From an uncultured Clostridia bacterium (GTDB taxonomy: Bacteria; Bacillota; Clostridia; Lachnospirales; Lachnospiraceae): a DNA stretch of 36,629 nucleotides. A program made the translations under genes and the position numbers. The DNA is taken from assembly GCA_948472945.1 (NCBI GenBank), contig CAOKVX010000022.1, forward strand, positions 1-36,629, given 5' to 3'. How positions within the stretch are numbered: position 1 is the stretch's first letter; each line of letters starts with the position of its first letter. Below, piece after piece: positions 1 through 36,629 of this stretch. The notes beneath the pieces were generated by a model. It saw only the letters and a list, made by a program, of their open reading frames with translations, searched no databases and was not told the origin of the DNA.

Positions 1-56
1 GTAGTTCGCCAAAATACGCCGTCCTCGGCGGGTTCAAATTGGCGCCGTTGAGCTAA
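1..56 (+). CDS. possible 3' end of an upstream gene (partial)
   Basis: Frame 3 is open from the window edge to a TAA at 54-56 and would encode a 17-residue C-terminus ending KLAPLS. The frame is too short to identify. The same stretch holds inverted repeats (CGCCAA with TTGGCG, and GCCG with CGGC), so it may instead be a hairpin without a T-run. Both readings are weak. Confidence 0.3.
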   Translation, partial: SSPKYAVLGGFKLAPLS

Positions 57-86
57 ACAGTTGTCAGAATCATGGAGGTGTATGAC

Positions 87-914
87 ATGGGAATGGGAAT
101 CGGTTTTAACTCCGCGGACAAGAGGCGTATCCAGATAAAGGACTCTTACGGGAGGGTAACAGGGACAATCACAATATCTAACAGTAAATCAAAAAAAACT
201 AAAAAATTAAAATACAACTCAAAACAGATATCTTCCCAGCTTTTGAAGACAAAAACGTCATTTGCCGCGGCACGCGTTGCAAAGCTTGCTAAAATAAAGG
301 TCAACATGCTCAAGCAGAAGATTGGAACAGGAGAGTATGACAACGATGAGCTCAGACATGCGATAGTTCATGCGGAGAGAATAGAGCGCGTTGCAAAAAA
401 GAGGAGACGGCATCTTCAGGAGGAAGAAAAAATCAAAAAAAATGTCGAGAACGCCGAGACTGAGGAGATTCTTGAGGATGATTCCGACGATGTGTATTAC
501 GATTATTTGCTTGAAGATTTGAGTGAACTTAAGGGAGAGGATTTGCAGAAACGCATACAGGAATATGAGGAGATGCTTGCCGACATTATGCGCGAACTTG
601 AAGAATCGATGGAGTTTGAGGAGATGGGCGAGCTCTCAGATTTGAGCATAATACCCGATGTCTGCGACGAGTACTACTATGATAAGATAAAGAAAAAACA
701 CCGTGCGGATGAACTTAAAGATATAATGGAGGCTGACTTAAAGTACCTTAAAGCCATGTTTGAAAAATACAGCAGGGAAATGCAGGATGCTAAAAATGTA
801 ACAGTAAATGGCGGCGTCTCAATGAGTCTTGGAGGCGTTGAAATGCCTATATCCACATCGGAACAGCCGCAGTCTGTTTCAGAAATAGGCGGATATATTG
901 ACCAATTTACATGA
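87..914 (+). CDS. unknown charged, coiled-coil protein (275 aa)
   Basis: I do not recognise this family. The start at 87 is chosen because GGAGGTG at 74-80 lies 6 nt ahead of it; the in-frame ATG at 72 overlaps that site. The N-terminus has a glycine/methionine-rich beginning, then a basic segment (about residues 30-75). Residues 75-180 are strongly charged, basic then rich in Glu/Asp, and look like long helices or coiled coil. A tyrosine cluster (EYYYDK) and a second helical stretch follow near residues 195-230. No signal peptide or membrane segment is visible, so it is probably cytoplasmic. It stands alone, with 235 bp before the next gene and no obvious terminator. Confidence 0.75.
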   Translation: MGMGIGFNSADKRRIQIKDSYGRVTGTITISNSKSKKTKKLKYNSKQISSQLLKTKTSFAAARVAKLAKIKVNMLKQKIGTGEYDNDELRHAIVHAERIERVAKKRRRHLQEEEKIKKNVENAETEEILEDDSDDVYYDYLLEDLSELKGEDLQKRIQEYEEMLADIMRELEESMEFEEMGELSDLSIIPDVCDEYYYDKIKKKHRADELKDIMEADLKYLKAMFEKYSREMQDAKNVTVNGGVSMSLGGVEMPISTSEQPQSVSEIGGYIDQFT

Positions 915-1149
915 TATATCTTCGACTTACTTTTAACCGTCCATATATCGTAAATAAGTTGCAAATTAACGACTGATAAGTTATCATATTAACATTAGCA
1001 TAGATTGAAGATGACATTGAAACTTGAAATAAACATTGACTAACGTGTATTGATATCTATGCGGTATTGACGCTGATATTAAAATTTTGCACATTATGTC
1101 AAAGTGTGATTTCATCGGCTGAAAATAATTTATCGTAAGGGGAAAATGT

Positions 1150-2727
1150 ATGGTTAATAGAAATATAATTAAAAAGTGCGCTATAATTTCAGTTATTTCC
1201 GCCGCACTGTTATTGACAGGGTGCGAAAAGCAGAGTAAAGATGACGGAAATGATAAAAGCACATCGAGTGAAATTGATGATAAAAATACAACGGAGCCTG
1301 AAAAACAGCTTTCTCAAACACCTGAAACTTCTGAAGCGCCTGACGACGCCGTTGCCGGCGCTGTGCAGATAGATATAGACAGTGGAAGTGAATTTCAGGA
1401 AATAAGAGGATTTGGGGCAGGATTTACATATTACAGCGATTATGTGTATTGGGCAAAATATAAAGATGAGGTTTACGACCTTTTATTTAAGGATGCAAAC
1501 CTAACAATGCTCAGATTCAAGAACGCGTACAAATATAATGAGGAAAAAGACTACGACACCAAGGTTGAGCGTGAGTTTTACGAAAAGGCAAAGGAGCGCC
1601 TTGCCGACGAGGGACTTAAACCTGAAGTTCTTTTAAGTTCATGGACTCCGGCGCAGTATCTTAAAACAAGCGAGTCTTTATATGGAGAGGGAACTCTCAT
1701 AAAGGATAATGACGGCAATTATGAGTACGGGAAGCTTGGCGAGTACTGGGCTGAGCTTGTCGATTATTACTACGACAACGGAGTTCCGATTGATTATATA
1801 AGTATTCAGAATGAACCGGACTACGTGGCAGCATATGAGAGCTGCACGTTTGCGTTTAATGAAAGACCGGATGCGGCTTCTTATCCAAAGTCATTTTTAG
1901 CAGTTTATGATGCGACGAGAAATTGCAAGAAGCCTCCAAAGATGGTAGGACCTGAGACAATGTCATGCGACAGCGGAGATATTTCTCTGATGGTAAATGA
2001 TATAATAAAAGAGAAGCCTGAGAGTCTTTTTGGAATTGCTCATCATTTGTATGTAGGCGGCGATGAGAACAGTGCTAAATCATTTAACACTAATCTGAGA
2101 AGCCTTGGTACGGATTACCCTGACATTGAGAAATGGATGACGGAATATTACCGCGGTAACTTTATGTTCACGGTACAGATTATTCAGAACAGTCTTACTA
2201 TTGAAAACCTCAATTCATACATATACTGGGGCGGAGTGTGGAAAGGTCCTGTCGGAAAGGACATGGAGAACATGATAGGCATGGACGCCGGATCTACCGA
2301 GGAGGATTGGGACCATGAACATGGTTATGTAATAGGAGAAAAATATTACTCAATGAGACATTTTTCGGAGTATATCCTGCCGGGGTATAAAAGAATCGGT
2401 TCAGCCGTGGACTTAAAGACGGTAAACAGCGCGGGAAGCTCAAAGCCTGACACTGACGAAGTTTCGTGTTCGGCATATGTTTCACCTGAAAAAGACAGGA
2501 TGGTGCTTGTGGCTGTAAACGACCTTGACAGCCCGCAAAAGTACCAGTTTAATATGGGAGGCTATAAAGTCAGCAACAGCAGGGTAATTCTCACAAATTA
2601 CGAAAACGGTGAGAATACCGAAACATTTTATCAGGATGCCGGAAGCCTTGACGAGGAAGGCTGCTATGAGATGCCTGCGCACAGCGTTGTGACTATTGTA
2701 ATTGACGGCAGCGCCGGCGCAAACTAA
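1150..2727 (+). CDS. secreted GH30-family glycoside hydrolase lipoprotein
   Basis: The N-terminus is a lipoprotein signal (basic start, hydrophobic stretch, lipobox LLTGC with Cys25), followed by a Ser/Asp/Glu-rich linker to about residue 70. The rest matches glycoside hydrolase family 30: a GFGAGF strand near the start of the barrel, IQNEPDY with the likely acid/base Glu222, and WMTEYYR with the likely nucleophile Glu332, then a C-terminal beta domain. GH30 enzymes cleave beta-linked glycans such as xylan, glucuronoxylan or beta-1,6-glucan; the exact substrate cannot be read here. It would be anchored outside the membrane. AAGGGG lies about 7 nt before the ATG. It is monocistronic, which suits substrate-specific expression. 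Confidence 0.88.
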   Translation: MVNRNIIKKCAIISVISAALLLTGCEKQSKDDGNDKSTSSEIDDKNTTEPEKQLSQTPETSEAPDDAVAGAVQIDIDSGSEFQEIRGFGAGFTYYSDYVYWAKYKDEVYDLLFKDANLTMLRFKNAYKYNEEKDYDTKVEREFYEKAKERLADEGLKPEVLLSSWTPAQYLKTSESLYGEGTLIKDNDGNYEYGKLGEYWAELVDYYYDNGVPIDYISIQNEPDYVAAYESCTFAFNERPDAASYPKSFLAVYDATRNCKKPPKMVGPETMSCDSGDISLMVNDIIKEKPESLFGIAHHLYVGGDENSAKSFNTNLRSLGTDYPDIEKWMTEYYRGNFMFTVQIIQNSLTIENLNSYIYWGGVWKGPVGKDMENMIGMDAGSTEEDWDHEHGYVIGEKYYSMRHFSEYILPGYKRIGSAVDLKTVNSAGSSKPDTDEVSCSAYVSPEKDRMVLVAVNDLDSPQKYQFNMGGYKVSNSRVILTNYENGENTETFYQDAGSLDEEGCYEMPAHSVVTIVIDGSAGAN

Positions 2728-2866
2728 AATATTGCGAAAACTTTTAACAGGCCTTAACGGAATGATTTATATATTAAAATATATTATATTCATAATATTA
2801 ATATATAAAATTAATATGGACTCATTAATATACTTAAAGTATATATTTAAAGTGTATATCTCTTAA

Positions 2867-2969
2867 AAGAGGCTGATGCAAAATACAGTAATCCCACAAT
2901 ATCAGTTGAAGTTTACATAATATCTTCACTGCATATTGTGGGAATTCACTGTTTTGTAACAGCCCTCTT
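2867..2969. mobile_element. MITE-like long hairpin element (about 103 bp)
   Basis: The whole element is one near-perfect inverted repeat. The left arm (2867 to about 2910) starts AAGAGGCTGATGCAAAA; the right arm (about 2924 to 2969) is its complement and ends TTTTGTAACAGCCCTCTT. The arms also share CCCACAATAT with ATATTGTGGG. Only a few single-base gaps interrupt the pairing, and no ORF fits. The ends resemble transposase terminal repeats of the GAGGCTGTTxCAAAA type, so it is probably a non-autonomous element moved by a full IS elsewhere. No clear target-site duplication is visible. It ends 14 bp from the stop of the minus-strand gene, so it could also act as a terminator. Confidence 0.75.
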
Positions 2970-2982
2970 GATTCCTAAAATT

Positions 2983-3249
2983 TTATTCTTCTATAACATG
3001 AACCTCAAGAAAGTCAAAATCAATTGAATCAATAAAATTATCGCTGTAGAACCGCGTTTTGTCTATTCGCTTAAACTCATCAATATTGTTTTCCAGCCAC
3101 ATTGGAACTGAAAGGTCAAAATGCTTACAGATATCTTCAAGTCCGTTAAAGACCATTTTTGTTCTATTTAGCGAATAGTTGTCACATTCGTATACATAAT
3201 CTTGAATCATCCGATTATCTTTAAATGTTTTTCCCCATAATCTAAACAT
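2983..3249 (-). CDS. small conserved unknown protein (88 aa)
   Basis: The start at 3249 is fixed by AGGAGG a few bases upstream; an ORF start further upstream (3282) lies ahead of that site and would be ignored. The protein begins MFRLWGK and reads as a soluble alpha/beta protein: a basic N-terminal strand, a central helix with KMVFNGLEDIC, a WLENN segment, FKRIDKTRF, and an acidic C-terminus (DFDFLEVHVIEE). Short proteins with this layout occur widely in Firmicutes without a known function, as far as I recall. A consensus promoter lies at 3283-3311. The neighbouring hairpin element at 2867-2969 is probably where transcription ends. Confidence 0.8.
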   Translation of the reverse strand: MFRLWGKTFKDNRMIQDYVYECDNYSLNRTKMVFNGLEDICKHFDLSVPMWLENNIDEFKRIDKTRFYSDNFIDSIDFDFLEVHVIEE

Positions 3250-3282
3250 ATTATCCTCCTGTGTATTGTAATTGTCAGGCAT

Positions 3283-3311
3283 ATATTAATCAATCCGAAT
3301 GTGTATGTCAA
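3283..3311 (-). promoter_or_regulatory. sigma-A type promoter of the 88-aa gene
   Basis: On the minus strand TTGACA (3311-3306) and TAATAT (3288-3283) are separated by exactly 17 nt. The -10 lies about 34 nt before the start codon, so the leader is short. This is an almost perfect housekeeping promoter, pointing away from folD. Confidence 0.8.
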
Positions 3312-3462
3312 CATATAAGGATTATTTTTTGTAATTATAACGCTTATATACAAAATAATAATATATAAATATAAAAAAATGATAAATAAATATTTTTATA
3401 ATAATGAAAATGCCATTGATATTTTTTAACATATCAGTTATCATATAAGCATTAGAATGTTG

Positions 3463-3505
3463 GAAACAAAAGTATTTTGTTTCAACAGATAATTCAATTG
3501 ATAAT
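3463..3505 (+). promoter_or_regulatory. folD promoter overlapped by a palindromic operator-like site
   Basis: A perfect 9-bp inverted repeat, GAAACAAAA (3463-3471) and TTTTGTTTC (3475-3483) with a GTA centre, overlaps a plausible -35 (TTGTTT, 3477-3482). GATAAT (3500-3505) follows after 17 nt as a -10. A dimeric regulator bound here would block RNA polymerase. The regulator is unknown. Confidence 0.5.
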
Positions 3506-3527
3506 ATAGGAATTGGAGGATTATATA

Positions 3528-4361
3528 ATGGCAGTCATAATTGACGGAAAAAAAATATCGTCAGAGATAAAGGACGAGCTGAAGGAACTCGCTGCAAAAT
3601 ATAAATCAGAGGGCAAAGAAGTTACATTGGCCGTTATTCAGGTAGGAAACGACCCGGCGTCTACTGTTTACGTTGGCAATAAAAAGAAAGCATGTGAGTA
3701 CATAGGAATTAACTCAATCTCATATGAGATTCCCGAAGAGACGACGCAGGAAGAACTTCTGAAGCTTGTAAACGACCTTAACGACAGGGATGACGTCAAC
3801 GGAATTCTTGTACAGCTTCCTTTACCTTCGCATATTGATGAGGATGTCATTATAAAATCAATTTCTCCGAAAAAAGATGTGGACGGTTTTCATCCGCAGA
3901 GCGTTGGCGCACTCAGCATCGGACAGAAAGGATATGTTTCGTGTACACCTGCAGGAGTCATCCAGCTGTTGAAACGCTCGGGAATAGAGATTGAGGGTAA
4001 GGAATGCGTAATATTAGGCAGAAGTAACATTGTAGGAAAACCGATGGCTCTTCTTATGCTCCGAGAAAATGCAACCGTAACGGTATGCCACTCAAGGACT
4101 AAGAATCTTAAAGAGGTAACATCAAGGGCTGATATACTTATCGTTGCAATCGGAAAACCGGAGTATATAACGAAAGAATATGTAAAAGATGGAGCGGTTG
4201 TTATTGACGTCGGAATACACAGAAAAGAAAACGGAAAACTTTGCGGGGATGTGTTATTTGAGGATGTTGAGCCTGCTGCGTCCGCGATAACGCCGGTTCC
4301 CGGAGGCGTAGGACCGATGACTATAGCGATGCTTATGAATAACTGCATGCAGTCTGTTTAA
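3528..4361 (+). CDS. folD: methylenetetrahydrofolate dehydrogenase / methenyltetrahydrofolate cyclohydrolase FolD
   Basis: This cytosolic bifunctional enzyme interconverts 5,10-methylene-THF, 5,10-methenyl-THF and 10-formyl-THF with NAD(P), feeding purine and formyl-Met synthesis. Visible motifs are Tyr48 and Lys52 in the YVGNK catalytic segment, VQLPLP (95-100), DVDGFHP (117-123), the nucleotide-binding GRSNIVGKP (164-172) and PVPGGVGPMT near the C-terminus. At 277 aa it has the usual length. The ATG at 3528 is preceded by GGAGGA with a 7-nt gap; the TTG at 3513 overlaps that site and is rejected. The chemoreceptor gene begins 20 bp downstream and is probably co-transcribed. Confidence 0.97.
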   Translation: MAVIIDGKKISSEIKDELKELAAKYKSEGKEVTLAVIQVGNDPASTVYVGNKKKACEYIGINSISYEIPEETTQEELLKLVNDLNDRDDVNGILVQLPLPSHIDEDVIIKSISPKKDVDGFHPQSVGALSIGQKGYVSCTPAGVIQLLKRSGIEIEGKECVILGRSNIVGKPMALLMLRENATVTVCHSRTKNLKEVTSRADILIVAIGKPEYITKEYVKDGAVVIDVGIHRKENGKLCGDVLFEDVEPAASAITPVPGGVGPMTIAMLMNNCMQSV

Positions 4362-4381
4362 AATAGGAGGTAGCGTATAAT

Positions 4382-5200
4382 ATGAATGAAAAATTACAGT
4401 ACATCGTTGACAATCTCGACATGATAAGACAGTTATTTGACAAGGACTTAATTATTTCAGTTATGGATAAAGACAAGGTTGTGCAGGGATATTCACTGCC
4501 GGATAACATACCGCCGCAGTTTGAGGTCGGTTCGGTATTTGAGGACCCGAGCGGTACATTCGACGAGGTTATTTCAAAAGGAGTTACAAAGCACAATTAT
4601 CTTCCAAAGGAAGTAATGGGATTTCCGGTTGAAGGCAATTTAGTGCCTGTCAAGGACAACGGTCATGTAGTCGGATGCGTAATCTGTTCTTACTCTGTTG
4701 AGGAAAGAGATAAGATTAAGGATATTGCCGCAAGATTTCAGGAGTCCATGCGTGAGATTGATAACTCAATTCAGGATGTCGTAAGCGGTATTGAGAATCT
4801 GTTTAATATGCTTACAAATATGAACAAAATGACTTCTGATGTTGAGGCGGATGTCAACGAAGCCGCGGGAGTAGTAAATAAAATCAGCAGCAACGCGTCC
4901 CATTCTAACATACTGGCTCTGAACGCTTCAATTGAGGCTGCGAGAAGCGGTGAAGCCGGAAGAGGATTTGCAGTTGTGGCAAATGAGATGGGTAAGCTGG
5001 CAAAGGACAGCGGCAGTTCCGCAACTGAGATAAAAACGACTTTGTCTGTAATTGTAAATCACCTTGAGGCAATCACGGATTCCATTAAAGAAGCCAATAA
5101 TGTTGCAAAAAGTCATATAGACAGCATCAGTTCAATCAGAAGCGTACTCGAACAGACTATTTCAATTGCAAGTGAATTGGAGAATGACATAAAATTATAG
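4382..5200 (+). CDS. short cytosolic methyl-accepting chemotaxis-type receptor
   Basis: The C-terminal half has the chemoreceptor signalling hairpin, with the tip sequence [25 protein letters not shown] slightly divergent (SHSN in place of the usual QTN) followed by [11 protein letters not shown]. This tip docks CheA and CheW. There is no transmembrane segment and no HAMP domain. Residues 1 to about 110 form a soluble sensor domain I cannot name, with a Gly/Pro/Val-rich beta section. At 272 aa it resembles the small soluble receptors of the B. subtilis YfmS kind. AGGAGG sits 11 nt before the ATG, and it follows folD by 20 bp, so both probably share one transcript ending at the hairpin at 5251-5295. 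Its ligand is unknown. Confidence 0.88.
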
Positions 5201-5250
5201 GCAGTTGTAATCTAACGTACAAATAATATGAAAGTAAATATCATAAACTT

Positions 5251-5295
5251 AAATATCCTCCGCTGCGGTTATATTATCGCTGCGGAGGATATTTT
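5251..5295 (+). terminator. rho-independent terminator after the chemoreceptor
   Basis: AAATATCCTCCGC (5251-5263) pairs perfectly with GCGGAGGATATTT (5282-5294), giving a 13-bp stem followed by a T-rich tract. The A-run on the other side could let it also work for transcription coming from the minus strand. Confidence 0.9.
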
Positions 5296-5302
5296 ATATT
5301 TT

Positions 5303-5397
5303 ATCACGCGGGTAACGGTCCTAAGCGTCATTGGACGCTTTTTCAGGACTGGCATGCACCGCAGAGCTTATAGCTTATTTCGGGGTATTTGACTTTA
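5303..5397. repeat. dispersed bipartite palindromic repeat, copy 1
   Basis: The first part is a hairpin with AAGCGTC (5323-5329) and GACGCTT (5334-5340), extended by GGTCCT and AGGAC. The second part ends in GGGGTATTTGACTT (5382-5395). Both parts recur in the same order at 16331-16477. The element runs into the 3' end of the minus-strand gene and supplies its last codons and stop. Confidence 0.65.
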
Positions 5398-7051
5398 CTT
5401 TTGTGACCTTATAAACAGTCTCGGTTTCTGAAACGGATTGGTCGACATATTCAAGCGTTACCGAATCCCCGACGTCAGTTAGAACAATTCCTATGTTGTC
5501 AGATACATTGACGTCGTATATTTCGCTTGCGCCGGACAAAACTATATAAAAATGTGAGTTGCCGTCAGTTACGGCCTGGGCAATCTTCTCAATAGTTCCC
5601 GTGACTGTTTTTGTTTCAGTGTATTCTTCTGCGGTACCGGTATCATCCTCTATTATTTTATTGCTGACAAGCATTTCCCTGTACTGTTTCTCACATTCCT
5701 CGACAGTGTTTGCCGTTGCAACGAGCGTGTATTTCTGTATATTAACCATTGCGTACATTTTTACGAGTCCGGCGCTGTCTTTCAGGGAAATAAAATATGT
5801 CGGCTCGCCCGAGATATTGAGCAGCAGTGGGAATGTTGCCTTGTAGCCGAGATTTTGTACCTTACCTTCGGCCGAGCTCATAGCAGAAAACTCCTCCGCC
5901 CCGGCAATCTGATAATATTTTGTTTCGGCGGTACGCTGGTTCATAAGCACAAATCCGACGTTTGACTCGTCGCCTCCGACGCTCGTCACTCCCGTATATA
6001 CCCAAACGTCGTCGTCAAGCGCGATATAGTTGTACCCTTCCGTTGTGCGCAGGCAGCCTTTCTGGCTGAGAATTGAGTTGAGATATCCGTGCTGCAGCGT
6101 TCCGTAATAATCGTAGTATGATATGAGGAGCTCGGCTGAATATACGTGGTCAACCCATTCGGGCACGTCATTTATATCATAGTCAGTGTGTTCGCCAGTC
6201 ACTGCATTTACAATTACCACATTGCTTATAGTGACTCCGCCGAAAAGGCCTATAGTATAATCCTTTACAGGACATATCCAGTAAGGAGTCCCTGTCTCGT
6301 CGATTTCCATATTGATATTGTCAAATATATATGTCGGGTAGTTGAAACGCAGATATCTGTAAATGAGCCTTCCGAAGTGCTCGGTTTTTGAATACTTGAT
6401 ACCTTCGTTAAGTTTTATACATTCTGCGTTTTGCGTAGCCATGTCGATTGATATATAGGCCGGAATACCCTCGCTGCGGTTAGTAAACCATTTTAGCAGG
6501 TTTCCATACTCAAGAGGTGTTACGCGTACGGGCTTTCCCTGATAATTAATCTGGGTGTAATCCGAGGCAACCTCAAACTGTGAAACGTAATCTACCATAG
6601 TACCCATTTTCCTGCCGCCGATTATCTCGGCGGAATTTTTGTCAAGAAGCGGTATCTCGTCATATGATATCTGTTCAATGTCACTGTTGAAGTCGCCGTC
6701 CGCTATACTGATAAGCTCTCTGTATTTCTTTGCGTTGATAATGGGCGAGGATAAAAACGACCCTATGCCGTAGATGACAACCAGAACGACCGTAATTACC
6801 ATAAAAAATCCAAAAAGATGGTTTGTCTTAGACAATTTAATTACGCTGACATGTTTGGTTTTTTCCATAAACATTTTTTTGAGGTTAGAAAATCCTGATG
6901 CGAGTGTTAATGCCGCTGAAATAATAATAATAAATCCCCAAAGTCCCGGAGAGTGAATATTAATTGCGGGCAAAGTGTTGTAATAATAAATGAAGCCGAA
7001 TATTAAAACTACGGCGATGCACAAAATTTTTGCCATTGTACTTTTTTTCAT
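5375..7051 (-). CDS. large membrane protein of unknown function (558 aa)
   Basis: I do not recognise the function. The N-terminus has three hydrophobic segments (about residues 7-24, 36-52 and 79-100). The remaining 450 residues are rich in beta strands and aromatic residues (YWICPVKDYTIGLFGG, PTYFISLKD) and should lie on one side of the membrane, probably outside. A C-terminal segment (about 480-550, beginning TVTGTIEKIAQ) looks like a small OB-type beta barrel. GGAGG precedes the ATG by about 7 nt. The promoter is at 7101-7129. The last residues (about VKSNTPK) and the stop are encoded by the dispersed repeat at 5303-5397, so the native C-terminus may have been altered. Confidence 0.8.
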   Translation of the reverse strand: MKKSTMAKILCIAVVLIFGFIYYYNTLPAINIHSPGLWGFIIIISAALTLASGFSNLKKMFMEKTKHVSVIKLSKTNHLFGFFMVITVVLVVIYGIGSFLSSPIINAKKYRELISIADGDFNSDIEQISYDEIPLLDKNSAEIIGGRKMGTMVDYVSQFEVASDYTQINYQGKPVRVTPLEYGNLLKWFTNRSEGIPAYISIDMATQNAECIKLNEGIKYSKTEHFGRLIYRYLRFNYPTYIFDNINMEIDETGTPYWICPVKDYTIGLFGGVTISNVVIVNAVTGEHTDYDINDVPEWVDHVYSAELLISYYDYYGTLQHGYLNSILSQKGCLRTTEGYNYIALDDDVWVYTGVTSVGGDESNVGFVLMNQRTAETKYYQIAGAEEFSAMSSAEGKVQNLGYKATFPLLLNISGEPTYFISLKDSAGLVKMYAMVNIQKYTLVATANTVEECEKQYREMLVSNKIIEDDTGTAEEYTETKTVTGTIEKIAQAVTDGNSHFYIVLSGASEIYDVNVSDNIGIVLTDVGDSVTLEYVDQSVSETETVYKVTKVKSNTPK

Positions 7052-7100
7052 TTAGTTACCTCCATTTTGTTGTAAAATTAACAGTAATATGTTGTTGGAA

Positions 7101-7129
7101 ATTCTAACATAATTAAATATAAATGTAAA
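7101..7129 (-). promoter_or_regulatory. promoter of the 558-aa membrane protein gene
   Basis: On the minus strand TTTACA (7129-7124) and TAGAAT (7106-7101) are 17 nt apart. The start codon lies about 50 nt further on. It separates this gene from the IbrB-like gene, which lies 145 bp upstream in the same direction. Confidence 0.7.
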
Positions 7130-7196
7130 CAACATTAATGTCTTAAAATATTATTTATAAAAAATATAAATAATTATACGTTGATGCAATTATTAA

Positions 7197-7814
7197 TTAT
7201 GACGGGTCATCCTGCACTTTTCCTGCAATACGCTTATCTTCAGCGCTCGCCTCACTGCAGCCTTTGGCGGGTTCGCATTTATACTGTTTATCCTCAACCG
7301 GACGCCATGCCTCCCCGAATTTTATATCCTTGAACAGTGCGGCGAGTCCGGTAATTTGTTTGAGCCTTAATATTTCGTCCCTGTCCATACCCAGATGTTT
7401 TGATATCCAGGCGTCCGAACGGCCAATCTCATGAAGTTCCTTTATAATGTTGCTCATAAGGTCGACATTGTGCGTGCCTCTGGCCCGGTTGTGTCTGATT
7501 GTGCTTGCCATTCGGTTGTCCAGTGATTTATCAATTACTGATACCGGAAGCATGCCTCCCTCGCGTTCCCTTATGTCAGGATAGTCGAGCATAATCTGAT
7601 ACCTGTGGAATCCGTCAACTATTACATATACGTCCTTGCTCTTTACATAGTAACAAACGATGGGCATTGTGTAGCCGTCCTCTTTTATGCTGTCATAGAG
7701 GAGCTTCAGCTCCGGCGGTGCGACTGCGTTCGGATTGTAAGTATTCGGTATAATCTTTTCGATCGGGACGGCAATTACATTGTATACAGGACTTTTTTTA
7801 GCCAATTTATTCAC
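7197..7814 (-). CDS. ibrB: IbrB-like ParB/Srx-fold protein
   Basis: The N-terminal 100 residues match the ParB/sulfiredoxin fold: IIPNTYNPNAVAPPELKLLYDSIKEDGYTMPI, then the nucleotide-handling motif DGFHRY (67-72). Residues about 123-155 form a helix-turn-helix (ISKHLGMDRDEILRLKQ). The C-terminal 40 residues are polar and probably disordered. It starts with GTG inside the end of ibrA (8-nt overlap); a TTG at 7805 with GGTG 6 nt ahead is an alternative start. The pairing with a PP-loop PAPS-reductase-like gene matches IbrA/IbrB of E. coli, reported as regulators of immunoglobulin-binding eib genes and linked to prophages. The biochemical role of the pair is not established. Confidence 0.85.
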   Translation of the reverse strand: MNKLAKKSPVYNVIAVPIEKIIPNTYNPNAVAPPELKLLYDSIKEDGYTMPIVCYYVKSKDVYVIVDGFHRYQIMLDYPDIREREGGMLPVSVIDKSLDNRMASTIRHNRARGTHNVDLMSNIIKELHEIGRSDAWISKHLGMDRDEILRLKQITGLAALFKDIKFGEAWRPVEDKQYKCEPAKGCSEASAEDKRIAGKVQDDPS

Positions 7815-9126
7815 CTACCTTATTATACTTTCTTTTTAACATATTAACCATTTTCTGTTGTTCCCTTGTTATGCCAAAACCCATGAAACGGCATGTATGG
7901 TCATTTTTTAATATACAATAACACATTCTCTTCCAGCTTGGAATATCTTTTGATGACTTGATATCGTCCGTATGGTCCGGTATTTTATCAAGAAAAATTA
8001 TGCGGGAATTTTTCATGACAGTGTAATTAGATACCCCGTTCCTGCGTATGTTGTACCCGTGGTCTATAAGCTCCTGAATTACAGTTTCCTCAAGACCGCC
8101 TCCCTTTTGATGCCAGAAATCAATTGAGGTTTTAAATTTCCTTATATAATTGTTCCTAAGCCGTACGGGAAGGGTATCAAGCAGAAATTTTGTGTAGGAC
8201 TCCCATGTGTGTCCATCCGGAAGTGTAAGGTTCCGGTACGCCATCGCCTTGGTTTTGCCGTATATAGACGCAAAATTAGCGCCTTGTACGCGTCCTATAA
8301 GCTTGGCCCATATTTCGGGGTCTATGACTCGGTACAAGTGAAGGCTGTCTTTAGCATAATCGTTAAACGGAGATGCGACGCGCATTTGGTCAGGCTTTAA
8401 CCCCGCCATATAATAAAGATCGTAAAGTTTGTTATAGTCATAGTTAAACATGTAATTTGTGTGCCACACATCGCCGTTTGACCAGTCATAAATAGGGGAC
8501 GCCGTCCATACGTCCTTAAACTGCCTGCTTATCCAAGACATATTTTTGTAGCCGTATTTTTTGTTCAAAATTCCGCTGTACCTCTGCAGGGATTCGTCAG
8601 TGCGTATGCCGAGAAGGCATACCGTTTTTCCCCTGTGTGCAATCCTGTACCACCTACTGAACTGCTTTGCCAAATCCTCCTGGTGCATTCGGTATCTATA
8701 TGTAGTCATGGGATTATTTTCGAGATTAATTACATAAGGATGTTTAGGCATAGGACGAACCCATGTTTCCTCCTTTGTGTCGTCCCACGGATACCAATAC
8801 ATTTGGTAGCTTCCAAGAGCAGTCCTTGTCGCCATAGGCAGGCAGACCCAGTATGGCTCTACCTTGTCTTTAATCCGCTCAAAAGTGCGCTCCACATACT
8901 CGGTCGTAACTGTATACTGTGCCTCAAAATCCTGGTGAAAGACGCCTATTTTTTTTTCAGGGTAATATTTCTGCTGAAAATCCAAAACCAGATTTAAAAG
9001 AACCCCGCTGTCCTTACCTCCTGAAAAGGACACGAATATGTACTCAAATTCCTCAAATATAAATTTTAATCGTTCCTGCAGGGCGTCATAAACATTTTGT
9101 CCGGTGTACTCCCGTTTCATATACAT
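7807..9126 (-). CDS. ibrA: IbrA-like PP-loop (PAPS reductase family) protein
   Basis: The N-terminal domain carries the ATP-pyrophosphatase PP-loop SGGKDSG (35-41), as in PAPS reductase, DndC and related adenylating enzymes. The long C-terminal region (about 200-439) is the DUF3440-type extension of IbrA, with a TDESLQRY segment, WxxxDVW and a final CRFMGFGITREQQKM. The start at 9126 is chosen because AAGGGG lies 9 nt ahead; the TTG at 9144 overlaps that site. At 439 aa it is full length. It is translationally coupled to ibrB. Substrate unknown: the motif supports ATP-dependent activation of a substrate, not sulfate reduction specifically. The pair interrupts housekeeping genes, which suggests horizontal gain. 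Confidence 0.88.
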   Translation of the reverse strand: MYMKREYTGQNVYDALQERLKFIFEEFEYIFVSFSGGKDSGVLLNLVLDFQQKYYPEKKIGVFHQDFEAQYTVTTEYVERTFERIKDKVEPYWVCLPMATRTALGSYQMYWYPWDDTKEETWVRPMPKHPYVINLENNPMTTYRYRMHQEDLAKQFSRWYRIAHRGKTVCLLGIRTDESLQRYSGILNKKYGYKNMSWISRQFKDVWTASPIYDWSNGDVWHTNYMFNYDYNKLYDLYYMAGLKPDQMRVASPFNDYAKDSLHLYRVIDPEIWAKLIGRVQGANFASIYGKTKAMAYRNLTLPDGHTWESYTKFLLDTLPVRLRNNYIRKFKTSIDFWHQKGGGLEETVIQELIDHGYNIRRNGVSNYTVMKNSRIIFLDKIPDHTDDIKSSKDIPSWKRMCYCILKNDHTCRFMGFGITREQQKMVNMLKRKYNKVGE

Positions 9127-9218
9127 TTTACATTTCCCCTTCAACTTTTATCCTGTTGTACATCGTTTTTGGCAAAAAATATTAAATTAGCCAAAGTTTA
9201 ACAAAAAACGACAAAGAT

Positions 9219-9247
9219 ACTATAACATAAATTTTCAATGTTTGCCA
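9219..9247 (-). promoter_or_regulatory. probable ibrA promoter
   Basis: On the minus strand TGGCAA (9247-9242) and TATAGT (9224-9219) are 17 nt apart. The -35 is weak, which fits an activated or repressed promoter. It overlaps the edge of the palindrome at 9246-9264. Confidence 0.45.
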
Positions 9248-9264
9248 GTTAACAAAGTTAACTG
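9246..9264. promoter_or_regulatory. perfect palindrome between ibrA and rimO promoters
   Basis: CAGTTAACAAAGTTAACTG is an 8-bp perfect inverted repeat with a 3-nt centre. It ends 3 nt before the rimO -35 and touches the likely ibrA -35, so one bound dimer could control both directions. Confidence 0.6.
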
Positions 9265-9267
9265 TTG

Positions 9268-9296
9268 TTGACCTACATAAAAAAAACTGATAGAAT
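9268..9296 (+). promoter_or_regulatory. promoter of the rimO operon
   Basis: TTGACC (9268-9273) and TAGAAT (9291-9296) are exactly 17 nt apart, 41 nt before the rimO ATG. This is a strong housekeeping-type promoter. Confidence 0.8.
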
Positions 9297-9337
9297 ATTG
9301 CTAAATATTTGTATATAGGAAATGGCAGGGTATAAAA

Positions 9338-10663
9338 ATGAAAATTCTTATGATATCGTTAGGCTGTGATAAGAATCTGGTCGACTCGGAGTTTATGCTG
9401 GGCTCTATTCTCGGCAGCGGCTGTGAAATTACGGATGATGAGACTATGGCCGACGTTATTATTGTTAACACATGCTGTTTTATCCATGATGCGATGGAAG
9501 AGAGCATTGAAACGATATTGGAGATGGCGGAGTATAAGAAAAACGGCAGATGCAGGGCGTTAATCGTGTGCGGATGCCTTGCGCAGCGTTATCATAAGGA
9601 GATACGTGAGGAGATACCCGAGGTTGACGCGGTGATAGGAACTACCGCATATGAGGATATTGCGAAAGCCGTTGAAGAGGCTGTGGGCGGAGGTTATTCA
9701 GAGATAATAAAAGATATTGATTATATGCCTTCTCAGAATGCGAGGAGGGTATTTTCTACCGGCCTTGAATATTCATATCTAAAGATAGCCGAGGGCTGCG
9801 ACAAACATTGTACATACTGTATCATACCAAAACTTAGGGGAGCTTACAGAAGCGTACCCATGCCTGAACTTTTAAAACAGGCCGAATATCTTGCGTCATG
9901 CGGAGTAAAGGAGCTAATCATTGTAGCCCAGGAGACAACTCTTTACGGTACGGATATATACGGCAAAGACAGTCTGCCAAAGCTTCTTGACAAGCTTTGT
10001 GAAGTGGACGGTATTGAATGGATTAGACTGTTGTACGCCTACCCTGAGGACATAACAGAGGAATTAATCCAAACTATAAAAAAACAGGATAAAATATGTA
10101 ACTATATCGACATGCCAATACAGCATGCTTCGGATAATATACTTAGGAGAATGGGAAGGAAGACGACAAAAGCGGAATTGGCTGCGAAAATTAATATGCT
10201 CAGGTCAAAGATTCCGGACATTGCCATAAGGACTTCTCTGATTACGGGATTTCCGGGAGAGACAGAGGCGGAGCACAGGGAATTGATCGAATTCGTAAAG
10301 GAAATAAAATTTGAAAGATTGGGAGTATTCATGTATTCGGAGGAGGAAAATACGCCTGCGGCGTCATTTGACGGAAAGATACCTGATGATGTCAAGATAC
10401 TGAGATATAATGAGATTATGGAAACGCAGCAGAAAGTTGCCTTTGAAAAGGCAGAGAACCGCGTCGGAGAGGTCATGGAAATTATTATTGAGGGGGAGAT
10501 TCCTGACGAATCAGTATATGTAGCAAGAACAAGAATGGACGCTCCTAAAATAGACGGATGCGTATTTCTTCCTCTTACCGGAGAATATATGACGGGCGAT
10601 ACGGTCGCGGCGCGTATAACCGGGGCGAGTGAGTACGACCTTCTAGCTGTTCCATGTATATAA
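9338..10663 (+). CDS. rimO: ribosomal protein S12 methylthiotransferase RimO
   Basis: This radical-SAM enzyme adds a methylthio group to a conserved aspartate of ribosomal protein S12. The N-terminal UPF0004 domain holds three cluster cysteines (Cys10, Cys46, Cys79). The radical-SAM motif CDKHCTYC gives Cys154, Cys158 and Cys161. A C-terminal TRAM-like domain (about 375-441) would bind the substrate. The opening MKILMISLGCDKNLVDSE is the RimO form rather than MiaB. Length 441 aa is normal. The ribosome binding site is weak (CAGGG about 9 nt ahead). It heads an operon with the pgsA-cinA fusion 48 bp downstream. Confidence 0.95.
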   Translation: MKILMISLGCDKNLVDSEFMLGSILGSGCEITDDETMADVIIVNTCCFIHDAMEESIETILEMAEYKKNGRCRALIVCGCLAQRYHKEIREEIPEVDAVIGTTAYEDIAKAVEEAVGGGYSEIIKDIDYMPSQNARRVFSTGLEYSYLKIAEGCDKHCTYCIIPKLRGAYRSVPMPELLKQAEYLASCGVKELIIVAQETTLYGTDIYGKDSLPKLLDKLCEVDGIEWIRLLYAYPEDITEELIQTIKKQDKICNYIDMPIQHASDNILRRMGRKTTKAELAAKINMLRSKIPDIAIRTSLITGFPGETEAEHRELIEFVKEIKFERLGVFMYSEEENTPAASFDGKIPDDVKILRYNEIMETQQKVAFEKAENRVGEVMEIIIEGEIPDESVYVARTRMDAPKIDGCVFLPLTGEYMTGDTVAARITGASEYDLLAVPCI

Positions 10664-10711
10664 ATAATGCACTCAAATTGATTATAAAGAATTTTATTAA
10701 GGAGGCTGTAT

Positions 10712-11788
10712 ATGAATACACCTAATAAACTTACTATATTCAGGACGTGCGTTGTTCCTGTTTTTATTTCGGTATATCTTATAGACAGTATACCTTATAA
10801 CAATTATATAGCTGCTGTAATTTTTATAATTGCAAGCCTGACTGATTTTTTTGACGGATATATTGCACGAAAGTATAATCTAATCAGTAACTTTGGAAAA
10901 TTTCTTGACCCTCTCGCCGACAAACTGCTTGTCAACTCGGCGTTGTTGTGTTTCCTTATTGTTCCTAACAATCCGGTTCCGTTTTGGGCCGTGTTTATTA
11001 TAATCATGAGGGACTTTATAATAAACGGATTCAGGCTTGTGGCGTCCGATAATAATATGGTAATCGCGGCAGAATACGTAGGCAAGGTTAAGACGACCGT
11101 ACAGATGTTAATGATAATATTAGTGTTAGTTGACTATGACAACATATATATTCATACTGTCGAGAACATACTTATATATCTGTCAGTTGTGCTGACTGTA
11201 GTATCATTGATAGAATGTCTGTATAAGAACAGAAATGTTTTCAGGGACACGGGCCGCGATTCCAATATGGCCGGTACAGACGGTTCAGGCGGCGCAGGGC
11301 CGGAAAAATGCAATTGTGATGAAAAGCATGCGGTCAGGCTTGTCGGCATGCTGCGGGAAAAAGGATATACAATCTCATTTGCCGAATCGTGCACGGGAGG
11401 AATGGTGTCATCATCGCTAGTATCCGTTCCGGGTTCTTCGGACGTACTTAAGCAGAGCGTTGTAACCTACTGTAATGAAGCAAAAGAAAACCTGCTCGGA
11501 GTTTCAGAGACTACAATAGGAAAATATACTGAGGTCAGCAAAGAGACTGCCTGCGAAATGGCGGAGGGCGTAAAAAAATGGGCCTGTTCGGATGTCGGAG
11601 TTTCCATAACCGGCATAGCGGGGCCGGGAGGCGGCAGCGACGGATTTCCTGTAGGTCTTGTTTATATAGGAATATCTTGCGGCGGTAAAACCAAATCTTT
11701 TAAATATTTGTTTGAGGGCGGCAGAAATGATGTTAGAAAACAGGCGGCATCAGAGACATTGAGACTAACTATTGACACAATTAGGTAA
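10712..11788 (+). CDS. pgsA: fusion of phosphatidylglycerophosphate synthase (PgsA) and CinA C-terminal amidase domain
   Basis: Residues 1 to about 175 are PgsA, a multi-pass membrane enzyme that joins CDP-diacylglycerol and glycerol-3-phosphate. The CDP-alcohol phosphotransferase motif is intact (Asp45, Asp48, Gly49, Ala52, Arg53, Gly62, Asp66, Asp70). After a polar Gly/Ser/Asp linker (about 178-203) comes a complete CinA C-terminal domain (204-358) with SFAESCTGG and GIAGPGGGSDGFPVG, the PncC-type nicotinamide-nucleotide amidase fold used in pyridine nucleotide salvage. pgsA and cinA are usually separate adjacent genes in Firmicutes; here one frame runs through both. AAGGAGG precedes the ATG at 10712. 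No CinA N-terminal molybdopterin-like domain is present. Confidence 0.92.
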   Translation: MNTPNKLTIFRTCVVPVFISVYLIDSIPYNNYIAAVIFIIASLTDFFDGYIARKYNLISNFGKFLDPLADKLLVNSALLCFLIVPNNPVPFWAVFIIIMRDFIINGFRLVASDNNMVIAAEYVGKVKTTVQMLMIILVLVDYDNIYIHTVENILIYLSVVLTVVSLIECLYKNRNVFRDTGRDSNMAGTDGSGGAGPEKCNCDEKHAVRLVGMLREKGYTISFAESCTGGMVSSSLVSVPGSSDVLKQSVVTYCNEAKENLLGVSETTIGKYTEVSKETACEMAEGVKKWACSDVGVSITGIAGPGGGSDGFPVGLVYIGISCGGKTKSFKYLFEGGRNDVRKQAASETLRLTIDTIR

Positions 11789-11825
11789 TATTATTTCAGA
11801 CATCATAAGTTATTGGAGAAAAAAG

Positions 11826-12368
11826 ATGAAAAAGAGGCAGTTATTATTGTTATGTATTGCGCTTGCGGCGGTTCTTCTGATTTGTTTTATATTTTGGGGA
11901 AAGTCTGCAAAAGCTCCTTACAGTCCTGATAGTGCGGACAGCTCCGACTACGTGGAGGAGGAAACGGAAAACGAAAGGGAATTGTCTATATATACAATTA
12001 ATTACAGCACCATTGAATGCGAGCCGTCTGTCATATTATTGCCCGAGGATGCTGTCGTAGATGAAAATTATATTGTTAAGGAAGTTATTGCTAATTTTAA
12101 GGAGACGGTCGCTGTTGACAATATATCAAATAACGACGGCAGTGTAATAGTTTCATTTGCAAAGGATAGCGCTCCGGCCGTAAATGTCAGCACCGCTATG
12201 GAGGCGGTCATGTTGGACTGTATCGCTTACAGCCTTATTGATAATGTGAGCGGATGCACGAAAATATATTTCAGGATTGAAGATACGCCGTATACGGGTG
12301 TTGATATAACGCTGGGGTATGACGAGCCTTATATATCCTCTGATATTACGGAGGATGGCGATGAGTAA
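11826..12368 (+). CDS. membrane-anchored GerMN-like protein
   Basis: The start at 11826 is fixed by GGAG 7 nt ahead. The N-terminus has a single hydrophobic segment (about residues 4-24) without a convincing lipobox cysteine, then an acidic linker (about 30-50). Residues about 52-165 resemble the GerMN domain of sporulation/germination proteins: an alpha/beta layout with GSVIVSFAKDS, a helix with AMEAVMLDCIAYSLID, and a final strand KIYFRIEDTPYTG. The protein would face the outside. The match is by pattern only. It follows the pgsA-cinA fusion closely and overlaps the next start by 8 nt, so it is translated in the same operon. Confidence 0.7.
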   Translation: MKKRQLLLLCIALAAVLLICFIFWGKSAKAPYSPDSADSSDYVEEETENERELSIYTINYSTIECEPSVILLPEDAVVDENYIVKEVIANFKETVAVDNISNNDGSVIVSFAKDSAPAVNVSTAMEAVMLDCIAYSLIDNVSGCTKIYFRIEDTPYTGVDITLGYDEPYISSDITEDGDE

Positions 12369-13599
12369 GGTTATCATAATCGGCGCCGGGGCCGCGGGAC
12401 TGATGGCTGCCTACGGAGCTGCGCTGAACGGCTGCGATGTGACTGTTTTTGAGAAAAATGAAAAGTGCGGTAAAAAAATATATATAACCGGAAAAGGCAG
12501 ATGCAATCTTACCAATGCATGTGAACCCGACGAATTTTTTGACAGCATAGTTTCTAACAGTAAGTTTATGTACAGCCCGTTTTATTCGCTTACAAATTAC
12601 GGCGCGATGGATTTATTCTCGGACACTTTCGGCCTTGAAATAAAGATTGAGCGCGGAAATCGTGTATTCCCGGCGTCTGACAAATCTTCCGATGTAATCA
12701 GGGCGCTGACGGCAGCCCTTGGCAGGATGGGAGTTAAAATCAGGCTGGGTACTCAGGTTACGGGACTGATAATAAACGACAAAAAGGTCTGCGGCGTAAA
12801 ATGCAGTGATTTAGAATATAATGCCGACGCAGTCATAGTTGCAACAGGTGGTTTATCATATGCTTCGACCGGATCGACCGGGGACGGTTATGAGTTTGCA
12901 AAATGTGCGGGCCATAGTATTATGAAGCTTTCGCCGGCGCTTGTTCCGCTTGAGACCAAACAGCGGTGGGTTACGCAACTGCAGGGATTGTCGTTGAAGA
13001 ACATAAATGTAACGTTTACATCCGGAGGCAAAAAAATTTACTCTGATTTCGGAGAAATGATTTTTACGCATTACGGAGTCAGCGGTCCTGTTATTCTGAC
13101 TGCCGGCAGCTATATAGGCGACAGGGTGTCTGCCGGAGGTGTGGTTGAGCTCAGTATTGATTTGAAACCTGCGCTTGACTTTGAACGTCTTGCAAAGAGA
13201 ATAGACCGCGATTTTGAGGAACACAGAAACCAGCAGTTTAAAAACTCCCTTCGCGGGCTTCTTCCGGCAAAGCTTATACCTGTCATAGTTAAACTGTCCG
13301 AAATAAGCCCTGAAAAAAAAGTAAACTCCGTGACGAGGGAGGAGAGAAACAAACTTGCCCGTATTATGAAAAATCTGAGCTGTACAATTACTAGGCTGAG
13401 AGGTTATAATGAAGCTATAATAACGCGCGGAGGAATAAATGTAAAAGAGATTAACCCTGCTACTATGGAGTCAAAGCTATGCAAAGGTCTTTATTTTGCG
13501 GGCGAGGTTATAGATGTAGACGCTGTTACCGGAGGTTATAATCTCCAGATTGCGTGGTCAACCGGATACCTTGCGGGTATCAGCGCAGGGCAATCTTAA
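12361..13599 (+). CDS. BaiN/YhiN (HI0933) family FAD-dependent oxidoreductase
   Basis: The N-terminal Rossmann motif GAGAAGLMAAYGAA binds FAD, followed by the family signature GKKIYITGKGRCNLTNA and the C-terminal FAD contact AGEVIDVDAVTGGYNLQIAWSTG. The family (HI0933, YhiN, BaiN) is widespread; its reaction is uncertain, and the bile-acid role proposed for one clostridial member should not be transferred. The ATG at 12361 is 6 nt after GGAGG, so the in-frame ATG at 12355, which abuts that site, is rejected. It overlaps the GerMN-like gene by 8 nt. Length 412 aa is normal. Confidence 0.9.
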   Translation: MSKVIIIGAGAAGLMAAYGAALNGCDVTVFEKNEKCGKKIYITGKGRCNLTNACEPDEFFDSIVSNSKFMYSPFYSLTNYGAMDLFSDTFGLEIKIERGNRVFPASDKSSDVIRALTAALGRMGVKIRLGTQVTGLIINDKKVCGVKCSDLEYNADAVIVATGGLSYASTGSTGDGYEFAKCAGHSIMKLSPALVPLETKQRWVTQLQGLSLKNINVTFTSGGKKIYSDFGEMIFTHYGVSGPVILTAGSYIGDRVSAGGVVELSIDLKPALDFERLAKRIDRDFEEHRNQQFKNSLRGLLPAKLIPVIVKLSEISPEKKVNSVTREERNKLARIMKNLSCTITRLRGYNEAIITRGGINVKEINPATMESKLCKGLYFAGEVIDVDAVTGGYNLQIAWSTGYLAGISAGQS

Positions 13600-13654
13600 T
13601 ATAAATTGATAGAAAAAATTTGATGAATATAAAAACATGAAAAGAGGTTATTTT

Positions 13655-14323
13655 ATGGGATTTACTATGGCAATAGACGGTCCGGCGGGGGCCGGTAAAA
13701 GTACGATAGCGAGGCTTGCGGGTGAAAAGCTCGGGCTTATATATATTGACACTGGAGCCATGTACAGGGCGGTGGCATGTTATTTTGTGGAAAATAACAT
13801 AAACCCTGACGACTGCGAAGAAGTAAAGAAAGCATGTGATTCTATTGTTATAACTATAGATTACTGCGACGGGGTGCAGCAGGTTCTTTTGAACGGCAGA
13901 AACGTAACGCCCCTGCTTCGCGGGGAGGCTACAGGTAAAATGGCGTCAAGAGTTGCAAAGCTTGGTGACGTCAGGACTAAACTCGTATCACTTCAGAGGG
14001 ATATGGCAGGGAAAGAACGTATAATTATGGACGGACGCGATATAGGGACTTGTGTATTCCCAGATGCCGACATAAAAATATATCTGACTGCATCTTCAGC
14101 TGTGCGCGCAAAGAGAAGATACGACGAACTTGTATCAAAAGGTCAGGAATGTAACATTGAAGAAATAGAGAGAGATATAATAAACAGGGATTACGAGGAT
14201 ATGAACAGGGAGATTTCACCTCTTAGGCAGGCGGACGACGCTATATGCGTGGACACGTCCGACATGGGAATCGACGAGGTTGTAAACACACTCATAAAAA
14301 TATATGAGGAAAAAAATATATGA
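13655..14323 (+). CDS. cmk: cytidylate kinase Cmk
   Basis: Cmk phosphorylates CMP and dCMP to the diphosphates with ATP. The P-loop GPAGAGKS lies at residues 9-16, followed by IDTGAMYRAVA. MDGRDIGTCVFPDADIKIYLTA and the lid region with RAKRRYDEL are also present. The start at 13655 follows AAGAGG by about 8 nt; the ATG at 13637 lies before that site and would add six residues. The stop overlaps the ispH start by 4 nt (ATGA), so translation is coupled. The order cmk-ispH-rpsA is common in clostridia. Confidence 0.95.
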   Translation: MGFTMAIDGPAGAGKSTIARLAGEKLGLIYIDTGAMYRAVACYFVENNINPDDCEEVKKACDSIVITIDYCDGVQQVLLNGRNVTPLLRGEATGKMASRVAKLGDVRTKLVSLQRDMAGKERIIMDGRDIGTCVFPDADIKIYLTASSAVRAKRRYDELVSKGQECNIEEIERDIINRDYEDMNREISPLRQADDAICVDTSDMGIDEVVNTLIKIYEEKNI

Positions 14324-15183
14324 AAGAAGTAAAACTTGCCAAAAGCGCCGGATTTTGTTTCGGAGTAAAGAGAGCTGTGGATATGGTGTATGAGGAGGCT
14401 GAAAAGGGAGGCAGTATATATACCTACGGTCCAATAATACACAATGAGGAGGTTGTTTGCGACCTCGAAAAAAAAGGAGTCCGGGTTATCAACAATGAGG
14501 ACGAAATAGACGATATATATAATGGCACTGTCATTATAAGGTCTCACGGTGTATCTAAACATGTATATGACAAAATGAATTCAAAGGGGCTTAACGTAAT
14601 TGACGCAACATGTCCATTTGTAAAAAAAATTCATAATATAGTGAAAGAACATTCAGGTAGCGCTGATATTATAATTATTATCGGCAACAGGAATCATCCA
14701 GAGGTCGAGGGAATAAGAGGATGGGCGGAATGTGAGACATATGTTGTAGAAAATGAACAGGAAATAGAAAAATTGCCGTATATTGGAAATAAAAACGTAT
14801 GGATTGTAGCCCAAACAACATTTAATTTTAATAAATTCAAAGAATTGGTTGAAATTATTGATAAAAAAGGATATAATGTTAGTGCTGTTAATACAATCTG
14901 TAACGCAACAGAGGAAAGGCAGACCGAAGCTAAGAGCTTGGCTTTAGAATCCGATGCTATGATTGTTATCGGCGGGAAACATAGTTCTAATACACAAAAG
15001 CTTTACCAAATTTGTAAAAAGGAATGTGCAGATACAATGTACATACAGACACTCGATGATTTGGAATTAAAAGAACTAACATCTGTCCGTAGCGTGGGAA
15101 TTACTGCAGGGGCTTCAACCCCGAACAATATAATTGAGGAGGTTTGGCAGGCATGTCAGAAGAAAATTTTGCAGATTTATTAG
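14320..15183 (+). CDS. ispH: 4-hydroxy-3-methylbut-2-enyl diphosphate reductase IspH
   Basis: IspH is the last enzyme of the MEP isoprenoid pathway, making IPP and DMAPP through a [4Fe-4S] cluster. The three cluster ligands are visible as Cys13 (SAGFCFGV), Cys98 (DATCPFV) and Cys194 (NTICNATEERQ). His41 (IIHNEEV) and His76 (RSHGV) are the expected substrate contacts. Length 287 aa is typical of the stand-alone form. In many clostridia IspH is fused in frame to ribosomal protein S1; here the two are separate and overlap by 31 nt in different frames. Confidence 0.96.
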   Translation: MKEVKLAKSAGFCFGVKRAVDMVYEEAEKGGSIYTYGPIIHNEEVVCDLEKKGVRVINNEDEIDDIYNGTVIIRSHGVSKHVYDKMNSKGLNVIDATCPFVKKIHNIVKEHSGSADIIIIIGNRNHPEVEGIRGWAECETYVVENEQEIEKLPYIGNKNVWIVAQTTFNFNKFKELVEIIDKKGYNVSAVNTICNATEERQTEAKSLALESDAMIVIGGKHSSNTQKLYQICKKECADTMYIQTLDDLELKELTSVRSVGITAGASTPNNIIEEVWQACQKKILQIY

Positions 15184-16268
15184 AAGAATCAATAGTCACA
15201 ATCCACAACGGAGAGATTGTAGAAGGGACAGTTATCGGTGTCAAGGATGATGAAATCATTTTAAATATCGGCTACAAAGCTGACGGTATTATTACACGCA
15301 GTGAATATAGTAATAAGATGGTTGATCTTACACAGGAAGTGAAAATTGGCGATAAGATGCAGGCAAAGGTTCTTAAGGTTAACGATGGTGATGGACAGGT
15401 TCTTCTCACATATAAGAAGATTGCCGTTGACCAGAGTAACAAGAAGCTTGAGGAAGCATTTAACAATAATGAAGTGATAACGGCGGCTGTTACCGAAGTG
15501 CTTGACGGTGGACTCAGTGTACTTATTGACGAGTCAAAGGTATTTATACCTGCAAGTCTTGTATCAGACATATATGAAAAAGACTTGACAAAATATGCAG
15601 GACAGGAGATTTCATTTGTTATAACTGAATTCAATCCTAGACGCAGGAGAATTATAGGAAACAGAAAACAGCTTATCGTTGAGGAGAAGCAGAGACTTCA
15701 GAAAGAGCTGTTCGAGAGAATCAGCGTTGGAATGGAAGTTGAGGGAGTTGTCAAAAACATAACCGACTTTGGTGCATTTATCGATCTTGGAGGGGCAGAC
15801 GGACTTTTACATATTTCCGAAATGTCTTGGGGACGTGTTGACAATCCTAAGAAATTCCTCAAGGTTGGTGAAAAACTTAATGTTCTCATCAAAGATATAC
15901 AGGGAACTAAGATTGCCCTTACGCTCAAGTTTGAGAGGGATAACCCTTGGAAAGATGCTGCGACTAAGTACGCGGTCGGCAATATAGTTACAGGCAGGGT
16001 TGCTAGAATGACTGATTTTGGCGCATTTGTCGAGCTTGCCGTAGGAGTTGATGCATTGCTTCACGTTTCACAGATTGCAAGAGAGCATGTTGAGAAGCCG
16101 GCAGACGTTCTCAATATCGGAGACGAAGTTACGGGTATGATTGTCGATTTTAATGAGGAAGCAAGAAAAATCAGCTTAAGCGTCAAGGCTCTGCTTATTG
16201 CTGAAGAAAAGAATAGGACTGAGCAGGGTGATGCTGCAACAGATGACGATACTGCTGTTGAAGAATAA
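15153..16268 (+). CDS. rpsA: ribosomal protein S1 (four-domain form)
   Basis: The protein has four S1 RNA-binding repeats (roughly residues 17-85, 100-170, 188-258 and 275-345), the last two most typical (VEGVVKNITDFGAFIDLGGADGLLHISEMSW and GRVARMTDFGAFVELAVGVDALLHVSQIA). E. coli S1 has six; about 370-400 aa with four is usual in Firmicutes. The tail is acidic. The ATG at 15153 follows GAGGAGG by 10 nt; a TTG at 15144 touches that site and is rejected. It begins inside the end of ispH. A terminator follows at 16297. Confidence 0.95.
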   Translation: MSEENFADLLEESIVTIHNGEIVEGTVIGVKDDEIILNIGYKADGIITRSEYSNKMVDLTQEVKIGDKMQAKVLKVNDGDGQVLLTYKKIAVDQSNKKLEEAFNNNEVITAAVTEVLDGGLSVLIDESKVFIPASLVSDIYEKDLTKYAGQEISFVITEFNPRRRRIIGNRKQLIVEEKQRLQKELFERISVGMEVEGVVKNITDFGAFIDLGGADGLLHISEMSWGRVDNPKKFLKVGEKLNVLIKDIQGTKIALTLKFERDNPWKDAATKYAVGNIVTGRVARMTDFGAFVELAVGVDALLHVSQIAREHVEKPADVLNIGDEVTGMIVDFNEEARKISLSVKALLIAEEKNRTEQGDAATDDDTAVEE

Positions 16269-16296
16269 GAATAATCATATATTGTGATATGTTATG

Positions 16297-16324
16297 GCGT
16301 CTGTTATATTCAGACGCCTTTATT
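16297..16324 (+). terminator. rho-independent terminator after rpsA
   Basis: GGCGTCTG (16297-16304) pairs with CAGACGCC (16312-16319), followed by TTTATT. The stem is perfect, with a 7-nt loop. Confidence 0.85.
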
Positions 16325-16330
16325 CCCGCA

Positions 16331-16480
16331 AGCGACGGTTTGAAGCGTCCGTTGGACGCTTGTTAAGGACGGGCTGGAACGGAATGAATTGTAGATAATA
16401 CCACGCCCTTTTTGGGTGAACTTGCTAAAAAGAAGATAGGTCATGCCCCGTCAGCTCTGCTGCGGGGTATTTGACTTAAT
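16331..16480. repeat. dispersed bipartite palindromic repeat, copy 2
   Basis: The first part is AAGCGTCC (16343-16350) facing GGACGCTT (16354-16361). The second part is a hairpin, CCCCGTCAGC with GCTGCGGGG, that runs into GGGGTATTTGACTT (16464-16477). Between them is a smaller CCC/GGG hairpin around 16407-16417. It fills the gap between the rpsA terminator and cheR. The parts match copy 1 (5303-5397) in the same order, but the spacing between them is about 60 nt longer. Confidence 0.7.
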
Positions 16481-16499
16481 TAAATCGGGGGAATAGGAT

Positions 16500-17270
16500 A
16501 TGTTCGACAATTACGAATGGTTTAAAATGAAAGTCCTTACTCTTACAAAAATAGACCTCAATGCATATAAAGAAAGACAGATGAAACGGCGTATTGATTC
16601 TCTCATTTCCAACAGTAAACTTGATTCATATGAGAGTTACTATAAGCTGCTGTGTTCTGACAAAGCCGCACTCAAAAAATTTATTAATTATCTGACTATT
16701 AACGTGTCGGAGTTTTTTAGAAACCCTGAACAGTGGAAAATGTTTCAGGAGCTTGTCATCCCTATGGTACAGCAGAAATCGGGAAGATTTAAAATCTGGA
16801 GCGCGGCGTGTTCTACAGGCGACGAGCCGTATACCATTTCCATGATTATGCAGAAACATTTTCCGATATCAAAATATGAAATAATAGCAACAGATATAGA
16901 CGACGAGGTTCTTGAAAAGGCCGACGCAGGGCTTTACATAGATAAAAGTATTGTAAACCTGCCGGATGAATACAAAAAATATTTTGAGAAGATTAATAAT
17001 AAAACTTATCAAATATCAAATGATATAAAAAAATATGTTCAATTTAAAAAACATAATCTGCTCACTGACGTTTATCCGTCAAACTGCGATATGATTGTGT
17101 GTAGAAATGTTCTTATATATTTTACCGAGGAAGCAAAAAACGGAGTGTACAAAAAATTTTATGATTCGCTTCACGACGGCGGATTACTGTTTATTGGCAA
17201 TACAGAACAGATACTTAATCCAAAGGACTTTGGATTTACTAGTATAAAATCATTCTTTTATAAAAAATAA
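16500..17270 (+). CDS. cheR: chemotaxis protein methyltransferase CheR
   Basis: CheR methylates glutamates on chemoreceptors using S-adenosylmethionine, for adaptation. The N-terminal helical domain (about 1-70) carries the TINVSEFFRNP segment. The SAM-binding motif reads WSAACSTGDEPYTISM; most family members have WSAGCSTGEEPYS. CDMIVCRNVLIYF and GGLLFIGNTEQI are also typical. Length 256 aa is normal. GGGGGAATAGGAT precedes the ATG. It stands alone between a repeat and plsX. The soluble chemoreceptor at 4382 lacks an obvious methylation helix, so CheR probably serves receptors encoded elsewhere. Confidence 0.95.
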   Translation: MFDNYEWFKMKVLTLTKIDLNAYKERQMKRRIDSLISNSKLDSYESYYKLLCSDKAALKKFINYLTINVSEFFRNPEQWKMFQELVIPMVQQKSGRFKIWSAACSTGDEPYTISMIMQKHFPISKYEIIATDIDDEVLEKADAGLYIDKSIVNLPDEYKKYFEKINNKTYQISNDIKKYVQFKKHNLLTDVYPSNCDMIVCRNVLIYFTEEAKNGVYKKFYDSLHDGGLLFIGNTEQILNPKDFGFTSIKSFFYKK

Positions 17271-17353
17271 CTCAAACCTAATAACCACTTAATATATACC
17301 AAAACTATATATATGTGAAGTGTGAGAAAGTAAAACATACTGGAGGAATATAG

Positions 17354-18361
17354 ATGTCCATAATAAAGGTTGCAGTAGATGCAATGGGCGGTGACAATGC
17401 GCCGGCAGCTATCGTAAAAGGCGCGGTTGAGGCTGTTAATAAAATTGATAATGTGAAAGTTATACTTGTTGGAAAGGAAGAACCCGTAAAGGCTGAGCTG
17501 TCACACTACCAATATGATGAGGGGAGGCTTACCGTTGTCAACGCAACGCAGGTTATCGGATTTAACGAGCACCCTGCAATTGCAGTGAAGAAAAAAACTG
17601 ATTCCTCGATAACAGTTGGAATGAAAATGGTTCGTTCTGGCGACGCGGACGCTTTTGTGTCGGCGGGAAGTACCGGAGCGCTGCTTGTCGGCGGTATTGC
17701 GTATATAGGAAGGATAAAAGGTATAGAGAGAACTCCCCTTGCAACACTCATACCTACTGAAAAGGGCGCTTCACTTCTTATAGACTGCGGCGCGAATGTC
17801 GACGCAAGACCGAGTCATCTCGTACAATTTGCAAAGATGGGCTCGCTGTATATGGAAAACATCTGCGGGCTGGAGTCGCCAAAGGTCGGTATAGTTAATA
17901 TTGGAGCGGAAGAGGAGAAAGGAAACGCGCTCGTCAAGGAAACCTTTCCTCTTTTAAAGGAATGCGGTGCAATTAATTTTGCGGGCAGCGTTGAGGCTAG
18001 GGATATCCCGAAAGGCAGTGCGGACGTAATTGTGTGCGAAGCTTTTGCGGGAAATATAATACTGAAATTATATGAAGGCCTTGCGGGAACACTTCTAAAG
18101 AAAATAAAGGCCGGAATGATGTCAACATTTTTTAGTAAGATAGGAGCCGCACTTTCAAAGAAAGCCATAAAAAATACGCTCAAGTCATTTGACGTATCTG
18201 AGTACGGCGGCGCGCCGCTGCTCGGCTTAAAGGGTCTCGTAGTAAAGACGCACGGCAGCTCGACTAACGTCGAGATATTTAACTCTATAAAACAATGCGC
18301 TGCATATGTAGAAAACGATATTAATTCCAAAATAAAAAATATGTTGTCAGAGGAAATGTAA
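17354..18361 (+). CDS. plsX: phosphate acyltransferase PlsX
   Basis: PlsX converts acyl-ACP to acyl-phosphate, the donor that PlsY (33913-34587) uses to acylate glycerol-3-phosphate. The family start VAVDAMGGDNAP, SAGSTGALL and the VCEAFAGNIILKLYEG segment are present. Length 335 aa is normal. TGGAGGA precedes the ATG. It begins the plsX-rnc-smc-ftsY operon. The acyl carrier protein gene, often placed between plsX and rnc, is absent here: the gap is one base. Confidence 0.96.
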   Translation: MSIIKVAVDAMGGDNAPAAIVKGAVEAVNKIDNVKVILVGKEEPVKAELSHYQYDEGRLTVVNATQVIGFNEHPAIAVKKKTDSSITVGMKMVRSGDADAFVSAGSTGALLVGGIAYIGRIKGIERTPLATLIPTEKGASLLIDCGANVDARPSHLVQFAKMGSLYMENICGLESPKVGIVNIGAEEEKGNALVKETFPLLKECGAINFAGSVEARDIPKGSADVIVCEAFAGNIILKLYEGLAGTLLKKIKAGMMSTFFSKIGAALSKKAIKNTLKSFDVSEYGGAPLLGLKGLVVKTHGSSTNVEIFNSIKQCAAYVENDINSKIKNMLSEEM

Positions 18362-18362
18362 A

Positions 18363-19079
18363 ATGAAAGATATGGGCGCTCTTCAGGAGACAATAAATTA
18401 TACTTTCAAAAATAAAAACCTTCTCAGGCTTGCGCTGACACACAGCTCTTACGCAAATGAGAAAGGCATGAAGAAAACCGCTTACAATGAGCGTATAGAA
18501 TTTCTTGGGGATGCAGTTCTTGAGCTCGCCTCAAGTGATTTTATATATAGGAATAACCCTGAACTTCAGGAGGGAAGTATGACCATGCTCAGGGCAAAAT
18601 TAGTCTGTGAGGAATCGCTCGCCATGTCGGCTAGGGAAATTAATCTTGGGGATTATCTGCTTCTCGGCAAGGGAGAAATCATTTCTCACGGCAATGAACG
18701 CAATTCAATACTCTCCGACGCCTTTGAGGCCGTGATAGGCGCTATATATCTGGACGGAGGCTTTGAAAAGGCATACAAATTTGTAAACGACTATGTTCTT
18801 GCTGATTATGAGAATAGAAGATACGTTATTGACTCAAAAACAACGCTGCAGGAGATTGTCCAGTCAAAATACGGCGTTGGAGTAACTTACGAGGTTGTGG
18901 AGGAAAGCGGTCCCGAACATGACAAGCATTTTCGCGTTGCCGCCTATATAGGTGACCGGAAGATGGAGACAGGGGACGGAAACAGCAAGAAATCTGCGGC
19001 CAAGGATGCGGCTTATAAGACAATAAATGTACTAAACGGCATGGGCACGGGAGGTTTTGATGTATTTAAAGAGCATTGA
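18363..19079 (+). CDS. rnc: ribonuclease III
   Basis: RNase III cleaves double-stranded RNA in rRNA precursors and regulatory duplexes. The catalytic signature NERIEFLGDAVLEL is at residues 42-55, with metal ligands Glu46 and Asp50, and the second pair Asp119 and Glu122 in DAFEAVIGAIYLDGG. A double-stranded-RNA-binding domain fills the C-terminus (about 160-230: TTLQEIVQSKYGVGVTYEV, then GNSKKSAAKDAAYKTI). GAGG lies 9 nt before the ATG. It starts one base after plsX and overlaps smc by 20 nt. Confidence 0.97.
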   Translation: MKDMGALQETINYTFKNKNLLRLALTHSSYANEKGMKKTAYNERIEFLGDAVLELASSDFIYRNNPELQEGSMTMLRAKLVCEESLAMSAREINLGDYLLLGKGEIISHGNERNSILSDAFEAVIGAIYLDGGFEKAYKFVNDYVLADYENRRYVIDSKTTLQEIVQSKYGVGVTYEVVEESGPEHDKHFRVAAYIGDRKMETGDGNSKKSAAKDAAYKTINVLNGMGTGGFDVFKEH

Positions 19080-22000
19080 GGTACATGGCTTCAAGTCATT
19101 TGCCCATAAGTTGGTATTTCAGTTTAAAGACGGTATAACCGGAATTGTCGGGCCGAACGGAAGCGGCAAAAGCAATGTCGCAGATGCAGTCAGGTGGGTT
19201 CTGGGTGAACAGAGTGCAAAACAGCTGCGCGGAACTAAAATGGAGGACATTATATTTGCCGGCACTGAGACTAGAAAGGCGCTTGGCTTCGCATATGTTG
19301 CAATCACATTTGACAATTCCGACAAAACGCTTCCGATAGAGTATGACGAGGTGACGGTTGCGAGGCGCGTATACCGTTCCGGTGAGAGCGAGTATCTGAT
19401 TAACGGAGCGGCGTGTCTGTTAAAAGACGTAAAAGAAATGTTTTTTGATACTGGGATAGGTAAAGAGGGATATTCTATTATAGGTCAGGGACAGATTGAT
19501 AAAATACTCAGCGGAAAGCCCGAGGACAGGCGCGAGCTGTTCGACGAGGCGGCCGGAATCGTAAAATATAAGAGAAGAAAAGCCGCCACACAGAAAAATC
19601 TTGACGCGGAAAGACAGAATCTTGTCCGTGTAAACGATATATTGACCGAGCTTGAGATCCAGATAGGACCTCTAAAAAAGCAGTCTGAAAAGGCGAGGCA
19701 GTACCTTGATTTGCGTGAGAAGCTTAAATCAAAAGATATACACATATACATACTAGAATATGACAGGCTTAATTCAGAGATGGAAAGCATGAGTTCAAAA
19801 CAGGAGATTGCCGGAAAAGACCTGTCTGCCGCAGCTGAAAAATATTCGGAGAGCCGCAGTGCGCTTGACGAGATGGGCAGCCTGATTGAAGATTATGAAA
19901 AAGAGGCAGATGAGAAAAACCGGACTATAAATGATAACCGCGTAAAATCTGAGCAGCTTGCCGGAGAGGTTAAGCTATATGAACAGCAGATAGAAACTTC
20001 AAAGCAGAATGAGGAACAGTTTGCGGAGCGTATGTCAAAGCTTTCGCTCCAGTCCGAGGAGGCAAAGAAAGAACTCTCGGAATTTATTCGGCAGAAAAAG
20101 ACAACTGAGGAGGCTTCTGCTGAATGCGACGGCAAAAAGATTGACGCCGAAGAAAAGATTAACAGCATATTCAGGGAAATACACTATATCGAGGAATTAA
20201 TAGATAAAAACAACCAGAATATTATAAATGCAATGAACGATACGGCTAAAATAAAGGCCGACCAGACTAAATATGAGACTATGCTCGAACAGTCTTCTAT
20301 CAAGAAAGCTGAGATGAACCAGAATCTGTTCAGATTAAAGGCGGACATGGACAGCGCAAAGGAAAACTACACGCAGGCTCAACAGAAAGTTGAAAAATTA
20401 AACAGTGAGATTGAAGAACGAAATAATAATATTAAATCATTAAAATTCAGCATAAATGACAACGAGAGAAAAAGACGCGCCACAGAGGACAGAAAACAGG
20501 AGACTCAACGGCGTTTCCATAAATATTCTTCGCAGATTAATACTCTGAAAAATATATCCGAGCGATATGAGGGATATGGACAAAGCATTAAAAAGGTAAT
20601 GGAGAAAAAGTCCGGAGAAACCGGTATCATCGGCGTCGTTGCAGACATTATAAGCGTCGGCAAAAAATACGAGACTGCCGTTGAAACATCTCTCGGGGGA
20701 AATATACAGAACATAGTTACCGATAACGACGATACTGCAAGGAAAATGATAGAATACCTTAAGAAGAACAGGCTTGGCAGGGCGACATTTTTACCGCTTT
20801 CATCTATTGTTTCAGACGCACCGTATGATGAAAAGCTCAGTGACGAAAAAGGCGTTCTCGGCCCGGTATCGGATTTTGTCGATACCAAGCCGGAATACAG
20901 GGAAGTCATAAAATATCTTCTCGGCAGATTTATTCTCGTCGATAATGTTGACAATGCGCTTGCGCTTGCGTCAAAATATAACAGGACGCTGCGCATAGTA
21001 ACACTAGAGGGAGAGTTTCTTAACGTGGGAGGATCTATTTCAGGAGGCGCGTTCAGAAATTCAGGCAATCTTCTGGGAAGAAAGAGGGAGATTGAGGAGC
21101 TTGAGTCAAAACTATCCGACGTAAAAAAAGAAATTGCTGAAATCAATTCTGACGCTGGAAGTATAATGAAAGAGAATGAAAAACTTCTTGAGGAAGTGAT
21201 GCTGCTTGAGGAAAAAAACCATAATACGCAGCTTGAACTTGGTAAACTACAGCTTCAATATATGCAGGCAAAGGAACAGCATTCGAAATGCATGGAGGAA
21301 TACGAGACCGCAAAGAACGGTAGCGCTGAGATTGAGGCTCAAAAGCTTCAGCTTACAAAAGCGCTTGACGAAGCAAAGCAAAGACTAAGCGACAATGACG
21401 ACAGCAGCAGCAAATTTAAACATGAAAATGATGATCTTTTAGAAAAACTTGAACTTTTAAAGACAGACCGCTCAAAAATGCACGACGTTATTAACCAGTT
21501 AAGCATAGACCGTATTGCACTGACCGGAAAAGACAATCATCTTCAGGAAAATATAGACAGAATTAATTTGCAGATTAGCCGGATTGAAGAAGAGCAGAAA
21601 ATAATTACAGAAAGTAAGGCGGATGCAAAAAACGGTGTTTCAGAAAAGGAACAGGCCATTAAATCGGTTAAAAAGGCAATAGAAAGTCTGGAGGAGGAGA
21701 CAAGGCAGCTTACATTAAGCGTTGCTGATACAGTTAAAAAAAGAGAGGCGCTCATAGAAAAACAGAAGACTGCGCTCAAAGAGAGAGAGGCGCTCGCCGA
21801 CAGGCGGGGCGAGCTCGAAAAGGAACAGATTAGGCTTCAGAACCAGAGCGAAAAACTACAGGCTTCATTTACATCCCTCAACCAGTACATGTGGAATGAA
21901 TATGAGCTAACATACAGAGGCGCGCTGGAACTTAGGACAGACGAGGAGTTCTCTTATAATTCACTAAAACAGGAGACTCAGGAACTGCGCCATAAAATAA

Positions 22001-22662
22001 AAAGCTTAGGCGACGTAAACGTCAACTCGATAGATGAGTACAATTCAGTCTCTGAAAGATACACTACTATGAAGAAACAGCACGATGATATTGTGACATC
22101 GGAGGAGAGACTATTAAATTTTATAGAAGAACTTGAAGATAAAATGAGAAAACAGTTTGAAGAAAAGTTTGTGCAGATAAAGGAACAGTACAACATAGTG
22201 TTCAGGGAACTGTTTGGAGGCGGTAAGGGACTTCTTGAACTAACCGAGGACGAGGATGTCCTTGATGCCGGAATCCAGATTATCGCACAGCCTCCGGGAA
22301 AGACTCTAAAGAGCATGTCAATGCTTTCAGGAGGGGAGAAGGCGCTATCGGCCATTGCAATTTTATTTGCGATACAGAATCTGAAGCCGTCGCCTTTTTG
22401 TCTTCTCGACGAGATAGAGGCGGCGCTGGACGATTCAAACGTAAAGCGTTTTGCAAAGTATCTCAATAAACTTAAGTCAAAGACCCAGTATATTGTAATC
22501 ACACACAGACAGGGGACGATGGCGGCGGCTGATACACTTTATGGAATCACAATGCAGGAAAAGGGAGTTTCCACTCTGGTTTCAGTCGATTTGGTTGAAC
22601 AACAACTTGAAAAGGAAGGTAATTATGATGGCGGAAAAAAAGGGATTCTTCAACAGGCTTAA
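19060..22662 (+). CDS. smc: chromosome segregation ATPase SMC
   Basis: SMC forms a ring-shaped dimer that compacts and separates chromosomes with ScpA and ScpB. The ABC-type head is split: Walker A GPNGSGKSN at residues 31-39, signature LSGGEKALS at 1089-1097 and Walker B CLLDEIEA ending in catalytic Glu1118. Two long coiled coils (about 165-490 and 670-1015) flank a globular hinge (about 500-660, with GYGQSIKKVM and GGSISGGAF). Length 1200 aa is typical. The ATG at 19060 is 5 nt after GGGAGG; the TTG at 19057 is less likely. It overlaps both rnc and ftsY. Confidence 0.97.
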   Translation: MYLKSIEVHGFKSFAHKLVFQFKDGITGIVGPNGSGKSNVADAVRWVLGEQSAKQLRGTKMEDIIFAGTETRKALGFAYVAITFDNSDKTLPIEYDEVTVARRVYRSGESEYLINGAACLLKDVKEMFFDTGIGKEGYSIIGQGQIDKILSGKPEDRRELFDEAAGIVKYKRRKAATQKNLDAERQNLVRVNDILTELEIQIGPLKKQSEKARQYLDLREKLKSKDIHIYILEYDRLNSEMESMSSKQEIAGKDLSAAAEKYSESRSALDEMGSLIEDYEKEADEKNRTINDNRVKSEQLAGEVKLYEQQIETSKQNEEQFAERMSKLSLQSEEAKKELSEFIRQKKTTEEASAECDGKKIDAEEKINSIFREIHYIEELIDKNNQNIINAMNDTAKIKADQTKYETMLEQSSIKKAEMNQNLFRLKADMDSAKENYTQAQQKVEKLNSEIEERNNNIKSLKFSINDNERKRRATEDRKQETQRRFHKYSSQINTLKNISERYEGYGQSIKKVMEKKSGETGIIGVVADIISVGKKYETAVETSLGGNIQNIVTDNDDTARKMIEYLKKNRLGRATFLPLSSIVSDAPYDEKLSDEKGVLGPVSDFVDTKPEYREVIKYLLGRFILVDNVDNALALASKYNRTLRIVTLEGEFLNVGGSISGGAFRNSGNLLGRKREIEELESKLSDVKKEIAEINSDAGSIMKENEKLLEEVMLLEEKNHNTQLELGKLQLQYMQAKEQHSKCMEEYETAKNGSAEIEAQKLQLTKALDEAKQRLSDNDDSSSKFKHENDDLLEKLELLKTDRSKMHDVINQLSIDRIALTGKDNHLQENIDRINLQISRIEEEQKIITESKADAKNGVSEKEQAIKSVKKAIESLEEETRQLTLSVADTVKKREALIEKQKTALKEREALADRRGELEKEQIRLQNQSEKLQASFTSLNQYMWNEYELTYRGALELRTDEEFSYNSLKQETQELRHKIKSLGDVNVNSIDEYNSVSERYTTMKKQHDDIVTSEERLLNFIEELEDKMRKQFEEKFVQIKEQYNIVFRELFGGGKGLLELTEDEDVLDAGIQIIAQPPGKTLKSMSMLSGGEKALSAIAILFAIQNLKPSPFCLLDEIEAALDDSNVKRFAKYLNKLKSKTQYIVITHRQGTMAAADTLYGITMQEKGVSTLVSVDLVEQQLEKEGNYDGGKKGILQQA

Positions 22663-23557
22663 AAGCGGTCTGACAAAAACGAGGGAAAGTCTTGTAAAGG
22701 GAATTGATTCACTGTTTTCCGGATATTCGGAGATTGATGACGATTTTTACGAGGAACTTGAGGAAGTGCTTATAATGGCCGACCTCGGAATCAATGTCAC
22801 AACGGAGATTATAGACGGCCTTAAGGTTAAAGTTAAGGAAAATAAAATAAAAGAAGCTAAGGAATGTAAAAAGCTTTTGATAGAGACAATAAAAAATCAG
22901 ATGAGCGTATCGGACGCGGCGTATGAATTTGAAAACAGAAAGTCAGTCGTACTCATGATAGGCGTAAACGGCGTTGGAAAAACTACTACAGTAGGTAAGC
23001 TTGCAGGCCATCTGAAGGAAAGCGGCAAAAAAGTTATGGTAGCCGCCGCCGACACATTTAGGGCTGCGGCAGTCGAGCAGCTGACGGAATGGGCGCATAG
23101 GGCTAATGTTGACATAATTGCCGGACAGGAGGGCTCCGATCCGGCCGCCGTAGTATACGACGCTATAAATGCGGCAAAGGCAAGGGATGTGGACGTGCTT
23201 ATATGCGATACTGCCGGAAGACTCCACAACAAGAAAAACCTTATGGAGGAGCTCAAGAAAATCAGCCGAATTATACACAACGAGTATCCGGACGCTTACA
23301 TTGAAACATTAATTGTACTGGACGGAACAACAGGTCAAAATGCGATTGTACAGGCCAGACAGTTCAGTGAAGTTGCAGATATATCAGGGATAGTCCTCAC
23401 AAAACTGGACGGCACTGCAAAGGGTGGAATAGCCATAGCAATTCAGTCGGAGATGGACATCCCGGTAAAATATATCGGAATCGGAGAAAAGATAGACGAC
23501 TTGCAAAAATTTAACCCTGCGGAATTCGTCAACGCATTGTTTGAAGTGCCGCGCTGA
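22625..23557 (+). CDS. ftsY: signal recognition particle receptor FtsY
   Basis: FtsY is the membrane-associated GTPase that receives ribosomes from SRP. The helical N domain (about 1-95) is followed by the G domain: GVNGVGKTTT (113-122), DTFRAAAVEQL, DTAGRLHNKKNL and TKLDGTAKGG. There is no long acidic A domain, as usual in Firmicutes; the N-terminus is amphipathic and basic. AAGGAAGG lies 5 nt before the ATG at 22625 and 8 nt before a second ATG at 22628; either could be used. It overlaps smc by 38 nt, so the two are coupled. Confidence 0.96.
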   Translation: MMAEKKGFFNRLKSGLTKTRESLVKGIDSLFSGYSEIDDDFYEELEEVLIMADLGINVTTEIIDGLKVKVKENKIKEAKECKKLLIETIKNQMSVSDAAYEFENRKSVVLMIGVNGVGKTTTVGKLAGHLKESGKKVMVAAADTFRAAAVEQLTEWAHRANVDIIAGQEGSDPAAVVYDAINAAKARDVDVLICDTAGRLHNKKNLMEELKKISRIIHNEYPDAYIETLIVLDGTTGQNAIVQARQFSEVADISGIVLTKLDGTAKGGIAIAIQSEMDIPVKYIGIGEKIDDLQKFNPAEFVNALFEVPR

Positions 23558-23601
23558 ATTTATAATTTTCCAAAGTATAAGAAAGGAACAATATACGGAC
23601 T

Positions 23602-24834
23602 ATGATTAAAAACTTTTATCATCCCGAACTGTTACAGACTCCCGACGGCGTGAGAGACATTTATGGAAGAGAGTGTGAGCTCAAAAACCATATACAGGAC
23701 AAAATCCATTCAATAATTAAAAGTTATGGATTTGACGACATACAGACCCCTTCATTTGAGTTTTTTGACATATTTAACAAGGAACGCGGAACGGTAAAGT
23801 CTAATGAAATGTATAAGTTTGTCGACAGAAACAATAACACTCTTGTATTAAGGCCGGACATCACCCCTTCGATAGCCAGAAGCGTATCAAAATATTATGA
23901 GAACGAAAAGCTTCAGGTCAGGCTGTGTTATGTGGGAAACACATATATAAACAACTCAAACTATCAGGGCAGGCTGAAAGAGGTTACGCAGGCCGGAGCT
24001 GAACTTATAAACGACGACACTTCAGACGCCGACGCGGAGATGATTGCGCTTACCGTCGAGGCGTTGCTTGAGGCAGGCATAACAGAATTCAGGATAGACG
24101 TTGGACACGTTGGCTTTTTCAACGGCCTTGTCGAGGAGGCGGGACTTGACAATGAACAGATTAACGAGCTGAAAGAACTGCTTGAGAGAAAAAATCTGTT
24201 TGCGGTTGAACAGTTTGTAGCTGGACTTCCGATTAATGATTCTGTGAAAAAAATGCTTATCAAACTTCCTGAAATGTTTGGAAGTGACGAATATCTTGAA
24301 TATGCGAAAAAGAACGTAAATAACGAATGTTCTCTTGCGGCCGTCGACAGGCTTGAAAAACTGTACTCAATAATAGATGTTTACGGGATGAGGCAGTATG
24401 TCAACTTTGACCTTGGAATGTTGAGCAATTACAATTACTACACCGGAACGATATTCAAGGCATACACATACGGACTTGGAGAGCCGATTGCCACGGGCGG
24501 AAGATATGACAGGCTTTTAAAGCAGTTCGGAAAGGATGGCGCGGCAATTGGTGTCGCCATCAATGTGGACCGGCTTATGCTTGCAATTGAGAGAAAGAAG
24601 CTTCATCCGGAACCGGAAAATAACTTGTGTATAATTTTATACAGCTCCACAGAGCGGAAAAAGGCTATTGAACTTGCAGCCCAAAAGAGAAAAGACGGGA
24701 TTAACGTAAGGCTGATGCGAAAAAAATGCGATGTGTCGGTCGAAGAGTACAGGGCCTACGCCGACAATAACAGAATCAAGGAATTTTTGTATATAGAATC
24801 AGGCGGCGAGTCGGGAAGGGAGATTAACGGATGA
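23602..24834 (+). CDS. hisZ: ATP phosphoribosyltransferase regulatory subunit HisZ
   Basis: HisZ is a catalytically inactive paralogue of histidyl-tRNA synthetase that activates the short HisG and confers histidine feedback. The class II core is visible: [23 protein letters not shown], the [10 protein letters not shown] segment, [13 protein letters not shown] and [12 protein letters not shown]. Length 410 aa and direct coupling to short hisG support HisZ over HisS. The ATG is preceded by GAAAGGA about 14 nt away, an unusually long gap, so initiation may be weak or partly dependent on ftsY translation (44 bp upstream). Confidence 0.93.
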
Positions 24835-25466
24835 GATATATTACATTTGCGCTTGCAAAGGGAAGGCTTGCAAAAAAGACAATGGAACTGCTCGGTCAGA
24901 TTGGCATATTTTGCGAGGAGATGAAAGATGAAAAGACAAGGAAGCTTATATTCGTTAATGAGGAATTAAAGCTCAAGTTTTTTCTGGCAAAAGCATCCGA
25001 TGTTCCTACGTATGTCGAGTACGGCGCAGCCGACATAGGCGTAGTCGGACGGGACACGATTCTTGAGGAGGGCAGAAAACTGTACGAAGTGCTGGACCTC
25101 GGATTTGGTCGATGCAGAATGTGTGTCGCAGGACCGGAGTCGGCAAAGGAGCTGTTAAACTCAAAACAGCTTATAAGGGTTGCGAGTAAGTATCCGGGAA
25201 TCGCAAAGGATTATTTTTATCATACAAAGCATCAGACAGTTGAGATAATCAAACTAAACGGCTCTGTCGAGCTTGCTCCTATCGTTGGTTTATCAGAGGT
25301 TATCGTAGATATAGTGGAGACCGGCTCGACCCTGCGTGAAAACGGACTCGGCGTACTTGAGGAAATATGCGAGTGCTCGGCGCGCATGGTTGTAAATGAG
25401 GTCAGTATGAAGATGGAGCAGGAACGTATTTATGACATTATAAACTCGTTGAAGAAGCTGCTGTAA
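24831..25466 (+). CDS. hisG: ATP phosphoribosyltransferase catalytic subunit HisG (short form)
   Basis: HisG joins ATP and PRPP in the first step of histidine synthesis. At 211 aa it is the short form that lacks the C-terminal regulatory domain and needs HisZ, encoded just upstream with a 4-nt ATGA overlap. Visible features are FALAKGRL at the start, [19 protein letters not shown], and the PRPP-binding [15 protein letters not shown]. It is the last gene before a 108-bp gap with a 19-bp tandem duplication; hisD follows. Confidence 0.96.
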
Positions 25467-25490
25467 TTGCACGACTAAATGATTTTATTT

Positions 25491-25528
25491 CAGGTCATAT
25501 GGGTGAGGTCAGGTCATATGGGTGAGGT
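25491..25528. repeat. 19-bp tandem duplication between hisG and hisD
   Basis: CAGGTCATATGGGTGAGGT occurs twice in direct succession (25491-25509 and 25510-25528) with no difference. Each copy contains the palindrome CATATG. It could be a slippage product or a paired binding site; there is no evidence for either. Confidence 0.8.
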
Positions 25529-25589
25529 TTAGGTTTGCTGCGGTGATAAATATAATGCATAAAAAATATTATGAATGGAAGTGTATATT

Positions 25590-26882
25590 ATGAAGATCGT
25601 TAATTTGGATGAACAGGTAAAAAAGACTATTCTCGGAGAGTTGTCTGGGAGGAGTCATACTGGCGGCGACGATGAATATTCGAAAGTTGTCAATGAGATA
25701 CTCGATGGCGTCAGGACGCGCGGGGATGACGCCGTGTTTGACTACACCAGACGCTTTGACGGGGCTGACATCAATGCAGATAATTTTATAGTGACTAAAG
25801 AGGAGATTGACGAGGCTTACAGGCTTGCGGGAGATGATTTTGCCGGATTAATAAAGGATTCCATACATAATATAAAAGATTTCCATTCAAGACAGGTGAG
25901 GCAGACATTTATAAATGACACAACGGACGGAATTATTGTAGGACAGAGAATTATTCCTCTTGAGACTGTCGGTCTGTATGTTCCCGGAGGCAAGGCGGCA
26001 TACCCGTCGTCAGTGCTTATGAACGCGGTTCCGGCAAAGGTTGCCGGAGTAAAATGTATTCAGATGGCGACTCCTGCCGGAAAGGACGGAAAAGTTAATC
26101 CAAACACATTAGTTGCCGCCTATGAAGCCGGGGTCGACGTGATATATAAAATGGGAGGAGCGCAGGCCATAGGCGCATTTGCTTTCGGAACCGAAACGGT
26201 GAAAAAAACCGATAAGATATGCGGCCCGGGCAATATATATGTCGCGCTCGCTAAAAAGGCCGTGTACGGGCATGTTAGCATTGATTCAATTGCCGGGCCT
26301 AGCGAGATACTCGTCCTCGCAGACGAAACAGCCAACGCAAAATTTGTAGCCGCAGACCTTCTTTCCCAAGCGGAGCACGACGAGATGGCTTCAGCGATAC
26401 TTGTGACTACAAGCGGGAAGCTTGCAGGTGAGGTATCTGAGTGGCTTGTCAAATTCACGGAAAAGCTTGAGAGAAAAGATATAATACAGAAGTCTCTCGA
26501 TAAATATTGTTACATTATTGTATGCGCAGATATGGAGCAGGCTGTCGGTATGGTGAACGATATCGCATCGGAACACTTGGAGATTATTACAAAGGACGCA
26601 TTTAACACTATGACAAAGATAAAAAATGCGGGCGCAATTTTCCTCGGAGAATACAGCAGCGAGCCTTTGGGGGATTATTTTGCGGGTCCGAACCATGTGC
26701 TTCCAACAAACGGAACAGCAAGATTCTTCTCGCCTCTCGGAATTGATGATTTTATAAAGAAAACGAATATAATATCCTACTCAAAGGATGCGCTTGAGCC
26801 GGTGTACAAAAAGATTGCCGATTTTGCAAATGCCGAGGGACTTACGGCGCATGCGAATTCCATAACCGTCAGATTTGAGTGA
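25590..26882 (+). CDS. hisD: histidinol dehydrogenase HisD
   Basis: HisD is the zinc enzyme that oxidises L-histidinol to L-histidine with two NAD+. Family motifs are VPGGKAAYPSSVLMNAVPAKVAGV, the signature around GPGNIYVALAKKAVYGHVSIDSIAGPSE, LSQAEHDEMASA with catalytic-site residues, and SEHLEI. Length 430 aa is standard. The ATG at 25590 is about 5 nt after GGAAGTG; the ATG at 25575 overlaps that region. It is separated from hisG by 123 bp and from hisB by 359 bp containing a promoter and tandem repeats. Confidence 0.96.
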   Translation: MKIVNLDEQVKKTILGELSGRSHTGGDDEYSKVVNEILDGVRTRGDDAVFDYTRRFDGADINADNFIVTKEEIDEAYRLAGDDFAGLIKDSIHNIKDFHSRQVRQTFINDTTDGIIVGQRIIPLETVGLYVPGGKAAYPSSVLMNAVPAKVAGVKCIQMATPAGKDGKVNPNTLVAAYEAGVDVIYKMGGAQAIGAFAFGTETVKKTDKICGPGNIYVALAKKAVYGHVSIDSIAGPSEILVLADETANAKFVAADLLSQAEHDEMASAILVTTSGKLAGEVSEWLVKFTEKLERKDIIQKSLDKYCYIIVCADMEQAVGMVNDIASEHLEIITKDAFNTMTKIKNAGAIFLGEYSSEPLGDYFAGPNHVLPTNGTARFFSPLGIDDFIKKTNIISYSKDALEPVYKKIADFANAEGLTAHANSITVRFE

Positions 26883-26916
26883 TGTGCGCGAGACTTCAGA
26901 CAGCAGGATTCTAGTA

Positions 26917-26944
26917 TTGCACTTTTCTTGTATTATGGTATAAT
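26917..26944 (+). promoter_or_regulatory. strong promoter before the 105-bp tandem repeats
   Basis: TTGCAC (26917-26922) and a perfect TATAAT (26939-26944) are 16 nt apart. The -10 overlaps the first bases of repeat unit 1, so a transcript would begin around 26950 and carry both units as an RNA leader toward hisB. Confidence 0.7.
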
Positions 26945-27170
26945 ATCGACAGATATTATACCAGCACCGGTTCGTGTCCGACCAAAGGGAGGACAGATTC
27001 AAAAGCGAACCGTGTGCAAGAACAGTATGTCCGGAGGACATATTATAATATCGACAGATATTATACCAGCACCGGTTCGCGTCCGACCAAAGGGAGGACA
27101 GATTCAAAAGCGAACCGTGTGCAAGAACAGTATGTCCGGAGGACATATTGTAATATCGACAGATATTATA
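26941..27170 (+). repeat. tandem 105-bp structured repeats (2 units plus 20-bp partial)
   Basis: Unit 1 is 26941-27045, unit 2 is 27046-27150 and a partial third is 27151-27170. The two full units differ at only two bases. Each begins with TAATATCGACAGATATTATA, an 8-bp hairpin with a GACA loop. It continues with CGGTTCG (26968-26974) pairing with CGAACCG (27006-27012) around an inner GTCC/GGAC stem, and ends with the perfect hairpin TATGTCC-GGA-GGACATA (27026-27042). The dense pairing suggests a structured RNA or a mobile hairpin unit. The matching open frames on both strands lack ribosome binding sites and exist because 105 is a multiple of three. Confidence 0.85.
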
Positions 27171-27179
27171 TTAAATAGG

Positions 27180-27210
27180 AAGTCAAATACCCCTAAGAAA
27201 GTGCTTGGGG
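27180..27210 (+). repeat. partial dispersed repeat (copy 3) in the hisB leader
   Basis: AAGTCAAATACCCC (27180-27193) is the exact complement of the 14-base core GGGGTATTTGACTT seen at 5382 and 16464. CCCCTAAG (27190-27197) can pair with CTTGGGG (27204-27210). The same CCCCT could instead pair with the AGGGG of the hisB ribosome binding site. The AAGCGTC hairpin part is absent here. Confidence 0.6.
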
Positions 27211-27241
27211 AATTGCCTAATTTAAGATGAGGGGATTTTTT

Positions 27242-27829
27242 ATGGAAAGACGTGCAGAAGTTACACGTAAGACAAAAGAGACCGATATTAAGGCCTCCAT
27301 TCTTATAGATGGAAACGGTGAATATAATATAAATACAGGCATAGGTTTTTTCGACCACATGCTAAGCGGCTTTGCAAGGCATGGTTTTTTTGATATTGAG
27401 CTTGCCGCGTCAGGAGACCTTGAAGTTGACGGTCACCATACGGTAGAAGATACCGGAATAGTGCTCGGGCAGGCGTTTGCAGAGGCTCTCGGTGACAAGA
27501 AAAGCATAAGGCGGTTTGGGGACTGTATTCTTCCGATGGACGATGCGCTTGTTTTGGCGGCTGTTGATATTTCGGGAAGGCATTATCTGGATTTTGACCT
27601 TGAGATGAACGCCCCAATGGTCGGAGATTTTGACACAGAGCTTGTCAAAGAATTTTTTTATGCCTTTGCCGACTCTGCAAAAATAAACGTCCACATAAAA
27701 AAGATAAACGGCTCCAATGCCCACCATATAATTGAGGCGGCGTTTAAGGCTTTTGCAAGGGCGCTTGACAGTGCGGTTTCAAAGGATGGGCGCAACAAGG
27801 GCGTTCCGTCCACAAAGGGAGTTCTTTAG
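27242..27829 (+). CDS. hisB: imidazoleglycerol-phosphate dehydratase HisB
   Basis: HisB removes water from imidazole glycerol phosphate. The metal-binding motifs FFDHMLSGFARHG and DGHHTVEDTGIVLGQA are intact, as is the later NAHHIIEAAFKAFARAL. At 195 aa it is the single-domain dehydratase without the phosphatase domain of enteric HisB, so histidinol-phosphatase must be encoded elsewhere. The ATG at 27242 follows GAGGGG by 6 nt; the ATG at 27227 lies before that site. hisI begins 19 bp downstream. Confidence 0.96.
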   Translation: MERRAEVTRKTKETDIKASILIDGNGEYNINTGIGFFDHMLSGFARHGFFDIELAASGDLEVDGHHTVEDTGIVLGQAFAEALGDKKSIRRFGDCILPMDDALVLAAVDISGRHYLDFDLEMNAPMVGDFDTELVKEFFYAFADSAKINVHIKKINGSNAHHIIEAAFKAFARALDSAVSKDGRNKGVPSTKGVL

Positions 27830-27848
27830 GTGGAAAGAGAGTAAAATA

Positions 27849-28193
27849 ATGATTGACATGATAGAAAAAATACCGTTCGACGGACTAAAAAAAAATTCCG
27901 ATAACATGATACCTGTAATTGTACAGGATATTGCTAATGATGACGTTTTAATGATGGCATATATGAATAAGGAGGCATATGACCTCACTATTGCAACCGG
28001 TATTATGCATTATTACAGCAGAAGCCGTGATGAGCTGTGGTGCAAGGGAGCGACATCGGGGCATTACCAGCACCTTAAAAAAATGTATATAGACTGCGAT
28101 AACGACACGATTCTTGTAAAAGTAATTCAGGACGGCGCAGCTTGCCATACAGGAAACCGTAGCTGTTTTTACAAGGAATACAAATTGACATAA
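27849..28193 (+). CDS. hisI: phosphoribosyl-AMP cyclohydrolase HisI
   Basis: HisI opens the adenine ring of phosphoribosyl-AMP. The magnesium-binding DCDND (82-86) and the zinc cysteines Cys83, Cys99 and Cys106 are present, with WCKGATSGHYQ before them. At 114 aa it is the cyclohydrolase alone; the HisE pyrophosphohydrolase domain often fused to it is missing. The start at 27849 is the first ATG matching the family start; the open frame upstream overlaps hisB. The ribosome binding site (AGAGAG) is weak. Confidence 0.94.
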   Translation: MIDMIEKIPFDGLKKNSDNMIPVIVQDIANDDVLMMAYMNKEAYDLTIATGIMHYYSRSRDELWCKGATSGHYQHLKKMYIDCDNDTILVKVIQDGAACHTGNRSCFYKEYKLT

Positions 28194-28247
28194 AAATTAT
28201 CGTTGATTGCCTGCTTTTGAGTATATTTATATAGGGAGGAAAAATAA

Positions 28248-28412
28248 ATGATTTTACTTACGGAAGTAACAGGTAGTATATTTACAGGATTTATGACATA
28301 TCTTATGAAGCTTGCAATGTTTGCAGCTGTCGCGGCGATAGGAGTTGCCGTGGGAATCCATATGCGGAAAAAGAAAAATCTAAGCGAGAGTGAAGCTGCT
28401 GATGACAAATAG
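28248..28412 (+). CDS. 54-residue single-pass membrane protein
   Basis: GGGAGG precedes the ATG by 8 nt, which is strong support for a gene this small. The translation begins MILLTEVTGSIFTG, has one hydrophobic segment (about residues 18-38, MTYLMKLAMFAAVAAIGVAVG), then a basic cluster HMRKKK and an acidic tail ending AADDK. The charge pattern predicts the N-terminus outside and the tail in the cytoplasm. Its stop (28410-28412) overlaps the rnhB start, so the two are probably coupled. I do not know its function. Confidence 0.8.
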   Translation: MILLTEVTGSIFTGFMTYLMKLAMFAAVAAIGVAVGIHMRKKKNLSESEAADDK

Positions 28413-29031
28413 GGATGAGCTTTCGGAGAAAGAGGCGCTTCGTCTTGACGCCATGATGGAGTATGAGCGCGGTTACTCTGACTGCGAATACATATGCGGA
28501 GTCGACGAGGTTGGCAGGGGACCGCTTGCCGGTCCTGTTGTTGCATGTGCGGTAATACTTCCCAAAGAAACGTACTACCGTTATCTCAACGATTCAAAAA
28601 AAGTCACGGAAAAGCGGCGGGAGGCATTGTATGATGAAATAACGGAAGAAGCCGTGTCATATTCATTAGGGGTAGTGTCTCCTCAGATTATAGATGAAAT
28701 CAATATACTTCAGGCAACATACAAAGCTATGAAAGAGGCTGTTGACGGACTTTCTGTCAGGCCGGATAAAATATTAGTGGACGCCGTACATATACCAGGC
28801 GTTGACATTCCACAGGTTGAAATTATTAAGGGCGATGCTAAGAGTGTGTCGATTGCAGCCGCAAGCATCGTTGCAAAGGTATACCGTGACAGAATGATGG
28901 CTGGATACGATAAACTTTATCCGGAATATATGTTTGCAAAAAATAAAGGGTACGGCACAAAAGCGCACATGGATGCGCTTAGGATAACAGGATTATCGCC
29001 AATACACAGAAAAACATTTGTACATATATAA
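28402..29031 (+). CDS. rnhB: ribonuclease HII
   Basis: RNase HII removes RNA, including single ribonucleotides, from RNA-DNA hybrids. The catalytic start GVDEVGRGPLAGPVVACAV supplies the DEG-type Asp-Glu pair, and VDAVHIPGV and SIAAASIVAKVYRD supply the other acidic and helix motifs; GYGTKAHMDAL is near the C-terminus. Length about 209 aa is usual. The ATG at 28402 is preferred; a GTG at 28390 in the same frame is possible. Either way it overlaps the small membrane protein gene. Confidence 0.95.
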   Translation: MTNRDELSEKEALRLDAMMEYERGYSDCEYICGVDEVGRGPLAGPVVACAVILPKETYYRYLNDSKKVTEKRREALYDEITEEAVSYSLGVVSPQIIDEINILQATYKAMKEAVDGLSVRPDKILVDAVHIPGVDIPQVEIIKGDAKSVSIAAASIVAKVYRDRMMAGYDKLYPEYMFAKNKGYGTKAHMDALRITGLSPIHRKTFVHI

Positions 29032-29163
29032 CATCTTAAAAACATTTTGATCTATAATAATCATTGTAAAATTATTGTAAAATGCAATAATAGATGTGTG
29101 AGTAAAACACATGGCTTATGGCGGTTGCCGCACATAAATATAAACTTGATAGGAGGCGCTGCG

Positions 29164-29454
29164 GTGGATTGGAAATTTAAACGCAAAAAAGCTATAGCGC
29201 TCCAATATGAGCCTGAGCTTGACGATGCTCCAAAGGTTGTCGCTACCGGAGAGGGGTATCTCGCAGAAAAGATTATAGAGAAAGCGACAGAGGCAAATGT
29301 TCCGCTGCACAAGGACGAAAAACTTGCCGATTCACTTTCGTCTCTTGACATTGGCGAATCCATACCGCCGGAGCTGTATTCTATAGTCGCAGAGGTACTT
29401 ATTTTTGTGGACCATATGGATAGAATTAAAGGAAAAGTTCTGAAGAAAGACTAA
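29164..29454 (+). CDS. YlqH-like protein (FlhB C-terminal homologue)
   Basis: The GTG at 29164 is chosen because AGGAGG lies 7 nt ahead; the ORF upstream to 29047 has no such site. The 96 residues match the cytoplasmic domain of the FlhB/YscU export switch: AIALQYEPELDDAPKVVATGEGYLAEKIIEKA, then VPLHKDEKLADSLSSLDIGESIPPELYSIVAEVL. The NPTH self-cleavage site of true FlhB is replaced, so it should not autocleave. B. subtilis YlqH has the same size and also lies near rnhB. A role in flagellar export is suggested by the fold but not shown. Confidence 0.88.
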   Translation: MDWKFKRKKAIALQYEPELDDAPKVVATGEGYLAEKIIEKATEANVPLHKDEKLADSLSSLDIGESIPPELYSIVAEVLIFVDHMDRIKGKVLKKD

Positions 29455-29515
29455 TACCAGATATTCCAAAATACAGCTTAAGTGAAACAAAAGTGAAAAG
29501 TGAGCGTGGTTATTT

Positions 29516-29863
29516 ATAAACAAACGAATATGCGGCACGGAAAATGAAGAAAAAGCCGCAAAGTATCTTGTGGACAGAGGGTATGTTATTCTTGAGAGAA
29601 ATTTTATGTCCCAGTATGGGGAGGTAGATATAATAGCACAGGATGGCAAAACTCTTGTTTTCGTTGAGGTAAAATATAGAAGCAGTATTAAATACGGTTA
29701 TCCTCAGGAGGCTGTCGGATATTATAAGCAGCAGAAGCTTGTTAAGACAGCCAGATATTATATGTACAAAAAAAATATGCCTGACGAATGTCCCTGCAGA
29801 TTTGACGTAGTATTTATATGTGGCGACGACATATCTTGTATTAAAAATGCATTTTGGACTTAG
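29516..29863 (+). CDS. yraN: YraN/UPF0102 family nuclease-like protein, non-standard start
   Basis: The core YVILERNFMSQYGEVDIIAQDGKTLVFVEVKYR has the endonuclease-fold catalytic pattern (E...D...ExK) of the UPF0102 family. The family usually begins MNKRxxGxxxExxAxxYL. Here that stretch is present in frame as NKRICGTENEEKAAKYL, but the first codon (29516) is ATA instead of ATG, and a TGA lies in frame at 29501. The nearest standard start in frame is GTG at 29570, which would delete the conserved first helix. I give the family-based start; the true one may be ATA or GTG. The stop lies inside a terminator hairpin. Confidence 0.75.
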   Translation: MNKRICGTENEEKAAKYLVDRGYVILERNFMSQYGEVDIIAQDGKTLVFVEVKYRSSIKYGYPQEAVGYYKQQKLVKTARYYMYKKNMPDECPCRFDVVFICGDDISCIKNAFWT

Positions 29864-29892
29864 CGGCTTGTCTTACCGCCAAGTCTTTTTTT
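29857..29892 (+). terminator. terminator between yraN and prs
   Basis: GACTTAGCGG pairs with CCGCCAAGTC (one A/C mismatch), followed by seven T. It includes the yraN stop codon. Prs ends at 29896 from the other side; the A-poor opposite flank makes it a weaker terminator for prs. Confidence 0.85.
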
Positions 29893-29895
29893 ACA

Positions 29896-31062
29896 TTATC
29901 TTTTTTCTTTCAAAAGCTGTTTTATAAGCGCAGCCTGGTCGGTCAGCACACTGAATGAATCGTCATAGTTAATTGTGTCAAACAAATTAGCCAGAGGAAA
30001 ACTCATGTCGACCAGCTTATAATAAGGCTTGCCCTTTAGTTCATCCGAACAATATGTAAGGTTTGTAGTATAAAGCCTGTCAATAAATCCCTCGTTATAA
30101 GCCATGTCAAATGCACACATTCCCTGTGAAAATAAACCGAACGTCGCCGCCATAATAATTTTGCGGGCTCCTCTTTTTTTAAGTTCAAGCGCCGTATTTA
30201 TCATACTCTTTCCGGTATCAATCATATCGTCGACAATAATTATGTCCTTGCCGTTAATATCCCCTCCCAGAAACTCTATGGCTACAACGGGATGCTCTCC
30301 GTTTTCATTGGTGACAGAGTAGTCTTTTCTTCGGTAGAACATACCCATGTTTACTTCCATTATGTTTGAGTAGAAAACTACCCTGCTCATTCCGCCGACA
30401 TCCGGGCTTACAATATTGAGGGAATCCTTGTCAAAGCTTATGTCCGGCTCATTATTTATTATCGCATTTATGAATTGGTAAGAGGTTGGGAAATTGTCAA
30501 TACCCTGAATCGGAATAGCGTTCTGAACACGAGGCTCGTGCGCGTCAAATGTAATTATATTGCTGATTCCCATCTTAATCATATCCTGAAGTGTAAGCGC
30601 ACAGTCAAGTGATTCAAGATTTTTACGGTTATTATATCTTCCGGCATAAAGATAGGGCATGATTACATTAATCCTGTGAGGCGTTCCGTGACATGCCGAT
30701 ATAACGCGCTTAAGGTCCATAATATGCTCGTCAGGCGTCATATATCCGTGTTTTGCATTAATATGATGAGTAGATGTGCGGTTAACCACATCTGTTAGGA
30801 TAAACAAATCCGTTCCCCGCACCGACTCATCAATAACGGCGTGCCTCTCGCCGGTGTGATGGGTTTCGATATGGTATCTGACAAGATAATTATCCTGTAT
30901 GTAGCCGTCTATATTGTTCGTTATATTTGTAGTTCTCTTTGAAGAACTTCTTATTTCTCTGATGTGGTCTGAGATCTCCTGTCCAATCTCAATACAATTT
31001 TCCATCGCAACTATTTTAAGAGGAGCAACAGGAATCATATCTGTATCCGGATGAATTGTCAT
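29896..31062 (-). CDS. prs: ribose-phosphate pyrophosphokinase Prs (long clostridial type)
   Basis: Prs makes PRPP from ribose-5-phosphate and ATP, the substrate of HisG and of purine and pyrimidine synthesis. The PRPP-binding loop IIVDDMIDTGKSM and the region NVIMPYLYAGRYNNRKNLE are present; FDAHEPRVQNAIPIQGIDNFPT replaces the usual flexible DLHAxQIQGFF segment. At 388 aa it is longer than the ordinary 310-320 aa enzyme, with an extended N-terminus and an insertion, as seen in some clostridia. GGAGG lies 9 nt ahead of the ATG. It is monocistronic with its own promoter. Confidence 0.93.
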   Translation of the reverse strand: MTIHPDTDMIPVAPLKIVAMENCIEIGQEISDHIREIRSSSKRTTNITNNIDGYIQDNYLVRYHIETHHTGERHAVIDESVRGTDLFILTDVVNRTSTHHINAKHGYMTPDEHIMDLKRVISACHGTPHRINVIMPYLYAGRYNNRKNLESLDCALTLQDMIKMGISNIITFDAHEPRVQNAIPIQGIDNFPTSYQFINAIINNEPDISFDKDSLNIVSPDVGGMSRVVFYSNIMEVNMGMFYRRKDYSVTNENGEHPVVAIEFLGGDINGKDIIIVDDMIDTGKSMINTALELKKRGARKIIMAATFGLFSQGMCAFDMAYNEGFIDRLYTTNLTYCSDELKGKPYYKLVDMSFPLANLFDTINYDDSFSVLTDQAALIKQLLKEKR

Positions 31063-31088
31063 TTATTCAACCTCCAAAAGAATTTTTA

Positions 31089-31110
31089 AAAACCTGATAT
31101 AACAGGTTTT
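31089..31110 (-). promoter_or_regulatory. 5' hairpin at the start of the prs transcript
   Basis: AAAACCTG (31089-31096) pairs perfectly with CAGGTTTT (31103-31110) around a 6-nt loop. The predicted transcription start is near 31114, so the message would begin almost directly with this stem. It may protect the 5' end from decay; a short T5 after it also resembles a weak attenuator. Confidence 0.55.
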
Positions 31111-31120
31111 CCTTTAGAGG

Positions 31121-31149
31121 AGTATATCATAATAAAATTCCTTAGTCAA
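31121..31149 (-). promoter_or_regulatory. prs promoter
   Basis: On the minus strand TTGACT (31149-31144) and TATACT (31126-31121) are exactly 17 nt apart. This is a strong housekeeping-type promoter. Confidence 0.85.
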
Positions 31150-31239
31150 AGAAGACGCTCACAATATTTTACTTTATTTTTTCTAAGCAATGTGATACAC
31201 TTGAGTTTAGCAATTCAGTTTTAAAACTTGGAGGTAGAG

Positions 31240-32487
31240 ATGAAAACAAAGTTTATAGTGTGCGGAATATTGTCCGCCGTTTTGGCATTAACCGGATGTA
31301 ACAATAGTACCGGGGGCATCGCTACAGGAAACAAGGAGCTTGACAAAGCGCTTTCAGCGGTTAAGGAATATAATCCCCTTGATTATGTCACTCTCGGGGA
31401 ATATAAAGGCGTTGAGGTGAATACTTATGTTTCAGAAGATGAGATTCAGGAAAAGATAAACGAGGAACTTGAAAATAACGCAACATATGAGGAGATAACC
31501 GACAGGGCGGTAGAGGGAGGAGACACCGTCAACATTGATTTTGTCGGAAAACACAACGGCGAAGAATTTCAGGGGGGCTCATATGCAGGATTTGACCTTG
31601 AGATTGGCAGCAATTCATTCATTCCGGGATTTGAAGATGGAATTGTCGGAGTAAAACCCGGAGAGACAAAGGACCTTAATCTTACTTTTCCGGAAGAATA
31701 CAAAAATGCGCCGGAACTAGCCGGGGAGCCTGTTGTATTTAATGTGACGGTGAACTATATAAGAGGCAAAAAAAATGAGGCTGAATTCAATGACGAGTTT
31801 GTGACAAATGTTACAAACGGTGAGTATAACACAACGACAGAATATTATGACGACATTAAAAATGACCTGTACAAATCCAAGGTGTCTGCAATGGCTGACA
31901 CCGCATTCATGAAAGTTTTGGAGACGTCCAAGGTATCAGAGACGCCGCAGTTTTTGGTTGACCTTATGAAGCTTAGAATAGACGCAAGCTATAAATCTAT
32001 GGCAAAGCAGGGCAATTATGATAATTTCGAGCAGTTTGTTACAGACTATTACAATATGGATATGAACACTTACAATGCCGAGGTTGAAAAGACAGCGAAA
32101 TCTTATGTTGAACAGCAGCTAATTACCGAGGCCATTGCAAATACTGAGGGAATTACCATATCTGACGAGGAATATCAGGATTTTCTTAATATGTATATGA
32201 ACGGCAACAATATTGAGTCTGAGGAGGAGATGGCAAAATATACGGTCGAAAATTATGCTTCAAAGCTTGATGACCTTATACATGAGGCTGCAATTCTGGA
32301 AAAAGTTCTCGGAGTTATCGGTGACAACATTGTCGAGGTGAGCGACGTTCCGGAAACTTCGGCAGACGGAGTCGATACCGGCAATTCAGATTCCGGTGCC
32401 GCCGAAAAAGATAATGACAGTGATGATAACAAAGACGACGGCGCTGAGGATGATAACACGTATGGTGCAGGTTCTGACAAGAAATAG
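31240..32487 (+). CDS. secreted trigger-factor-like peptidyl-prolyl isomerase lipoprotein
   Basis: The start at 31240 is 5 nt after GGAGG. The signal sequence ends in the lipobox LTGC with Cys20, so this is an extracytoplasmic lipoprotein. Residues about 45-175 match the trigger-factor layout: a short N-terminal segment, then an FKBP-type isomerase domain (GDTVNIDFVGKHNGEEFQGG, FIPGFEDGIVGVKPGETK, LTFPEEY). Residues about 180-370 are helical like the trigger-factor chaperone arms. The ribosome-docking domain of cytosolic trigger factor is missing. The last 45 residues are Asp/Glu/Ser-rich and probably disordered. It probably helps fold exported proteins, as PrsA does in other Firmicutes. Confidence 0.88.
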   Translation: MKTKFIVCGILSAVLALTGCNNSTGGIATGNKELDKALSAVKEYNPLDYVTLGEYKGVEVNTYVSEDEIQEKINEELENNATYEEITDRAVEGGDTVNIDFVGKHNGEEFQGGSYAGFDLEIGSNSFIPGFEDGIVGVKPGETKDLNLTFPEEYKNAPELAGEPVVFNVTVNYIRGKKNEAEFNDEFVTNVTNGEYNTTTEYYDDIKNDLYKSKVSAMADTAFMKVLETSKVSETPQFLVDLMKLRIDASYKSMAKQGNYDNFEQFVTDYYNMDMNTYNAEVEKTAKSYVEQQLITEAIANTEGITISDEEYQDFLNMYMNGNNIESEEEMAKYTVENYASKLDDLIHEAAILEKVLGVIGDNIVEVSDVPETSADGVDTGNSDSGAAEKDNDSDDNKDDGAEDDNTYGAGSDKK

Positions 32488-32587
32488 ATGAAGGCAATTG
32501 GAATAACAGTAATTCAGATTAAAAACTAATTCAATTTAAAACAGGGCTGATTAACAGTAATAAGAGTAGTATATTGGGAGGTAGTAT

Positions 32588-33913
32588 ATGAGCAGACCTA
32601 TTGTCGCTATAGTAGGACGCCCAAACGTAGGTAAATCTACTTTGTTCAATGCGCTCGCAGGACAAAAGATTGCAATTGTACAGGATACGCCGGGAGTTAC
32701 AAGAGACCGATTATATGCCGAGATAACATGGCTCGACAAACAATTTTCACTTATTGACACCGGCGGTATTGAGATGAACACGGACGACGTCATTATGTCG
32801 CATATGCGCGCGCAGGCGGAAATTGCTATAGATACGGCCAATGTGATTATATTTATGACGGATGTAAAACAGGGAGTCACGGACGCGGACTACCATGTAG
32901 CGGACATGTTAAGGAAATCCGGGAAGCCTGTAATTCTTGTCGTAAATAAAGTGGACAACAAAGATAAGTTTTCGGCGGACGTATATGAATTTTATAATCT
33001 CGGAATCGGAGACCCGATACCGATATCAGCTTCAGCGAAACTGGGATTAGGGGATATGCTCGACTGTGTGCTCGGAGAGCTTGAGAAATACAACCTCGAA
33101 GAGGAAGAAGACGAGAGACCGAAAGTAGCCATAATAGGTAAACCCAACGTCGGCAAATCTTCTCTGATTAACAAAATTGTCGGGGAAAACAGAGTAATCG
33201 TATCTGACATAGCAGGCACTACGAGAGACGCTATTGACACGGATGTCGTATGGAACGGTAAGGAGTTTGTATTTATTGACACCGCAGGTCTTAGGCGTAA
33301 GAACAAAATAAAAGGAGAAATTGAGCGTTACAGCATAATAAGGACTGTAGCCGCTATTGAGCGGGCGGACATTGTAATACTGATGATTGACGCAATCGAG
33401 GGCGTTACGGAACAGGACGCTAAGATAGCTGGCATAGCCCACGACCGCGGAAAGGGAATGATCATAGCCGTCAATAAGTGGGATGCCGTCGAAAAAGACA
33501 CGCATACAGCCAACAAATTTACCGAAAAGGTGAAATCCATATTATCGTTTGTTCCTTATGCGCAGGTAATATATATATCCGCACTCACCGGACAGAGAGT
33601 TTATAAGCTGTTTGAGATATTAGAGGCTGTAATCCAGAATCACCAGCTGAGGGTTGCGACAGGAGTTCTCAATGAGATTCTCACCGAGGCCGTTGCAATG
33701 CAGCAGCCGCCGACCGATAAAGGTAAACGGCTTAAGCTGTTTTACATTACTCAGGTGAGTATAAAACCGCCTACATTCGTCATTTTTGTAAACGATAAAA
33801 AACTAATGCATTTTTCTTATGAGAGATATATAGAAAATAAAATTCGCGAAGCTTTTGGCTTTGCGGGAACGCCTATCAAGATATTTATACGCGAAAGAAA
33901 GGGAAAAGAGTGA
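32588..33913 (+). CDS. der: ribosome assembly GTPase Der (EngA)
   Basis: Der has two GTPase domains in tandem and acts in 50S subunit assembly. The first P-loop is GRPNVGKST (10-18), with DTPGVTRDR and NKVD following; the second is GKPNVGKSS near residue 183, with [16 protein letters not shown] and NKWD. A KH-like domain closes the protein (about 355-441). Length 441 aa is standard. GGGAGG precedes the ATG. The stop overlaps the plsY start (TGATG). Confidence 0.97.
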
Positions 33914-34587
33914 TGGACTATATATTTATAGCGGAGCTCATAATATGTTTTTTTGTGAGCTATCTTATAGGAAGTATTTCATTCGGATATATTGTCGGAA
34001 AGGAATCAGGTGTTGATATCCGCGACGAGGGAAGCGGAAATACGGGCACTACAAATGCGCTCAGGACTCTCGGTGTAAAGGCGGGACTTGTTACATTTGC
34101 AGGTGATTTTTTTAAGGCGCTGATTCCGGTGTTTGCGATACGCTATATATCAGGACATGTTCTGTCGGACACGCCGGACATGACTTATTTTGTCACAATA
34201 GCAGCCGGTATAGGCGCGGTATTAGGACACAACTTTCCCTTTTGGATGGGATTTAAGGGCGGAAAGGGTATAGCCGTGACTGCGGGCGTGACAGTCGCAA
34301 TCTCATTTTCACACCCTGTTTACTGGATAGTGGCGCTGCTGTTATTTGTTGCAATTGTAGTAATAACAAGGTATGTCTCGCTCGGATCGCTCTGCGTACC
34401 TGCATGGGCGGTACCTGTGTACACGTTAATATTTGAAAGAAATAATGAATATTTTGTTTTCGTGTTGATAATAAGTTTTTTATATACTGTACTTGCTTTT
34501 ATCAAACATGCGTCTAATATAAAAAGGATTATCAGCGGAACGGAAAACAAATTATTTGATAAAAAAATTGAGAAAAATAAGGCTTAA
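33913..34587 (+). CDS. plsY: acyl-phosphate:glycerol-3-phosphate acyltransferase PlsY
   Basis: PlsY is an integral membrane enzyme that transfers the acyl group from PlsX-made acyl-phosphate to sn-glycerol-3-phosphate. About five hydrophobic segments are visible. The three family motifs are present: GSISFGY, GSGNTGTTNALR, and HNFPFWMGFKGGKGIA. Length 224 aa is slightly above average. It starts at the ATG overlapping the der stop by one base; a GTG at 33910 is an alternative. gpsA, which makes its substrate, starts 20 bp downstream. Confidence 0.95.
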   Translation: MDYIFIAELIICFFVSYLIGSISFGYIVGKESGVDIRDEGSGNTGTTNALRTLGVKAGLVTFAGDFFKALIPVFAIRYISGHVLSDTPDMTYFVTIAAGIGAVLGHNFPFWMGFKGGKGIAVTAGVTVAISFSHPVYWIVALLLFVAIVVITRYVSLGSLCVPAWAVPVYTLIFERNNEYFVFVLIISFLYTVLAFIKHASNIKRIISGTENKLFDKKIEKNKA

Positions 34588-34607
34588 TTCCAAGGAGGAT
34601 AAATGTA

Positions 34608-35612
34608 ATGAAGATTAGTTTTTTGGGAGCCGGCAGTTGGGGTACGGCATTGTCAGTTGTAGTCGCAAAAAATGGACATGATGTAATGCTGTGGTCAGCA
34701 ATAGAAGATGAGCTTGAGCTCTTGAAGACGCACAGAGAACACACCGAGAGACTTCCGGGCGTAAAGCTGCCGGACAATATATATATTGAAAGCGATTTGG
34801 AGACGGCATGTAAGGACAGAGACCTTATAGTTATGTCCGTGGCTTCCCCGTATGTGAGGACAACTGCGGAATCTGCAAAGAATTTTATAAAGAAAGGACA
34901 GCGCATTGTAAATGTCGCAAAGGGAATTGAAAACGATACACTGTTTACACTGTCACAAGTACTTGAGGAAGTACTCCCGGAATGCGACATAGCGGTACTA
35001 TCAGGCCCAAGCCATGCCGAAGAGGTTGTAAAGGGCATACCTACTACTGTCGTTGTGGGTGCGACGACAATGGAGACGGCTTCATTTATACAGGATATAT
35101 TTATGTGCGATACGTTCAGGGTATACACAAGCCCTGATATTATCGGTATTGAGCTTGGAAGCTCAATTAAAAATGTAATTGCGCTCGCGGCAGGCATGGT
35201 TGACGGACTCGGTTTGGGAGACAACACAAAGGCTGCGCTCATGACAAGGGGGCTTACGGAAATAAGTAGGTTGGGCGTTGCAATGGGTGCAAAGCTCGAA
35301 ACATTTTCGGGGCTGTCCGGTGTTGGAGACCTTATTGTAACTTGTACAAGCAGGCATAGCAGAAACCACAATGCGGGGTACTATATGGGCCAGGGCTACT
35401 CGATGGATGAAGCTATGAGAGAGGTAAAGCAGGTTGTAGAGGGAGTGTATTCAGCCAAAGCTGCTCTCGGGCTTGCAAAAAAATATAATGTAGACATGCC
35501 GATAGTGGAGCAGATTAACGCGGTATTATTTGAAGATAAATCAGTTAAATCAGGACTAAAAGATTTGTTTGAGCGCGACAGAAAGCTTGAATATTCGGAA
35601 GTAAAGTGGTAA
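34608..35612 (+). CDS. gpsA: glycerol-3-phosphate dehydrogenase [NAD(P)+] GpsA
   Basis: GpsA reduces dihydroxyacetone phosphate to sn-glycerol-3-phosphate, the substrate of PlsY next door and of PgsA. The Rossmann motif FLGAGSWGTALS, LSGPSHAEEV and the catalytic region SSIKNVIALAAGMVDGLGLGDNTKAALMTRGL are intact. Length 334 aa is normal. AAGGAGG precedes the ATG. It is the last housekeeping gene before the change to mobile-element-like sequence; in many clostridia spoIVA follows here, but not in this window. Confidence 0.97.
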   Translation: MKISFLGAGSWGTALSVVVAKNGHDVMLWSAIEDELELLKTHREHTERLPGVKLPDNIYIESDLETACKDRDLIVMSVASPYVRTTAESAKNFIKKGQRIVNVAKGIENDTLFTLSQVLEEVLPECDIAVLSGPSHAEEVVKGIPTTVVVGATTMETASFIQDIFMCDTFRVYTSPDIIGIELGSSIKNVIALAAGMVDGLGLGDNTKAALMTRGLTEISRLGVAMGAKLETFSGLSGVGDLIVTCTSRHSRNHNAGYYMGQGYSMDEAMREVKQVVEGVYSAKAALGLAKKYNVDMPIVEQINAVLFEDKSVKSGLKDLFERDRKLEYSEVKW

Positions 35613-35637
35613 TTTAACAAAATAAAGTATAATTTAT

Positions 35638-35688
35638 GGCTAACATATTTTTATCATTTATCATGCAAAATATGTTAGCCGTTTTATA
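35638..35688 (+). terminator. terminator after gpsA
   Basis: GGCTAACATATTTT (35638-35651) pairs perfectly with AAAATATGTTAGCC (35667-35680) around a 15-nt loop, followed by GTTTTATA. The AT-rich stem end allows it to work in both directions. Confidence 0.85.
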
Positions 35689-35779
35689 TACTCTTTTTTC
35701 AATTTTAGATTGGCGTTGAAAGTCAAACTTTTAATTCTACATTTTATAGGCTACAATTTTATAGACTTCATTGTAAAAT

Positions 35780-35821
35780 GAAATGCGACAAGAGTTAATA
35801 CTCTATCGCATTTCTTTTTTT
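35780..35821 (+). terminator. strong hairpin with T-run in the gene-free gap after gpsA
   Basis: GAAATGCGA (35780-35788) pairs with TCGCATTTC (35806-35814), and inside it AGAGT pairs with ACTCT; seven T follow. It does not directly follow any gene here, so it may end a leader transcript of the downstream element. Confidence 0.75.
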
Positions 35822-35833
35822 GTGTAATTTTAT

Positions 35834-35880
35834 AAGGAATGTATCAAGAGTTTGTGGACTTTTGGTACATTCCTTTTTGT
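35834..35880 (+). terminator. third hairpin, upstream of the HTH gene
   Basis: AAGGAATGTA (35834-35843) pairs with TACATTCCTT (35866-35875), followed by a short T-run. With the previous hairpin it lies in the 74 bp before the ribosome binding site at 35892, a layout that suits attenuation of the element's first gene. Confidence 0.65.
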
Positions 35881-35907
35881 TTATGAACGGTAGGAGGTGC
35901 AAAGAAC

Positions 35908-36090
35908 GTGAGAAAAGGTAATAGGCGGTTGAATTATGAGGACCGGAAGAAAATTGAACAAATGACAGAGCAGGGGGCAAGGGTAATTGTGATTGCTGAT
36001 ACAATCGGTTTCCACAGGGCAACTATATACAATGAGTTGAAGCGTGGAGGCACACCCTATCGGGCGGATGCGGCACAAAGGAAGGTGTAA
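35908..36090 (+). CDS. small IS30-type helix-turn-helix protein (60 aa)
   Basis: The GTG at 35908 follows AGGAGG by 10 nt. The protein is almost entirely one helix-turn-helix: basic start RKGNRRLNYEDRKKIEQM, then ADTIGFHRATIYNELKRGG, like the N-terminus of IS30-family transposases, then YRADAAQRKV and a stop. Stand-alone proteins of this form are common in phages and conjugative elements of Firmicutes, as I recall. No transposase catalytic region follows, so it is either a small regulator or a transposase fragment. It marks the change from housekeeping to accessory DNA. Confidence 0.78.
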   Translation: MRKGNRRLNYEDRKKIEQMTEQGARVIVIADTIGFHRATIYNELKRGGTPYRADAAQRKV

Positions 36091-36509
36091 GTATGTAAGG
36101 GGGTCGGACAGAAAAATACACTGTGGTTTACAGTAATAGGAAAGGTAGATTATGGTGGGTGTGTATATGAAAGAAGATGTCATACGGCGCCTTATGGGCG
36201 GGAGGCTTTATTGATTGAAGGGGGTGCATGATATGCCGGTAAGATTTTATGCATTGCTCTACAAATGGCTGAGAGTTAAGCATGTGTGCAACAATGGCAG
36301 ATAAAACCTTTAATTGAATGGTATACAGACCATAATTTAGGACATTGTACAAAATATATCAGTGGGGAATTGTACATATTGAAAAAACCAAAGCCGGAGT
36401 TTGTCATTGGTGAGGAGAAAATATTCGGTGATTTGTTGAAAGGCGGTATACGTGAATGTAAGTAAATTGAATTGGCGGGGTACAGATGTTTGATTTTGGA
36501 GGGTGAAAT
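36091..36509 (+). other. short-ORF region of a probable mobile element
   Basis: No gene above 60 codons lies here. Several tiny ORFs follow ribosome-binding-site-like stretches: 36152-36214 (20 codons), 36233-36304 (23 codons), and a mini-ORF at 36486-36506 that overlaps the ribosome binding site of the final partial gene. The style (very short, tightly packed ORFs) is phage- or ICE-like and unlike the rest of the window. Confidence 0.6.
36233..36465 (+). pseudogene. possible frameshifted small element gene
   Basis: GGGGG at 36220-36224 precedes the ATG at 36233, whose frame (MPVRFYALLYKWLRVKHVCNNG) stops after 23 codons. A second frame, open from GTG 36286 to TAA 36463-36465, encodes KPLIEWYTDHNLGHCTKYIS, then GELYILKKPKPEF and a C-terminus ending GGIRECK. 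The two frames join naturally near 36300 by a one-base change into a protein of about 77 residues. It could be a broken gene or two separate small genes. Function not recognised. Confidence 0.45.
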
Positions 36510-36629
36510 ATGGGCATGATTCAGGAACAAGTTGACAATTTAAGAGAATTTGCAGGGATATATAAATCAAATACTGAGCTGAGTAAAATTATGTATCAGG
36601 CTGCAGAAATAATAGAGGACTTATTCGAG
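36510..36629 (+). CDS. phage/ICE-type small protein (partial, runs off the window)
   Basis: GGAGGG lies 6 nt before the ATG. The 40 visible residues (MGMIQEQVDNLREFAG, then a helix with AAEIIEDLFE) match the style of short helical proteins of phages and integrative elements that begin with VxxLRE and carry LxxAAxxIExL. The family is recalled from pattern, not proven. The gene continues beyond 36629. Confidence 0.6.
   Translation, partial: MGMIQEQVDNLREFAGIYKSNTELSKIMYQAAEIIEDLFE

What the first reader, a model, noticed from the sequence alone, without database searches (positions are those of the whole stretch)
26917..27241. Two near-identical 105-nt structured units, with their own promoter, in the leader of hisB
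Seen: TTGCAC-16-TATAAT directly precedes two 105-bp units differing at two bases, plus a 20-bp third start. Each unit can form three hairpins. Inference: this could be a tandem structured RNA (a paired regulator for hisB-hisI, or an independent small RNA), or a mobile hairpin unit amplified in place. The near identity points to recent duplication or active homogenisation.
Basis: partly seen in the sequence, partly recalled or inferred. Interest (0 to 1): 0.75.

Follow-up and report, generated by a model that had tools for sequence, protein, structure and literature searches.

The report
Mobile hairpin repeat occupying promoter boxes
The doubled unit in front of hisB belongs to a mobile, hairpin-forming repeat of Lachnospiraceae bacteria that is found in the core of gene promoters, so that the genes behind it are probably read out through the repeat.

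Summary
In detail: TTGCAC-16-TATAAT precedes two 105-nt units and a 20-nt third start. The unit is not a hisB regulator but a dispersed, structured repeat: its model matches 54 of 397 genomes of the family, before unrelated genes. 16 of 25 predicted pairs show compensatory changes in 46 units. Rfam has no such family.

The unexpected result is the location. Copies sit in the -10 box of promoters. Over 131 upstream flanks the -35 match peaks at 17 nt from TATAAT, about ten standard deviations above shuffles; 99 of 116 arrays precede a same-strand gene start within 300 nt. At hisB, eight of the genus's ten genomes have a plain promoter; one reads TTGCTT-16-TATAATAT, the apparent empty site. The first hairpin's inner arm is complementary to the -10 box and changes with it.

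Best reading: a non-autonomous mobile element preferring promoter -10 boxes, inserted in hisB's native promoter and then doubled in place. No mobilising enzyme was found; how it moves, where hisB transcription now starts, and whether expression changes are open.

The parts
25575..26882 (+). hisD (histidinol dehydrogenase), upstream neighbour
   Evidence: Pfam PF00815, E 2.5e-171
26917..26922 (+). -35 hexamer TTGCAC of the native hisB promoter (host flank; 3 of 6 consensus bases)
   Evidence: element-free genomes of the genus have TTGNNN-16/17-TATAAT or TATACT at the same place
26939..26944 (+). -10 box TATAAT at the left junction; with TGG before it an extended -10
26936..26963 (+). left hairpin/palindrome: GGTATAATATC-GACA-GATATTATACC, -10 box paired with the inner arm
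   Evidence: inverted repeat I4; a stem of 11 or more positions, some with mismatches, in 127 of 131 first units; arms covary
26939..27043 (+). unit 1 (105 nt)
   Evidence: model R1 match of 132.9 bits
26951..26952 (+). inferred transcription start, 7-8 nt after the -10 box (not measured; the right-hand TATAAT copies could also start transcription)
   Evidence: inference from sigma-70 promoter geometry; for the alternatives
26964..27017 (+). middle stem (GCACCGGTTCG...CGAACCGTGTGC) of unit 1
27026..27042 (+). right hairpin (TATGTCC-GGA-GGACATA) of unit 1
27044..27148 (+). unit 2 (105 nt)
27149..27170 (+). third, partial copy of the left hairpin, at the right border
27242..27829 (+). hisB; the ORF is open from 27227, the ATG at 27242 follows GAGGGG and is the likelier start
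   Evidence: NCBIfam HisB and Pfam IGPD

Best explanation
The units are two copies of a non-autonomous, hairpin-built mobile repeat of Lachnospiraceae that inserts, in one orientation, at the -10 box of promoters. Shown: it is dispersed, patchy and structure-conserved; in the genomes read it mostly lies in the -10 position of promoter-like flanks, in sense orientation in front of genes; and a TATAATAT-like sequence usually stands at both of its ends. Inferred: it landed in the native hisB promoter of an ancestor of this genome and of G008. Insertion rebuilt the -10 box on its left, so transcription from the host's -35 would now run through the element and give hisB a structured leader of about 290 nt (the right-hand TATAAT copy may also start transcription). 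The unit then doubled in place, because each unit ends with the sequence the next begins with. Inferred for the transcript: it starts after the left arm, so the inner arm pairs instead with the right-hand TATAATAT copy and closes the unit into a multi-branched RNA. How it is mobilised is unknown. The likeliest route is a trans-acting enzyme that recognises the hairpins as single-stranded DNA and prefers TATAATAT, perhaps when it is open at an active promoter.
For: Dispersed copies: 3 full units and a relict in the own genome; 4 of 98 genomes searched, own included, by DNA; 54 of 397 family genomes by covariance model, at most 9 candidates per genome scored; in one genome 83 forward and 87 reverse hits to a nearly palindromic pattern of the left hairpin (largely the same sites), 0 for the backward-read control in all 8 genomes. 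Promoter position: over 131 flanks the TTGACA match peaks at spacer 17 (mean 2.67); best of spacers 16-18 is 3.31 against 2.55 (sd 0.08) in 500 base shuffles; bases -5 to -1 are T71 A82 T93 G96 G84 %. 47 of 131 flanks have 4 or more -35 matches, against 43 of 329 other TATAAT[ACG]T sites and 8 of 36 other TGnTATAAT[ACG]T sites in the same loci. Orientation: 99 of 116 arrays have a same-strand gene start within 300 nt, median 72 nt; mirrored control 35. Empty site: 8 of the genus's 10 genomes lack the element at hisB and have TTGNNN-16/17-TATAAT or TATACT 25-74 nt upstream of the hisB match; G002 has TTGCTT-16-TATAATAT. Structure: 98.6% of cells paired, covariation 0.245 against 0.111, 0 of 500 shuffles. 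RNA from the inferred start closes on the right-hand copy: -41.3 kcal/mol, z -7.6.
Against: No mobilising gene was found. Y1 transposase (PF01797) occurs in 5 of 10 carrier genomes and 3 of 8 genomes of the genus without the repeat, and not in the window's genome. A target duplication cannot be told from an element-borne end that resembles the target. Related lineages carry another left hairpin wholly inside the element, so the -10 box may be brought along by the element. The -35 enrichment may partly reflect survival of harmless insertions, and the margin over other extended -10 sites is smaller (8 of 36). The hisB -35 matches 3 of 6 bases only; in G008 the best-scoring promoter of the leader is the right-hand copy (CTGCCA-16-TATAAT), so the message may start at the far end of the element. 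Boxes at the two ends differ in some copies (L176). The diverged L003 copy folds no better than shuffles from the inferred start. The 97-codon reading frame apparently split by one copy has no informative homologue. No RNA or transposition data.
Confidence: 0.7

Rival explanations
1. The element carries its own extended -10 box in a terminal hairpin and inserts more or less anywhere in intergenic DNA. Only insertions whose -10 falls 17 nt from an existing -35 survive in front of genes, so the promoter pattern is selection, not targeting.
For: In related lineages the left hairpin lies wholly within the element and differs (CAAGACTCG..CGAGTCTTG; CAAATTCG..CGAATTTG). The bases before the box pair with the inner arm in most copies, as if they belonged to the element.
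Against: At hisB the element-free genomes already have a promoter-like sequence at that spot, one with TATAATAT (no shuffled control was run for that scan). Random insertion would rarely hit the -10 register. Two copies (L025, L027) have unpaired host bases directly before TATAATAT, so the border there is TATAATAT itself.
Confidence: 0.3
2. A conserved cis-regulatory leader RNA (riboswitch- or attenuator-like) of hisB and other genes, spread by ordinary duplication.
For: Strong covariation, leader position, closed RNA fold, and an excess of G-T over A-C pairs in the middle stem (53:11 cells in a MAFFT alignment, 25 of the 53 from one pair).
Against: Downstream genes share no function. Orthologous genes in most genomes of the genus lack it. 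Many copies are truncated at the right. The right hairpin shows no strand preference in the same test (14:14).
Confidence: 0.1
3. A local tandem duplication at hisB with no wider meaning.
For: The two units are nearly identical, and G008 has a single unit at the same place.
Against: Homologues at many unrelated loci in dozens of genomes.
Confidence: 0.02

Closest known systems
BOX elements of Streptococcus pneumoniae (small interspersed repeats)
   Same: Short, hairpin-built if transcribed, with a part that varies in tandem number, near genes, thought parasitic (passages of PMC3049150 seen)
   Different: No sequence comparison with BOX was made here. The passages seen mention no insertion in -10 boxes; here the element lies in the -10 box, in sense, with an arm complementary to it.
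Correia elements and other MITEs that carry promoters
   Same: Small, multi-copy, structured, often just upstream of genes and able to supply promoter sequences (passages of the review PMC10969869 seen)
   Different: MITEs have terminal inverted repeats. Here each end has its own hairpin, and the -35 lies in the host flank.
IS200/IS605-type palindrome-ended elements (PATE, REP/RAYT)
   Same: Ends are subterminal hairpins rather than inverted repeats, with an orientation-specific target next to one end (recalled)
   Different: The pairing arm is 8-11 nt rather than the short guide recalled for IS200/IS605, and Y1 transposase does not track with the repeat.
Group IIC introns
   Same: A mobile element aimed at a transcription signal (terminators; recalled)
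   Different: No Rfam match; reverse transcriptase was not looked for; units of about 70-135 nt; and the signal is a promoter.

Membership tests
MITE | short, multi-copy and dispersed | tested here: met
MITE | non-coding | tested here: inconclusive
   a 100-codon frame (26928-27230 +) and a 121-codon frame on the other strand run across the units; 63 of 77 units have some + frame open throughout, but so have 61 of 77 on the - strand (shuffles 31), so openness looks like composition, not coding
MITE | terminal inverted repeats | tested here: not met
   left end TATAATATC.. and right end ..CATGGTATAATAT are direct, not inverted, copies; each end has its own hairpin
MITE | target-site duplication | tested here: inconclusive
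   TATAATNT stands at both ends of many copies, but may be a target copy plus an element-borne copy
MITE | an IS with matching ends that supplies the transposase | tested here: inconclusive
   no longer copy with a transposase gene inside was recognised among the loci scanned; in a sister lineage two end fragments flank a 143-codon frame with only a sub-threshold DUF2207_C match (L307); whole genomes could not be scanned
IS200/IS605-derived palindromic element (PATE, REP/RAYT) | Y1 (HUH) transposase in the host | tested here: not met
   PF01797 in 5 of 10 carriers and 3 of 8 genus genomes without the repeat; absent in the window's genome
cis-regulatory RNA of hisB | constant association with hisB or a common pathway | tested here: not met
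any Rfam 15 family | match to a covariance model | tested here: not met
   none at gathering threshold; one match up to E 5, mcrA, 11.1 bits against a gathering score of 57.6
BOX element | boxA/boxB/boxC sequence modules | not tested
   BOX sequences were not fetched
structured single strand | compensatory changes beyond shuffled and slid controls | tested here: met
   16 of 25 pairs, 0 of 500 shuffles; slid versions at most 5 pairs

The most novel reading that the evidence does not exclude
A mobile element that homes to open promoters: its inner arm (GATATTATACC) pairs with the exposed non-template strand of the -10 box, insertion rebuilds the -10 on the left, and the same arm then pairs with the element's right end, as RNA or as excised single strand. 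Arm, target box and right-hand copy mostly change together (TATAAT/CATAAT/TAAAAT/TACAAT and ATC/GTC/CTC series; L176 is an exception), as guide and target would.
Probability: 0.2. Interest if true: 0.9.

Novelty: new variant of a known kind. Interest (0 to 1): 0.66.

Why it matters
Small interspersed repeats are common in bacteria, but a family that sits in the -10 box of promoters, in sense, would rewire many housekeeping genes at once without breaking them: carrier genes get the same structured sequence in or beside their leader. It would be one way for a parasite to be harmless to its host and near certain of being transcribed. It also makes a clear question testable: does something recognise the melted promoter as an insertion target?

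Tried and rejected
Rfam at gathering and at permissive thresholds: nothing relevant. Plasmid and phage collections by distant blastn: no match. Viral contigs: 2 pattern hits. One is an element copy at a contig end (71.2 bits); the other gave no model match. Y1 transposase as helper: not associated. Longer copies with a gene inside: none recognised among the loci scanned (whose border pattern is strict, so many whole copies are in its list of 94 without a near right end). For the galK copy (L095) a right-end-like motif 1.5 kb on looked like chance. In sister-lineage L307 an end fragment and a separate right-end fragment flank a 143-codon frame with no transposase match. Strand test (G-T against A-C pairs): CM-fitted alignments gave 96:14 (middle), 29:6 (right) and 7:3 (left), but these lean to the model. 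An independent MAFFT alignment (76 of 110 rows used) gave 53:11 (middle, 25 of the 53 from one pair), 14:14 (right) and 7:2 (left), and the left hairpin parsed directly gave 19:11, so I claim no strand. Coding: both strands of the unit are equally open. Homologue of the split reading frame: one weak match of 27 residues in 397 genomes, no use. Empty sites at galK and the DUF4317 gene: I saw no element by eye in the other genomes of the genus, except what looks like a decayed one at galK in G000, and upstream DNA is too different for a clean junction (the G008 galK leader was read from L031, since one search showed another stretch for it). Paper searches (for BOX) showed no description of such an element. 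Only listings with the starts of abstracts were seen, except passages of PMC3049150 and PMC10969869.

Full report
What is there. Between hisD (25575-26882) and hisB (start probably 27242) the window holds TTGCAC at 26917 and TATAAT at 26939, then two 105-nt units (26939-27043, 27044-27148; one difference) and a third copy of the first 20 nt at 27151-27170. The 20-mer occurs nowhere else in the window even with 3 mismatches. A unit with its right border folds at -57.5 kcal/mol, z -10.0. It contains a left hairpin made of the -10 box and an inner arm (GGTATAATATC-GACA-GATATTATACC), a long middle stem, and a right hairpin. Rfam has no match at gathering score, and one chance-level match at E 2.4.

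It is a dispersed repeat. In the window's own genome there is a third, single, diverged unit (78%) in front of a DUF4317 gene and a relict elsewhere. By DNA similarity 4 of 98 genomes searched, the own one included, have copies, among them G008 of the same genus. A covariance model from 15 units matches 54 of 397 genomes of the family at E 0.001. That count includes sister lineages with other end hairpins, and copies per genome are understated, since at most 9 candidates per genome were scored. In 391 genomes of the class at E 1e-6, 3 match, one of them the own genome. A pattern scan of named genome contigs gave 56 stretches; the titles name Lachnospiraceae, Clostridia or Clostridium assemblies. 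The family name for the window is my inference: the copies of G008 recur at the same contig positions in an assembly titled Lachnospiraceae bacterium. In one genome a two-mismatch pattern of the left hairpin has 83 forward and 87 reverse hits (largely the same sites, since the pattern is nearly palindromic); the backward-read control had 0 in all 8 genomes.

Structure is conserved through sequence change. In 46 units that I chose as near full length from the units then known (A7), RNAalifold predicts 25 pairs, 16 of which have compensatory changes. Counted on that structure, 98.6% of cells pair and the covariation score is 0.245 against 0.111 in shuffles, 0 of 500 reaching it; slid versions have at most 5 such pairs. 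Lengths vary from about 69 to over 130 nt, mostly through the middle stem.

It sits in -10 boxes. From 200 units typed in from the model searches I formed 169 arrays, 151 after removing duplicates of the upstream 30 nt. Dropping 12 with short flanks and those with N, a foreign left end, a weak score, no TATAAT-like box or near-identical flanks left 131. Upstream of these the match to TTGACA peaks at exactly 17 nt spacing (mean 2.67; neighbouring spacings 1.83 and 1.89; the next highest is 2.25 at spacing 3, which overlaps the conserved ATGG). The best of spacings 16-18 averages 3.31, against 2.55 (sd 0.08, maximum 2.77) in 500 base shuffles of the flanks. The five bases before the box read T71 A82 T93 G96 G84 %, the extended -10 known as TRTGn (name recalled). 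Other TATAAT[ACG]T sites in the same loci are less promoter-like: 43 of 329 against 47 of 131 with four or more -35 matches; among other sites with TGn before the box it is 8 of 36. Not all 131 are independent, since G000 and G008 share the hisB copy. Of 116 arrays with at least 500 nt on both sides, 99 are followed by a same-strand gene start with a ribosome-binding motif within 300 nt (median 72 nt); the mirrored upstream control gave 35. The genes are unrelated: best-matching names are hisB, lepA, guaA, pgi, pncB, a CoA-dehydratase activase, a ParA-like ATPase, a sugar ABC ATPase, galK, DUF4317, an alpha-amylase-type enzyme, and one without a match at 1e-10; some scores are below the curated cut-offs because at most 330 residues were given.

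The hisB site. All ten genomes of the genus, the own one included, have hisB. Eight have no element, and in each a TTGNNN-16/17-TATAAT or TATACT sequence lies 25-74 nt before the hisB match; in seven of the eight it is the best or joint-best promoter match in the 140 nt searched, in G003 a lower one; no shuffled control was run. G002 has TTGCTT-16-TATAATATAC, which is what an empty target should look like. G000 (two units) and G008 (one unit) have the element at that -10 box, after TTGCAC and TTGCGG at 16 nt, each 3 of 6 matches to TTGACA. The element therefore entered an existing promoter before these two diverged, or twice, and the copy number differs since. In G008 the highest-scoring promoter match of the leader is not the left box but the right-hand one (CTGCCA-16-TATAAT, 10 of 12), and in the window two weak internal sites are listed, so transcription may also start from within or at the end of the element. 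A second locus, galK, has a truncated copy in G008 and what looks like a decayed one in G000, with neither recognised by eye in the eight others. The DUF4317 copy was seen in G000 only.

Junctions. In two copies (L025, L027) the host bases directly before TATAATAT do not pair with the inner arm, and the sequence after the right-hand TATAATAT differs from that after the left. The border there is TATAATAT itself. L025 lies in a reading frame that is continuous for 97 codons if the element and one TATAATAT are left out; I could not confirm that frame with homologues. Some single copies have the same box at both ends even when it is unusual: CATAAT (L026), TAAAAT (L059), TACAAT (L045); in L176 the two ends differ. 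In one search, 127 of 131 left hairpins have a stem of 11 or more positions (mismatches allowed), with the arm changing along with the box (ATC/GAT, GTC/GAC, CTC/GAG, GA/TC before the box) and, in 13 cases, a stem of 14 positions reaching beyond it. The inner arm also pairs with the right-hand copy: 91.8% of cells, with four of nine pairs showing compensatory change; at the most variable pair nine cells are U-G and nine do not pair. A transcript starting 7-8 nt after the -10 box lacks the left arm; from there the unit folds closed on the right-hand copy (-41.3 kcal/mol, z -7.6). The L025 and L041 copies close likewise (z -5.6, -3.7); the diverged L003 copy folds no better than shuffles (z -0.75). 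In the two-unit transcript the lowest-energy fold is a larger nested structure instead.

Coding. A 100-codon frame runs through both units on the + strand and a 121-codon one on the - strand. Of 77 units of 100-135 nt, 63 have some + frame open throughout and 61 some - frame, against 31 (sd 4) in dinucleotide shuffles. Both strands alike, this looks like the make-up of the stems and not like coding.

Relatives with other ends. In G150, G382, G351 and G374 the same core (GCGCCGG..CCGTGYGCATCC.. GCGGAG) lies between hairpins CAAGACTCG/CGAGTCTTG and TTAACTCAGTCGGAG/CTCCGACTGAGTTAA, as sharply bounded elements of about 130 and 190 nt. There are 26 to 45 matches of any length per genome, with scored candidates capped at 40 in three of the four. 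A few copies in two genomes of another family (f45) have still other ends and no TATAAT. So the core belongs to a wider mobile superfamily, and the promoter box is the mark of the window's lineage. This also keeps open that the -10 box travels with the element.

Mechanism. Shown: dispersal, structure, position, orientation, shared border sequence. Inferred: mobility by insertion at TATAATAT, rebuilding of the promoter, in-place doubling by the shared border. Not found: an enzyme. Y1 transposase is in 5 of 10 carriers and 3 of 8 genus genomes without the repeat, and not in the window's genome. Plasmid and phage collections hold no similar sequence at that sensitivity.

Against known kinds. It works like other small interspersed repeats (BOX, Correia, REP), of which I saw passages only or recall. 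It lacks the terminal inverted repeats of MITEs and does not track with the IS200/IS605 enzyme. My paper searches showed no description of a repeat that occupies -10 boxes; the library lacks most subscription journals.

Noticed in passing
L190 1489-1681, L189, L184, L311-L315 (G150, G382 and kin): Sister elements with the same core but different end hairpins, about 130 and 190 nt, with 26 to 45 matches per genome; two (L311, L312) lie just after terminator-like hairpins, by eye, rather than in promoters.
   Followed up: partly
L190 464-678, minus strand: A HEARO RNA (RF02033, 151 bits) about 0.8 kb from a sister-element copy; the right part of the 190-nt form also occurs alone in G351. Whether the two systems are linked was not tested.
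   Followed up: no
L307 641-1379 on the reverse strand (G382): A left-end fragment and a right-end fragment of the sister element 632 nt apart, with a 143-codon frame on the other strand between them (sub-threshold DUF2207_C match); cargo or coincidence.
   Followed up: partly
L259, L262, L260, L263, L265 (G548, G758): Core relatives outside the family with AAATTCG or AAGTGCGC hairpins; in at least three the neighbouring gene seems, by eye, to run the other way.
   Followed up: partly
L196 about 1380-1470 on the reverse strand (galK leader of the window's genome): What looks like a decayed element between two TATAAT boxes, at the place where G008 has a clearer copy.
   Followed up: partly
L009 about 2980-3007, minus strand: A relict in the window's own genome: left hairpin and a shortened core.
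   Followed up: no
L256 1428; L221, L222, L223, L225: Left hairpins with little or no core directly in front of a gene or, in L256, of what reads like a tRNA; truncation on the right with the promoter side intact is common, though the searches required the left side.
   Followed up: partly
window 26928-27230: A 100-codon frame reads through both units as a repeated peptide; some relatives have an ATG with a ribosome-binding motif inside the middle stem. No sign of coding.
   Followed up: partly
pattern hits in G220: The two middle bases of the GNNA loop differ between loci but tend to be the same within one tandem array, as if set when each array was founded.
   Followed up: no
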